This document shows, one piece after another, positions 1 to 53,113 of a stretch of DNA of 53,113 bases. The position numbers and the translations under genes were made by a program. Position 1 is the first letter of the stretch. Every line of letters begins with the position of its first letter. The notes under the pieces are model-generated. The model saw only the letters and a program-made list of their open reading frames with translations. It was not told the DNA's origin and made no database searches. Source of the DNA: Lachnospiraceae bacterium (lineage in GTDB: Bacteria; Bacillota; Clostridia; Lachnospirales; Lachnospiraceae); assembly GCA_014804345.1 (NCBI GenBank), contig JAAUZZ010000021.1, positions 1 to 53,113 of the forward strand. The letters are read 5' to 3'.

Positions 1-1975
1 CCGGAAGCATCGATACATGTATCATACCCTCAATCGTGTTTGGAAGCTCCACGTAAATCCCCCATGAAGTGATGGAAGAAATCACGCCCTCAAAAATGCT
101 CCCTATGTGTTCCTCCATATATTCCGCTTTCTTGAGCTTGTCCGTTTCCCGCTCTGCCTCGTCCGCACGACGCTCCATCTCCGATGAATTTTTCGCCACC
201 TCGGGAAGAATTTCACTGTAATGTTCTATCCGTTTCTCATTCATTTTTCCTCGGAGCTGTTCTTTGATAATCCTGTGTATCTGCAAATCGGGATATCTTC
301 TGATCGGCGACGTAAAATGACAGTAATACTGGCACGCAAGCCCAAAATGACCCGTGCAGTCAATCGTGTATTTTGCCTGTTTCATACTCCTTAGTGTCAG
401 TCTGCTGATTAGCGCCTCCTCGGGCGTGTCCTCCACATTTGCAAGCAGCTTTTGAAGCTCTTTCGGGTGAACCTCCTCCTGTTTGCTTTTGAGCGAATAT
501 CCGAAATTTCGGATAAACGTGCTGAGTTTCGCAATCTTTTCGGGGTCGGGCGTATCATGCGTGCGATAGACAAACGGCAGTTCCATCCAGTAGAAATGCT
601 GCGCTACGGTTTCATTTGCGATCAGCATGAAATCCTCAATAATCTTCGTTGCTACATTTCGGTCATAAGGCTTGATGTCTACCGGATGTCCTTCTTTGTC
701 CAAAATAATCTTTGTTTCCGGAAAATCAAAGTCAATCGAACCTCTCTTTTTGCGCTTTTCACGCAAAATCGCCGCAAGCTCGCGCATCAATTCAAACATC
801 GGAACAAGCTCCTCGTACTCTAAAATCTCTGCCTCATCCCTGTCCTCGAGAATCTTTTTCACGCTGGTATACGACATACGCCTGTCCACCTTGATCACGC
901 TTTCCGTGATTTCATGGTTTACGACCTCACCCTTCTTGTCAATCGTCATCAGACAGCTCAAAGCGAGCCGGTTCTCTCCCGCATTCAGGGAACAGATGCC
1001 GTTTGAAAGCTTATGCGGAAGCATCGGAATAACCCTGTCAACAAGATAGACACTGGTGCCCCGCTCCTTTGCCTCCCAATCGAGCGCCGAATTTTCTTGT
1101 ACATAATTGGTCACGTCCGCGATATGCACGCCGAGCTGATAGAAATCCCCATCTTTTGTAAGGCTTACCGCATCGTCCAAATCCTTTGCGTCCTCGCCGT
1201 CTATCGTTACCATCTGCATCGCGCGAAGGTCGCGTCTGCCCGCCATATCAGCCTCCGACACTTCATTGGCAACATTCTCCGCCTGTTTCATAATCTTCTC
1301 GGAAAACTCCACAGGCAGTTCATATCCCTTTACGATCGACATAATATCCACGCCTGGATCATTTACATGCCCGAGTATCTCGACAATCTTTCCTTCGGGT
1401 TTTCTGTTGTTCTTTCCGTAATCCGTTATTTCGCAGACGACCTTGTGCCCCGATACCGCCCCTTTAGAACGCTCTGTCGGCACAAAAACATCATCACCGA
1501 TTTTTGTGTTATCGGGAATGACAAAACCGTAATTTTTATTGCTTTTATCAAAAATGCCGACAATCCGTTTCATGCCGCGCGCGATAACCTCAATGACTTG
1601 CGCCTCCTGACGCTTTCCGCCATGTCCCGACAGTAACGCCACTTTTACAGTATCTTTATGAAATGCTCCGTTAATGCAGTTTTCGGGGATATATAAGTCC
1701 TCCTCCCTGCCTTCTATCTCGACAAATCCAAAGCCCTTCGGGTGGCTGATAAACGTACCGATCAGCTCCTTATCCGACTTTTTGGCTTTCACAAATTTTC
1801 CTTTTTTAGTAATAGAAAGCTTTCCTTCCGCCAAAAGCTCATTCAAGATGCGGTTCAGCTCGGGTCTGTCCTCTTTTGTAACTTGTAGCATCACTGCAAG
1901 CTCTTTCTCTTTCATCGGTACATAAAAATCCGCTTCCATCAAATCCAGTATAACTTTTTTTCTCTTATCCGACAT
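1..1975 (-). CDS. rnr: Ribonuclease R, 3' end cut by window
   Basis: Reading the minus strand from an ATG at 1975 gives about 658 residues open to the window edge. The product is a processive 3'-5' exoribonuclease that degrades structured RNA and acts in RNA quality control with SmpB/tmRNA. The N-terminus (MSDKRKKVILDLM) is a winged-helix-like segment, followed by cold-shock-type OB domains (GFGFVEIEG near residues 80-90, then YGFVIPD). The RNB catalytic core follows, with the signature VTIDGEDAKDLDDAVSL holding the metal-binding Asp cluster, then HIADVTNYV, and later the end of the RNB domain (CHFTSPIRRYPDLQIHR). It breaks off inside the S1 domain (GMIHVSMLPG), so only the tail is missing. 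A strong GAGGAGGT site lies upstream of the start. secG is upstream on the same strand, the usual secG-rnr(-smpB) order of Firmicutes. Family assignment is secure. Confidence 0.96.
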   Translation of the reverse strand, partial: MSDKRKKVILDLMEADFYVPMKEKELAVMLQVTKEDRPELNRILNELLAEGKLSITKKGKFVKAKKSDKELIGTFISHPKGFGFVEIEGREEDLYIPENCINGAFHKDTVKVALLSGHGGKRQEAQVIEVIARGMKRIVGIFDKSNKNYGFVIPDNTKIGDDVFVPTERSKGAVSGHKVVCEITDYGKNNRKPEGKIVEILGHVNDPGVDIMSIVKGYELPVEFSEKIMKQAENVANEVSEADMAGRRDLRAMQMVTIDGEDAKDLDDAVSLTKDGDFYQLGVHIADVTNYVQENSALDWEAKERGTSVYLVDRVIPMLPHKLSNGICSLNAGENRLALSCLMTIDKKGEVVNHEITESVIKVDRRMSYTSVKKILEDRDEAEILEYEELVPMFELMRELAAILREKRKKRGSIDFDFPETKIILDKEGHPVDIKPYDRNVATKIIEDFMLIANETVAQHFYWMELPFVYRTHDTPDPEKIAKLSTFIRNFGYSLKSKQEEVHPKELQKLLANVEDTPEEALISRLTLRSMKQAKYTIDCTGHFGLACQYYCHFTSPIRRYPDLQIHRIIKEQLRGKMNEKRIEHYSEILPEVAKNSSEMERRADEAERETDKLKKAEYMEEHIGSIFEGVISSITSWGIYVELPNTIEGMIHVSMLP

Positions 1976-2020
1976 GCCGCACCTCCTCTGTATTATTATC
2001 ATCATACACTATTTAAACAG

Positions 2021-2050
2021 AAAAAAACACCCTTGAATTTACAAGAGTGT
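2021..2050 (-). terminator. Terminator after secG
   Basis: On the minus strand an 8-bp stem (ACACTCTT/AAGGGTGT, fully paired in RNA if one G-U is allowed) is followed by seven U residues. On the plus strand the same position is a C/A mismatch, so it works for minus-strand transcription. It lies between secG and rnr and should partly or fully uncouple them. Confidence 0.8.
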
Positions 2051-2075
2051 CTAAATGTTTTATCTTAATTTGTAT

Positions 2076-2312
2076 TTAAAAATTAATGTTTAAAACAACT
2101 GCAAGTAACATAAATACAACACCCAGAACTTTTGTAAGCTTGACAAGCGCGCCCTCCATCGAACGTCCCTTGTTCTTGCCCCAGTAGGTTTCCGCCGCAC
2201 CACTGATTGCGCCAAGTCCTGCCGATTTACCCTCCTGCATCAAAACAATCGTTGTAAATACGATCGATACCAATATCAAAATAATTGTAAGCACAATTCG
2301 CAAAGCCGCCAT
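2076..2312 (-). CDS. secG: Protein translocase subunit SecG
   Basis: This 78-residue membrane protein is the small, non-essential subunit of the SecYEG channel in the cytoplasmic membrane. There are two hydrophobic helices, about residues 4-24 and 56-76, joined by the conserved cytosolic loop that contains MQEGKSAGLGAISG and the ETYWGKNKGRSMEG segment typical of Firmicute SecG. A GGAGG site sits before the ATG. rnr lies downstream, as is common, but a terminator hairpin separates the two here. Length and topology match the family. Confidence 0.95.
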   Translation of the reverse strand: MAALRIVLTIILILVSIVFTTIVLMQEGKSAGLGAISGAAETYWGKNKGRSMEGALVKLTKVLGVVFMLLAVVLNINF

Positions 2313-2347
2313 CTTTACACCTCCTTAATGATGACCTAACAGTAACA

Positions 2348-2376
2348 AGTTTAACATAAGTTTGCAGACTTTTCAA
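2348..2376 (-). promoter_or_regulatory. Predicted sigma-A promoter of secG
   Basis: Minus strand: -35 TTGAAA (2371-2376), 17-bp spacer, -10 TAAACT (2348-2353). It lies about 35 bp before the secG start. Prediction from consensus only. Confidence 0.5.
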
Positions 2377-2418
2377 CTGTTTTTTCAACAATTTTAATTT
2401 TTTCCGTTATCACCCGCA

Positions 2419-2742
2419 TTATTCCGATACTTTTTCATCGGTTCCCTTGTTTCCTCTGAGCGCCTGTATACGTCCTCTGACATTTTCGTCAAACTCCTCA
2501 TCGGAATATTTGGGATCTCTCGTTTTCATCCAGATATCACAGGGCGCCGCGGCACATTCCCCGCAGTTCTTATAACCCTTGTTATGTATCGTGCAATCAT
2601 AAATTGCACAAGCTTGTCCTTCGGGCGCGTGAAAAACCTTTCCCTCACATTCATTACAGCCTGTACACATTTTTCCGTAGCAGTAGCATGCACTGCAGTC
2701 TGTTCCGCACACACTTAAATTTTGATTTTCAGATATTCCCAT
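2419..2742 (-). CDS. DUF3795 cysteine-rich protein
   Basis: This is a small soluble protein of 107 residues with ten or more cysteines clustered in the first 75 residues (CGTDCSACYCYGKMCTGC, then CAIYDC and NCGECAAAPC). That pattern matches the DUF3795 family, thought to bind a metal or Fe-S centre, with no established function. I chose the ATG at 2742 because AGGAAGG precedes it at good spacing; a TTG seven codons upstream is in frame but would lie within that site. It is downstream of, and on the same strand as, the AraC regulator at 2802-3680, about 60 bp away, and may be regulated by it. The charged C-terminal tail is not conserved-looking. Confidence 0.75.
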   Translation of the reverse strand: MGISENQNLSVCGTDCSACYCYGKMCTGCNECEGKVFHAPEGQACAIYDCTIHNKGYKNCGECAAAPCDIWMKTRDPKYSDEEFDENVRGRIQALRGNKGTDEKVSE

Positions 2743-2801
2743 CGTTGTTTCCTTCCTTTCCAATACATATTGTATACAAATATATTTTTGTGTACATCAT
2801 A

Positions 2802-3680
2802 TTATGATTGTTTGGGAAAGTCTTGTATATTTCCGACATGACTGCCGCAATGTTGATATGCATACAGCCTTGCCGTTCGAATATCCATCGCATGATAACG
2901 TTTAAATTCCCGCATTAAATGGGACTGATCCGTGTAAGCATATTTACAGACCGCATCTAAGACATGAAACTTAGGATTCGTTAAAATCTCGTGCCATAAA
3001 TACTGATAACGCACAAGACTGCAAAGTTTCTTAGGCGTAATTCCAATGTATTCATGGAACAGCCGCTCTAATTGTCTGCTGCTGATAAAGCATTCTTTTG
3101 CCAATTCCGTAACGCTTTGTGTTCCTTTGCGCAAAATAATTTGCTCCACCGCATTATCGATCATACTGTTTTGCCGAATCTCAGACAGTCTGTCGAGAAG
3201 AATTTCTTCCGCAGCCTTTCCCCGTTCCTCCAAAGTATGCTTGTCAAACAACTGCTGCCGCAGCATATTATCCAGCCAGCGAAACCGCGTCCGCACCTCA
3301 TCATAAGTGTTTATCGTATCCTTCAAGGAATCCTCCGAAAAAACATATGCGTTCCATGCAAAAAATCGGATTGCAAATACGGAAACCAAATGACCGCTCT
3401 CTTTTCGGTCATGGTCCCAAAAACTGGCGTCATTAATTCCGCAAAAACCTCCGGTAATCGTATTGTCTGTATAATCAATATTATAAATTATATCAACACA
3501 TGTATCGGGCACTACAATACTCGCATCAACAGATTGGTCCTTCTGTAAATAAGGTTGTTCACTTCCCCAAAAGCAACGGATGTAATTTGCCAATTCCAAA
3601 TTTTGAGGTGATCGTTCCTTGTATTTTTTATTCTGTTGAAACGGTGTCGCCGTCAGCGGCACATAATTTAATTTTTTCAT
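2802..3680 (-). CDS. AraC-family transcriptional regulator
   Basis: This 292-residue DNA-binding regulator has an N-terminal part (about 1-150) resembling the DUF6597 sensor domain often found before AraC domains; PDTCVDIIYNIDY and the GGFCGINDA segment are typical. The C-terminal AraC domain carries two helix-turn-helix motifs: SVTELAKECFISSRQLERLFHEYIGITPKKL (about 190-220) and the second one around HVLDAVCKYAYTDQSHLMREFKRY. The ligand is unknown. The start ATG at 3680 has only a weak, distant AAAGG, and it lies six bases after the end of a broken GNAT reading frame. The natural neighbour gene was therefore probably that acetyltransferase, and translation may once have been coupled. Candidate targets are itself and the DUF3795 gene downstream. 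Confidence 0.85.
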   Translation of the reverse strand: MKKLNYVPLTATPFQQNKKYKERSPQNLELANYIRCFWGSEQPYLQKDQSVDASIVVPDTCVDIIYNIDYTDNTITGGFCGINDASFWDHDRKESGHLVSVFAIRFFAWNAYVFSEDSLKDTINTYDEVRTRFRWLDNMLRQQLFDKHTLEERGKAAEEILLDRLSEIRQNSMIDNAVEQIILRKGTQSVTELAKECFISSRQLERLFHEYIGITPKKLCSLVRYQYLWHEILTNPKFHVLDAVCKYAYTDQSHLMREFKRYHAMDIRTARLYAYQHCGSHVGNIQDFPKQS

Positions 3681-3686
3681 CGTAGT

Positions 3687-3831
3687 TTATACCTTTTTTT
3701 GATAAGCAATTCTTGGACTGCCGTCTGCAACATAGATTATGCCACACTTTTGATATCCGCTGCGCTCTTGCATATGCATAGATTGCAAGAATTTTATCCA
3801 TATCCTCAAACGTTACCTTGCGTATTGTCAT
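3687..3831 (-). pseudogene. GNAT acetyltransferase remnant, internal deletion
   Basis: The minus strand from the ATG at 3831 encodes MTIRKVTFEDMDKILAIYAY and then ARAQ, the standard N-terminus of a GNAT N-acetyltransferase. Directly after this, in a different frame, the DNA reads GYQKCGIIYVADGSPRIAYQ and KKV, then stops at 3687. That is the C-terminus of the same family. The acetyl-CoA-binding middle (roughly 100 residues) is gone, and the join shifts the frame, so the surviving frame runs on as nonsense. Both ends are seen directly; that they come from one gene is inferred from their fit to one family. No active enzyme is expected. Confidence 0.75.
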
Positions 3832-3855
3832 TTTTTGATTCTTGTTAAAATTTTA

Positions 3856-4596
3856 TCACATAAAATATGCACATTTCTCAAAATAAAATTTCTGCTCTTT
3901 TCCGAATAGTTCCACCAACTTACTGACACTGTTTTTTTCTCTGTATTCTTTTAAAGCATCCAAATACGCGTTTCTGTTTACATCCTCAATCACAATCGGT
4001 ATCATTCTGTTTTTCAGGCATTCCCGAAAGACAATCAGCCTTCCTGTTCTGCCATTGCCATCCTGAAACGGATGAATGCTCTCATATCTTGCATGGAATT
4101 CAGCCAATACGACAAGATCCACTTTCTTACTGCCATACCAATCCATAAGGAGTGTCATTTCACTTGCAACATTTTCCGGTCTTGTCGTCGGATAAATTCC
4201 TATCATATTGGGACGCTCTTTATACGCCCCAATCGCATATCCGTTTGCCCGATCCTCAAAAACACCCGATTTCAATTCATAGTGAAATTGCTTTATTAAA
4301 CTTTGTGTCAGCGCTTCGCTCAACGTATCCAACATCTTATTAAACATTAAAAAATGTCCGTTCATTTCTTCTACATCTTTTGCTCTGTAATAATCGTCCG
4401 TCTTCGGCAACACGCCATGGTCAAACAGCGAAGCAGTCTGCTCTTCCGTAAGCGTACTACCCTCAATTTTATTGGAATTGTAAGCAAGCAGACGCTGTGT
4501 ATATGCATACACGCCCGATCGATCAAACTTTTTTTGCTCTATCTCAAAACGTTCTAAAAGAAACTCCAAAAAACGCTTTTCATCATAATCTTTCAT
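3856..4596 (-). CDS. Fic family protein (AMPylase-type)
   Basis: The 246-residue protein carries the full Fic catalytic motif HPFQDGNGRTGR with His at residue 175, the signature of enzymes that transfer AMP (or related groups) to hydroxyls of target proteins. An N-terminal inhibitory-helix motif, SNKIEG (residues 41-46; pattern S/TxxxEG), is also present, so activity should be self-restrained. The intervening segment (RAKDVEEMNGHFLMF) matches the Fic core. I chose ATG 4596 because GGGGGAAGG precedes it; the frame is open 17 codons further upstream, but without a ribosome site. No antitoxin gene is adjacent, consistent with the intramolecular inhibitory motif. The target is unknown. Confidence 0.88.
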   Translation of the reverse strand: MKDYDEKRFLEFLLERFEIEQKKFDRSGVYAYTQRLLAYNSNKIEGSTLTEEQTASLFDHGVLPKTDDYYRAKDVEEMNGHFLMFNKMLDTLSEALTQSLIKQFHYELKSGVFEDRANGYAIGAYKERPNMIGIYPTTRPENVASEMTLLMDWYGSKKVDLVVLAEFHARYESIHPFQDGNGRTGRLIVFRECLKNRMIPIVIEDVNRNAYLDALKEYREKNSVSKLVELFGKEQKFYFEKCAYFM

Positions 4597-4634
4597 GCCT
4601 TCCCCCTTAAAACAAACTCTTATCCATACAACAA

Positions 4635-4675
4635 AGAAGTCTTCCATGATTATTATTCTATCACAGAAGACTTCT
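4635..4675 (-). terminator. Possible terminator of eno
   Basis: Perfect 10-bp arms AGAAGTCTTC / GAAGACTTCT are separated by 21 bases and followed on the minus strand by TTTGTTGT. It lies between the eno stop and the fic start. The loop is long and the U-run interrupted, so this is only a candidate. Confidence 0.45.
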
Positions 4676-4721
4676 CAAGTCTTTATTTATGAGATTTTTT
4701 TCAACTTTTTATCAATAATCA

Positions 4722-6167
<1,446 letters not shown>

Positions 6168-6180
6168 AACGTGATGCACA

Positions 6181-6220
6181 CAGCCGTATACGGAAATATG
6201 CCGCTTCGCGACTACGGCTG
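6181..6220 (-). promoter_or_regulatory. Stem-loop in eno leader, distal
   Basis: Perfect 8-bp arms CAGCCGTA / TACGGCTG enclose a 24-base segment with its own short G-C pairing (CGG/CCG). It forms the middle of three consecutive inverted repeats between the gpmI terminator and eno. Seen directly; function not known. Confidence 0.5.
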
Positions 6221-6225
6221 GCGCA

Positions 6226-6259
6226 ATACTCACGGCAAATATTATTTACCGTGAGTATA
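6226..6259 (-). promoter_or_regulatory. Predicted eno promoter overlapped by 33-bp palindrome
   Basis: The minus strand carries an extended -10, TGTTATACT, with TATACT at 6254-6259; no good -35 is visible. A near-perfect 33-bp palindrome at 6226-6258 (outer arms ATACTCACGG / CCGTGAGTAT, inner arms AAATA / TATTT, one mismatched pair) overlaps the -10 and the expected start point. That is the classic place for a repressor operator, though it could also act as a hairpin at the very 5' end of the mRNA. Confidence 0.5.
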
Positions 6260-6290
6260 ACATCCAATCAACAATATTATTACCAAATTA

Positions 6291-6336
6291 AAACAAAAAA
6301 TTCAGGACAACCGCAATTTACAGTTGTCCTAAATTC
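6291..6336 (-). terminator. Terminator after gpmI
   Basis: Perfect arms AGGACAAC / GTTGTCCT (extendable to 13 bp with AATTT/GAATT) are followed on the minus strand by TTTTTTGTTTT. This is a strong intrinsic terminator at the end of gpmI, so eno needs its own promoter. Confidence 0.85.
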
Positions 6337-6374
6337 TTTATTCTATATATATTGTTGTGATAACCTATATCATT

Positions 6375-6424
6375 CAAGGAGAATGCATGCATTCTCTTGG
6401 AAATTTCGCTGCCGGGCGAAATTT
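6375..6424. repeat. Two inverted repeats just after gpmI
   Basis: The first is GAGAATGCA/TGCATTCTC, an 18-bp perfect palindrome (6380-6397) with weaker pairing extending to about 30 bp. The second has arms AAATTTCG / CGAAATTT (6401-6424) with a GC-rich loop, followed by a T-run on the plus strand, and it abuts the gpmI stop codon. The gpmI terminator proper lies further on at 6291-6336. These may protect the 3' end or bind a protein. Confidence 0.5.
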
Positions 6425-6425
6425 T

Positions 6426-7967
6426 TTATTTACGAACCAAAAGTGACTTTCCTGTCATTTCCGCTGGCTGTTTCATTCCCATTGTCTCAATCAAAGTTGG
6501 CACGATATCCGCAAGGCATCCGCCCTCTCGCAAGGTATAATCCTTGTCATAATTTACAAGGATAAACGGTACCGGATTTGTCGTATGCGCCGTAAACGGT
6601 GCGCCTGTTTCATAATCAACAAGCTGCTCCGCATTTCCGTGGTCTGCACAGATAAACATTGTTCCATTTACAGAAAGGATTGCGTCAACCGCCTTTCCGA
6701 CACACTCGTCAACTGCCTCAACTGCCTTGATTGCGGCCTCCTCAACACCTGTATGACCTACCATATCAGGGTTTGCAAAATTGATGATAATGACATCATA
6801 CTTTCCGGACTTGATTGCCTCACAGAGCTTATCGCATACCGCATACGCGCTCATCTCCGGCTTTAAGTCATAGGTCGCCACTTCCTTCGGAGAAGGTACG
6901 AGCACTCTGTCCTCACCCTTGTTTGGCTCCTCTACGCCGCCGTTAAAGAAGAATGTAACGTGCGCATACTTCTCTGTTTCCGCGATTCTTGCCTGCGTCA
7001 TATTGTTTGCCGCAAGCCATTCGCCAAATGTATTCGTAACCGAAATCTTGTGGAATGCCACTGTTTTATTCGGAATTGTCGGATCATAATCCGAGAAACA
7101 TACATATTTCAGGTCAAGCCTCTTTCTGTCAAATCCCTTAAAGTCGTCATCACAGAAGGCTCTTGTAATTTCCCTTGCGCGGTCGGGACGGAAGTTAAAG
7201 AACACAATCGAATCCTTATCCTTTATCAAACCAACCGGCTCTCCGTTCTCCACAACAACAGTCGGAAGCACGAACTCATCCGTCTTATCATTGTCATAAG
7301 ACTGCTGAATTGCCGCAGGTCCTGTAGGCGCTTGCTCACCCTTGCCCATTGTCATCGCCTCATATGCTTTCTGCACACGGTCATAATTGTTATCTCTGTC
7401 CATTGCATAATAACGTCCCATTACCGATGCAATCTTTCCGACACCGATTTCCGCCATCTTTGCATCCAAAGCTTCCGCAAATTCTTTACCGGAAGCAGGC
7501 GGTGTATCACGTCCGTCAAGGAAACAATGTACAAATACCTTGGAAAGATTATTTCTCTTTGCAAGCTCTAACAAACCGTAAAGGTGCGTATTGTGGCTAT
7601 GCACGCCGCCGTCTGACAGCAATCCGAATAAATGAAGCGCTGAATCATTCTTTTTACAGTTCTCAACAGCCTCCAAAAGCGCAGGATTTTCAAAGAACGT
7701 GCCGTCCTGAATTTCCTTCGTGATTCTTGTAAGCTCCTGATAAACAATTCTTCCTGCACCCATATTCAAATGGCCAACCTCGGAATTTCCCATCTGTCCG
7801 TCCGGAAGTCCAACCGCCATTCCGCTTGCATTTCCCTTCACACAAGGATATTCCTTCATCAGTCTGTCCATAACCGGCGTCTTGCCAATTGCAACGGCAT
7901 TATGCTCTGACTTCTCGTTTAAGCCATAACCGTCAAGAATCATTAATACAGTCGTTTTTTTACTCAT
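6426..7967 (-). CDS. gpmI: 2,3-BPG-independent phosphoglycerate mutase
   Basis: The enzyme interconverts 3- and 2-phosphoglycerate in glycolysis, using Mn2+ and a phosphoserine intermediate. The product is 513 residues, normal for the family. It has the N-terminal metal site LMILDGYG (Asp12), the nucleophile Ser62 in GNSEVGHLNMGAGR, the binding-domain motifs HCFLDGRDTPP and GRYYAMDRDNN, and the second metal cluster FANPDMVGHTG and CADHGNAE. ATG 7967 was chosen for its GGAG site and correct N-terminus; the frame is open 30 codons upstream but has no family similarity. It lies directly before eno in transcription order, the two consecutive steps to PEP, although a terminator separates them. Confidence 0.97.
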   Translation of the reverse strand: MSKKTTVLMILDGYGLNEKSEHNAVAIGKTPVMDRLMKEYPCVKGNASGMAVGLPDGQMGNSEVGHLNMGAGRIVYQELTRITKEIQDGTFFENPALLEAVENCKKNDSALHLFGLLSDGGVHSHNTHLYGLLELAKRNNLSKVFVHCFLDGRDTPPASGKEFAEALDAKMAEIGVGKIASVMGRYYAMDRDNNYDRVQKAYEAMTMGKGEQAPTGPAAIQQSYDNDKTDEFVLPTVVVENGEPVGLIKDKDSIVFFNFRPDRAREITRAFCDDDFKGFDRKRLDLKYVCFSDYDPTIPNKTVAFHKISVTNTFGEWLAANNMTQARIAETEKYAHVTFFFNGGVEEPNKGEDRVLVPSPKEVATYDLKPEMSAYAVCDKLCEAIKSGKYDVIIINFANPDMVGHTGVEEAAIKAVEAVDECVGKAVDAILSVNGTMFICADHGNAEQLVDYETGAPFTAHTTNPVPFILVNYDKDYTLREGGCLADIVPTLIETMGMKQPAEMTGKSLLVRK

Positions 7968-8096
7968 TGCTCTATTCTCCTTTTTCTTTCTTACGAACTC
8001 AACATTTAGGCTGCGTTTTGCCTTAGTGTTTCTTAATGTTTTGCATAAAGTATACACTTTTTTCCAACTTTAGGCAATATGCTTTCTTCGAAATCC

Positions 8097-8942
8097 TTAT
8101 TTTTTCCCCATACCGTGTTGTTTCATAATCTCCAAAAATTCCGAAAAAGCTCTCTCATGCATCTTGGAAACTGCTTGGGGATTTCTGCTAAGCAGCGAAC
8201 TGATGTTTCGATATATTCTCTTTGTCCTCGCACGCTCAACATGCTCCATAATGCCGGCTTTCATGTTCTCGCTCTTTTCTTTCCCGGCGCCAAATGCGGA
8301 GTTAATCTTTTTTAATCCCGCCTCCGACTTTTCCTTCAGTTCGCTTCCGTAAAATGCATACGCCACTTCAAGTCCCTTCTGAAAATGCCGAAAATCCTCG
8401 TTGCTGCTTTCCAAACTCACCAAAAGCTCCTTCAGATTGAATGCCTCTCTCATACTCTCTGCCATATCAATTGAAATATACACCGTCAAAAGAAATACAA
8501 TGACCTCCAAAAGATTTTGGTTCATCGAAAGCGCAAACCGCTCAATCGGATTATGCATGTATAGCGTCAGAAGCACGGAAAATATTCCCCATGCCAATGA
8601 CGACAGCGCGCAAATATGTCCGTTTAAATTGAGTGGCTTTCCTGTATAATCCCAGTACCGCACATGAAACATCTTTTCCATCGCAACGCCTGTACAGTAT
8701 TCCAGCAGTGTCGCGCTCGTCATTCCCACAACAAATACAAGCCCCGCATCGGTACGAAAATGCAGTGTAAAAATCAATACCGCAATTGCACCGGAACCGT
8801 AAATAGGCAAAAAGGGACCGTGAATAAATCCTCTGTTTACCCACATCCCTTTCCGTACCGACACATAACAGGTTTCCCAAACCCATCCGAAAAAGCAGTA
8901 TAAATAAAAGAAAAACAGCCATGTTGAAAAGGTATAAATCAT
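8097..8942 (-). CDS. CmpB-type membrane protein (putative ABC-transporter type IV)
   Basis: This integral membrane protein is about 281 residues. The N-terminal two thirds match the CmpB / putative ABC-transporter type IV family (PF06541 as I recall it), with FFGWVWETCYVSV, FIHGPFLPIYGSGA, LLEYCTGVAMEKMFHVRYWDY and the NLNGHICALSSLAWG motif, spread over about five hydrophobic helices. The last 90 residues are charged and soluble. Despite the family name, no ATPase partner is nearby and transport is unproven. I prefer ATG 8942 with GGGGGA about nine bases upstream. A TTG at 8987 would add 15 residues but lacks a ribosome site. gpmI lies 129 bp downstream. Confidence 0.75.
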   Translation of the reverse strand: MIYTFSTWLFFFYLYCFFGWVWETCYVSVRKGMWVNRGFIHGPFLPIYGSGAIAVLIFTLHFRTDAGLVFVVGMTSATLLEYCTGVAMEKMFHVRYWDYTGKPLNLNGHICALSSLAWGIFSVLLTLYMHNPIERFALSMNQNLLEVIVFLLTVYISIDMAESMREAFNLKELLVSLESSNEDFRHFQKGLEVAYAFYGSELKEKSEAGLKKINSAFGAGKEKSENMKAGIMEHVERARTKRIYRNISSLLSRNPQAVSKMHERAFSEFLEIMKQHGMGKK

Positions 8943-9071
8943 TCCCAAAAATCCCCCACCCGATGTATCATCTGTATTTTCCTGCAAATCTTAACTATAT
9001 TGTATCCTTTTCATCTGTTTATTTCAATACGAAGTTTCTTTTTAGATACCGGTTTTTGATTGACATCATTC

Positions 9072-10361
9072 CTATTTTCGCTCGTCTACAACCGTATAAT
9101 CCCCGATTGCTGTCTCCTGCACTCCTTCAATATCAGTAAACAACACTCTTGGCGTTATTCCTATAGTATTTCTGACTTCTGTTATCACTCGTTCTCTGAT
9201 AAACTCCTCCTCTGCCGGAAGCGTTCCTCCAAAATTCGCTATCGCTATCAACACATCGATCATATCAAGATTTGCCTCTGCATAGATACGCATCAGATAT
9301 CTTGCATTCATATCGTTTAGTCGTTCAAACATATCCTCGATTTCAAATTGAAATATACTCACACCTCTTATGACAAACATGTCATTTATTTTATCGCCAA
9401 GAAGACTGAGCCTTGCGCTTGTTCTGCCACAGTCGCATCTGTCACGGGTAATGATTGCCTGATTCCCTGTCCGATATCGTAAAAGCGGCATCCCCTCTCT
9501 TTGCAGTGTTGTGAATACCAGTTCGCCGCTTTCTCCGTCCTTTGCCACAGTATTAGTGTTTTCATATAACGCCTCGGGAATGAAATAATCTTCCTGTATA
9601 TGAAGACCTTTGTGATATTTACAATCACATGCCACACCCAAACCTGCAAGCTCATTCAATCCATAGATGTCATACGTTTCAATATTCAGCATTCTCTTCG
9701 TATCCCTGCGCATTCTTTCAGAACAAAGTTCCGCTCCGCATATTGCTGCTTTCAATTTTAGGTTTTTCATTTCATTCATGCTTTCAACGATGCGCCCAAT
9801 CCGTAAAAGATTCGAATGTGCACATATAATCCCGGTCACGTTTAAACGCTTCATAATCTTGATCACATTTTCCATATTGTTTATCGGAGAATGCACTACC
9901 GATGCCCCTACTTTTTCCGCTCCGCGGTGAATTCCCAATCCTTCTGAAAGAAATCCGTAATTATAAACAATCTGTATTGTATCATTTTTGCTGAAGCCCG
10001 CCATATGAATGCATCGCGCCACGCATTCCGTCCATACTTCGATATCGTGTCTTGTACAACCAACCACAATTTCCGTATCCGTAGTCGCTCCGGAACTGTG
10101 ATATCTGACAATCTCACTTTGCGGTACCGCCAAAAAATCATAAGGTGAGGCTTGTCGTAAATCTTCTTTGGTGGTAAACGGAAGTTTGTTCAGGTCTTCT
10201 ATCCCGCGAATATCTCCCGGTTCGATTCCTTCTTGCTGCATTTTTCTTCTGTAATACTCGACGCTATAGTAAACTTTCTTGACCAGACTGACAAGACGTT
10301 TTCCCTGTAAAGTCATCAGTTCATCGCGACTCATACATTCTCTTGCCTTATTCCATATCAT
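9072..10361 (-). CDS. Phenylacetate-CoA ligase-like adenylating enzyme
   Basis: This is a 429-residue member of the ANL (acyl-CoA synthetase) superfamily, PaaK branch. It would activate an aryl or other carboxylate through an acyl-adenylate and transfer it to CoA. Markers are LPFTTKEDLRQASPYDFLAVP near residue 60, the phosphate-binding loop YHSSGATTDTEIVVG (a variant of SSGTTG), then NIETYDIYGLNELAG and GELVFTTL with RYRTGNQA, and the CDCGRTSARLSLLGDKIND segment that starts the C-terminal lid. A GGAGGTG site precedes ATG 10361. In related anaerobes such genes often accompany indolepyruvate:ferredoxin oxidoreductase, which is absent here, so the substrate is open. A terminator lies between it and the flotillin gene upstream. 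Confidence 0.85.
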   Translation of the reverse strand: MIWNKARECMSRDELMTLQGKRLVSLVKKVYYSVEYYRRKMQQEGIEPGDIRGIEDLNKLPFTTKEDLRQASPYDFLAVPQSEIVRYHSSGATTDTEIVVGCTRHDIEVWTECVARCIHMAGFSKNDTIQIVYNYGFLSEGLGIHRGAEKVGASVVHSPINNMENVIKIMKRLNVTGIICAHSNLLRIGRIVESMNEMKNLKLKAAICGAELCSERMRRDTKRMLNIETYDIYGLNELAGLGVACDCKYHKGLHIQEDYFIPEALYENTNTVAKDGESGELVFTTLQREGMPLLRYRTGNQAIITRDRCDCGRTSARLSLLGDKINDMFVIRGVSIFQFEIEDMFERLNDMNARYLMRIYAEANLDMIDVLIAIANFGGTLPAEEEFIRERVITEVRNTIGITPRVLFTDIEGVQETAIGDYTVVDERK

Positions 10362-10379
10362 ACAAGCATCACCTCCGTA

Positions 10380-10417
10380 TTGAACAAAAGGAACCTGCGT
10401 TTCTGCAAGTTCCTTTT
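10380..10417 (-). terminator. Terminator after flotillin gene
   Basis: The minus strand forms a 13-bp stem (AAAAGGAACTTGC / GCAGGTTCCTTTT, one G-U pair) that ends in a U-run and starts nine bases after the flotillin stop codon. It separates the flotillin gene from the PaaK-like gene. Confidence 0.85.
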
Positions 10418-10425
10418 CCCCACCC

Positions 10426-12033
10426 TTATAAATCTTCTGTTACGATTGTTGTTTCTGTTGCTGTTTTTGGTTCCGTCTTTGGCTTTGGCGCCTCACTCTG
10501 TGGTGCATTTGCATTCACCACCATATTGACACCGTCCAAACCGTTCACCGTAATATTTCTGTTTACCTTTGCATCATATGACTCTGCATTAATGATGTTG
10601 GCAAGGTCAATGCCTGTCGTTTCCTTCATCGACTCAAACAGTTTTGTCATAACCGCGGGTACGTTTCCCGCTACCTGTTCCACGCCGTTTGCTCCACCGT
10701 CTCCGCCGATAATCGTAATCTTATCAATCTGTGCCAGCGGCTCCGCAATCTTCGATGCAATATCGGGAAGCACTTTGATCATCATCTCGGCTACGGCTGC
10801 CTTGTTATACTTCGCATAAGCCTCCGCTTTCTTTTCCATTGCCTCTGCCTCTGCAAGACCTCTTGCCTGAATTGCCTCTGCCTCCGCAAGACCTTTTGCC
10901 TTCACTGCAGCTGCCTCTGCCTCTCCGTATGCCTTGACGCCTTGCGCCTCCTGCTCTTTTGAGAAACGATCCGCCTCTGCCTGTGCCTTTCTTGCCTCTG
11001 CCTCTCTCTGTGCCTCAAACTGCTGCGCCTCTGCCTGTTTCTGCCTCTGATAGAGCGTTGCGTCTGCTTTCTGTTGTGCGGCGTATTTTTCCGCCTCTGC
11101 CTGTTTCTTTACCTCAGCTTCCAGCGCACGTTCCTTTACCGCTACCTCGTTCTGCTTTAATTCAATCTCGCGCTCCTGTCTTGCGATATCGGCGTTTACT
11201 GTGGTAATCTCAATCGTCTTACGCTGTTCCTCTTTCTGGATTTCGTATGCGGCATCCGCCATAGCGCGCTTGGTATCTGCCTCCATCTGCAGCTCTGACT
11301 TCTTGATTGCAAGTTCGTTTTGCTTTTTCGCAATTTCTGTCTGCGCTGCAACCGCTGCGTCATTCGAATCCTTATCTGCTGCTGCCTGCGCAACCTTGAT
11401 ATCTCTCTCACTCTCGGCTCTTGCGATTGCCGCCGCTTTCTTAATCTTAACAATATTGTCAATACCCAAGTTTTCGATGACATCATTGCCGTCCACAAAA
11501 TTCTGTACGTTAAAGCTGATAACATCAAGTCCCATTGCCGCAAGATCGGGTTCCGCGTTTTCCTTTACCAGTTCCGCAAACTTCTGACGATCCGAAACCA
11601 TTTCTTCAAGACGCATACGTCCAACAATTTCACGCACATTACCTTCCAGCACCTCACGCGCCACGCTTGCTATGTACTCCGTATTCTTATTCAGAAAGTT
11701 TTCAGCAGCAAGTCGTAATTTATCTGGCTGATTACTGATTTTAATATTGACCGTTGCGTCCACATTGATGTTGATGTAATCTGCTGTCGGAACGGCATTA
11801 CTCGTTTTTACATCAATCGGAATCAGACGAAGATTCAATTTATCAAGTCGTTCAAAAAACGGAATACGAATGCTCGCCTTTCCAATTACAACCTTTGATT
11901 TTGTCTTGATACCCGAAATAATAAATGCCATATCTGGTGGTGCTTTCACATATCCCATGCATAACAATACGATGAGCAGTACCACAACAATAATTCCTAC
12001 AATCACTCCAAGCATTCCTTGTATTCCTCTCAT
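10426..12033 (-). CDS. Flotillin / SPFH-domain membrane scaffold protein
   Basis: The 535-residue protein has one N-terminal membrane helix (about residues 5-27, MLGVIVGIIVVVLLIVLLCM), an SPFH/band-7 domain (about 30-190, with YININVDATVNIKI and ASVAREVLEGNVREIVG), and a long Ala/Glu/Lys/Gln-rich coiled coil (about 200-420) full of EAEA repeats, as in flotillin-1/FloT. Flotillins scaffold membrane microdomains and affect signalling and secretion complexes. ATG 12033 was chosen for the GGAGG upstream; the frame is open for another 43 codons without family similarity. It follows three coiled-coil genes on the same strand, with a terminator-like leader hairpin between. The C-terminus is Pro/Thr rich. 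Family assignment is firm; its link to the upstream cluster is inferred from position. Confidence 0.92.
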   Translation of the reverse strand: MRGIQGMLGVIVGIIVVVLLIVLLCMGYVKAPPDMAFIISGIKTKSKVVIGKASIRIPFFERLDKLNLRLIPIDVKTSNAVPTADYININVDATVNIKISNQPDKLRLAAENFLNKNTEYIASVAREVLEGNVREIVGRMRLEEMVSDRQKFAELVKENAEPDLAAMGLDVISFNVQNFVDGNDVIENLGIDNIVKIKKAAAIARAESERDIKVAQAAADKDSNDAAVAAQTEIAKKQNELAIKKSELQMEADTKRAMADAAYEIQKEEQRKTIEITTVNADIARQEREIELKQNEVAVKERALEAEVKKQAEAEKYAAQQKADATLYQRQKQAEAQQFEAQREAEARKAQAEADRFSKEQEAQGVKAYGEAEAAAVKAKGLAEAEAIQARGLAEAEAMEKKAEAYAKYNKAAVAEMMIKVLPDIASKIAEPLAQIDKITIIGGDGGANGVEQVAGNVPAVMTKLFESMKETTGIDLANIINAESYDAKVNRNITVNGLDGVNMVVNANAPQSEAPKPKTEPKTATETTIVTEDL

Positions 12034-12074
12034 TTTTACCTCCATTTGCTTTTGTTTTATTTTTTTCAAACATC

Positions 12075-12091
12075 GACACGCTTCGCGTGTC
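12075..12091 (-). promoter_or_regulatory. Short GC hairpin in flotillin leader
   Basis: Perfect 7-bp arms GACACGC / GCGTGTC with a three-base loop, located about 40 bases upstream of the flotillin ATG and with no U-run. It is likely a leader structure of unknown role. Confidence 0.45.
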
Positions 12092-12103
12092 CCATATTGA
12101 AGT

Positions 12104-12161
12104 AAAAGCCAAGCGTCCAAAACTGAAACACTTGGCTTTGTACTTACATAACAGTATAACA
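12104..12161 (-). terminator. Terminator-like leader hairpin with promoter just upstream
   Basis: Arms AAAGCCAAG / CTTGGCTTT (12105-12113, 12131-12139) are followed on the minus strand by UUUUAC. This may end transcription from the DUF6033 gene. An extended -10, TGTTATACT (TATACT at 12153-12158), lies immediately upstream, so transcripts started there would form this hairpin within their first 40 bases. It could be a plain terminator, an attenuator, or a 5' stabiliser of the flotillin mRNA. Confidence 0.55.
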
Positions 12162-12249
12162 TATTACCGTCTGTCTGTCACTTGATTATTTTAAAATTCC
12201 TATTTCCAGAAAATTCATAATTTTCTATCATGAGAAAAGAAATACCTTC

Positions 12250-13062
12250 TTATGCGCCGAAATCGAAATGCTGTCCTACCTTCTTTTCCAGATCGCTCAA
12301 TAAACGTTCGTCTTTCTCCATATATGTATAATCGCCGTTTTCTATCTTTTGCAAAAGCTCATCAATAGAATCTGCCTCAAAGACGATTTCATCACTCTCT
12401 TTGCTTTCCTTGCTCTTCTTATTTTCCGTTCGTTTCTCCTCAAGCTTTTCCTGCTGCTTTTTCTTTTGCGCCTTCTTCTCTTCTGCTTTCTTGGCTGCCT
12501 TCTTTGCAGCACGTTTCTGCTCAAGCTTCTTGTTCTGTGTCTGGAAGCTCTTATCCATTGTTGCAAAGAATGACGCAGCGCCATTGTCGTTCACCTTCAC
12601 GCCGTAGCTTGTTACGTTCATGCCCATCTTTGCAAGCCGTTCTTTGAGCTGTGTCACACCGCTTGCTGCATTTGCGATAACGCTCTCATACTGCTTGCGG
12701 TATTTCTCATCCGTTGCCATACGCTCAATCTTTTCCTCATCGATCAGCACAACCATCTTATTGGCATTTCCGTACTTTGCCGCATTTGCTTTGGCATATT
12801 CCTTCTGATCGGCGCTTACGAGAATGAAATCCATATTGCCGTATTTTCTCTTTAATTCCTCATAGTACTTTGCAGCCTTTTCGCTGAGCATCGGATTTCC
12901 GACTGTTCTGCCGCTTACCTTTACTTTCTTTTCGCCGTCACTTTTTTCTGTTTCAACGGTTTCTACCTTCTTTTCTTCATCTGTCGTTTTTTTGCTTGAC
13001 GCATTTTGATAAACCGCCATGCTTTCCGCATAATTGCTCATTGTATTAGATACTGTACTCAT
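12250..13062 (-). CDS. DUF6033 family protein
   Basis: The product has 270 residues. The middle (about 48-180) matches the DUF6033 family found mainly in Lachnospiraceae-type Firmicutes: GNPMLSEKAAKYYEELKRKY, MDFILVSADQK and KMVVLIDEEKIERMATDE, then GVTQLKERLAKMGMNVTSYG. The family has no known function. Residues about 185-230 are a dense Lys/Glu/Ala coiled coil. It has no signal peptide and no membrane helix. It ends in HFDFGA. A strong GGAGG precedes ATG 13062. It belongs to a run of coiled-coil genes between a BlaR1/BlaI pair and a flotillin, so I infer a common role. Confidence 0.75.
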   Translation of the reverse strand: MSTVSNTMSNYAESMAVYQNASSKKTTDEEKKVETVETEKSDGEKKVKVSGRTVGNPMLSEKAAKYYEELKRKYGNMDFILVSADQKEYAKANAAKYGNANKMVVLIDEEKIERMATDEKYRKQYESVIANAASGVTQLKERLAKMGMNVTSYGVKVNDNGAASFFATMDKSFQTQNKKLEQKRAAKKAAKKAEEKKAQKKKQQEKLEEKRTENKKSKESKESDEIVFEADSIDELLQKIENGDYTYMEKDERLLSDLEKKVGQHFDFGA

Positions 13063-13201
13063 CGCTGTTCCTCCTTGATTCTGAGTATGCCGATATTCGG
13101 CACGGCAAAATCCGTTTTACCGTTTTTTGTTAATATGTTTCTATTTTTTATATCGTCATAATCCAATGCTTTCTTTATTGGCTTTTCCAATATTTTAAAA
13201 A

Positions 13202-14095
13202 TTATGCCTGAACGTCAATGCTTACGCCTTCGGTCCGAATGACCATCTCCGGCATTTCCCCCGTATTGACGGGCATCTCCGCGCCGCCTAACTCCAGTGA
13301 GACACTTTGACCTGCCGGACTATTATTTGATGCTATATTTGACGCGCCGGAAGCGTTTGCCTCTTTTTCCCTTTGGAGTTTGTTAAACATCGCTTTTAAG
13401 TATTTCATGTCCGCTTCGAGAATCGCTTTAAGTTCCTCACTGCGGTGTTTCTTTTTCATTGCCTCCAAATCTTCGGGATCCATATCCTCCGAAAACACGG
13501 ATAACAAGTCCTCCGAAAGTTCGTTAAGTCCGCTTGCGCTTGTAATCTCTTCAAGTAATTTCTGCATTTCCTCCTGTAACGCACGCTCCATTTTCCGCTG
13601 CATATCACGCTCTAACTCACGTGCGACCTCTTGCATGACATCTGTTCCGAACGCCTCCGACCCCTCTATGAATTCCTCTGAAAGGTCTTCTTCCATGTCA
13701 ACCTGTTTCCCCTCACACAAACCGCCTTTTTTGGCTGCCTCTTCCTCTTGAAGATGCTTCATTTTCTTTTTTGCCACACGCGCAATCTGCATCGCATGGA
13801 CAATCGCATGTTCCAACTCATAGCGGTCAACCCCGTAATCATTAAGCTGCCGCTTTAACTGTGCAACTTTGTTTTTGGCTCCTGTCCATGCCATTCTTGC
13901 AGTACCGGATGTCTTGCTTTTTAAAATCTTCGACGAAATCTGGCGCATATTATAATTTACCCTTTTCGCTTTTGCCTTTGCATACGCAGATCCCTTACTG
14001 CTCGAAATCCGTCCAACCACCTTTCCGTTCGCGTCCTTTATCGTATGAGTATAACGATTGCTGCTTGTAATTCCTATTCCCAATCCCGGCATCAT
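13202..14095 (-). CDS. Uncharacterized coiled-coil protein with IDVQA tail
   Basis: I do not recognise the family. The 297-residue protein begins MMPGLGIGITSSNRYTHTIK, a Gly-rich start, then a basic segment with KVVGRISSSKG and many Lys/Arg, a helical region, and a long acidic coiled coil (about 120-230: MEEDLSEEFIEG, ELERDMQRKMERALQEEM). It ends in VSIDVQA. Two other products of this region end almost the same way. No signal peptide or membrane helix is present. AGAGGTGA precedes ATG 14095, so I take that rather than a TTG six codons earlier. It starts 31 bp after the preceding gene, so they are probably co-transcribed. A cytosolic or Sec-independently exported structural protein is possible. 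Confidence 0.65.
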   Translation of the reverse strand: MMPGLGIGITSSNRYTHTIKDANGKVVGRISSSKGSAYAKAKAKRVNYNMRQISSKILKSKTSGTARMAWTGAKNKVAQLKRQLNDYGVDRYELEHAIVHAMQIARVAKKKMKHLQEEEAAKKGGLCEGKQVDMEEDLSEEFIEGSEAFGTDVMQEVARELERDMQRKMERALQEEMQKLLEEITSASGLNELSEDLLSVFSEDMDPEDLEAMKKKHRSEELKAILEADMKYLKAMFNKLQREKEANASGASNIASNNSPAGQSVSLELGGAEMPVNTGEMPEMVIRTEGVSIDVQA

Positions 14096-14126
14096 ACCGA
14101 CATCACCTCTCAATCCGTTGAATCGC

Positions 14127-14762
14127 TTACGCCTTTACATCAATCGGCGTATAATTTTCTATCAGGGACTCATCCATGAGTTCCTGCTGCTGCGCAGTTT
14201 CCGAAATAATCCGAACACCTTCCGCAGACGCTAAATCTTCCGTAGAAAGCTCTTCTTCAAGGAGTTCATCCTCAAGGAGTTCCCTCGCAAAGATTTCCTC
14301 TTCCATCTGTTCCTCGACAAGCTGCTCATCAAGCGCTTCCACTTTTTCAAGCGCTTCCTCAAGCAACTCCGTAAGTATACCACCCTCGTCCTCGATACCA
14401 AGCGCTTCCTCGATTTGCTCGAGTCTTCTTTCTTCCGGCGTCTTTGGTTTTTGCTTCTCGGCGGCCTTTGCAATCTGCTTTCCGCGCTCTTCGGCTTCGT
14501 CCATGGTATGCATCATCTGCTCCTGATTGTACTGCTGCTTTGCCGCCATAATCTGCGCGTCATAATTGTTGAACAGCTCTAATTTCTGCTCAATCTGGTC
14601 AAGCGTTTCACACTTCATGTTCTTCAAGCCTGCCTTTTGCTCCTCAAAAAAGTCAACCTGAGATTGCATTTTCTGCTGCCGTTCCAGTTTTTGCTGTGTA
14701 CTTTTTAATCCTCCTCCTATCCTCTGTGAAAAGATTGAAAAATTTTTAGCGGAAATATTCAT
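14127..14762 (-). CDS. Uncharacterized acidic coiled-coil protein with IDVKA tail
   Basis: Unrecognised family. The 211-residue protein has a short N-terminus (MNISAKNFSIFSQRIGGG) and then almost continuous coiled coil: KSTQQKLERQQKMQSQVDFFEEQ and an extremely Glu/Leu-rich part (about 130-180). It ends in YTPIDVKA, like the next gene. AAAGG lies ten bases before ATG 14762; ATG 14771 is three codons upstream but too close to that site. It is first in the cluster and has a promoter overlapped by a BlaI-type operator. Its low complexity makes database matches unreliable. Confidence 0.65.
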   Translation of the reverse strand: MNISAKNFSIFSQRIGGGLKSTQQKLERQQKMQSQVDFFEEQKAGLKNMKCETLDQIEQKLELFNNYDAQIMAAKQQYNQEQMMHTMDEAEERGKQIAKAAEKQKPKTPEERRLEQIEEALGIEDEGGILTELLEEALEKVEALDEQLVEEQMEEEIFARELLEDELLEEELSTEDLASAEGVRIISETAQQQELMDESLIENYTPIDVKA

Positions 14763-14821
14763 ACTCACCATACCTTTCTATTTTATTTATTTGTCGTTTC
14801 ACAACATTTGATTTCAACTTG

Positions 14822-14840
14822 TTTACAAACGTAAATTATA
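14822..14840 (-). promoter_or_regulatory. Promoter -10 overlapped by BlaI-type operator
   Basis: The minus-strand -10 TATAAT lies at 14835-14840. An inverted repeat TTTACAAACGTAAA (14822-14835) touches it on the downstream side. Its arms TTTAC/GTAAA and spacing equal those of a site in the blaI promoter region at 16604-16617. No clear -35 is visible. A BlaI dimer bound here would block initiation of the coiled-coil operon. Sequence match seen; regulation inferred. Confidence 0.6.
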
Positions 14841-14852
14841 TAGTTTTGATTT

Positions 14853-14874
14853 TGGGCGGCACGCTGTCCGCCCT
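14853..14874. repeat. GC-rich hairpin after blaR1
   Basis: Arms GGGCGG / CCGCCC with an eight-base loop lie just after the blaR1 stop. The T-rich side is on the plus-strand 3' side (TTATTTT), so as a terminator it fits plus-strand transcription better, though no plus-strand gene ends here. It may partly end blaR1 transcripts. Confidence 0.4.
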
Positions 14875-14882
14875 TATTTTAA

Positions 14883-16151
14883 TTAAATAATATACTTTAA
14901 GAAAATTTCCGCAAGTCGGTTTTCGATGGTGTCCGATGACAGATAGAGCACATCGTCCGTATCTCCTGTACCCGCCACATCCACAAGCACGACATCGCCA
15001 CAGCCACCAAACCCCGGAAGCTTCATCACGGTACCGAAAGAAACATACACATACTCATCCGAAACCTGTTCTTCTTGCAAAAAGCGTTCAAAGCCTTCCG
15101 CGTCAATATAGAGTTTTTTATCTTCCACGCGAAACGCCTCGTTTACAGCCGCCGTATCACAGGCAATTTGCCTCATATCCTCACCGTAAACGTAAATTTC
15201 CTCAAGAACCGTATATCGGGAATAGGAAGTCATCGCTATTCCCGCAGACAACAGCAAAACACTTGCCAAAGCCAATGCTATTCCTACGCGTTTTTGAAAG
15301 ATAACCTCATTTTTATCCGCTTTCCCCGCGCCGATATATTGTATTCTTTCTTTCAACGCCCGAAAATCATTTTGCTCTATAAAGGAAGCTACCGCAATAT
15401 TTGTGTTTTGGCAAAAATGCTCCGCCAATCCGATAAGGACACAGCCATACGCATGTTTTGTGATACCCGCATCGGCAATCGTATATTCGTCACAGGCATG
15501 TTCAATATCTTCTTTCAACATTCTCTCGCACAGATAAATCAACGGATTGATCCACCATATGTAGGTAAGAAACCGAAACACGGTAAGCAATACAATATGT
15601 CCCAAGTTAATATGCGCCAACTCATGACGGATAACAACGTCTCTGCTTTTTTGATCCAGCCGCTCCCATACATCCCTCGGCGCCACAATATAAGGTCTTA
15701 TGATCCCGCCGGAAAAAGGGCTTGCGTTAATATCCGAAACATATATTTTTACCCTTTCATTTATGACACTTGTGTCATAAATCTGCGACATTCTTTTTAG
15801 CGTGCGGCGAAAATAAATATTTTTTATGATAAAAACCATAAACAACGCAAACATAACGCCAAAATACAGATACCCGTGCCACGCCTTCGTATACTTTGCA
15901 AGATATGCCGTAACATAAACAAAATACCGTTGATAAAAAAGCTTACTCATTCCCATAAACGCCATCGGAACAAGCAATGTCCACAGATAGCAGCAAAGAA
16001 TCGCGCTCTTTTTTCGAAGTATCCTATGTACCACGAGGAGTACGGGGATCAAGCATAATCCGCAAAGCAGTGTCTTCATACATTTTGAAAAACAATAGAT
16101 CGAAGCAAAATCCGCTATGCTTTTTATCATTTTTAAAATATCATCGCTCAT
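14883..16151 (-). CDS. BlaR1/MecR1-type M56 metalloprotease, no PBP sensor
   Basis: This 422-residue membrane sensor-protease is of the type that cleaves BlaI-family repressors on signal. It has membrane helices at about 28-46, 52-72, 90-110, 185-205 and 285-305. The zinc-protease motif VVIRHELAHINLGH (His176, Glu177, His180) lies on the cytosolic side, followed by the third-ligand region EDIEHACDEY (about 215-222). The extracytoplasmic part after the last helix is only about 110 residues (YTVLEEIYVYGEDMRQI to the end). True BlaR1/MecR1 carry a penicillin-binding domain of about 250 residues with SxxK/KTG motifs, which is absent, so beta-lactams are unlikely to be the signal. The start lies five bases after the blaI stop, with its GAGGAGG inside blaI, so the two are translationally coupled. 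Confidence 0.9.
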   Translation of the reverse strand: MSDDILKMIKSIADFASIYCFSKCMKTLLCGLCLIPVLLVVHRILRKKSAILCCYLWTLLVPMAFMGMSKLFYQRYFVYVTAYLAKYTKAWHGYLYFGVMFALFMVFIIKNIYFRRTLKRMSQIYDTSVINERVKIYVSDINASPFSGGIIRPYIVAPRDVWERLDQKSRDVVIRHELAHINLGHIVLLTVFRFLTYIWWINPLIYLCERMLKEDIEHACDEYTIADAGITKHAYGCVLIGLAEHFCQNTNIAVASFIEQNDFRALKERIQYIGAGKADKNEVIFQKRVGIALALASVLLLSAGIAMTSYSRYTVLEEIYVYGEDMRQIACDTAAVNEAFRVEDKKLYIDAEGFERFLQEEQVSDEYVYVSFGTVMKLPGFGGCGDVVLVDVAGTGDTDDVLYLSSDTIENRLAEIFLKYII

Positions 16152-16156
16152 CCGAA

Positions 16157-16546
16157 CTACTTTTCCTCCTCAAGCTGTGCAACAAGACTTTTCAGCGCAC
16201 TCAGTTCCTCTTTTGAGATCTCTGCCGATTTCAAAAAACTTGCCACGGCAAGCGAAGCGTTTCCGCCAAAATAATTGTTCACAAAACGTTCGCTCTTAAG
16301 GCTTAAGCACTCCTCCTTGTTCTTTATGGGATAATAATGATAAATTCTTGCATCATGCGCATCAATCTCATAAGCGATAATATGTTTACCAAGGAGTCTG
16401 TTAATCATCACCCTAATCGTATTTTTATTGATGTTAAGAACTCCTTTCAAAGCCTCGATGATTTCTGCCGCTGTCATCGTGCCCTGACGCTCCCACAAAA
16501 CTTCCATGATCAGCCACTCATTCTCGCTGGGTGTCCGTTCCTCCAC
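16157..16546 (-). CDS. BlaI/MecI/CopY-family repressor
   Basis: This is a 129-residue winged-helix dimeric repressor. Residues about 4-75 form the DNA-binding domain (SENEWLIMEVLWERQGTMTA with NTIRVMINRLLGKHIIAYE), matching the conserved WxxM/VLW and TVRTLLNRL patterns. The C-terminal helices (LKSAEISKEELSALKSLV) are the dimer part and contain the region usually cut by the partner protease. It has a GTG start at 16546 with AGGAGG eight bases upstream. It forms an operon with the M56 protease. A palindrome in its promoter region recurs at the neighbouring coiled-coil operon. No beta-lactamase gene is in the window. Confidence 0.92.
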   Translation of the reverse strand: MEERTPSENEWLIMEVLWERQGTMTAAEIIEALKGVLNINKNTIRVMINRLLGKHIIAYEIDAHDARIYHYYPIKNKEECLSLKSERFVNNYFGGNASLAVASFLKSAEISKEELSALKSLVAQLEEEK

Positions 16547-16587
16547 TCTGTTCTCCTCCTGTTTTGCTTTCGCGTGAGAGTACCCTT

Positions 16588-16617
16588 ATGTAATCTATAT
16601 CGGTTTACATCCGTAAA
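16588..16617 (-). promoter_or_regulatory. Operator region of blaI-blaR1
   Basis: The inverted repeat TTTACATCCGTAAA (16604-16617) has 5-bp arms and a 4-bp centre. A second, wider one (ATGTAA 16588-16593 with TTACAT 16605-16610) overlaps it and flanks a possible -10 (TATAGA on the minus strand, 16594-16599). Sites of the TACA/TGTA type are what BlaI-family repressors bind. No convincing -35 was found. Confidence 0.55.
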
Positions 16618-16682
16618 TGATTAACCCTCATCGCAATTATTTTATATTACTTTTTATACCCTATTTTATCACATCTTCTCCA

Positions 16683-17915
16683 CTATATTCTGACTGCGCC
16701 GACAGCCCGGATATTCATTGGATAAACATTTTCTCTGCCCACATACTTTGCGATATACTCCACATAGTTGTCCGTCTCCGCAAGCGGTACTAAGCATGCA
16801 ATAACGCCCGCAAAGCCGCCGCCGTGTACACGGCATACGCCGTCGCCGGTCTCATTCAGGAACAGCTCCGTCAGCGCAAGCACAAGTGTAATCTTCTGCT
16901 CTTTGCAGTTCTGCAGCGAATAACAATTCTGCAAAAGCTCCCATGACGAGGTTCCCGACTCCTGAAGCAGACGCAGTATTTTCGCAGTGTCCTCTCTTTC
17001 AATCGCTTCCGCCATCTCACCGACGCGCCTGTCCTCCTCAAAGAAGTGAATCGCTCTCAGCACTGCTCTGTCATTTGGAATTTTATTCACGTTTGCAAGA
17101 AGCTTGTCAAGACTTGTTTCACACAGACGCTCGGCGCCGAGTGCTTTTGCCGCCTCCTTCATCTCGTTTGGAATGCTTGAATACTCGTCACTCAAATCAG
17201 CATGTCCCTTACCTGTATTTACAATAACAAGACGATATCCCTTGCTTTGGAATGAGAATTCAAGCGGCTGATACTCCGGCTGGCTGCCATTTGCAAAAGA
17301 GAACAAGACTGGTCCGCCGACCGCGCACGCCATCTGATCCATCATTCCCGACGCCTTGTTCCAAAAGACATTTTCGGCATACTGTCCCATTCTCGCATAA
17401 TCGGATACACTCATCGTTCCATCGTTAAAGAGATAATTGATGATCGTGCAGACCAGCATCTCAAACGAAGCTGACGAACTGACACCTGCCGCCGCAATTA
17501 CGTTTGTTGACACATACGCGTCAAAGCCGCCTGTCTGAAATCCAAATTTTTTCGCCGCCTCTATCATTCCCGCAACAAGCGACGGTGTCCCGACTACCTT
17601 CGGCACACTGTCAATCTTTGTAATGTCAACCACGATCTCTTCGTCATAACCTTCGCTTGTGATATGTATGACATTGCTGTCATTTTTTGCTGCGGCGCCA
17701 ATCGTATCAAGATCAATGCTTCCCGCAATCACTCTTCCGCCATTGTGGTCCGTATGATTTCCGATAATCTCCGTTCTTCCGGGCGATGTAAAAAATGCAG
17801 CCTCATCATGTCCGTATTTCTTTTTAAAATTGTCTGCAAGCGCACGAAAACGCCCTGCGCTATTTACGCTCTCTCCATAAATTGTTTCCAGTCTATCGCT
17901 TGTCGGGATATTCAT
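16683..17915 (-). CDS. galK: Galactokinase
   Basis: Galactokinase phosphorylates alpha-D-galactose with ATP, the first Leloir step. The product is 410 residues of the GHMP kinase family. The galactokinase signature appears as GRTEIIGNHTDHNGG near residue 47, with Asn in place of the usual Glu of GEHTDYN; this variant is common in this branch as I recall. The ATP-binding loop is AAGVSSSASFEM, and the third motif is VCRVHGGGFAGVIACLVP. ATG 17915 follows GGAGG; the frame extends 23 codons upstream without a ribosome site. No galT or galE is adjacent. The beta-galactosidase at the right end of the window would supply its substrate. Confidence 0.95.
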   Translation of the reverse strand: MNIPTSDRLETIYGESVNSAGRFRALADNFKKKYGHDEAAFFTSPGRTEIIGNHTDHNGGRVIAGSIDLDTIGAAAKNDSNVIHITSEGYDEEIVVDITKIDSVPKVVGTPSLVAGMIEAAKKFGFQTGGFDAYVSTNVIAAAGVSSSASFEMLVCTIINYLFNDGTMSVSDYARMGQYAENVFWNKASGMMDQMACAVGGPVLFSFANGSQPEYQPLEFSFQSKGYRLVIVNTGKGHADLSDEYSSIPNEMKEAAKALGAERLCETSLDKLLANVNKIPNDRAVLRAIHFFEEDRRVGEMAEAIEREDTAKILRLLQESGTSSWELLQNCYSLQNCKEQKITLVLALTELFLNETGDGVCRVHGGGFAGVIACLVPLAETDNYVEYIAKYVGRENVYPMNIRAVGAVRI

Positions 17916-17982
17916 TTTGCCATTCCTCCTATAAAATAATTTATTATCCTCTATTATACATGGACGAACCGTTTTTGGCAAC

Positions 17983-18014
17983 AAAAAAGCCCCCGCAATA
18001 ACGCACGGGGACTT
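17983..18014 (-). terminator. Terminator after flxA-like gene
   Basis: A stem of nine pairs (AAGTCCCCG / CGGGGGCTT, one G-U) with a ten-base loop is followed by TTTTTTG on the minus strand, 20 bases after the stop codon. Confidence 0.85.
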
Positions 18015-18033
18015 CTTGGGTAATACTATGTTT

Positions 18034-18855
18034 TTACACTTTTACATCAACATTACTGCCAATCGCTGCCGCCGGTTTCCCGGAAACGGAAGCCGACACG
18101 GGAGTCGCTGTTTCCGCTTCATCTGCTGTTGCTGCCACGACTCCGCTTTCTGCTACGGACATAGCTCCTGTTTCGCCGTTTTCGTTTTCGATGCCGGCAA
18201 CCTGTGTGTTGTCCTTGTCTTCTTTCTTAGCATCTGAACCGTCTTCTCTTTCCGTATTGACTTCTCTGAGCTTATCGTTTGCCTCTGCAAGTGTTGATGC
18301 CTGCGATGCAGTCGCTGCCTGTGCCTTATTCTCCATGCTTTCCACAGCATCCCACTTACTGCTGATTGCAGCGCTATCGTTTGACGTTCTATGAGAACTA
18401 CCGCCGTCACGCGCAATTTCCGACCGCTTAATCCTGGCGCCGTTCTCCATGTCCTTTGCAGTGCTGCCATACACATCTGCCTGCTTCATGGAACTATCCG
18501 CCGATATCATTGCCTCCATGCTCTTTTGTGACAAGCCTGTCGCATTTTCCTCCGACTTTTTGGGCTCGCTCTTTTGCCGTTTCTCCTCTTGCGCCTTTTT
18601 GCGTTCCTCCATCTGATGTTGTCGAAGCTGCATATTCAGGTCGCTGATCTGCTTTTGGATTTCCTGCCGCTTTTTCATTTTGATTTCGGGATCCATTTCC
18701 TTATTTTGAGCAAGTTCCTGTAGCTGCTTCTGCGCATCTGCAATCTGCTTTTGCAGACTTTTGCTGTACGAATCCATACCCTGCTGACTACTCATGGAGA
18801 TTGCGCTTGTGCCCGCGCCTGCGTTTGCATTACTGCCGATACCGCCTATTGTCAT
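18034..18855 (-). CDS. FlxA-like coiled-coil protein with VDVKV tail
   Basis: The 273-residue protein has a Gly/Ala/Ser-rich start (MTIGGIGSNANAG), then a coiled coil with the FlxA-like pattern (YSKSLQKQIADAQKQLQELA, then KRQEIQKQISDLNMQLRQHQ, about 30-85). The long remainder is polar and disordered, with a second helical stretch around LSQKSMEAMISADSSMKQ. It ends in GSNVDVKV. E. coli FlxA belongs to the flagellar regulon, but the family is broad and its role unproven. ATG 18855 is preceded by GGAGG; the frame is open upstream without a site. Two direct repeats lie 67-123 bp upstream. The tail links it to two proteins of the flotillin cluster. Confidence 0.7.
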   Translation of the reverse strand: MTIGGIGSNANAGAGTSAISMSSQQGMDSYSKSLQKQIADAQKQLQELAQNKEMDPEIKMKKRQEIQKQISDLNMQLRQHQMEERKKAQEEKRQKSEPKKSEENATGLSQKSMEAMISADSSMKQADVYGSTAKDMENGARIKRSEIARDGGSSHRTSNDSAAISSKWDAVESMENKAQAATASQASTLAEANDKLREVNTEREDGSDAKKEDKDNTQVAGIENENGETGAMSVAESGVVAATADEAETATPVSASVSGKPAAAIGSNVDVKV

Positions 18856-18921
18856 AGCTGTTCCTCCTTCCTTCTCTGCTATTTTCATAGCGTATTTTGA
18901 TGCCATGCTTTTTGTTGCAAT

Positions 18922-18978
18922 GATATACGCTGACGCGATTATTTATTAAAAAAAGAAACGATATACGCCGCCGCGATT
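18922..18978. repeat. Two 19-bp direct repeats upstream of flxA-like gene
   Basis: GATATACGCTGACGCGATT (18922-18940) and GATATACGCCGCCGCGATT (18960-18978) match at 17 of 19 positions, 38 bp apart. The core GATATACGC also occurs at 21310-21318, upstream of the LytTR regulator gene. They look like regulator binding sites. The rest of the 225-bp gap between the flxA-like start and the histidine kinase stop holds nothing else that I recognise. Confidence 0.55.
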
Positions 18979-19080
18979 TCCTATAACATAAAAAAGCAAT
19001 TCGCATCTGTAAAGTGTTTCGGAATGCCATGACTGGAACTAAACGGATTTGTTGTGAAGCGGACATTTTCTGTTGTCAAT

Positions 19081-20442
19081 CTATTTTACGAGCATCACAC
19101 TGAGCCTAAAAATGCCGTCTGCGCGCTCCGCAAGCATATCGCCGCAATATTTTCTCGCCACGCTCTGAATGTTTAACAGACCGTATCCGTGACCGTTTGT
19201 ATCCTCCTCGTCTGCTTTTTCGTTCTCCCGCAAACTGTTTTCCATTTCAATCATGTAAATATCATTTTTAACATACGAATAAAGTTTTATCTGTGCCTCT
19301 CCTCCCTTATCCGCTGCATATTTTGCGGCTCTTATCGCATTGTCCAGCGCATTGTTTAATATGACGCTAATGTCAAAAGCGTTGATATTGTCACTGTCGG
19401 GATAATGAAAATCACATTCAAATGATATCCCTTTCTCCAGCGCCTCCTGTCTGCGCTCCGAAAGGATCACATCTGTCACGGGATTGCCGCTTTTCATCTC
19501 AAAATCAGATGACCACAGCTTTTGCTTTAGCTCTTTCATATACTCGCCCGCTGTTTTGTCCGCTCCCGTTTCATACAACGCCTCCAAGGTTGTGATATGA
19601 TTCCCCATATCATGCCGCAATCCGCGAATATCGGCATAGAGCCGCTCCACCCTGCCGATATGATGCTTCATACTCTCAATCTGACCGTTTAACAATTCCT
19701 TTTGCCTTGCTTCCTCCTGCTTTTCCTTGATGTTTTGATACAACATGATCAGTACGATAATCGTAATCAGGGAAATCACATAGTAGCACAAACACATCAG
19801 ATTAAACTGCGTTGAGATTTCGGACAACGCATAGCCTGTATCCACTTTGTAGTTATTGTCATAAAACTTCATCATGGCATATCCGACCAGTCCCGACAGG
19901 GAGGGCAAAAGCATCAGCACGAATTCGTTCCGGTTCATATCCTCTTCACGATATTGATACACTTTTCCTATAAGCCACGAAACCACAAGCAGCAGCGCCA
20001 AATCGACAATTCTATTCAACACGACACTGAACAAAAACAGTTGAAATTGCGATGCTATACTCTCGCTAAAATGCGGTATTTTAACGCTTATCTTATGAAT
20101 CCATATATACAGACAGTTGCCGCTTGCTACTGTAAGCCAACGCACACTAAAAAATGTAATTGCAAGAAAAATTTTCTGCCGAATGCGTTTTTGATCCAGA
20201 AGGCACAAAACCAGAAGCCCTGTAATCACACATAGACTATATACCATAAAATTGTTGAACACCACAGGAACAACCCACAAAAACAGCAGCATGGCAGTAA
20301 GGGCTGCCCCCGCTGCCAGCGCATGCTTTTTGTGTTTCACAAAAGGCATACAGAAATAGGAAAACGCCACTCCAAAAATAACAGCGATAAAAAACACGTC
20401 TATTTCGCTTACAAGTTCATAAAGACTTTCCCAATCCGTCAT
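19081..20442 (-). CDS. GHKL sensor histidine kinase (AgrC/LytS type)
   Basis: This 453-residue membrane kinase has six or seven hydrophobic segments in residues 1-240, a helical linker, then the dimerization region LYADIRGLRHDMGNHITTLEALYE with the phospho-acceptor His in RHDMGNH. The GHKL ATPase domain has the N-box FDISVILNNALDNAIRAA and the G-box GHGYGLLNI. It has the architecture of peptide- or metabolite-sensing kinases paired with LytTR regulators. ATG 20442 sits ten bases after the stop of its partner regulator with GGAGAAG between, so they form an operon. No agrB/agrD-like peptide genes are seen nearby, so the signal is unknown. Confidence 0.9.
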   Translation of the reverse strand: MTDWESLYELVSEIDVFFIAVIFGVAFSYFCMPFVKHKKHALAAGAALTAMLLFLWVVPVVFNNFMVYSLCVITGLLVLCLLDQKRIRQKIFLAITFFSVRWLTVASGNCLYIWIHKISVKIPHFSESIASQFQLFLFSVVLNRIVDLALLLVVSWLIGKVYQYREEDMNRNEFVLMLLPSLSGLVGYAMMKFYDNNYKVDTGYALSEISTQFNLMCLCYYVISLITIIVLIMLYQNIKEKQEEARQKELLNGQIESMKHHIGRVERLYADIRGLRHDMGNHITTLEALYETGADKTAGEYMKELKQKLWSSDFEMKSGNPVTDVILSERRQEALEKGISFECDFHYPDSDNINAFDISVILNNALDNAIRAAKYAADKGGEAQIKLYSYVKNDIYMIEMENSLRENEKADEEDTNGHGYGLLNIQSVARKYCGDMLAERADGIFRLSVMLVK

Positions 20443-20452
20443 ACTTCTTCTC

Positions 20453-21208
20453 CTATCCCTTGGACATTCTTCCGAATTCACGCTTCATATACGCCATATG
20501 CGCTTTCACAAATCCCGCGTAATTTTGTTTTGCCATCATCACCTGACCGTTTTGCAAATATATGACACTTCTGTCATATTTCATAACGTATTTCAGATTG
20601 ACAAGGTATGCCCTATGCGGTCTGTAAAAGTCCTCTCCAAGCTCGTCCTCAAGACTTTTCAACTTTCCGTAATACTCAATGTTTTCCGCAGTTGTATGAA
20701 GAACTACCTTTCGGTTAAACACCTCAGCATAGACAATATCGGCTGCTTTTACGGTCGTATGGACACCGTTGCTTTTTACAGTGATACACCGTTCATCATT
20801 TCCGGCTTCGCCTGTACCTTCAATCCCTATCCATTTCTGCCTGAGCTGCTCCGCCGCTTTTTGTAAAACCTCCTCAAACTTCTTGTCGGAAACAGGCTTC
20901 ACCAGATAGTGAAACGCCCCCACATCAAAAGCGTCAAACACATAATCGGCGTATGCTGTAATAAAAATCAGAATCGTTTTCCAACCGATACTCCGTAATC
21001 TCCGCGCAAGATCGATGCCATTCATGCAGTTCATTTGGATATCCAATAACAGAATATCCGGCGCCTGCTTAGGATTGCGTTTTGCGCTGTTCCAAAGCTC
21101 GTCCGCATCATAAAAACTTATGACGTCTGCACTTTGATAGACGGTCTTTATCTTTTTTTCGAATAATTCACATATTTTTTTATCATCGTCACAGATTGTA
21201 ATGTTCAT
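20453..21208 (-). CDS. LytTR-family response regulator
   Basis: This 251-residue regulator has an N-terminal receiver domain with the acidic pair in ITICDDDKK, phospho-acceptor Asp56 in ILLLDIQMN and Lys in HYLVKPVSD. The C-terminal LytTR DNA-binding domain (about 145-245) contains CITVKSNGVHTTVKAADIVYAE, YYGKLKSLEDELGEDFYRPHRAYLVNLKYV and the ending MMAKQNYAGFVKAHMAYM. The LytTR domain binds short direct repeats. AAAGGGG precedes the ATG. It is the cognate partner of the downstream GHKL kinase. Candidate sites are the GATATACGC repeats near the flxA-like gene and upstream of this gene, though they do not follow the classic LytTR consensus. Confidence 0.92.
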   Translation of the reverse strand: MNITICDDDKKICELFEKKIKTVYQSADVISFYDADELWNSAKRNPKQAPDILLLDIQMNCMNGIDLARRLRSIGWKTILIFITAYADYVFDAFDVGAFHYLVKPVSDKKFEEVLQKAAEQLRQKWIGIEGTGEAGNDERCITVKSNGVHTTVKAADIVYAEVFNRKVVLHTTAENIEYYGKLKSLEDELGEDFYRPHRAYLVNLKYVMKYDRSVIYLQNGQVMMAKQNYAGFVKAHMAYMKREFGRMSKG

Positions 21209-21309
21209 GTTTTCCCCTTTGTCTTTTCTCCGTGTCAGCGTGTGATATTATTTATCCTTTGACATACCGATTTCACAGCTTTTATCTTATGCACAGTTTA
21301 ACATTTCGG

Positions 21310-21358
21310 GATATACGCGTCAACAAAACTTGTTTTTCTTTCCATTTTATTGTAATAT
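21310..21358 (+). promoter_or_regulatory. Predicted promoter of the ABC-F gene, with GATATACGC motif
   Basis: Plus strand: -35 TTGTTT (21330-21335), 17-bp spacer, -10 TAATAT (21353-21358), 44 bp before the ABC-F ATG. The nine-base motif at 21310-21318 matches the flxA-like upstream repeats and lies between the two divergent genes. Confidence 0.5.
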
Positions 21359-21401
21359 AGTATGGATTACGATTACAGGATAAGCAAAACGGAGGATTAT
21401 C

Positions 21402-23306
21402 ATGATTTTATCATGCAGTAATATAGACAAAACCTTTACGGATAACCACGTCATAAAAAACGCATCATTTCATATCGGAGACTATGAAAAAGCCGCCATT
21501 GTCGGCATTAACGGCGCGGGAAAATCCACTTTGCTGAAAATCATCGTAGGCGATTTACCGGCGGACGCGGGACTTGTGACCTTCGCAAAGGATAAAAGCT
21601 TCGGATATCTGGCACAGCATCAGGCTGTGGACAGCGCAAATACCCTCTTTGATGAACTCTTGACCGTAAAACAGGAGGTTTTGGAATTAGAAGCGTCTAT
21701 TCGCCAATGTGAATTGGATATGAAAAGCGCGGACGGCGATGCCCTTGAGCTTTTATTAAAGAAATATGCCAACATGACGCACAGTTTTGAGGATATCAAC
21801 GGATACGCTTATAAGAGTGAAATTACGGGTATTTTAAAGGGTCTGGGATTTGGAGAAGACGAATTTGACAAAAAGGTTGCAACGCTCTCGGGCGGTCAAA
21901 AAACGCGTATCGCACTCGGAAAGCTGCTGTTGCAAAAACCCGACCTGATCATGCTTGACGAGCCGACAAACCATCTCGATTTAAACTCGATCGCATGGCT
22001 TGAAACATATCTTTTAAACTACAAAGGCGCTGTCATCATTGTTTCACATGACCGCTATTTTTTGGACAAGATTGCAACAAAAATCATTGAAATAGACAAC
22101 GGTGTGGTTTCGTCCTTCAAGGGCAATTACTCGGATTACGCTGTGCAAAAAGAACACTTGCGCACAGAGCAGATGAACGCCTACTTAAACCAGCAGCGTG
22201 AAATCAAACATCAGGAAGCAGTCATCGACAAACTAAAACAGTTTAACCGTGAAAAATCAATTCGGCGCGCAGAGAGCCGCGAAAAGATGCTTGATAAAAT
22301 AGAGCGGCTGGAAAAGCCGGTTGAAATCGACACCGACATGAAACTAAAACTCACACCACACAGGACAAGCGGAAACGATGTCATGCAGATACAGGGACTT
22401 TCCAAAAGCTTTGGCGCAAACACACTTTTTTCAAATGTTTCCTTTGAGATCAAGCGCGGCGAACATGTCGCAATTATCGGAGATAACGGAACGGGAAAAA
22501 CAACTCTGCTCAAAATCATCAATGAGCTGATTCCCGCCGACAAAGGCGAAATCAGACTTGGAACAAATGTGGAGATCGGCTACTACGATCAGGAGCACCA
22601 TGTCCTTCATATGGACAAGACCTTGTTTGATGAAATCAGTGACGATTATCCCTATCTCACAAATACAGAAATCAGAAATACGCTTGCCGCATTTTTGTTT
22701 ACGGGGGAAGACGTGTTTAAGAAAATAAGCGCACTCAGCGGCGGCGAACGCGGACGCGTTTCGCTTGCAAAGCTGATGCTGTCAGAAGCAAATTTTCTAA
22801 TTCTCGATGAGCCGACAAACCACCTCGATATCGCATCGAAGGAAATCCTTGAATCAGCCTTGAATGCATATGAAGGAACCGTCCTCTATGTTTCACATGA
22901 CCGCTATTTTATCAACAAGACCGCATCAAGGATTTTGGACCTTACGCATCAGAAATTTATCAATTATATCGGGAACTATGATTATTATCTTGAAAAACGC
23001 GAAATTCTGACACCTGTGTCAGTTTCGGAAACTACTGCTCCTAAAAACGAACCGTCCGCACAAAAGCTTGATTGGAAGCAACAAAAAGAAAATCAGGCAC
23101 AGGCACGCAAACGGGAAAATGATTTAAAGAAATGCGAAACACGGATTGAGGAACTCGAACAGAAATGCGACGCGCTTGACGCAGAAATGGCAAAGCCCGA
23201 AAATGCCACAAATTCCGCTAAGTTACAGGAATTATCCGGAGAAAAAGAAACGCTGTCAGCAGAACTTGAAACACTATATGAAAAATGGGAGGAGCTTTCT
23301 GAGTAA
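21402..23306 (+). CDS. ABC-F ATPase (YdiF-like)
   Basis: The 634-residue soluble protein has two ABC ATPase cassettes and no membrane domain. Cassette 1 has Walker A GINGAGKST, signature LSGGQKTR and Walker B MLDEPTNHLD. Cassette 2 has GDNGTGKTT, LSGGERGR and ILDEPTNHLD. An interdomain linker of charged helices (about 240-320) corresponds to the P-site tRNA-interaction motif of ABC-F proteins, and the C-terminal coiled coil (about 545-634) resembles B. subtilis YdiF. Such proteins act on ribosomes, as translation factors or as antibiotic-protection proteins; the YdiF branch is housekeeping as far as known. GGAGG precedes the ATG. It is divergent from the LytTR operon and convergent with icd. 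Confidence 0.93.
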   Translation: MILSCSNIDKTFTDNHVIKNASFHIGDYEKAAIVGINGAGKSTLLKIIVGDLPADAGLVTFAKDKSFGYLAQHQAVDSANTLFDELLTVKQEVLELEASIRQCELDMKSADGDALELLLKKYANMTHSFEDINGYAYKSEITGILKGLGFGEDEFDKKVATLSGGQKTRIALGKLLLQKPDLIMLDEPTNHLDLNSIAWLETYLLNYKGAVIIVSHDRYFLDKIATKIIEIDNGVVSSFKGNYSDYAVQKEHLRTEQMNAYLNQQREIKHQEAVIDKLKQFNREKSIRRAESREKMLDKIERLEKPVEIDTDMKLKLTPHRTSGNDVMQIQGLSKSFGANTLFSNVSFEIKRGEHVAIIGDNGTGKTTLLKIINELIPADKGEIRLGTNVEIGYYDQEHHVLHMDKTLFDEISDDYPYLTNTEIRNTLAAFLFTGEDVFKKISALSGGERGRVSLAKLMLSEANFLILDEPTNHLDIASKEILESALNAYEGTVLYVSHDRYFINKTASRILDLTHQKFINYIGNYDYYLEKREILTPVSVSETTAPKNEPSAQKLDWKQQKENQAQARKRENDLKKCETRIEELEQKCDALDAEMAKPENATNSAKLQELSGEKETLSAELETLYEKWEELSE

Positions 23307-23322
23307 AGCCCCTCCCATTTAT

Positions 23323-23370
23323 GTACACGAGCGGGGAAAGAAACCTTCCCTGCTCGCGTACAATCTTTTT
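23323..23370 (+). terminator. Terminator after ABC-F gene
   Basis: Long arms (GTACACGAGCGGGGAA / TTCCCTGCTCGCGTAC, 14 of 16 paired) end in CTTTTT on the plus strand. A further hairpin (ATGGGAGG / CCTCCCAT) spans the stop codon. It lies between the convergent ABC-F and icd genes. Confidence 0.8.
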
Positions 23371-23374
23371 AAAA

Positions 23375-24580
23375 TTAAATCGCGTCAAATGTCGCTCTGA
23401 TTGCCTTGATAAAGTCCTCGCTGTTGAGCGTCGTCACGTCTTTTAAGGATGTAATCAGTGCCAAGTCTTTCGTCATCTTTCCGTCTTCTATTGTCTTAAT
23501 TGTTGCCTTTTCAAGCTTGTCTGCAAATTCCACAAGCTCCGAAATCTTGTCAAGCTCACCGCGCTTTCTGAGCGCGCCTGTCCATGCAAAAATTGTTGCA
23601 ACGGAGTTCGTTGACGTTTCCTCCCCCTTTAAGTGCTTGTAGTAATGTCTTTGCACAGTACCGTGCGCCGCCTCATACTCGTATACGCCCGTCGGTGAAA
23701 CAAGCACGGAAGTCATCATCGCAAGCGAACCGAATGCCGAGCTTACCATATCGCTCATGACATCTCCGTCATAATTTTTACATGCCCAGATAAATCCGCC
23801 TTTTGCTTTCATGACACGCGCTACCGCATCATCAATCAATGTATAGAAATATTCAATGCCTGCCGCCTCAAACTGCTTTGCGTACTCCGCATCGTAAATC
23901 TCTTGGAAAATGTCTTTAAAGTTATGGTCATATTTCTTGGAAATCGTATCTTTTGTCGCAAACCACAAATCCTGTTTTGTATCCAAAGCATACTTAAAAC
24001 ATGCGTGCGCAAAGCTTGTGATCGACTTGTCCGTATTGTGTATTCCCTGTAAAATACCGGGAGCGTCAAAATTGTGGATCAGCTCTCTGATTTCCGTTCC
24101 GTCCTCCCCTGTAAACACGAGCTCTGCCTTGCCCGCGCCCGGAACCTTGATTTCCGTATTCTTATACACATCACCGTACGCATGTCTTGCGAGCGTAATC
24201 GGCTTTTCCCAATTCTTAACACAAGGCTCGATTCCCTTTACCACAATCGGAGTCCTGAAAACCGTACCGTCAAGGATTGCCCTGATTGTGCCGTTTGGAC
24301 TTTTCCACATTTCCTTCAGATTATACTCTGTCATTCTGGCTGCATTTGGTGTGATCGTCGCACATTTAACAGCAACACCGTACTTCTTTGTCGCCTCCGC
24401 GGAATCTACCGTCACCTTATCGTTTGTTTCGTTTCGGTACTCCAGTCCGAGATCATAATACTCTGTCTTTAAATCAATGTATGGAGCAAGCAGCTCATCC
24501 TTGATCATCTTCCAAAGGATACGCGTCATCTCGTCCCCGTCCATCTCTACAAGCGGTGTCGTCATTTGAATTTTTGCCAT
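23375..24580 (-). CDS. icd: NADP-dependent isocitrate dehydrogenase
   Basis: The enzyme oxidatively decarboxylates isocitrate to 2-oxoglutarate, here most likely for glutamate synthesis. The product is 401 residues of the eukaryote-like (type II) homodimeric class: [21 protein letters not shown] at the N-terminus, [19 protein letters not shown] with substrate-binding Ser/Asn/Arg, [23 protein letters not shown] with the metal Asps, and [18 protein letters not shown] in the NADP site. ATG 24580 has GGAGG upstream; the frame is open eight codons further without a better site. It is the last gene of a citrate synthase - gntR - icd series on the minus strand, with a perfect palindrome in the gap after gntR. 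Confidence 0.95.
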
Positions 24581-24625
24581 TGTTCTCTCCTCCATTTTTA
24601 TCAATTATTTCTATCATTTCATTCT

Positions 24626-24649
24626 CAAGTTTGTGTTTACACAAACTTG
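24626..24649 (-). promoter_or_regulatory. Palindromic operator candidate before icd
   Basis: A 24-bp inverted repeat has perfect 10-bp arms CAAGTTTGTG / CACAAACTTG and a four-base centre, 46 bp upstream of the icd start. Its core TTGTGTTTACACAA resembles sites bound by FCD-type GntR repressors (GT...AC core). The adjacent upstream gene encodes such a repressor. A pure mRNA hairpin role is the alternative. Confidence 0.5.
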
Positions 24650-24652
24650 TAA

Positions 24653-24685
24653 TCAAATTAAGGTTGTAAAGCAAACTTAATTTGA
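24653..24685 (-). repeat. Inverted repeat across gntR stop codon
   Basis: Perfect 10-bp arms TCAAATTAAG / CTTAATTTGA with a 13-base loop; the gntR stop codon lies inside one arm. There is no U-run. It may act as an RNA processing or stability element between gntR and icd. Confidence 0.5.
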
Positions 24686-25363
24686 TTTATTTTCACTCAA
24701 TCCGCATTTTACCATATTTTTGTATGCATTACAAATATGTTCGTCTGCAAGCCGTTCCGCAAGCTGTTCATTTCCATCACGAATTGCCTCCATAATGCTT
24801 TTGTGCTCTGCCACTGCCGCCTTACTGCGCTCCCTGTCGGAAAGCGTTTTCTGCCGTTCCTTCTGCACATATTGGTGAAAATCTTTTAACAGATGAATCA
24901 GCATCTTGCTCTCACACGCCTCATAAAGCTGCATATGGAACCGATTGTCAAGCTCGGTCAACTGATCAAAGTGCCCCTTTGACAAATGAAATTCACTCAA
25001 AAGAATCGTTTCCTCCATCTCCTCGATTGCGTCCTTTGATATTTTTTTCGTTGCCCACTTTGCACACAAGCCTTCAAGGAGGGAGCGTATTTCATAGATA
25101 TCCGCCACATCGGATGCGGATATTCCCGTCACATACGCGCCTTTGTTTGGCACAATACGGATCAACCCCTCAAGTTCAAGCTGTCGAAACGCTTCCCGAA
25201 CAGGGGTTCTACTTACACCGAGTTCCTCCGCGACCGCTGCCTCTTTCAGCTCCTCTTTTTCATTATATCTGCCGCTTAAGATATCCTCTCTAATCTTGTT
25301 GAACACTCTGCTGCCTAACGAATATTTATCTGATGTGTCATGATTGACATCATATTCGCCCAT
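24677..25363 (-). CDS. GntR-family regulator, FCD subfamily
   Basis: This 228-residue repressor has an N-terminal winged helix (about 15-80: GSRVFNKIREDILSGRY, ELKEAAVAEELGVSRTPVREAF and RQLELEGLI, then PNKGAYV). The C-terminal FCD all-helical domain (about 90-220) has the metal/ligand residues in LDNRFHMQLYEAC, AEHKSIMEAI and DEHICNAY, as in FadR-C proteins that bind small carboxylates. It starts at 25363, just after the citrate synthase stop, with GAGGTGAG upstream. Sitting between citrate synthase and isocitrate dehydrogenase, it probably controls the operon in response to citrate, isocitrate or 2-oxoglutarate; that is inference. Palindromes at both ends of the operon are candidate sites. 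Confidence 0.92.
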   Translation of the reverse strand: MGEYDVNHDTSDKYSLGSRVFNKIREDILSGRYNEKEELKEAAVAEELGVSRTPVREAFRQLELEGLIRIVPNKGAYVTGISASDVADIYEIRSLLEGLCAKWATKKISKDAIEEMEETILLSEFHLSKGHFDQLTELDNRFHMQLYEACESKMLIHLLKDFHQYVQKERQKTLSDRERSKAAVAEHKSIMEAIRDGNEQLAERLADEHICNAYKNMVKCGLSENKSN

Positions 25364-25375
25364 CTTCTCACCTCT

Positions 25376-26794
25376 TTAATCCTTTTTGAGTGTGATGCCA
25401 AGCGTCTTGCATCCCTCGTCAATGACCGCCAAAAGCTCATCGTCCGTAAGAACCGTGACACGACCACTCTCATACTCTGCATCTACCCATGTCTTTACAT
25501 ACGCCACAAGTTCGGAAGTCTTTTCAATCTTTTCCTCACCCGAAAGCTTGAAGTAGGTGTTGATCCAATGCGCGATACCCGCAAGACCAGAAGTGTTTGA
25601 AACGGCGCAAAGCACAGGTCTGCGCAAAAATTTCTCCGTATCGAAAATATTGTAAATTTCCTCGTTCTTTAACAGACCGTCCGCATGAATGCCCGCTCTC
25701 GTAATGTTAAAATTCTTTCCGACAAACGGCGTTCTCGGCGGAATCTGATAGCCGATTTCCTTCTCATAATATTCCGCAAGTTCCGTAATCACAGTGGTAT
25801 CCATACCGTTTAACGTTCCGCGCAGCTGCGCATACTCAAACACCATCGCCTCAAGCGGCGTATTACCCGTACGCTCTCCGATACCGAAAAGCGACGTATT
25901 GACACCTGCACAACCATAAAGCCATGCCGTGGTCGAATTCGTAACTGCCTTATAAAAATCATTGTGCCCGTGCCATTCAATCCACTCATGTGGTACTCCC
26001 GCATGCGTATGAATCGCATAAATGATCCCCTGAACGCTTCTTGGAATAACCGCACCGGGGAAATTGACACCGTACCCCATTGTATCACAGGCACGCACAA
26101 TAATCGGCAGCTTGTACTGTTCCGCTAACTTCATCAGTTCCTGACAAAACGGTACGACATAACCATAGATGTCCGCTCTTGTAATATCCTCCAAGTGGCA
26201 TCTCACGCTGATTCCCTCGTCAAGACAATCTTTCACAACAGAAAGATAATGGTCCATCGCCTGTCGTCTTGTCATTTTTAGTTTCATAAAGATATGATAA
26301 TCAGAACAGCTCACAAGGATTCCTGTCTGCTTCATGCCGATTTCCTTTACCAGCTTAAAGTCCTCCTTGCTTGCCCGGATCCACGAAGTAACCTCCGGAA
26401 ATTGATAGCCGCGCTCCATACACTTATACACAGCATCCCTGTCCTTTTTACTGTATAAGAAAAACTCACTTTGACGGATCATGCCGTTCGGTCCGCCTAA
26501 CTTATGCAGATAGTCATAAATTGTTACAATCTGCTCTGTGCTGTAAGGCGCTCTCGACTGCTGTCCGTCCCGAAAGGTGGTGTCCGTAATCCAAATCTCT
26601 TTTGGCATATTATGCGGAACCATTCTGTCGTTAAACGGTATTTTGGGTATCTCATCATAGGGAAACATATTTCGAAACGCATTCGGTTTCTCAACATCCT
26701 GCAGCTGATACATATGCTCCTCAATCTGCAACAGGTTGTTATGCTCGTTCATCGTAACCGGGCGGTTTTCAAAATATCCGGTTTTGTTTTCCAT
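25376..26794 (-). CDS. Homocitrate synthase-like protein, probably Re-citrate synthase
   Basis: The 472-residue protein belongs to the DRE-TIM metallolyase family (isopropylmalate/homocitrate synthases). The catalytic start motif appears as ITDTTFRDGQQSRAPYSTEQ, followed by SVRCHLEDITRADIYGY, RACDTMGYGVNFPG and the metal site EWHGHNDFYKAVTNS, then GERTGNTPLEAMVFEYAQLRG. Anaerobic clostridia use such an enzyme as Re-specific citrate synthase, and the adjacent icd argues for that over lysine or leucine synthesis. I chose ATG 26794 because GGAG lies 12 bases upstream; the frame is open to 26851. The promoter has a palindrome over its -10. Aconitase is not in the window. Substrate specificity cannot be read from sequence alone. 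Confidence 0.85.
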   Translation of the reverse strand: MENKTGYFENRPVTMNEHNNLLQIEEHMYQLQDVEKPNAFRNMFPYDEIPKIPFNDRMVPHNMPKEIWITDTTFRDGQQSRAPYSTEQIVTIYDYLHKLGGPNGMIRQSEFFLYSKKDRDAVYKCMERGYQFPEVTSWIRASKEDFKLVKEIGMKQTGILVSCSDYHIFMKLKMTRRQAMDHYLSVVKDCLDEGISVRCHLEDITRADIYGYVVPFCQELMKLAEQYKLPIIVRACDTMGYGVNFPGAVIPRSVQGIIYAIHTHAGVPHEWIEWHGHNDFYKAVTNSTTAWLYGCAGVNTSLFGIGERTGNTPLEAMVFEYAQLRGTLNGMDTTVITELAEYYEKEIGYQIPPRTPFVGKNFNITRAGIHADGLLKNEEIYNIFDTEKFLRRPVLCAVSNTSGLAGIAHWINTYFKLSGEEKIEKTSELVAYVKTWVDAEYESGRVTVLTDDELLAVIDEGCKTLGITLKKD

Positions 26795-26855
26795 TGTGCA
26801 ACTCATCTCCTTTTTTGTATGTCCTTGTTGATACTCTTTGCATTTCTGCATTCTC

Positions 26856-26889
26856 GTATTATTGTATACGATAATACATCATATGTCAA
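26856..26889 (-). promoter_or_regulatory. Promoter and operator of citrate synthase operon
   Basis: Minus strand: -35 TTGACA (26884-26889), 17-bp spacer, -10 TACAAT (26861-26866), nearly consensus. A 22-bp palindrome (26856-26877; arms GTATTAT / ATAATAC around GTATAC) covers the -10. Its TTGTATACGA core fits the GT-N-AC type of sites used by FCD GntR proteins. It is likely repressed by the product of the next gene. Confidence 0.65.
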
Positions 26890-26924
26890 TATTCTTATGC
26901 GGATAAAAAGCGGTCGAAAAAAGC

Positions 26925-26963
26925 AGTCGAAAAAAGGCTGTGCTCTCAAGAAACACAGCCTTT
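26925..26963 (-). terminator. Terminator after hybrid kinase gene
   Basis: Perfect 10-bp arms AAAGGCTGTG / CACAGCCTTT are followed by TTTTCG and a second T-run on the minus strand, five bases after the stop codon. Confidence 0.88.
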
Positions 26964-26968
26964 CATTG

Positions 26969-29900
26969 TTAATCCAATAATATGTCCTTCAACGTATCCA
27001 TCAGTCTTGGTATATCAATCGGTTTTGCAACATGACCGTTCATTCCGGCCTCCATCGCCTTCTGTCTATCTTCATCAAAGGCGTTCGCTGTCATCGCCAC
27101 AATCGGAACAGATGCCCGTGCCGTATCTTCTAAAGCACGAATCTGCCGCGTCGCCTCATAACCATCCATAATCGGCATCTGAATATCCATCAGAACCAGG
27201 TCATAGGTGCCCGCCTCCACATTCTTTATGGTATCCACGGCTTCTGTTCCGTCACTTACAACATCAACCGACAGTCCCACCTCACTCAGAATTTCCTGTG
27301 CAATCTCCTGATTGATCTCATTATCCTCCACCAGCAATATCTTCTTGCCGACAAAAAATTCCTTGGGCTCATCTTCCGCCTCTTCATCGGCTTGCTCTGT
27401 ATATGGAGCCACCAACGTCTTACGAAGTTCCGATAAGAAAAGCGGCTTCGAACAAAATGCCGTAACACCGGCTTCCCTTGCTTCCTCTTCTATATCTGCC
27501 CAGTCATACGCAGTAAGAATAATAATTGTCGCCGCATCTCCGATGACTTTGCGGATTCTGCGTACAACCTCGATTCCGTTCATGTCAGGCATAAGCCAGT
27601 CGATAATATACGCACTATACGGATTATTTTGTTCAATTGCAAACTCCGTACGAATGACCGCTTCCTTCCCCTGTGTTGTCCAATCCGGATTCATGCCAAT
27701 AGAGGAAAGCATTTTGCTGACACTCATACAAGTATTGACATCATCATCCACAATCAATGCCCGCAAATTTATAAGTTTCTCAAGATTCTCCATATTTTGC
27801 GGCTGATCTGCCACACGGAAACAGAAGGATACAATAAATTCCGTTCCTTTTCCTGCCGCACTTTCCACCTCGACCGTTCCATTCATCATATCTATGATAT
27901 TTTTGGTAATCGCAAGACCAAGACCTGTTCCCTGAATACCGCTTACTGTAGCAGTCTGCTCTCGCTCAAACGGCTCGAACAAATGCTTTAGAAATTCTTG
28001 ACTCATGCCGATGCCGTTGTCCTTAATGCGGAACTGGTACGCGGCATAACCCTCCGGCGCATCATCTGTCTGAATCACACGTATGCTGACCGTGCCTCCC
28101 GCCTTCGTGTATTTCATCGAATTACTCAAAATATTCAACAATACCTGATTCAGACGAAGTTTATCACAGATAATAACCTCATTTGTCACGTCCAAAGTAT
28201 CAATATAGAATTCCAATTGTTTTGCCTTGATATCAGACTGTACAATGGTTTTTAAGTCATGCATCACTTCGGGAAGACTGGTTTCCTCCTCATTGATACG
28301 AACCTTGCCGCTCTCAATCCGGCTCATGTCCAGCACATCATTGATCAGACTCAGCAAGTGCTTGCTGGAGGTCATAATTTTATCCAAGTAACTCCGCATC
28401 GTTTCTTTGCTGTCAATATGCGTAGTCGCAAGAGAGGTGAAGCCAATAATCGCGTTCATCGGCGTACGGATATCGTGAGACATATTGTTCAGGAAAGTCG
28501 TCTTTGCAATGTTTGCATGCTGCGCCTCTGCCAGCGCCTCCGAAAGAGCCTGCTTCTGTTCCTGTTCCTCACGCACGATCTCATCAATATTACGGAAACC
28601 GGCAAGAACAGTAAAGCCCTCCCGTGATTTTTTTCCCTCTGCCTTAACAAAGGTATATTGAAAATTATGGATCGCATCATCGATCAGTACCCGATAGCTG
28701 CCCATATATTCCGTAGCCGAATCCAGATTTTCGATTACTTTTTCTATTGACAACGCCTCTAAAAGCCCCTCTTGATCCTCCGAATAAACACGTTCCTTGA
28801 CATACTGCGCAACAAGCGGCATATAAGGAAATGCCTCCTGCGAATCTTTTTCCAGTCCTGAGGTTACATACCCATCCAGCTTTATGATCTTAGCTGTTTT
28901 GTTTCCGGTATCTACCGCAAAAACATTGAGATAATCGCGGCTGAGCGCATCCACAATGGCAAGCTGTTCCTCCAGCTTCTTATTGGCTAACATAGATGCC
29001 GCCAATGTCTTCTCTCTCCACCTCGTTAAAAGCAAAAGCGCCAAAATAATCACCAGAAGCAGAACAATAACCAAAACCACAACAGCCATTTTTTCCGGAT
29101 TTGCTTTCATATACTGTGCAAAAGTCAAATCCTGTGGCGTATAAGAGGTATATTGTGCAATCAACTGATTGAGCACATCCTCCGGCATCTGATGCAGGCA
29201 TTTTTGGAGGATCGTCGCAAGCTCATGGTCACAATCCTCTCTCACATACATTCTGAAATCGTATTCAATACCGTTTACAATACTGTACTGCAAGGACTCC
29301 GTAAAATCATTATTAACAAACATCTGGGCTGTATAAGTATATACATAAGTTGCATCTGCTTCCCCCTTTAGTACAGCTTGCAGCGCATCCTCTCTTGTAT
29401 CATAATACAGCACGTCTGCATTACCGATCATTCGCTTTTCCAGCGGCTCCTCTCCCTGAATATCCGCCGCCGCTATTGTCTTGATTTCTCCCGTAAAATC
29501 CCCTCTGGTCACCTTTGCCATTCCAACCGACATATAGGTATCCGTGTTAAATCCACGGTATAAATTGTCCTCTGTTGTCAAATCTGAGGTTTTTCGGTCA
29601 ATCACAATATCCACGCTGTTTGAATCCGCAATTCGATAATAATCTGCCCGATCTTTGGGAACAACCATTTCATACGGCAGCCCGGACAGTTCCATCACCT
29701 TTGCAAAATAATCCGGCATGATTCCCTTTAACTCGCCATCCTCAGCATAAGAATAGGGCTCCCTATCTCCAATCGCCATCACTGTGATTTTTTTCTTCCC
29801 CGCAAGAACATCCTGTATATATGCCTTCTCGCGTTCGTTAAATACAAGTCCGGAAGAATATACAGCCCCGTAATATTTAAAAAACAAGGAATTGCTCCAA

Positions 29901-30652
29901 TCTCCTTCATTCATATCCATTTGCTCAATAGCATAATCGATTTCTTCCAGCAGTTCTGTGTCTTCCTTCCGCACGATCGCATAAAAATTCTCTGTCATCA
30001 GCGTATCCAGCGTTTTTTCGTTTTCCGTCTTTCTCAGATTGCTGGATAAGATCGCGTCGATGCTTCCATCCTTCAAAGCCGCCTCAAGCTCCTGTGAATC
30101 TTCAAATTCCTTCGTGTGATAAGAAAACTGTTTTTCCGCAGCAAACTCAGCAAGACTGGCATTCTGGCTGCTTCCTGTCAGAAGACCGACACACATACCA
30201 TTGTAGGTCTTATAATCCCCACTGTGATATTTCGTGTTATCCGCCAAAATAGAAAGGACAGTGCTGTTTCGTCCAATCGGATACGAAAAGGCAAATTTCT
30301 CCTCACGCTCGGAATTTTTTCTGGCAGATGTAACCACATCAATCTCACCATTTTCCAACATGTCAAGCATATCATTCCATGACTTGTCATACCCGACATA
30401 TTCAAAATTCAGATGAGAATATTTCGAAATATCCTGCAGAAGCTCTATGCCGTATCCAACCAGCCTTCCCTCCTCATCTTTCATATGATATCCATCGAAA
30501 TAGAAAATGCCCGCCTTCACGCGCTCATGAGCCGGGCTTTCTAGTGCAGTTACTTCAGATGCATTTACGATGATAAAATCATATAAAACAAGGATTAGGC
30601 ATAAGAATATTGCTACCCATTTCTTATTATGTATTTTATCTGAAAAACACAT
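26969..30652 (-). CDS. Hybrid sensor histidine kinase with two SBP-type sensor domains
   Basis: The 1227-residue protein has a signal/anchor at residues 12-31, then two tandem solute-binding-protein family 3 domains outside the cell. The first is about 45-265 ([26 protein letters not shown]), the second about 290-515 ([28 protein letters not shown]). One membrane helix follows (about 530-555), then a PAS-like linker, HisKA with [19 protein letters not shown], HATPase with [16 protein letters not shown] and [16 protein letters not shown], and two receiver domains. The first (about 963-1090) has [11 protein letters not shown]; the second (about 1103-1227) has [13 protein letters not shown] and [13 protein letters not shown]. 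No HPt domain is visible, so phosphotransfer may end in the second receiver or go to a separate HPt. Amino acids are plausible ligands. GGGAG precedes the ATG. Confidence 0.92.
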
Positions 30653-30724
30653 GGTTTTCGCTCCCTTTTGTTGATATACGTTTTCATTTATTACCTTGCA
30701 AGCATGCTCTTCTCGCCGACGCTC

Positions 30725-30733
30725 ATTATATCA
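30725..30733 (-). promoter_or_regulatory. Extended -10 promoter of hybrid kinase gene
   Basis: The minus strand has TGATATAAT, an extended -10 with perfect TATAAT (30725-30730), about 70 bp before the start codon. No -35 of note, as is usual for extended -10 promoters. Confidence 0.45.
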
Positions 30734-30795
30734 TAATTTTATATTTTTGCATAGATTATGTATTGTAGAATTTTAACTTTTCATTCGCTCCATTA

Positions 30796-32856
30796 TTATT
30801 TATATTCACTAATATCATTAAATGTAACCATGATGATCATCGTGTCGGCACGCTTTCCGATCAGCTTGATTGATACCCTGTACCACAAATCCGCCATAAC
30901 TTCATATTCCACAGAACCGAAAAGTTCTCCCCGCACAAGCTTTTTAAACTGTTCCTTTAACAGCGCACGCTCATTTTTTATTCTGCGGTTATGTTCTGCC
31001 TCATCAACCCCTTTTTCAAAAACAATGTCATTGTCATACCGCGAATTGGTACGCAAAAGTTCAATCTTATCCTTTCGATATTCGTAGATTGCAATTGGTA
31101 CATCAAGCAAATCAAAGAAAATGCTCGTATTCGAACGTGAGTTCCATAGTTCACTGACAATATCTGCATTTTCATCACTGTTTTGAACCGTTGTATTTTT
31201 TTCCTCTTTTAAGAGAAACGCTTCATATTCCTCTACGGGCATCGGCTTTGCATAGAAAAATCCCTGTGCGTACTCACACCCGATGCACTTTAGGAAATCA
31301 ACCTGTTCCAAGGTTTCCACACCCTCTACGATAGAAGGCAGATGCATCCATTTTGCCATACGGATAACCGACGTAATAACTTTCTCGCCTCTGTTGTTAA
31401 ACTTCGCGTCCTGTTGGAGAAATTTCATATCCACTTTCAGATAATCCACATCCATATCCTTCAACACGTTGAGCGAAGAATACCCGCTTCCGAAATCGTC
31501 CATCATAATCTTAAAACCGATATTATGAAGTCGGCTCATGGTTTTCATCACAAGCGCCTGATCCTCCATAAACGCACTCTCCGTCAACTCCAAGTTCAAG
31601 AGCGCTGCCGGTATTTTATACTCTGTAATCAAATTTTTCAAGATATCAACCAAGTGCGGATTGTAAATATTTACCCTTGACACATTGACAGAGATCGGAT
31701 TCGGTTTTTTGCCCTCATCAAGCCATTTTCGAAGAAGCATACACACGCGGCGCCACATATACTGGTCAAGCCGCCCAATAATTCCGTTTCGCTCATAAAT
31801 CGGAACAAATTCCGCAGGCGCGATCATACCCCTGTCGGGATGCCGCCACCGCACAAGCGCCTCCGCTCCGTAAGACTTATCTGTCACAAGGTTAATTTTG
31901 GGCTGTAGAAATACTTCAAACTGCTCCTCTTCAATCGCCTTATTTACCTCATTAATAATAAACTGCTCCTGACGCATGTTTTCAATCATGCTGTCATCAT
32001 AGTACCCTACATCGTCGACAAACTTCCCCTTGCAGTTTTTCGCCGCCAGAAACGCCCTGTCATACATCTCGGACACGTCCATTGTAGGGTCCTTAATAAT
32101 ATAAACGCCACAAGAAACCTTGATATTATAATCCTTATTGACTTTCTTCATATTAATCTGAAGCGCTTTTATCAGAAGGTCAATATTTTGTTCACTGTAT
32201 GGCAGACACACGCCAAAAACATCATTTTCTATTCTGCCGCATGTAAAATAATTAAACGCTGTCGCAACGCGCTTTAACTCCTTTGCAATGCTTTTGAGTA
32301 TCTTATCTCCCTCTTTGATGCCATAAAAATTATTGATCATCTTGAAGCGGTCGATATCGATTCGCACAAACGCAAAATTTTCCTTCTCCGCTTCAACGAG
32401 CAGCCTTCGCACCTCGCGGTAAAACTTGAACTTTGTATGCAATCCTGTTAAGCCATCACGCTCCATCTGAATCATTCGGCTCTTATCCATTGCATTCTTC
32501 AGTCGAAACATCAAAAGCTCCGGATTGTACGGTTTCATCACGAAATCCCAAACGCCCGCCTCCAGACATTTCTTCTCGGAATGCCAGTCCTCATTTGCAG
32601 TTGCCACGATAACCGGAATATTGTCGTACTCCTTGTGAAGCCGAAATTCGTCCATAAACTGAAAGCCATCCATCACAGGCATGATCAGATCAAGCACAAT
32701 CGCCGTTACTTTGTCAACATTCTTTTTTAACACATCGAGTGCTTCTTTACCGTTGCTTGCGCATATCACGTCAAACTCACCCACCAGTATGTCAACAAGG
32801 GTTTTCTTTAGCAGCTCTTCATCATCCACTACCAATATGGTATCTTTTTTGTTCAT
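30796..32856 (-). CDS. Receiver-GGDEF-EAL protein, likely c-di-GMP phosphodiesterase
   Basis: The 686-residue protein starts with a receiver domain (ILVVDDEELL, phospho-Asp in AIVLDLIMPVMDG, Lys in MKPYNPE). A GGDEF fold follows (about 135-290: RDGLTGLHTKFKFYREV), but the active site reads CGRIENDVFG instead of GG(D/E)EF, so cyclase activity is not expected. A complete EAL domain (about 310-555) follows: AEALVRWRHP, LELTESAFMED, MDDFGSGYSSLN, YLKVDMKF and VEGVETLEQVDFLKCIGCEYAQGF, all needed for c-di-GMP hydrolysis. A C-terminal PAS-like segment of about 120 residues begins around LDVPIAIYEYRKDK. ATG 32856 follows GGAG; the upstream frame lacks a site. The partner kinase could be the hybrid kinase next door (inference). 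Confidence 0.9.
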   Translation of the reverse strand: MNKKDTILVVDDEELLKKTLVDILVGEFDVICASNGKEALDVLKKNVDKVTAIVLDLIMPVMDGFQFMDEFRLHKEYDNIPVIVATANEDWHSEKKCLEAGVWDFVMKPYNPELLMFRLKNAMDKSRMIQMERDGLTGLHTKFKFYREVRRLLVEAEKENFAFVRIDIDRFKMINNFYGIKEGDKILKSIAKELKRVATAFNYFTCGRIENDVFGVCLPYSEQNIDLLIKALQINMKKVNKDYNIKVSCGVYIIKDPTMDVSEMYDRAFLAAKNCKGKFVDDVGYYDDSMIENMRQEQFIINEVNKAIEEEQFEVFLQPKINLVTDKSYGAEALVRWRHPDRGMIAPAEFVPIYERNGIIGRLDQYMWRRVCMLLRKWLDEGKKPNPISVNVSRVNIYNPHLVDILKNLITEYKIPAALLNLELTESAFMEDQALVMKTMSRLHNIGFKIMMDDFGSGYSSLNVLKDMDVDYLKVDMKFLQQDAKFNNRGEKVITSVIRMAKWMHLPSIVEGVETLEQVDFLKCIGCEYAQGFFYAKPMPVEEYEAFLLKEEKNTTVQNSDENADIVSELWNSRSNTSIFFDLLDVPIAIYEYRKDKIELLRTNSRYDNDIVFEKGVDEAEHNRRIKNERALLKEQFKKLVRGELFGSVEYEVMADLWYRVSIKLIGKRADTMIIMVTFNDISEYK

Positions 32857-32942
32857 GCAACCGCTCCTTTGAGAAAATACCAAATTCTTTTTAACTATTT
32901 TTAATTTTACTGTCAAATCGGGAGTGTTGTCAATAGTTTACG

Positions 32943-32972
32943 CAAAAAGGAACCGGAAACGGTTCCTTTTTG
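32943..32972 (-). terminator. Strong terminator after transglutaminase-like gene
   Basis: Perfect 12-bp arms AAAAAGGAACCG / CGGTTCCTTTTT with a four-base loop and U-runs on both strands. It stands 21 bases after the stop codon and would also work for plus-strand transcription. Confidence 0.92.
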
Positions 32973-32992
32973 TGCAATGTTGCTATGAACTT

Positions 32993-35900
32993 TTATTTTG
33001 TCTTGAAGTTCTTTACGATTGGCTTGTTATTCTTATCGTCTTCTGAATTAATATTTGAACCTTTCGGTACTACCTTAATGTAATATTGCGTTTTTGCTGC
33101 AAAAGAAGTTGGCGACACTGACTCTGTACAATTTTTATCTTTGTAGAATCCCATTGTGTAATCTGTTGCAGGCAACACATTCTTGCCGATTGCAACTGTA
33201 ACAGCAACTGTTGTACCGGTGACCTTCACATTCACTTTTACCTTTTTGAAATCAGTTTTCTCAATTGTCCAAATCTTATCGTTCCCATCTGCATCTCTTA
33301 TTGGTACGGGGGTATTCGCTCCACCGGCATAATTTCCTTTGCCGACGATTGCCATTGTATACTCTCCAACCACTGTCGGCTCTGCTGTTGTTACCTTTGT
33401 ATCTTTATTTGTATACCTAATTTCGTAATCCTTACCGGCTTTTAAACCTACCTTCTTAGGCTTCTTGCCACTCTCGTCAATATGTTTCACAGTGCTCTTT
33501 GTCAGATTAGCGCCGCCATTATATAATACAGGCTTATCGGTTACTTTTATCGTATCCAAATCTACTTTTAACACTAACGGATTAATTGTAAAATCATATT
33601 TCAACTCACCGCCAAATGTTCCTGTGCCCGTGATAACAACCGATGCATCACCGGCGTCTTTATTATTTTTATAGGTCACTTTATATTTAACCTTTTTATC
33701 TTTTCCAAGCTGCGTAAGTTCAACCTTCGGCTTATAGGCTTTACCTGTGTAATCAACATTTGCCTTGAAATCCGGCAGATTAAACCACTTTTCATCAAGC
33801 TTCTCACTTACCGAAAAATTCAATGTTGCTTTCTTTGTTCCCAAAGTAACGGTAATCGTTGTTTTTCCCTTTGCCACAGGCTGTATCGCAAGATCAATCG
33901 TATTTCCGGTCAGTGACGCTGAAACTGTTGCTATATCTGTCTTTGAAGATTTCGCACCAAAATCGCCAAAAACATCTTTCAGTTCCTCTGCAGTATATTT
34001 AGGATTTTCCGCCTTTTGGTTTACTGTCAAGTAAATGTGCTGTATTTCCGGAGTACTACCGTCCACGATTCCGCATGAAGTCGTCAGACTTGCCTTTCCA
34101 CCTTCCTCAAACATAATGGAATTAATCTGATGCACATTTACTGTACATTTAGCCGTCATTCCCGCCGCTGTAAGCGTAATTTCCGCGGAACCCGGAGCCA
34201 CCGCAGTAACTTTACCGTTTTTGTCTACTTTTGCTACCTTTTCGTTGCTGCTCGCCCATACCTTTGGAACATTCTCGTTTGATATATATGTGTTACTATA
34301 TGTAAGCTCTTCCGACTTTTTCGGTAAAAGATTTATCTCATTCTTTGAAAGAGTAAACTTCTCCGTTGAATGTTCATAATCATATTTTGAAGAAGAACGT
34401 GGTACAAATTCAAATGCATTTAATCCCGACCATCTGTTTCCATCCGGTATACGACCATTGGGCTGAGATGTATCATCGGCGCATAAAAGATATGTTTCAT
34501 CTGATTTAGCGCCTACATCATTCCAAGTAGAGTCCTGCAAATACCATTTTCCATCCGGCATTCCGATATAATTCCATGCATGACCTCCTGCAAGATATCC
34601 GTTTGCATCATATATATAACTTCCATTTTCATCAAGCGCCTGACCTGTTGCATACATATTGGGAATACCTACCGAATCAAGAAGTCTTGTCATTGCAAGC
34701 GCATAACTCTCACACACTCCATAGCCTTCTAACAAAATACCATAAGACGAATGGCAGTTATAGTAAGCTTCCTGTATATTCTTATCCGTTGAAGCGCCAC
34801 CATATACACCTCTCATATCATATACATTATTCTCACATATCCATTTATCAAAATATTTTACAATTCCATATACGGGTGAATCAGGAGACTCTTCCGCCGC
34901 GTATTCCTGTGCCTTTTGTGCAAGCTCCAATACTTTAGCATTTGCCGCTTTTTGCTTTGCTGAAGTATAATACTTTGATTTTGGCAAGGTTATAGAGGTA
35001 TTCTGATATATTTTTCTCCCCCCATCTAGAAGATAATAATTAGTTCCCGTATAATCCTTAGTCCAATCTATCCAATCAGTCTTATACGGCTCCGTCAGCA
35101 CATATGCAGCAATTGCTCGATCTATATTAACAAAATAATACGCATCAGGCACTTTTGAACCGGTGAATGAAAAGGTATTTGTGCCTTTCCCCAATACCTT
35201 ACTGCATGCATCATATATTTTTTTCTCTTCTGTCGTAAGCTGTTTGCCAAAATAATTACTTTCACTGTCAGGCTGAATGACATAAAACTGCTGCATTTCC
35301 CTAACATTATTGTAACCTAAATCAATTACAATGTCTGCCTTCGCATTCTCAACAATTTCAAACTCCTCTACCTCAGGTTCGTAAATCAGCTCCATATTCT
35401 CCGCTGTTAATACAAATTCCTCTGTCGCAGCTTTCGTTTCTTCTTCCGCGGCATTATCATCATCTGCCATTACTTCTTCCGTCGAAAGCTCCTCGTCCCC
35501 TACTGAGGCATCATCTGTCAAAACATCATCTGTTTTAGCATCATCCGTTATGCTCTCTTCTGTCGAAGGCTCCTCATCCTTTACAGGATCATCTTCCACA
35601 GTTGTTTCTGCCTTTGAAGCTTCTTCTACTTCTTCTGCATTAATCTCATTGCTTGCGTTTTCCTTATCGGAATCTTCATCAACCACAATTTCTTCTTCAT
35701 TCTCTTGTGTAGAAAGTTCCTCTGCCTTCTCATCTGCTTGGGCGACATCGTCTTCTGCTTCATTCCCTTGTGTCACGTCTGCCTCTTCCAATACATTCTC
35801 TGCAAGCTTTTCCGCAGAAATACGAAGAGCCGCCATGGAAACAGAATAATTAAATATGAGATTTCCATCTTCATCTACTGCAATTACTGCATTTTGCAAA

Positions 35901-36286
35901 TAATCGCCTGCATTTTTCTCCGCCGCAATCTGATTACAAATCTCAACATATGTACTCTGACCTTCCGCGCCAAGTGACTTTACAGTATCTGCCGAAAGAT
36001 ACACAACATCTTCATACTTCACACCGTCGGAACCGACAGCCTTACCGTCCCCCGAAACGTTAAATGCATACAAATCATCGGTTTCATGACGAAGTTCAAC
36101 CTCATACGCATCATTGTTTTCGACTGCGCTTTCCGTTTCTTCTGCATCTTCCGTTTCTTCTGCTCTAGTAAGCGCTTCGCTCACTAAAAACTCAGCTGCA
36201 TTTACCCCATCTGCCGTAATACCCACAGGCATTCCCGACACTACAAGCGTCAATGCAAGCAACATTGAAACAATTCTCTTTTTCAC
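32993..36286 (-). CDS. Large secreted transglutaminase-like protein with Ig-like repeats
   Basis: 1097 residues from a GTG at 36286 that follows AGGAGG. A signal peptide is clear (KKRIVSMLLALTLVVSGMPVG, cut near GVNAAEF). Residues about 160-290 are a disordered, acidic Asp/Glu/Ser/Thr linker with repeats such as STEE and TDDA. The transglutaminase-like core (about 470-600) has the triad Cys525 in GYGVCESYA, His569 in AGGHAWN and Asp585 in LQDSTWND. A Big2-type Ig-like domain (about 643-720, ending in TAVAPGSAEITLTAAG) follows, with two or three further beta-rich repeats (YKPKVELTQLGKDKKVKYKV type) reaching the end. No LPxTG anchor or terminal membrane helix is present. It may crosslink or cleave extracellular proteins or peptidoglycan; the substrate is unknown. 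Confidence 0.88.
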   Translation of the reverse strand: MKKRIVSMLLALTLVVSGMPVGITADGVNAAEFLVSEALTRAEETEDAEETESAVENNDAYEVELRHETDDLYAFNVSGDGKAVGSDGVKYEDVVYLSADTVKSLGAEGQSTYVEICNQIAAEKNAGDYLQNAVIAVDEDGNLIFNYSVSMAALRISAEKLAENVLEEADVTQGNEAEDDVAQADEKAEELSTQENEEEIVVDEDSDKENASNEINAEEVEEASKAETTVEDDPVKDEEPSTEESITDDAKTDDVLTDDASVGDEELSTEEVMADDDNAAEEETKAATEEFVLTAENMELIYEPEVEEFEIVENAKADIVIDLGYNNVREMQQFYVIQPDSESNYFGKQLTTEEKKIYDACSKVLGKGTNTFSFTGSKVPDAYYFVNIDRAIAAYVLTEPYKTDWIDWTKDYTGTNYYLLDGGRKIYQNTSITLPKSKYYTSAKQKAANAKVLELAQKAQEYAAEESPDSPVYGIVKYFDKWICENNVYDMRGVYGGASTDKNIQEAYYNCHSSYGILLEGYGVCESYALAMTRLLDSVGIPNMYATGQALDENGSYIYDANGYLAGGHAWNYIGMPDGKWYLQDSTWNDVGAKSDETYLLCADDTSQPNGRIPDGNRWSGLNAFEFVPRSSSKYDYEHSTEKFTLSKNEINLLPKKSEELTYSNTYISNENVPKVWASSNEKVAKVDKNGKVTAVAPGSAEITLTAAGMTAKCTVNVHQINSIMFEEGGKASLTTSCGIVDGSTPEIQHIYLTVNQKAENPKYTAEELKDVFGDFGAKSSKTDIATVSASLTGNTIDLAIQPVAKGKTTITVTLGTKKATLNFSVSEKLDEKWFNLPDFKANVDYTGKAYKPKVELTQLGKDKKVKYKVTYKNNKDAGDASVVITGTGTFGGELKYDFTINPLVLKVDLDTIKVTDKPVLYNGGANLTKSTVKHIDESGKKPKKVGLKAGKDYEIRYTNKDTKVTTAEPTVVGEYTMAIVGKGNYAGGANTPVPIRDADGNDKIWTIEKTDFKKVKVNVKVTGTTVAVTVAIGKNVLPATDYTMGFYKDKNCTESVSPTSFAAKTQYYIKVVPKGSNINSEDDKNNKPIVKNFKTK

Positions 36287-36415
36287 AGCATTCCCTCCTA
36301 AAAAATTTTCATCACAATTGAACCAACACGCGGCTACAACATGAGTAATCCTTTTTCCGTCAATATTACAAACCATTGTTTATATGATTGCAATATATTT
36401 CCACGTTTTAATTTC

Positions 36416-36443
36416 ATTATAGCGTATTTTTATAAGATATCAA
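36416..36443 (-). promoter_or_regulatory. Predicted promoter of transglutaminase-like gene
   Basis: Minus strand: -35 TTGATA (36438-36443), 16-bp spacer, -10 TATAAT (36416-36421). The resulting leader is about 120 bases, in which I see no riboswitch-like structure. Confidence 0.55.
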
Positions 36444-36512
36444 TTCATAAAATTCATAAATTTTTATAAACTTTTTATAAACATTTATTATAAATAGACA
36501 AAAGCGAGAAAT

Positions 36513-36549
36513 AATGCGCCAACTCTACTCTAAGTTCGCGCATTTTTCC
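36513..36549 (-). terminator. Candidate terminator after copA
   Basis: Arms AATGCGC / GCGCATT, extended by AACT / AGTT after one mismatch. The U-run on the minus strand is weak (ATTATTTC) and better on the plus strand (ATTTTTCC). It lies 40 bases after the copA stop. Confidence 0.5.
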
Positions 36550-36586
36550 TTGATAAAATACCCCGCAAGGCATATCAATATTTGAT

Positions 36587-36796
36587 TTAATCCACAGAAA
36601 TTACCTTATAATCCTGTTCCTCCACAGCTTTTGTAAGAACCTCATCTGCCACCTCGGCGGTACAGGTCACGACTGCTGTGCCTTCCTCGTGGCTTACGAC
36701 CGCCTCCGATACCTCCGCAAGCGCTTCTAAACATTTCTTTACTCTCGCCTCGCAGTGTCCACACATCATTCCTTCAATTTTCATTGTCTTTGTCAT
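36587..36796 (-). CDS. copZ: Possible separate CopZ copper chaperone from internal start
   Basis: Within copA and in the same frame, an ATG at 36796 is preceded by AGGAGG with seven bases between, the best ribosome site of the region. Translation from it gives 69 residues, [20 protein letters not shown] and onward, a complete HMA-domain copper chaperone of normal CopZ length with its CxxC. The stop is shared with copA. This suggests that one mRNA yields both the pump with a tethered chaperone and a free chaperone. Alternatively, copA and copZ were once separate genes that fused while the old ribosome site survived unused. Confidence 0.55.
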
Positions 36797-39175
36797 TTTT
36801 AAATCCTCCTTTTTATTTAGATTATTTTCTTTCTCAAGTTTCTCCGTTTTCTCAATCGGACGCACACGTTTGTCTTTCGTCGCATCATGGATATTGCCTA
36901 AATTGAGCCTGAGCGCATTTGTCACGACGCAAAAGCTGGAAAGACTCATCGCCGCCGCCGCAAACATCGGATTTAGCTGAATATGAAACAACGGTATCAG
37001 CAGTCCCGCCGCAATCGGTATTCCAATCACATTATAGAAAAATGCCCAGAACAAGTTCTCATGGATATTTTTCAGCGTCTTTCGGCTTAAGCGGATTGCC
37101 GCCGCCACATCCAACAGTCTGCTTTTCATCAGCACCACATCCGCAGCGTCAATCGCGACATCCGTTCCCGCGCCAATCGCGATCCCGATATCAGCCCTCG
37201 TAAGCGCGGGCGCATCATTGATGCCATCCCCGACCATCGCCACTCTGCCCTTTTCTTTCAGGCGCCTGATCACACTTTCCTTGCCGTCGGGCAAAACTCC
37301 CGCAATTACTTCCGTCACGCCTGCCTGCGCACCGATTGCGCGCGCCGTCTGCTCATTATCGCCCGTGAGCATCACGACATGAATGCCCATATTTTCAAGT
37401 TCTCTGACTGCCTGTGCGCTGTCCTCCTTTATGACATCCGCCACAGCGATAATTCCGACAAGCGTGTCATTTTTCTGCTCATCTTCCCGCGTAAAGAACA
37501 GCGGTGTCTTTCCTTGTATGGAAAGCTCTTTCGCCCTTGTCAAAAGCACATCGGGGATTTGCGCCTTTTTTCCGATAAAACTGCCGCTTCCGCCAAAGAG
37601 CCGTTTCCCCTCGCAAAAAGCCGTTACACCGTTTCCGGAAAGCACCTCAAAATCCGTTATTTTGTTCACATACTTGTTGATATCATTATTTTTTTCGGCG
37701 CAGTCGTCTGCATATTCGCATACAGCGCGCGCAAGCGGATGCTCGCTCTTTTTCTCGATCGCATATGCCGTCGCAATCAGTTCCTGCTCCGTAATCCCGT
37801 CCATGGGAATCACATCCGTCACTTTCGGCATACCGCTTGTAATCGTGCCCGTTTTGTCAAGCGCGACAATCTGCACTTTTCCCGCTTCCTCCAAAGACAC
37901 AGCCGTTTTAAACAGAATACCGTTTTTTGCACCGACGCCGTTTCCGACCATGATCGCAACGGGTGTTGCCAATCCCAGCGCACACGGACAACTGATGACA
38001 AGCACAGATATTCCCCGCGCAAGCGCAAATCCCACGCTCTGTCCCGCAAGGAGCCATACAAATATCGTGACGAGCGCGATTGCAATAACAGTCGGGACGA
38101 ATACACCCGATACTTTGTCGGCAACTTTTGCGATCGGCGCTTTCGTTGCCGCCGCATCACTCACCATTTTGATAATCTGCGAAAGCGTCGTATCTTCACC
38201 CACGCGCACAGCCTCACATTTGATAAAGCCGGAGCGGTTTATGGTTGCGGCAGATACTCTGTCGCCTGCTGCCTTGTCAACGGGAATACTCTCGCCTGTC
38301 AGCGCCGCCTCATCCACTGCGCTCGTTCCCTCAAGCACAATTCCGTCAACGGGGATATTCTCTCCCGGTCTTACCACAAACACGTCGCCCTTTGCCACTT
38401 CTTCGATGCCCACTTCACACTCGCTGCCATCTCTGATAACCGTAGCTGTTTTGGGCGCAATCCGCATCAATCCCTTGAGCGCATCGGTCGTTTTCCCCTT
38501 TGAGCGCGCCTCCAACATTTTCCCTACCGTTATCAGTGTTAAGATCATCGCCGCGGATTCGAAATAAAACTCATGCATGTAATCCATGACTGCCTGCATG
38601 TCGCCTGCAAGCTGTGCGTCAGTCATCGCAAAAAGCGCATATGTGCTGTAGACAAACGCTGCCGCAGACCCAAGCGCCACCAGGGTATCCATATTTGGCG
38701 ACCTGTGGAACAGACTCTTAAAACCGCTGATGAAAAATTTTTGGTTTATTACCATGACTGCCACGGTCAACAGAAGCTGTATCAACCCCGTTGCGATATG
38801 ATTATTCTCCAATACGGACGGTATCGGAAAATTCCACATCATATGCCCCATGGAAAAGTACATGAGTACAATTAAAAACACGAGCGAATAGATCAGTCTT
38901 TGTTTTAAAACCGGCGTTTCTTTATCAGCTAACAGCTCCTCTTGTTCCGTGCTTGCAGCATTTTTTTGTGTGGCGCTGTTTTTTACAGACGCCCCATATC
39001 CTGCCGCAACTACTGCCTTTATGATATCGTCGGGCTTTGCAGTACCCTCTACGCCCATTGTATTTGTAAGCAGACTGACCGAACAAGAGCTAACCCCCGC
39101 CACTTTGGATACCGCCTTTTCCACTCTGCTGCTGCAAGCGGCGCAGCTCATTCCTGTCACCATATATTGTTCCAT
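36587..39175 (-). CDS. copA: Copper-exporting P1B-type ATPase with fused C-terminal CopZ domain
   Basis: This 862-residue membrane pump exports Cu(I). It begins with a heavy-metal-associated domain ([15 protein letters not shown], CxxC at residues 11-14), followed by paired helices and the actuator loop ([15 protein letters not shown]). The transmembrane metal site is [14 protein letters not shown] (CPC), the phosphorylation site [11 protein letters not shown], the nucleotide-site His in KKSEHPLA, and the hinge [12 protein letters not shown]. After the last helix there is a linker of about 40 charged residues and then a second metal-binding domain ([20 protein letters not shown]), in frame. 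That domain equals a CopZ chaperone and has its own ribosome site. ATG 39175 follows GAGGTGA. csoR is 59 bp upstream in the same direction, so they form an operon. Confidence 0.95.
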
Positions 39176-39234
39176 TTTTGTCACCTCATTTCCACACACA
39201 ATTACCTATGTTTTCTATTATACCCCACATACCC

Positions 39235-39576
39235 TTATTTCATTAATTTTTTCATGGTTTCCACAAGTTCGTCTACCGTTTCCATCTTGCCATCTCTGAT
39301 GTCCTGTGTCACGCACGTTTTGATGTGGTCCGCAAGCAGCACCCTGTTAAAGCTGTTTAATGCCGCATTTACTGCCTCCACCTGCACAAGGATATCGGTA
39401 CAATACGCCTCCTTTTCCACCATCTTCTTGATGCCGCGCACTTGACCTTCGATACGGCTTAAACGGTTTACCAAATCCCGAAGTTCTTTCGGGCTGCGCT
39501 CCTTTTTTTTATGAGAACATCCCTCACAATTTTCCTCTAAGTTCAAAATTTCTTCATCAATACTGTTATTTTCCAT
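39235..39576 (-). CDS. csoR: CsoR-family copper-sensing repressor
   Basis: This 113-residue all-helical repressor of the CsoR/RcnR family has the DNA-binding surface and core LVNRLSRIEGQVRGIKKMVE and the metal ligands of Cu(I) CsoR: Cys59 (AYCTDIL), His84 and Cys88 (ADHIKTC). An N-terminal extension with extra Cys/His (ENCEGCSHKKK) precedes the core. Cu(I) binding should release it from DNA. AGGAAG precedes the ATG. It lies upstream of copA in one operon; the promoter carries a matching operator. Confidence 0.93.
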   Translation of the reverse strand: MENNSIDEEILNLEENCEGCSHKKKERSPKELRDLVNRLSRIEGQVRGIKKMVEKEAYCTDILVQVEAVNAALNSFNRVLLADHIKTCVTQDIRDGKMETVDELVETMKKLMK

Positions 39577-39616
39577 TTTGACTTCCTCCTATGATTTTCT
39601 GTATCTGCTCACAAGT

Positions 39617-39645
39617 ATAATATACCCCTGTATGGTATTTGTCAA
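39617..39645 (-). promoter_or_regulatory. csoR-copA promoter with CsoR operator
   Basis: Minus strand: -35 TTGACA (39640-39645), 17-bp spacer, -10 TATTAT (39617-39622). The spacer contains ATACCCCTGTATGGTAT (39622-39638), an inverted repeat of ATACC/GGTAT with a C-rich half, typical of CsoR operators. Binding would block polymerase, giving autoregulation by copper. Confidence 0.75.
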
Positions 39646-39669
39646 TACTTTTATATTTTATTTTTCCGC

Positions 39670-39709
39670 AAACAAAAAGCATTTGAATTTTAATTCTCCA
39701 AATGCTTTT
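39670..39709 (-). terminator. Terminator after flavodiiron protein gene
   Basis: Perfect 11-bp arms AAAAGCATTTG / CAAATGCTTTT followed by TTG on the minus strand, ten bases after the stop. Confidence 0.88.
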
Positions 39710-39719
39710 CGTTCTCTTC

Positions 39720-40877
39720 TTATACCAACAGCTCCTCCGCCAAAGCCTCAAGCTGTCCTATATCGCTGTCTTTCAACGCAGACTTAATGGTTACTGACTG
39801 CTCTGCCACTTTCAGTTCTTTCATTCCTTCAAGCATCGCCCTCATGATTTTGTTCGCCATAGGCGCCCACGAACCGTTCTCCATGAGTCCGACTGTACGT
39901 TTCTGATAATTTTTCATCTTCAGCTTCTTGATAAAGCTTTCCATAACGGGAAGAAGCTCCGCATCATATGTAATGGACGCAAGCGCCAGATGACTGTAGC
40001 GGAAGGCGTCCTCCACAGCCTCATGGATATCGTCCGTGCAAAGGTCAGTCAGCACAACTTTCTTTGCTCCCTTTGCCTCAAGAATTTCTTTTAACTTCAA
40101 GGCTGCATGCATGGTGTTTCCGTGAACGGACGCACATGCAATCAGCACGCCCTCGTCCTCGGGCGCATAACTGCTCCAGACATTGTACTTATCTATATAA
40201 TATCCCAAATCTTCCGTGAGAACCGGTCCGTGCAGCGGACATATTTTTTCGATGTCCAGTCCCGCTGCTTTTTTCAGCAACGCCCGTACCTGTGCCCCGT
40301 ACTTTCCGCAAATATTGATGAAGTACCGTCTTGCCTCACAAGTCCATGCCTCATCCGCGTCACGTGTGCCGAACTTTCCGAAACCGTCCGCACTGAAAAG
40401 CGTCTTATCCGTGCTGTCATAAGTCACCATAACCTCCGGCCAGTGAACCATCGGCGCCATGACAAAGTTCAGCGTATGCGCACCAAGCGATAACGTATCC
40501 CCTTCTTTTACCTCTACTGTCTTCCCTTCTATGTCTATATCGTAAAACTGTTTTAACATTGTAAAGGTCTTGGCATTTCCCACAAGCTTCATCTCAGGAA
40601 ACTTCTCAATCAGTTCTAGAATGCTTCCGCCATGATCAGGCTCCATATGCTGTATCACAAGATAATCAACTTTTTTTCCGCCGAGCGCTTCGTCAAGATT
40701 GGAAAGCCACTCCTCTGTTGCCCTCTTATCAACCGTGTCCATCACGGCAATTTTTTCGTCTAAAATCACGTACGAGTTGTATGCCATACCGTTTTCCACC
40801 TCGTACTGCCCTTCAAACAGTGTGATATCCCTGTCATTCACACCAACATTTACAATATCTTTTGTTACATTTTCCAT
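39720..40877 (-). CDS. Flavodiiron protein (A-type flavoprotein, FprA family)
   Basis: This 385-residue cytosolic enzyme reduces O2 to water (or NO to N2O), protecting anaerobes from oxygen. The N-terminal metallo-beta-lactamase-like domain carries the diiron ligands: HMEPDH (His77, Glu79, Asp81), then HWPEVMVTYD and the ADGFGKFG segment, and later CPLHGPV. The C-terminal flavodoxin domain (about 245-385) binds FMN with ASVHGNTMHAA, ASITYDAELLP and MENGSWAPMA. No rubredoxin domain is fused, so electrons come from a separate rubredoxin. AAAGGAG precedes the ATG. The gene is monocistronic, with its own terminator. Confidence 0.95.
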   Translation of the reverse strand: MENVTKDIVNVGVNDRDITLFEGQYEVENGMAYNSYVILDEKIAVMDTVDKRATEEWLSNLDEALGGKKVDYLVIQHMEPDHGGSILELIEKFPEMKLVGNAKTFTMLKQFYDIDIEGKTVEVKEGDTLSLGAHTLNFVMAPMVHWPEVMVTYDSTDKTLFSADGFGKFGTRDADEAWTCEARRYFINICGKYGAQVRALLKKAAGLDIEKICPLHGPVLTEDLGYYIDKYNVWSSYAPEDEGVLIACASVHGNTMHAALKLKEILEAKGAKKVVLTDLCTDDIHEAVEDAFRYSHLALASITYDAELLPVMESFIKKLKMKNYQKRTVGLMENGSWAPMANKIMRAMLEGMKELKVAEQSVTIKSALKDSDIGQLEALAEELLV

Positions 40878-40908
40878 AATCCTACTCCTTTCGCAATATC
40901 CGCTAACT

Positions 40909-40938
40909 AGTTTACCACAAATACCGATCTTTTGGCAA
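40909..40938 (-). promoter_or_regulatory. Predicted promoter of flavodiiron gene
   Basis: Minus strand: -35 TTGCCA (40933-40938), 18-bp spacer, -10 TAAACT (40909-40914), about 32 bp before the start codon. Consensus-based only. Confidence 0.45.
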
Positions 40939-41004
40939 TGCTGTCATAAAGAGGAATAAAAAATTATTTTAAAAAATAGAATTGTTGTGTAAAAATGATT
41001 GATT

Positions 41005-41033
41005 TTGACACGATAAAGTGCGATACTGAATAT
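41005..41033 (+). promoter_or_regulatory. Predicted promoter of asnA
   Basis: Plus strand: -35 TTGACA (41005-41010), 17-bp spacer, -10 GAATAT (41028-41033). The short leader leaves no room for a T-box. Confidence 0.5.
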
Positions 41034-41070
41034 GTTGGATTTTTCCAAAGTGAAAACAAATAGGAGATTT

Positions 41071-42087
41071 ATGAAAATGAAAAATTTAATCATTCCAAAC
41101 GATTATCATTCAAATTTGGATTTGCATGACACGCAGATTGCAATTAAGACAGTGAAAGATTTCTTTCAAAATCAGATTGCGCAGCACTTGCATCTCACCC
41201 GTGTTTCCGCGCCGCTTTTTGTAGATCCCACATCGGGACTCAACGACAACTTAAACGGTGTGGAGCGTCCCGTTGCCTTTGATATCAAGGAACAGGACGG
41301 ACGCATTGCAGAGGTTGTGCAGTCGCTTGCAAAGTGGAAACGTTATGCGTTAAAAAAATACGGCTTTTCGTATGGTGAAGGAATCTACACGGATATGAAC
41401 GCGATACGCCGCGACGAGGACACAGACAATATTCACTCCATCTTCGTAGACCAGTGGGACTGGGAAAAGGTGATCAAGTTTGAGGAGCGAAATACAGACA
41501 CCTTGAAAAGCATTGTCAGAAAGGTATACAAATGCTTGAAAAACACGGAAAAGTATATGGCGATCCAATATGAATACATAGAGGAGATTCTTCCCGACGA
41601 TATCTACTTTGTTACAACGGATGAGCTTGCGCAGATTTTCCCCGACAATACGCCGAAGGAACGCGAATACTATATCGCAAAAGCAAAGGGCGCTGTCTGC
41701 ATTATGAAGATTGGTGACAAGCTGGAAAACGGAAAGCCGCATGACGGTCGTTCACCGGACTATGATGACTGGCAGTTGAACTGCGATATCGTAGTATATT
41801 ATCCCGTGCTTGATATCGGGCTTGAGCTTTCCTCAATGGGTATCCGCGTCGACAAAGATGCACTGCTCTCACAGCTTGACAAAGCCGGTTGTCCGGAGCG
41901 CGCGAAACTGCCCTACCAGAAATCGATTATTGATGGCGAGCTGCCGTTTACCATCGGCGGCGGTATCGGTCAGTCGCGTATCTGTATGTTCTTTTTAAGA
42001 AAAGCGCATATCGGAGAGGTTCAGTCCTCGTTATGGCCGGAAGAAATGGTTTCGGAGTGCGCAGAGCATCAGATTCATCTATTATAA
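41071..42087 (+). CDS. asnA: Aspartate-ammonia ligase (asparagine synthetase A)
   Basis: The enzyme makes asparagine from aspartate, ammonia and ATP, via an adenylate. It is a class II aaRS-like fold of 338 residues, close to the 330 of E. coli AsnA. Family motifs are HLTRVSAPLFVDPTSGLNDNL at the substrate end, FDIKEQDGRIAEVVQSLAKWKR, DEDTDNIHSIFVDQWDWEK, DGRSPDYDDW, and the motif 3-like GGGIGQSRICMFFL. ATG 41071 lies four bases after AGGAG and ATG 41077 ten bases after it, so either may be used; the frame is open back to 41032 without a site. It is convergent with the Fic-like gene, with a shared terminator between. Confidence 0.95.
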   Translation: MKMKNLIIPNDYHSNLDLHDTQIAIKTVKDFFQNQIAQHLHLTRVSAPLFVDPTSGLNDNLNGVERPVAFDIKEQDGRIAEVVQSLAKWKRYALKKYGFSYGEGIYTDMNAIRRDEDTDNIHSIFVDQWDWEKVIKFEERNTDTLKSIVRKVYKCLKNTEKYMAIQYEYIEEILPDDIYFVTTDELAQIFPDNTPKEREYYIAKAKGAVCIMKIGDKLENGKPHDGRSPDYDDWQLNCDIVVYYPVLDIGLELSSMGIRVDKDALLSQLDKAGCPERAKLPYQKSIIDGELPFTIGGGIGQSRICMFFLRKAHIGEVQSSLWPEEMVSECAEHQIHLL

Positions 42088-42097
42088 AGTTAAATTC

Positions 42098-42160
42098 AAA
42101 AATCCCCTTACTGTTAAGAGCCAACTTGTCGGACATAACTGTGAGGGGATTTTCTATTTT
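42098..42160. terminator. Bidirectional terminator between asnA and fic-like gene
   Basis: Arms AAAATCCCCT / AGGGGATTTT, with further pairing inside (AC-GTTA / TAAC-GT), give a long stem with U-runs on both strands. It stands between two convergent genes and can end both. Confidence 0.85.
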
Positions 42161-42165
42161 CATAA

Positions 42166-42795
42166 TTATATTTCCAACGTTTTAATGCACTTTTTCAGAC
42201 AATTTTCCAATGGTTCTAACGCATCATTTAAATACCAATTATTTAATGCGGTATTAAATTCTTCCGCATTGTCCTTCCCAATCGTCAGAATTCCGTTTCC
42301 CGACGCAATTAAAATTTTACTTGCAACAATCGTAGATGTTCTCTTATTCCCGTCCCAAAAAAGCTGCTGCTTACAGGCATATGCAAAATATGCAATTGCC
42401 TGTTCTATAGGATCCTCAATTGTTACAATTTTATCAAGCTCTTTGATGACTTCTTCTTTAACCGGTATGGACGGAATAAAATCACCGACACCAACTCTCC
42501 CTGTCCGTAACGTTCCCCATTGCAAACTTTCATTTCGGGAAACAAACTCATTAATCTTACAGATATATGCAAGGTCCAACAAAGCGTCAACGCTTTCGAT
42601 ACAATACTTCCAAGCATCCCGCAAATTAAGAACCGTTTGAATATCATTCACTGTTACCCCGTTTACCACTGCGCCGTCTATTATGGTTTGTGTTTGCGGA
42701 AATGTCACGTTACATCCCTCAATATATGCTGTGTTGTATACTAATTCCACAAATGTTTTCTTTGCTAAAAATATATTTTGTTCCCTTGTAAGCAT
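42166..42795 (-). CDS. Fic-like protein lacking the catalytic His
   Basis: This 209-residue Fic/DOC-fold protein has the core motif CKQQLFWDGNKRTS: the WDGNKR part fits the DGNxR loop, but the usual catalytic His (HxF) is Gln144. AMPylation by the standard mechanism is then unlikely; a phosphotransfer, nucleotide-binding or decoy role is possible. An inhibitory-type motif TAYIEG (residues 22-27) is present near the N-terminus. ATG 42795 follows GGAGG closely; an earlier in-frame ATG at 42807 overlaps that site. It is the second Fic protein in the window, unlike the catalytically complete one at 3856-4596. No partner antitoxin is recognised. Confidence 0.75.
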   Translation of the reverse strand: MLTREQNIFLAKKTFVELVYNTAYIEGCNVTFPQTQTIIDGAVVNGVTVNDIQTVLNLRDAWKYCIESVDALLDLAYICKINEFVSRNESLQWGTLRTGRVGVGDFIPSIPVKEEVIKELDKIVTIEDPIEQAIAYFAYACKQQLFWDGNKRTSTIVASKILIASGNGILTIGKDNAEEFNTALNNWYLNDALEPLENCLKKCIKTLEI

Positions 42796-42940
42796 TGATA
42801 CCTCCATCTTTGATTCCGTTTTTGTAAGCCGATTTTCTTACTTTTTCATAATACCCTATTTTCTTATGAAACAGAAAAGCAATTATCATCTTCACAACTT
42901 CCTATTGTTCCAATGGTTTACCTCTCCGACAAACACAAAT

Positions 42941-43342
42941 TCAGTGCCCTTCTATATTGTCTGCAAATGGCGCTGACGTATTTAGATAAAACAGGTAATC
43001 TCCGTCATCTGTTTTCGTGACAAAACAACTCCAATCATCAAACGTATAGTGTTTCGACATACTATTTTTTATTTCAGATTCTTGCATTTGTGTTGAAAAT
43101 GTTATGGAAGTTAGACAATCAACATGATTTCCCGTTCCCGATGTATTTCCGGTTTCCGAATAGACATCTTTAATCTCAATATCCGAAATCTCATTTTCCA
43201 AATTTGTCTGTAGCTGTTCTGTTTGCTGTTTGGTCGCTAGATGGTTGATGCTCATACCTAAGATTTCATATAATATAAAGATTATAATCAACAAAAACGG
43301 TAAGCATAAAATTATTAATCCGGTCCTTTTTAACCACTTCAT
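42941..43342 (-). CDS. Small membrane-anchored protein, unknown
   Basis: Unrecognised. The 133-residue protein has a basic start (MKWLKRTG) and one hydrophobic helix (about 7-28, LIILCLPFLLIIIFILYEI), then a polar extracytoplasmic part of about 100 residues with few hydrophobic runs and two cysteines (VDCLTS and WSCFVT), which could form a disulfide. GGAG precedes ATG 43342. A similar layout (helix, then about 110 polar residues) is seen in the protein at 45059-45508, though I see no clear sequence similarity. Confidence 0.6.
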   Translation of the reverse strand: MKWLKRTGLIILCLPFLLIIIFILYEILGMSINHLATKQQTEQLQTNLENEISDIEIKDVYSETGNTSGTGNHVDCLTSITFSTQMQESEIKNSMSKHYTFDDWSCFVTKTDDGDYLFYLNTSAPFADNIEGH

Positions 43343-43442
43343 ATTTTCTCCGTAAATTTTAATTTTTCTAATCGTTTCACTCAACGGTAAATTTTATTTT
43401 AATCATTACTGCACGAAATCCCTATTTTCGCAATTCGTCTTT

Positions 43443-43751
43443 CTAATGCTTATCATTTATTTTTAAATACTTATTAATTGAATCTTCTAATTTAAGAATA
43501 TAATCCATATGGTTTTTAGGTAGATTAGATATTGTGCTCATATCTTTAGGATCAAAATGATAGATAATATGCTTCATTATTTGGTTTTGGATAAAAAATA
43601 GCTTAAGAATAGTTTCCTCATCTTTTTGATCTAAAGAAACTATATAATCACACAAATTTACTATCTTCTCCAAATCAAATAAGTCTCTTTCATGCAAATA
43701 ATAAAGAAAGCTTTTATTGATACATTTATAATTATCGTCTATCAAATCCAA
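43443..43751 (-). CDS. Small helical protein, unknown
   Basis: Unrecognised. 102 residues from a TTG at 43751, with GGAAAG six bases upstream, which supports the start. It is mostly helical by composition (LLYYLHERDLFDLEKIVNLC-type), without membrane segments or signal peptide; several Asp/His residues are scattered. It is AT-rich relative to the housekeeping genes, suggesting accessory DNA. Confidence 0.5.
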   Translation of the reverse strand: MDLIDDNYKCINKSFLYYLHERDLFDLEKIVNLCDYIVSLDQKDEETILKLFFIQNQIMKHIIYHFDPKDMSTISNLPKNHMDYILKLEDSINKYLKINDKH

Positions 43752-43874
43752 TGAAATCTTTCCTTTCTAATTTGGCGCTTTTAAGAGAAACAATATTGTA
43801 TAAAATAGTATAACACAAAATAAACGAAATTGGTGAAATGATTAAAACGATTGAAAAATTTAATGGAACGGAAA

Positions 43875-43925
43875 GATAAAAAGAAACCGTGAAACGACAT
43901 TTTGAAAACATCACTTCACGGTTTT
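43875..43925 (-). terminator. Terminator after the membrane protein at 43962
   Basis: Perfect 10-bp arms AAACCGTGAA / TTCACGGTTT with a 21-base loop, followed by TTTTTAT on the minus strand, 37 bases after the stop. Confidence 0.75.
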
Positions 43926-43961
43926 TATAATTACGCAACAATGTAGCAATAATATCGGTAT

Positions 43962-44660
43962 TTAATTGTTATCATTTTGAATGGAAGCTTCCAAAGCCTT
44001 TCTTCTGCGGCGTTCATGAGCAAGCTCTTCTTTGATCTCATCCATACGGCGAAAAATATCCGCGATGGTTTCTGCTTCACTCTCAGGAATGGTATCTTTG
44101 GCATCGCCTTTTCTTGCTTCGATATCCTTACGAAATAACGTCTTGAATATCACACGGACACATGGCTGTATAAAAAACAATTGCGTAAAGTAGGCAAACG
44201 GGAAATTAAAACAAACCAGTTTCAACCAATTTGCCAACAGTGTAAAAATATTAAATCCTATGTAATAGGGATAATACAAAAAGGCCGCAATAAAACTCAT
44301 TGCCGGACACATAATACCTACTGTTGCACAAATAATCGCAGTTTCAAATATCATCGGATGATTTTTTGCCGGATTAAATATACGACAGGCAAGTTTAAAA
44401 GACAATGGACTACCCAGCAGGTTTTCAAGCAAATAAGCTAAACAGAACTCAATCAGGATACAAGCCCATATTGGGAAATAACCTCCGATCATATAAATAC
44501 CGCCCTGCTTATTAAGCGCCTCGATAACACTGGTTGTACCATTAATGGCTGTTAAAGTACTACCATTTACAACATACAAACTGTAGAAAACATAGGCATG
44601 CACAGTGATCACAACTGTGATAAATGCAAATACCATTCTTTGAAATTGATTTCTTGGCAT
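43962..44660 (-). CDS. Conserved multi-pass membrane protein
   Basis: The 232-residue protein has about four hydrophobic helices (roughly 8-30, 55-80, 105-130, 135-165) and a charged cytosolic C-terminus with a coiled coil (AETIADIFRRMDEIKEELAH). The N-terminus, MPRNQFQRMVFAFITVVITV, is a pattern I associate with small DUF2798-like membrane proteins, but I am not certain. Its function is unknown. GAGGAG precedes ATG 44660. It has its own promoter candidate and terminator, so it appears to be a single-gene unit. Confidence 0.6.
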   Translation of the reverse strand: MPRNQFQRMVFAFITVVITVHAYVFYSLYVVNGSTLTAINGTTSVIEALNKQGGIYMIGGYFPIWACILIEFCLAYLLENLLGSPLSFKLACRIFNPAKNHPMIFETAIICATVGIMCPAMSFIAAFLYYPYYIGFNIFTLLANWLKLVCFNFPFAYFTQLFFIQPCVRVIFKTLFRKDIEARKGDAKDTIPESEAETIADIFRRMDEIKEELAHERRRRKALEASIQNDNN

Positions 44661-45058
44661 AATTTCATTCTCCTCTTTTGGTTAAAATATTTTTGAAAAA
44701 CGCAAAAAAAATGTATCGACAAAGATAAGATAAATCCAATCGAAACCGTCCTCGTAATCAGATTTACTTGCCTTTGGCAATACATGTGTCGTACGTTATT
44801 TCTTAATATAGAATAACACAAATATTAAAAAAAATCAAATATTTTTAATCGACAAAATACACAAAAAATGATATAAACTACTAAGGCACAATATATGCGA
44901 AAATAGCAAATCGGTTGAAATGCTTTCAAAAGATTAAAACAGGTAGTGGATTTGTGTGCGCGCTTATGATAAAATAATAACAATGTACAGTTTCATAATC
45001 GGCGATCCCAAAAGAAAGATAACGAACACAAAGTTTAAGATTTTTAAGAGGTGGCATA
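44661..45058. promoter_or_regulatory. AT-rich divergent intergenic region
   Basis: About 400 bp between divergent genes. On the minus strand a promoter candidate is visible: TTGATT (44833-44838), 17-bp spacer, TATTCT (44810-44815), giving a leader of about 140 bases with a small TTGCC/GGCAA hairpin. Toward the plus-strand gene I found no convincing promoter. No coding potential or RNA gene was recognised. Confidence 0.4.
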
Positions 45059-45508
45059 TTGAAAAAAATAACGATATCCATATTGGTAATACTGACAATC
45101 GGGATTATCCTGTTTATTGCCATAAAAGGAAAAGAAACAGATGATATACAAATACGGACAGATATCGCACCAATCTATAATCATTTTCCGGATTTACCGG
45201 CAACCGAAACGATACAATGGTGCAGCAAGACATCAAGCGGAATCGGTTTAACGACTGTTTGGGTATATACGTTTGCGTTTTATGACCATGACATTAGCGC
45301 TGAATTCAGTGAAGCAGAAATTTTAGATGACCCCCCCGACTTTTATTTTTTACCGGAAAATTTCGCGGAAAACCATTCTAATTGGCGAAAACTGGAGAAT
45401 ATGGATGCCGCGTTCCAGTCGGGAATAAAAGACAGTAAAAAAATGCGTACCTCCGTTTACCTAAATGAAACCGGAAATATTCTTTACATGGAAGCAATCG
45501 GGGACTAA
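45059..45508 (+). CDS. Small membrane-anchored or exported protein, unknown
   Basis: Unrecognised. 149 residues from a TTG at 45059 with AGAGGTGG just upstream. The N-terminus KKITISILVILTIGIILFI is a single membrane anchor or uncut signal. The exported part is acidic, with motifs such as IYNHFPDLPATETIQWC and DDPPDFYFLPENF. No lipobox is seen. It stands alone on the plus strand among minus-strand accessory genes. Confidence 0.6.
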   Translation: MKKITISILVILTIGIILFIAIKGKETDDIQIRTDIAPIYNHFPDLPATETIQWCSKTSSGIGLTTVWVYTFAFYDHDISAEFSEAEILDDPPDFYFLPENFAENHSNWRKLENMDAAFQSGIKDSKKMRTSVYLNETGNILYMEAIGD

Positions 45509-45592
45509 AATCGGCTCATTTTTGTTTTGCTTTATTGTCCTACTGGGATAGCCATCTGCATTAATAAAAGGAATTGCATTCCCTTTCCAAAT

Positions 45593-46111
45593 TTAATAAA
45601 TAATCTTCCAACCTAATTTTTGATAAATCTTTTTTATTTCCTCCTGCAATCTCACTCCAAATATCCATACTTCTCGCCTCCATGGATGTCCCAGATACCC
45701 ATTTTCAAAATCCTCATCTATAAAAAAATAATAATCACCATCCGGATAAAACGGTGGAAAATAAGCATTGTATCCACCACCAATAAATCTTTCATCCTCT
45801 ACCCAAAAACTTTGTTGTTCTTCTATATCTTGAGGTTTAAACTTAAATGCACTATGCTGCCAATCTAATGCATACCATTCTTTGCTTCCATTCGTACACA
45901 TAATCAAACAATTTCTGACTAATTCATCCATCAAGTCCAATTGTTTATTTGTCATATACTCTATTGCATATACTGAGTATGGCAAATCTATCCCAAATGG
46001 CAGATTTCCTGTCATTAAATGACCTCTATTGCCACAAGAAGGATTAAACCTAAGCATTCTATTAACTTTGTCCCATACTGCATCATATTCCTCTGTATAG
46101 TCTATTAACAT
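45593..46111 (-). CDS. DUF2716 family protein
   Basis: The 172-residue soluble protein shows the DUF2716 pattern: YDAVWDKVNRMLRFNPS near the start, WYALDWQHSAFKFKP in the middle, then PDGDYYFFIDEDFENGYLGH and PWRREVWIFG near the end. The family has no established function and often sits in variable regions, sometimes near toxin-immunity loci. I chose ATG 46111, after GGTGGG; a GTG at 46138 is in frame without a ribosome site. Its upstream region overlaps a fragment of another reading frame (46083-46211). Confidence 0.75.
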   Translation of the reverse strand: MLIDYTEEYDAVWDKVNRMLRFNPSCGNRGHLMTGNLPFGIDLPYSVYAIEYMTNKQLDLMDELVRNCLIMCTNGSKEWYALDWQHSAFKFKPQDIEEQQSFWVEDERFIGGGYNAYFPPFYPDGDYYFFIDEDFENGYLGHPWRREVWIFGVRLQEEIKKIYQKLGWKIIY

Positions 46112-46211
46112 TTTCCCACCACAAAATAATATTTTCACATACTCTATCTAATTCTTTGATTTCAGCATACAGTTCTTCCGACGCGCCAACACAGCAATAC
46201 TTAATTTTATA
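46083..46211 (-). pseudogene. Orphan C-terminal coding fragment
   Basis: A reading frame with protein-like composition (KYCCVGASEELYAEIKELD and then RVCENIILWWENVNRL) runs from the end of the ATPase gene into the start of the DUF2716 gene and stops at 46083. It has no convincing start. It looks like the surviving tail of a lost gene; chance is possible at this length. Confidence 0.3.
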
Positions 46212-47466
46212 TATACCAAACCGGCATCTGTAATACATTCTCCCTAAGCGCTCCCACATCCGGACAATTGCATATGACCGCCCCCATCCCTCTCTTTTTC
46301 CCCGAAATCCGATCTAATACCGAAAATGCTGAAGTCATAATTGCCTTGACTTCTGTATTTTTTTTAATCTCAATTGGATAAAGAATGCCGTTTTCTTCAA
46401 TAATCAAGTCAATTTCCATCTCTAGTTCTTTTGTTTCTCCATTTTCTTCCACCTTTTTCTTGTCACGTCCGCGATAATATGACACAAAATGCCGATAATC
46501 CAATCCTTCATTGGAAAACGATTTTAAAATTTCTGACACAACAAATGTTTCGAAAATCGGACCACTCATTGCGCCATAAGCCAAGTTCTCTGCCGTCAAC
46601 CATCTTGTAAGGTAACATACAAGACCCGTATCCCGAAAATACAGCTTTGGAGATTTGATTGCACGTTTTAAAATATTGGAGGTATATGGTTCCAATAAAT
46701 AGATAATCCCCGACGCCTCCAAAATGGAGATCCAGTTTTTCACTGTTCCCACATCTTTCCCAATCTCTGACGCAATGCTGGAATAATTCAGTATTTCCCC
46801 TGTTCTTGCAGCAACCGCAATCATCAACTGTCTAAAGGCATTTAAATCCTGAACAGCAGCTAATTCTCGTACATCTCTCTCCATGTAAGTCTTCACATAA
46901 TCCGCATAAAATGCATTCCATTCCTTATCTGTGTCCTGAAGCTCCGGATATCCGCCCCTATGAATCAGTTCCCAAATGTTTTCTGGTTTCTTTACGGATT
47001 TTCTTCGTTCTGTCACATATTCCAACGTAGGAAGAAAATGTTGCGAAAAGAAATCTCCCATACACTCACGTATGGACAAAGTAGAAAGTTCAACAATTCC
47101 GATCCTACCCGATAAGGATTCAGAAACATTTTGCATCAAGTGAAACGGCTGCGAACCGGACAAACTAAATAGTCCCTTCTCCTCACTTTCATCACATTTT
47201 ATTTTAATATAACGGAACAATTCTTTTGCTCTTTGTACCTCATCGATGGTTACAGGGGGAGGATTTAAAGCCAAAAACATATTACCTGCCTCTCTCGCCT
47301 GCTGCTCCATAAAGGGATCGTCCAAAGTCACATATTTTCTCTCAGGAAATACTTTTTTTAATAGCGTTGATTTCCCTACCTGACGTGCGCCAGTCACTAA
47401 AATTGCCTTATATGTCTTTTCATATTTATGCAATCTTTCCTCAAGAGCTCTAGGTATATAATCCAT
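46207..47466 (-). CDS. AAA ATPase with DUF4143 domain
   Basis: The 419-residue protein has an N-terminal AAA_14-type ATPase (P-loop VTGARQVGKSTLL at residues 24-37, then YVTLDDPF, Walker B-like PPVTIDEVQ and sensor-like FSLSGSQPFHLM). A C-terminal DUF4143 domain (about 200-400) includes KLYFRDTGLVCYLTRW and the nuclease-like strand EMEIDLIIEENGILYPIEIKK, with the D-(x)n-E-x-K pattern of the PD-(D/E)XK fold. These ATPases are widespread, often mobile in gut Firmicutes, with no settled function. GGAG lies about 13 bases before the ATG. A 33-bp palindrome stands 60 bp upstream. Confidence 0.9.
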   Translation of the reverse strand: MDYIPRALEERLHKYEKTYKAILVTGARQVGKSTLLKKVFPERKYVTLDDPFMEQQAREAGNMFLALNPPPVTIDEVQRAKELFRYIKIKCDESEEKGLFSLSGSQPFHLMQNVSESLSGRIGIVELSTLSIRECMGDFFSQHFLPTLEYVTERRKSVKKPENIWELIHRGGYPELQDTDKEWNAFYADYVKTYMERDVRELAAVQDLNAFRQLMIAVAARTGEILNYSSIASEIGKDVGTVKNWISILEASGIIYLLEPYTSNILKRAIKSPKLYFRDTGLVCYLTRWLTAENLAYGAMSGPIFETFVVSEILKSFSNEGLDYRHFVSYYRGRDKKKVEENGETKELEMEIDLIIEENGILYPIEIKKNTEVKAIMTSAFSVLDRISGKKRGMGAVICNCPDVGALRENVLQMPVWYI

Positions 47467-47525
47467 AATATATATTCATCTCCTATCTGCTGACATTCTT
47501 TCTTTTGGATGCCATGTTATTGAAA

Positions 47526-47558
47526 TGGCATATTTGGAATTCAATTCTAAATATGCCA
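47526..47558. repeat. 33-bp near-perfect palindrome upstream of DUF4143 ATPase
   Basis: Outer arms TGGCATATTT / AAATATGCCA (10 bp), inner arms GAATT / AATTC, one mismatched pair and a single central base. ATGGCAT recurs once more nearby (47507-47513 on either strand reading). It could be an operator, a recombination site or the scar of an element. It has no U-run, so it is not a terminator. Confidence 0.6.
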
Positions 47559-47612
47559 TAAGTTTATCATAGGATATGTTATTTTTCAATTTTTATTTTC
47601 ATTTTTTCCTCA

Positions 47613-47744
47613 TCAAAAGTACTTTCCGCGAATCCCTTCCGCAAATGCCAAAATATCCTGGCGAAATTCTGCCAGTTCCAGAAACTCCGCGCCATCTCCA
47701 AAAGAGGCAATCCAACAGACGATACTGGGGGCGCAAGCGATTCC
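47613..47744 (-). pseudogene. Orphan C-terminal coding fragment
   Basis: Between the YoaP-like gene and the ATPase gene, one minus-strand frame reads FGDGAEFLELAEFRQDILAF and then AEGIRGKYF before a stop at 47613. It has strong protein-like periodicity and no start codon. A stop cuts it off upstream. It is probably the remains of a gene otherwise deleted. I do not recognise its family. The rest of the roughly 300-bp gap holds only the palindrome. Confidence 0.35.
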
Positions 47745-47763
47745 TTATGCCACGCAGAAAGGT

Positions 47764-48522
47764 CTAAACCTCTGTCAACTTTTTCACAAGCCTTTCAAAC
47801 TTCGCAACAGACAAAATCTCATTCGTTACATAACTACCGTTATAAAATAAGGCATACGATGTCGCCGCGACAGGCGCACTTTGCGCTTTTTCCTTACTGT
47901 CAATGTGAATGCTCTGAAAGGGAATATTTTGTGCTTTTGCTGTTTCTTCGATCAACGGCGCATACTTTGCGTTAAACGGACATTGATTTGTCCAATAAAG
48001 CACAAATCCCGTTTCGTCAATATGAGGACTTTTTACCTGTGGCTTAAAGTTTGGTTTTGGCGCGTTCGCCTCAAACGGCAAATAAAGCAATTCAAAGGAA
48101 GGTTCTGCGGTGTCAGCCACCTGAAATCCTTTATACTTCAGATAGCTTGGGTCGGATAAAAAGGACATTTTTTTGACAGATGACAGTACACATAGACCTT
48201 TCTTGCCCTTTTCTTTACTATCCCGAATGCATTCCTCAAGAAGCAAATTGGCATTTCCATGTCCTTTAAACTGCCCTGAAACCCAAAAGCAGTCAATATA
48301 CATATACCCCTCTGCCTCTATCGGCGCCCACGCATACTCGGCGGGAAGATATTCGATAAAGCATTTCCCGCGCACACTTCCCTTGAGAAATACAAGTCCC
48401 TCGTCAAATCGTTCTCTGAGCCATGCTTTCTTGCTACTAACCTGCGGATCTTTCTCATTCGATATTGCACAGCAAATGTGTTCTTCCTCTATGTTTTCCA
48501 TCGTTACACGAACAAGTTCCAT
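47764..48522 (-). CDS. GNAT acetyltransferase with YoaP-like C-terminal domain
   Basis: This 252-residue two-domain protein is about the length of B. subtilis YoaP. The GNAT domain (about 1-145) has YMYIDCFWVSGQFKGHGNAN as the acetyl-CoA-binding strand-loop (a variant of the R/QxxGxG/A loop) and KGLCVLSSVKKMSFLSDPSY. The C-terminal YoaP/thioredoxin-like domain (about 165-252) has LYWTNQCPFNAKYAPLI with a single-Cys CPF active-site-like motif, and ALFYNGSYVTNEILSVAKFE. The substrate is unknown. GGAGG lies ten bases before the ATG. Confidence 0.85.
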   Translation of the reverse strand: MELVRVTMENIEEEHICCAISNEKDPQVSSKKAWLRERFDEGLVFLKGSVRGKCFIEYLPAEYAWAPIEAEGYMYIDCFWVSGQFKGHGNANLLLEECIRDSKEKGKKGLCVLSSVKKMSFLSDPSYLKYKGFQVADTAEPSFELLYLPFEANAPKPNFKPQVKSPHIDETGFVLYWTNQCPFNAKYAPLIEETAKAQNIPFQSIHIDSKEKAQSAPVAATSYALFYNGSYVTNEILSVAKFERLVKKLTEV

Positions 48523-48618
48523 AAACTTTTTTCCTCCGTTGATTTGATACGCATTTCACTGCTTTTATATCCAGTTTACCGCAGAATGATGACAACGGTA
48601 TGTCATGTTATAATTTTT

Positions 48619-49071
48619 TTACAGTTCGCCAAGCATTTGTGCCGGATTTTCTGCCGCCTTTACTTTGCCGAACGCTTTCACAATCATACCTTCCTCATCA
48701 ATCAGATATGTTGTCCGCACGACTCCCATACTGACTTTTCCGTAATTTTTCTTTTCCTGCCATACGTCATATGCCTGAATGCAGGAAAGTTCCTGATCGG
48801 AAAGCAGCGTAAACGGAAGTCCGTATTTTTCCTCGAATTTCTTATGTGATGCCACGCTGTCTTTGCTGACGCCGAGTACTACTGCGCCCTTTTCTTGAAA
48901 CTGCGGATACAGCTCTCCAAAATTACAAGCCTGTTTTGTGCAGCCCGGCGTGTTGTCTTTTGGATAAAAGTATAAAATTACTTTCTTTCCCTTATATTCC
49001 TCCAATGTGTGTATCTGTCCGTTTTGGTCGGGCAGAGAAAATGTTGGCGCTTTTGTTCCTATTTCTAACAT
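48619..49071 (-). CDS. bcp: Thioredoxin-dependent peroxiredoxin, Bcp/PrxQ type
   Basis: This 150-residue cytosolic peroxidase reduces hydroperoxides using thioredoxin. The active site is PKDNTPGCTKQAC, with peroxidatic Cys44 and resolving Cys49 five residues on, the atypical 2-Cys PrxQ pattern. It begins with GTKAPTFSLPDQNG and has GVSKDSVASHKKFEEKYGLPFTLLSD and the RTTYLIDEEG strand. A strong AGGAGG precedes the ATG. It fits the oxygen-defence theme, together with the flavodiiron protein. Confidence 0.96.
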   Translation of the reverse strand: MLEIGTKAPTFSLPDQNGQIHTLEEYKGKKVILYFYPKDNTPGCTKQACNFGELYPQFQEKGAVVLGVSKDSVASHKKFEEKYGLPFTLLSDQELSCIQAYDVWQEKKNYGKVSMGVVRTTYLIDEEGMIVKAFGKVKAAENPAQMLGEL

Positions 49072-49265
49072 TTCGTTATCCTCCTATCTGACCGCCGAAT
49101 TTCTTTTAAATTGCAACGTAAATCACGGCAGCTCTTTACAATTTCATTTTAGAAACAATCTTATTATACTATCTAAACTGTAAAATATCTACTGATATTA
49201 GATTCATTGAAAAACAAATATCAAAAAAATCTCTTATCATATTAGCGCTGATAGCACTTATTTAA

Positions 49266-49335
49266 CTAATCTGCCATCAATGTATCAAAGATTGCGGTGA
49301 TAAAATCTACTAACTCATAATATATGAAATTGCTT
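49266..49335 (-). pseudogene. Orphan C-terminal coding fragment
   Basis: Just past the stop of the gene at 49310, in another frame, the minus strand reads NFIYYELVDFITAIFDTLMAD then stop (49266). It has the look of a protein C-terminus, without a start. It could be the displaced end of the adjacent gene after a frameshift, or of a deleted neighbour. It is short, so chance cannot be ruled out. The remaining gap up to bcp (49072-49265) is AT-rich with nothing recognised. Confidence 0.3.
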
Positions 49336-49633
49336 CATCAAGACAGTTAAAAATTTCATCCTCTGTACTCTCCTCATTGTCATAATAGCAGTATGCATAC
49401 GACGATGTATCTTCTCTGCCTAAATCAAAGGCTGTAAAGCTTACATGCCTGTATGGATGGAACCCATCAGGTTCAATCACAAGTTCTGCCAAATAATGTT
49501 TTGTTTCTATAATGTATCTCAAGAAATATTCTTCATCAACTAAAAGTTCGATTCCGATTTTTCCTTGATATATTAAATTAACCTGCCGAATCCACTGCTT
49601 TGTTCGGCGAATTAGATTTTCCAAGGTTGCCAT
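49310..49633 (-). CDS. Small acidic protein, unknown
   Basis: Unrecognised. 107 residues, soluble, acidic in the second half (GREDTSSYAYCYYDNEESTEDE), with an amphipathic basic N-terminal helix (LENLIRRTKQWIRQV). Size and composition resemble immunity-type proteins, but no motif proves this. GGAG lies 11-12 bases before the ATG. An out-of-frame coding tail follows directly, so the natural C-terminus may have been altered by a frameshift. Confidence 0.5.
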   Translation of the reverse strand: MATLENLIRRTKQWIRQVNLIYQGKIGIELLVDEEYFLRYIIETKHYLAELVIEPDGFHPYRHVSFTAFDLGREDTSSYAYCYYDNEESTEDEIFNCLDEAISYIMS

Positions 49634-49766
49634 CGGTTTATCATCTCCCTATTTTAATTTTCCCCTTTAATGTTACCATGCCATGAACCCTATGCCAAGA
49701 ATTTAGAAAAATCGCTAGTGATTTATCTCTGCAACCATTATTTTAAAAGGGACAGCAAACCCGACA

Positions 49767-49795
49767 TTGTAATACAATTTCTTATATGTTATAAT
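49767..49795 (+). promoter_or_regulatory. Predicted promoter of ydbC
   Basis: Plus strand: -35 TTGTAA (49767-49772), 17-bp spacer, perfect -10 TATAAT (49790-49795) with an extended TGT. The leader of about 60 bases shows no structure. Confidence 0.6.
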
Positions 49796-49864
49796 ACAGT
49801 GTTAAAATTTAAGTACTATTGACAACAATTAATTAGATTTTATCAAGCATAGGAGATGTATTTT

Positions 49865-50098
49865 ATGAAAGAATATACAATTCTTAAACACATAGGCGCT
49901 TTATCAAACCCCAACAACGGCTGGACAAAGGAACTAAATTATATTTCATGGGGAAAGCGAGAACCTGTTTATGATATCAGAACATGGACTGCGGGGCATA
50001 CCGAATATGGTAAAGGCGTCACGATTACAATGAGTCAAATGGTGGCACTGAAAGAATTACTTGATGGAATCAATATTACAAATGTGATGAGCAATTAG
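49865..50098 (+). CDS. YdbC family ssDNA-binding protein (PC4-like)
   Basis: 77 residues. The sequence matches the YdbC/PC4-like fold that binds single-stranded DNA: EYTILKHIGALSNPNNGWTK, ELNYISWGKREPVYDIRTW, then KGVTITMSQMVALKELL. YdbC from Lactococcus has this dimeric whirly-like fold as I recall; its cellular role is unclear, possibly transcription or repair. ATG 49865 has GGAG nine bases upstream, better than the ATG at 49856, which overlaps the site. It lies 37 bp before the ICMT gene and is likely co-transcribed. Confidence 0.88.
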   Translation: MKEYTILKHIGALSNPNNGWTKELNYISWGKREPVYDIRTWTAGHTEYGKGVTITMSQMVALKELLDGINITNVMSN

Positions 50099-50135
50099 CT
50101 GCTCCTAAAGAACATTCACAACATGGAGGCTAAAA

Positions 50136-50729
50136 ATGAACTTTCAAATAATAGCAATTGTTATTTTACTTGTGTTTTATGCATGCTATTTTGGCAAGAT
50201 GATCAGTCAAAAGAAAAAAGGCATACGCACAGACCAAATGGGCAAAGGGAAGACAGGACGGGCAAAGTTTATTGAAATAACGTTGAAAATAGCAACTCTT
50301 TGCGTTCCAATCGTCGAAGTGATCAGTATAGCCTTAAATACCTCTTCCCTATTTGCATGGTTCAGATACGCAGGGACAATATTCGCACTGTTAGGCGATC
50401 TGATTTTTATTTGCTCAGTGCTTACAATGCGCGAAAGCTGGCGTGCTGGAGTTTCCAAAACAGACAAAACGGAACTTGTCACAAGTGGGATCTATCAAAT
50501 CAGCCGCAACCCTGCATTTCTGGGTTTTGATTTGGTATATCTGGGTATCTTATTAATGTTTTTTAACTGGATATTACTTGTCGTATCGGTATTCGCTGCT
50601 TTTATGCTACATTTACAAATCGTATATGTGGAAGAAGATTTTCTTATGACAGTATTTGGAAAGGATTACTTGAATTACAGCAAGAAAGTAAAAAGATACA
50701 TTGGACGTAAAAAAGGTGCAAATTCTTAA
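50136..50729 (+). CDS. Isoprenylcysteine carboxyl methyltransferase-family membrane protein
   Basis: This 197-residue integral membrane protein has about five hydrophobic helices. The C-terminal part has the ICMT/PEMT pattern: SGIYQISRNPAFLGFDLVYL (SAM-binding RxPxY/F-like), and VYVEEDFLMTVFGKDYLNYS (E-E-x-x-L near the active site). Bacterial members methylate unknown membrane substrates; isoprenylcysteine itself is not expected. GGAGG precedes the ATG. A terminator overlaps the stop codon. Confidence 0.85.
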   Translation: MNFQIIAIVILLVFYACYFGKMISQKKKGIRTDQMGKGKTGRAKFIEITLKIATLCVPIVEVISIALNTSSLFAWFRYAGTIFALLGDLIFICSVLTMRESWRAGVSKTDKTELVTSGIYQISRNPAFLGFDLVYLGILLMFFNWILLVVSVFAAFMLHLQIVYVEEDFLMTVFGKDYLNYSKKVKRYIGRKKGANS

Positions 50730-50760
50730 CCATTTGCTAAGAATTTGCACCTTAAATTTT
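50713..50760. terminator. Bidirectional terminator between ICMT gene and lacZ
   Basis: Perfect 16-bp arms AAGGTGCAAATTCTTA / TAAGAATTTGCACCTT with a nine-base loop. The left arm includes the last codons and the stop of the ICMT gene. On the minus strand it is followed by TTTTTTTAC and on the plus strand by ATTTTT, so it ends both convergent genes. Confidence 0.92.
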
Positions 50761-53113
50761 TAAATCCCTCTAAAGCTAAAGCTAAACTCCAGTTTCTGAT
50801 CTGCGGCGATATGATATTCCTCATGGATCGGTGCGCCCCAGCTGTCGTCACCGCCCACGCCCATCTGCTGCTTTGCCACGCGCACTACCGTATAGTGCAC
50901 TTCAGGCAGCTCATATGGGTGCTTTGCATTCTCTATCTCATGCGGTGTGTAAGGAAGCGCAGAGAAATTGATCACATCATCAACTGCCTCAAACAAAATC
51001 CCTCTGCCTTTCCTGTCTGTAATCTTTGCCCATCGAACGTCAGTTTTATTGCCACACTCCTGCGGAACCATATATTCCGCCATATTGTCAGAAACCATAT
51101 TTTGGAAAATACCCAGCTTTGCTCCCATCTTCCGATCTTCATAGGTTTCCGCAGGACCGTTTCCGTACCACTCCACGCGGTCATAATCGGCATTAAACTT
51201 GAAAATAACGCCAAACTCCGGTATACTGGGAAGCCCTTTCACAGGCTCATAAGAAAGCGCTGTCTGAATCCGTCCGTCACCGTAAACCTTATATTCAATC
51301 TGACATTCCGAAACCGGTGAAGTGGGAAGGTTGTAGAAAAAGCGCACGCTTACATGATCCTTTTCCTCGTGAACCACGGGATTTTCATAAATCGTATCCC
51401 CTAATCTGCCCTCTTTCGCAATGCCTGCCTCCTTATGCGTCGCATACATACTTGCAAGCTTCCACTGTCCTTGCCGCACGCACATATTGTTGCCCATATC
51501 GTTATCAGTCGGCGCACGCCAGAAATTCGGCTTGGGAATTTCCTCAATCAACTCTTTTCCCGCATATCTGTAGGAAGCAAGTCCACCGTTTAACTCCGTA
51601 AAGAGCACATCGAACTCTGCGCCCCTAACACCGATATTGTGATTTCCGTAAATCACAGTAAACGGCTTGTCTGCCGGTTTTTCGGTTACTTTCTGATTTG
51701 CGATCACAGCCTGTCCAAATGCCACTTCATACTCTCTTTTTGCCCAAAGCGTGTCTTCCCTTAATCGGAACAAAACAGTCAACGCGTACTCACCGCTGTA
51801 TGCAGGCACTTCAAACGGGATTGGGAACCGCTTTCTGCTCTCAGGCTCCACGACAATATCCGTAAGCTCCTTCTTCTCAATCAGCACACCATCCCTTGCA
51901 AGCTCAGCCACACATGCAAACTCAGCCGTTGACACAAAGAGATTTTTATTCCAAACTTCAAAGTCCTTCTCGCCGATTGTGACAGCGATATTCTGATACA
52001 GATACTTCACTTCCTGCATCTTCGGTGATTCATCACGATTTCCGCCATACGCAATTCCGTTGCCGCTGAAATTATAGTCGGTAGGACGCTCGCCAAAATC
52101 ACCGCCAAACGCCTGAAACCACTTTCCGTATCTATCCTTTTTATAAAGCGACTGGTCAATATAATCCCATATAAAACCGCCCTGATAGCCGGAATTTTCC
52201 TTGTCTGCAAGTTCCGTATATTTGTGCACGGCGCCAAAGGAGTTGCCCATCGCATGCGCATATTCACAGCAGACATAAGGCTTTGCGCCGTCCTTCTCCA
52301 AATACTCCGCAATCTCCGCTGCCTTCGGATACATGCGGCTCTCCATATCGGAACTGTCATTGTAACGTCTGTCCCACGCAATGCCCTCATAGTGGACAAG
52401 CCTCGTATCATCCAGCTTACGGAACAGGTTGGACATCTCATAGATGGTTTCTCCTCCGTACGACTCATTTCCCACGGACCAAATCACGATCGCGGGGTGG
52501 TTCTTATCTCTTTGAACACAGGAATTAATACGGTCAAGCATCATCGCTTTCCACTCCGGCTTTCCGTTTGGCAGAATAAAATCTTCTTCCTTTTTTCTAC
52601 GCAGATATGCATCCCATGTACCATGCGACTCAAGATTGTTTTCCGCTATCATATAGAGTCCGTAACGATCACACAAATCATAAATATCCACATCATCGGG
52701 ATAATGGCAAGTACGAATCGCATTAATATTATTGCGCTTCATCGTAATGATGTCCTTCTCAAGTTCTGCATAAGAAACCTGCCTTCCCGAAACAGAACTG
52801 AACTCATGGCGATTGGCACCCTTAAACACAATACGCTTTCCGTTGATAAGCATACGGTTATTCTTCATCTCAAATTTTCGGAATCCTACATGCATTGGAA
52901 TATATTCCGTAACCTTGCCCTCGCTGTCAGAAACCTCGATTTCCAGCTCGTAAAGATATGGCGACTCCGCACTCCAAAGCTTCGGTGCATTCACATTCTC
53001 CTCAAACACAACCTCCGCCGCAGCATCAACAGTACGCTCAAAAATCACGTTTTCTTTTTCTTTCAACGTTACCTTTAAACTGCCCGCACCTTTGACCTTC
53101 ATTTCCGCCCGCA
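50760..53113 (-). CDS. lacZ: Beta-galactosidase GH2, N-terminal part outside window
   Basis: 784 residues of the C-terminal three quarters of a LacZ-type enzyme that hydrolyses lactose and other beta-galactosides; the frame runs open off the right edge, so the first methionine inside the window is not a start. Visible are the end of the jelly-roll and Ig-like domains (LWSAESPYLYELEIEV, HVGFRKFEMKNNRMLINGKR), the GH2 barrel with FKGANRHEFSS, TCHYPDDVDIYDLCDRYGLY, the acid/base Glu in VIWSVGNESYGG, the nucleophile Glu in YVCCEYAHAMGNS, and GFIWDYIDQSLYKKD. The C-terminal beta-sandwich domain includes NFWRAPTDNDMGN and EWYGNGPAETYEDRK. It feeds galactose to galactokinase. A full family length near 1,030 residues is expected. 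Confidence 0.96.
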   Translation of the reverse strand, partial: RAEMKVKGAGSLKVTLKEKENVIFERTVDAAAEVVFEENVNAPKLWSAESPYLYELEIEVSDSEGKVTEYIPMHVGFRKFEMKNNRMLINGKRIVFKGANRHEFSSVSGRQVSYAELEKDIITMKRNNINAIRTCHYPDDVDIYDLCDRYGLYMIAENNLESHGTWDAYLRRKKEEDFILPNGKPEWKAMMLDRINSCVQRDKNHPAIVIWSVGNESYGGETIYEMSNLFRKLDDTRLVHYEGIAWDRRYNDSSDMESRMYPKAAEIAEYLEKDGAKPYVCCEYAHAMGNSFGAVHKYTELADKENSGYQGGFIWDYIDQSLYKKDRYGKWFQAFGGDFGERPTDYNFSGNGIAYGGNRDESPKMQEVKYLYQNIAVTIGEKDFEVWNKNLFVSTAEFACVAELARDGVLIEKKELTDIVVEPESRKRFPIPFEVPAYSGEYALTVLFRLREDTLWAKREYEVAFGQAVIANQKVTEKPADKPFTVIYGNHNIGVRGAEFDVLFTELNGGLASYRYAGKELIEEIPKPNFWRAPTDNDMGNNMCVRQGQWKLASMYATHKEAGIAKEGRLGDTIYENPVVHEEKDHVSVRFFYNLPTSPVSECQIEYKVYGDGRIQTALSYEPVKGLPSIPEFGVIFKFNADYDRVEWYGNGPAETYEDRKMGAKLGIFQNMVSDNMAEYMVPQECGNKTDVRWAKITDRKGRGILFEAVDDVINFSALPYTPHEIENAKHPYELPEVHYTVVRVAKQQMGVGGDDSWGAPIHEEYHIAADQKLEFSFSFRGI

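Follow-up and report, generated by a model that had tools for sequence, protein, structure and literature searches.

A putative BlaI/M56 repressor-protease module with a conserved operator pair and a sigma-28-type promoter in a Lachnospiraceae bacterium

Introduction

BlaI/M56 repressor-protease pairs have been described chiefly in antibiotic resistance, and for many of the copies found in genomes no role has been assigned. One such copy lies beside genes for coiled-coil-like proteins in the window analyzed here (the whole stretch of 53,113 nucleotides from a Lachnospiraceae bacterium) and raises the question of what a repressor of this kind would control there. A first-pass annotation of the same DNA had proposed that a single type of operator serves the operon of the repressor as well as that of the coiled-coil proteins. 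That claim is supported and extended by the present analysis, which places the operator in what is probably a flagellar BlaI/M56 module.

Gene content and the repressor-protease pair

The genes of interest lie on one strand (Table 1). The galactokinase-like gene separates blaI from two others, one FlxA-like and one encoding a GHKL histidine kinase.

Table 1. Genes and predicted regulatory elements of the locus, in window coordinates
Feature	Position	Strand	Remarks
FlxA-like protein, tail VDVKV	18034..18906	-	PF14282, 63.3 bits; two genes upstream of blaI
Galactokinase-like gene		-	Between blaI and the FlxA-like gene
Sigma-28-type -35 of blaI, TTAAT	16620..16624	-	
Operator 1 (predicted), TTTACATCCGTAAA	16604..16617	.	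Within spacer of sigma-28-type promoter of blaI
Sigma-28-type -10 of blaI, CCGATAT	16597..16603	-	Abuts operator 1
blaI, BlaI/MecI-type repressor, 129 aa, GTG start	16157..16546	-	PF03965, 84.3 bits
M56 metalloprotease gene, 422 aa	14883..16151	-	PF05569, 97.1 bits
G+C-rich hairpin between M56 gene and ccA	14854..14873	.	
Operator 2 (predicted), TTTACAAACGTAAA	14822..14835	.	Upstream of ccA
ccA, coiled-coil-like, 214 aa, tail IDVKA	14127..14771	-	Without Pfam family
ccB, coiled-coil-like, tail IDVQA	13202..14113	-	Without Pfam family above cut-off
Sigma-28-type promoter of DUF6033 gene, TAAA-N17-ACGATATAAA	13147..13177	-	Without operator
DUF6033 protein, 270 aa	12250..13062	-	PF19498, 251 bits
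Flotillin-like gene		-	

BlaI carries the Penicillinase_R domain (PF03965 cut-off, 22.6 bits) and matches solved BlaI and MecI structures in sequence comparison. Its F104 aligns with F102 of Staphylococcus aureus BlaI, the P1' residue of the Asn101-Phe102 cleavage according to an excerpt of PMC9834060, and the P1 residue here is serine, not asparagine. The P1' phenylalanine is kept in the near BlaI group and is leucine in the distant group. No CXC motif was found in BlaI.

The M56 protein has the motif HELAH at residue 176, and hydropathy analysis gives hydrophobic segments at 27-45, 50-68, 94-112, and 289-307, with another at 183-201 beside the zinc motif. H176, E177, H180, E217, and the residue aligned with D221 are invariant in an alignment of 14 M56 proteins (14/14); this is the BlaR1/MecR1-type HEXXH...E zinc site in a multi-transmembrane protein. 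The C-terminal part beyond the last hydrophobic segment is short, about 115 aa, and matches no known domain; it contains a K-x-P-G-x-G motif that is invariant in the 14 sequences. A Pfam search found no penicillin-binding domain on the protein, i.e., no sensor of the BlaR1/MecR1 kind.

A copper (CopY) or beta-lactam (BlaI-BlaR1) circuit adjoining flagellum-linked genes by accident would have the same repressor family and an identical operator core. Against such an accident, which we consider very improbable, stand the missing penicillin-binding domain and CXC motif, the recurrence of the linkage to ccA, ccB, DUF6033, and FlxA, and the finding of neither a copper exporter nor a beta-lactamase in tests of ten window proteins. 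The last result agrees with the circuit without beta-lactamase that had been proposed from the sequence. Copper or beta-lactam control was rejected on these grounds.

The operator pair

The two 14-mers lie where the first-pass annotation had placed them and share 12 of their 14 positions. No other exact TTTACN4GTAAA site occurs in the window. The frequency given in that annotation for the arms, about once per megabase, was too low: nine exact sites occur in the 2.11 Mb of this genome that were scanned (76% complete), about 1 per 235 kb, versus five for the reversed control pattern, so that a single site alone means little and rarity is a weak argument. Of the other seven sites, five are inside ORFs and two are intergenic, and none is beside a blaI, ccA, ccB, DUF6033, or FlxA gene, as judged by eye from the start sequences of ORFs within 1.5 kb. 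One of the five ORF-internal sites falls in an ORF of merely 65 aa and is possibly intergenic.

The pair exceeds chance because it is conserved in 7/7 orthologous loci, comprising the window and six loci from 59 other genomes, with BlaI at least 73% identical; the six genomes of this near BlaI group are labelled Lachnospiraceae. Every locus has exactly two TTTACN4GTAAA sites in the stretch compared: the first precedes blaI, and the second lies in the gap that separates the M56 gene from ccA. The arms are invariant in 10/10 columns at both sites, and the other ungapped upstream columns are invariant in 30/69 cases (sigma-28 boxes included) and 16/57 cases, respectively. In four of the seven loci the M56 protein is just 55-58% identical to that of the window, which makes it unlikely that the sites are conserved simply because the loci diverged recently.

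In named genomes 62 blaI loci were found by a scan, and a site was counted if it had at most one mismatch and lay within 260 bases upstream of blaI. By label, 53 of these loci belong to the Lachnospiraceae or to genera of that family; the other nine have other labels. The site is present upstream of 20 of the 22 blaI genes with at least 55% identity to that of the window (the exceptions are L195 and L202), versus 0.29 expected from shuffles, and upstream of none of the 40 with at most 47% identity or a fragment match (0.89 expected); its presence thus tracks the repressor subfamily. A chance match of the palindrome pair in A+T-rich intergenic DNA would be in keeping with the genomic count, in which single sites are not rare, but the retention of both sites in all seven loci despite the divergence of four M56 proteins, and the 20/22 figure, leave it a negligible probability.

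The site at blaI's own promoter, a palindrome of the TACA/TGTA type, is thus predicted by sequence match and conservation to be an operator. The second site, after the M56 gene, was found without mismatch in six near-group loci of the named-genome scan. Four more distant loci (L191, L196, L203, and L204) have both sites, each with at most one mismatch; for the second site this is one mismatch in L191 and none in the other three. That one operator, predicted to be bound by BlaI, is common to blaI and the coiled-coil operon is therefore well supported, by conservation and by these four further two-site loci.

The proposal of the first-pass annotation that the second site overlaps the -10 of the coiled-coil operon is weaker. 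A TATAAT does abut operator 2 in the window, but it is not conserved in the other six loci, which weakens its candidacy as the ccA -10. A consensus scan found no sigma-70 promoter at operator 2, and neither a clear promoter nor a sigma-28 box was found for ccA in the genus. The hairpin of the window is terminator-like on the plus strand only, i.e., against the genes.

These results also suit a different arrangement, in which operator 1 autoregulates blaI and the second site is a roadblock or relic inside one continuous long operon, leaving one regulated transcript. Such an arrangement would explain why no promoter is recognizable before ccA and why the hairpin faces the opposite strand, and it fits six loci (L189, L190, L194, L200, L201, and L202) in which the next gene is close behind the M56 gene and the second site is absent, the best candidates having three or four mismatches. 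The second site is, however, as invariant as the first, and in three loci it overlaps the -35 of a recognizable sigma-A promoter, as read by eye: TTTACA-17-TATAAT before the DUF6033 gene in L203 and L204 and TTTACA-18-TATACT before ccA in L191. A single transcript is accordingly unlikely in our view, though it is the most serious of the rivals, and separate control of ccA-ccB through the second site is preferred.

Some further loci vary the arrangement. Five (L192, L193, L197, L198, and L199) have a variant, TTTACN4ATAAA, that overlaps the sigma-28 -35 box instead of lying in the spacer, and no ccA, ccB, DUF6033, or FlxA was detected in the stretch compared. In L094 (about 7088-7303, minus strand) the blaI frame is interrupted by an in-frame stop about 71 codons in, beyond which the tblastn match continues; this is an assembly error or a broken gene. 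Contig 37 of the same genome carries a second module (L046, 834-4141) with a BlaI of 43% identity, M56, DUF6033, and FlxA. It has a sigma-28-type promoter, and no TTTACN4GTAAA site was found in it, so that it is possibly an insulated parallel circuit.

A sigma-28-type promoter upstream of blaI

The earlier annotation had missed that the blaI promoter is of the sigma-28 type, TTAAT-N16-CCGATAT, with its spacer filled by operator 1. The seven loci have in common the blaI upstream sequence GGTTAAT-Y-A-TTTACN4GTAAA-CCGATATA. Compared with the pattern TAAA-N15 to N17-CCGATA, the putative promoter has an exact -10 and a spacing of 16, and in the window the -35 deviates as TTAAT, i.e., TAAT for TAAA. 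The motif agrees with two consensus sequences published for this bacterial group or for SigD, TAAA-N16/17-MCGATAa (excerpt of PMC3720852) and TAAA-N13-16-GCCGATAW (excerpt of PMC3865298). TAAA-N16/17-YCGATA occurs in 14 of 28 flagellin-type upstream regions from the same and related genomes, and FliA is encoded in this genome.

A matrix trained on eight flagellin sites only was used for scoring. All 16 blaI promoters of the sigma-28 kind, including those of the 40%-identity group, score at least 10.8, a threshold that is the lowest of these 16 scores and was chosen after they had been seen. For 14 of them no more than 25 of 1.31 million positions score as high, and for the other two (L047 and L108) no more than 105. 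In the named-genome scan 52/62 blaI genes reach the threshold (the 16 include at least nine of these loci, and L227 is doubtful, its match being 248 nucleotides away), versus none of 22 control BlaI-family genes of lower identity, whose maximum is 9.6. Ten fall below it: L189, L190, and L196 carry CCGATAATAT beside the operator, and no clear promoter was seen in L195, L210, L223, L234, L236, L238, and L243.

The motif TTAA-N17-CCGATA taken alone was rejected as a genome-wide marker for lack of specificity, as it has nine sites in the genome itself versus five for the control, two of the nine at blaI genes. Since it is common in these genomes, the sigma-28 claim rests on position. The DUF6033 gene has its own sigma-28-type promoter without operator, in the window and in five orthologous loci, and the flagellin matrix gave no sigma-28 match for the FlxA gene of the window.

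The invariance of both boxes in the seven loci, along with the palindrome, could also mean that CCGATATA and TTAAT are parts of an extended BlaI binding site rather than a sigma-28 promoter. Yet the boxes persist where BlaI is only 40-47% identical and TTTACN4GTAAA is missing, and most promoters of the distant BlaI modules have only the sigma-28-type boxes in common. In both sequence and spacing the boxes also match those of half the flagellin promoters that were examined from these genomes, and the TTTACN4ATAAA variant of the five loci described above lies over the -35 and not in the spacer. We regard an extended binding site as quite unlikely and retain the sigma-28-type promoter.

Association with flagella

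Co-occurrence with FlhA was computed for ccA and DUF6033 across 397 genomes of the family, 211 of which have FlhA matches (weak or partial in G233 and G330). ccA occurs in 29 genomes (the weakest match being G215, E = 1e-3), all 29 of which have FlhA (Fisher P = 4e-9), and DUF6033 in 136, of which 135 have FlhA, G330 with a weak match (E = 5e-12) being among them (Fisher P = 3e-49); neither P value is corrected for relatedness. The weak match of G233 is among the 211. FlhA is likewise present in 46 of the 48 genomes that carry 50 of the 62 blaI loci, one of these matches being weak and partial (G500, E = 1e-8); the two module genomes with no FlhA match are assemblies of 1.8 and 2.4 Mb, for which completeness is not stated. 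DUF6033 is thus strongly associated with flagella.

In L189, L190, and L191 the gene after ccA, of about 250 aa, matches the FliD C-terminal domain (PF07195) above the cut-off, and in L196 it is just below. Nine other loci (L091, L095, L097, L099, L103, L104, L106, L107, and L114) have ccA near relatives of the window GHKL kinase and its neighbor (20453-21208), which we take to be a LytTR-type regulator. BlaI/M56 was not found in the fetched stretch of any of the nine; with ccA near the kinase pair (19081-21208 in the window) and no BlaI/M56, the pair may be an alternative regulator.

The proteins themselves share a feature. A tail of the form hydrophobic-D/N-hydrophobic-K/R/Q/S-hydrophobic-stop ends 56 of 518 nonoverlapping ORFs of at least 150 aa in 48 loci, versus 0.5 expected from internal positions; the loci were picked around such clusters, so that this share is not a genome rate. 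By BLAST, 53 of the 56 are relatives of ccA, DUF6033, FlxA, or ccB, an assignment that may be loose between these families because the low-complexity filter was off. When M was also allowed at the fourth position, the tail was found in 26/33 ccA, 12/16 DUF6033, 11/13 FlxA, and 4/8 ccB proteins and in 0/78 proteins of six other neighboring families. The DUF6033 protein of the window ends in FDFGA, outside the pattern; FliK of this genome ends in MDLMA, which fits only a looser form of the tail; and the flagellins and the FlgK/FlgL-like and FliD-like proteins of this genome (the latter two named by position and start sequence) do not fit. A C-terminal tail common to different coiled-coil families may be an export or targeting signal. 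No strongly hydrophobic segment was found in the ccA, ccB, DUF6033, and FlxA proteins of the window, and all four are candidate flagellar export substrates.

Proposed mechanism

We propose, as the probable explanation of the locus, that motile Lachnospiraceae-type bacteria have built the BlaI/M56 module into their sigma-28 (flagellar late-gene) regulon. Sigma-28 would transcribe blaI and the M56 gene from TTAAT-N16-CCGATAT, and BlaI would repress its own operon by binding TTTACN4GTAAA in the promoter spacer and repress ccA-ccB by binding the second copy upstream. The M56 protein would detect an extracytoplasmic signal other than a beta-lactam through its small C-terminal part and would then cleave BlaI, releasing both operons. 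The released products and the DUF6033 protein, which would be driven directly by sigma-28, would be linked to the flagellum and most likely exported or active there.

A more tentative extension, possible but doubtful as it stands, is that the module is a proteolytic checkpoint: M56 might sense, on the outer side of the membrane, either the flagellum's state or the proteins that it exports, and the destruction of BlaI might open a second tier of flagellar export cargo (ccA, ccB, DUF6033, and FlxA types) marked by the common tail (hydrophobic-D-hydrophobic-K/R-hydrophobic-stop). If this were true, BlaI/M56 modules would be a general class of flagellar regulators in the Lachnospiraceae.

A repressor-protease switch of the penicillin resistance type thus appears to be wired into the flagellar gene program of its host, and the flagellar link, with a sigma-28-type promoter by matrix score at most of the blaI loci scanned, gives this set of BlaI/M56 pairs a testable function. 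Flagella of gut Lachnospiraceae are immune antigens, and a hidden layer of control over them, together with possibly exported proteins, would therefore be of interest to microbiome and motility researchers.

Comparison with known systems

The module resembles BlaI-BlaR1 and MecI-MecR1 of Staphylococcus aureus and Bacillus licheniformis in that the repressor gene adjoins that of a membrane M56 protease with HEXXH...E and the predicted operator is TACA/TGTA based; at the cleavage position of those repressors BlaI here aligns with phenylalanine at P1' but has serine at P1. A penicillin-binding sensor and a beta-lactamase, which mark those systems, were not found in the neighbors tested; the module has instead the M56 C-terminal part of about 115 aa with K-x-P-G-x-G, a sigma-28-type promoter, and flagellum-linked neighbors. 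No BlaI in a sigma-28 or flagellar setting appeared in the titles and opening abstract lines of the matches listed from open-licence PMC, and DUF6033 has no mention in the open-licence PMC texts searched.

CopR-CopY belongs to the same repressor superfamily, and both window operators fit, by eye, the 16-base CopR-CopY operator consensus RNYKACANNYGTMRNY given in an excerpt of PMC7253601. In contrast to CopR-CopY, BlaI here is without the CXC metal motif, a protease partner is present, and no copper exporter is found among the neighbors tested, so that the repressor does not classify as CopY/CopR.

The third comparison is with the late flagellar genes under sigma-28 (SigD/FliA), with which the locus shares the -10 and spacing of flagellin genes and an FlxA-like gene in the cluster; flxA of Escherichia coli is FliA dependent according to an excerpt of PMC4183435. 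Unlike those genes, blaI has a predicted BlaI-type operator within its promoter, and through it release by the protease would become a second control beside that exerted by sigma-28.
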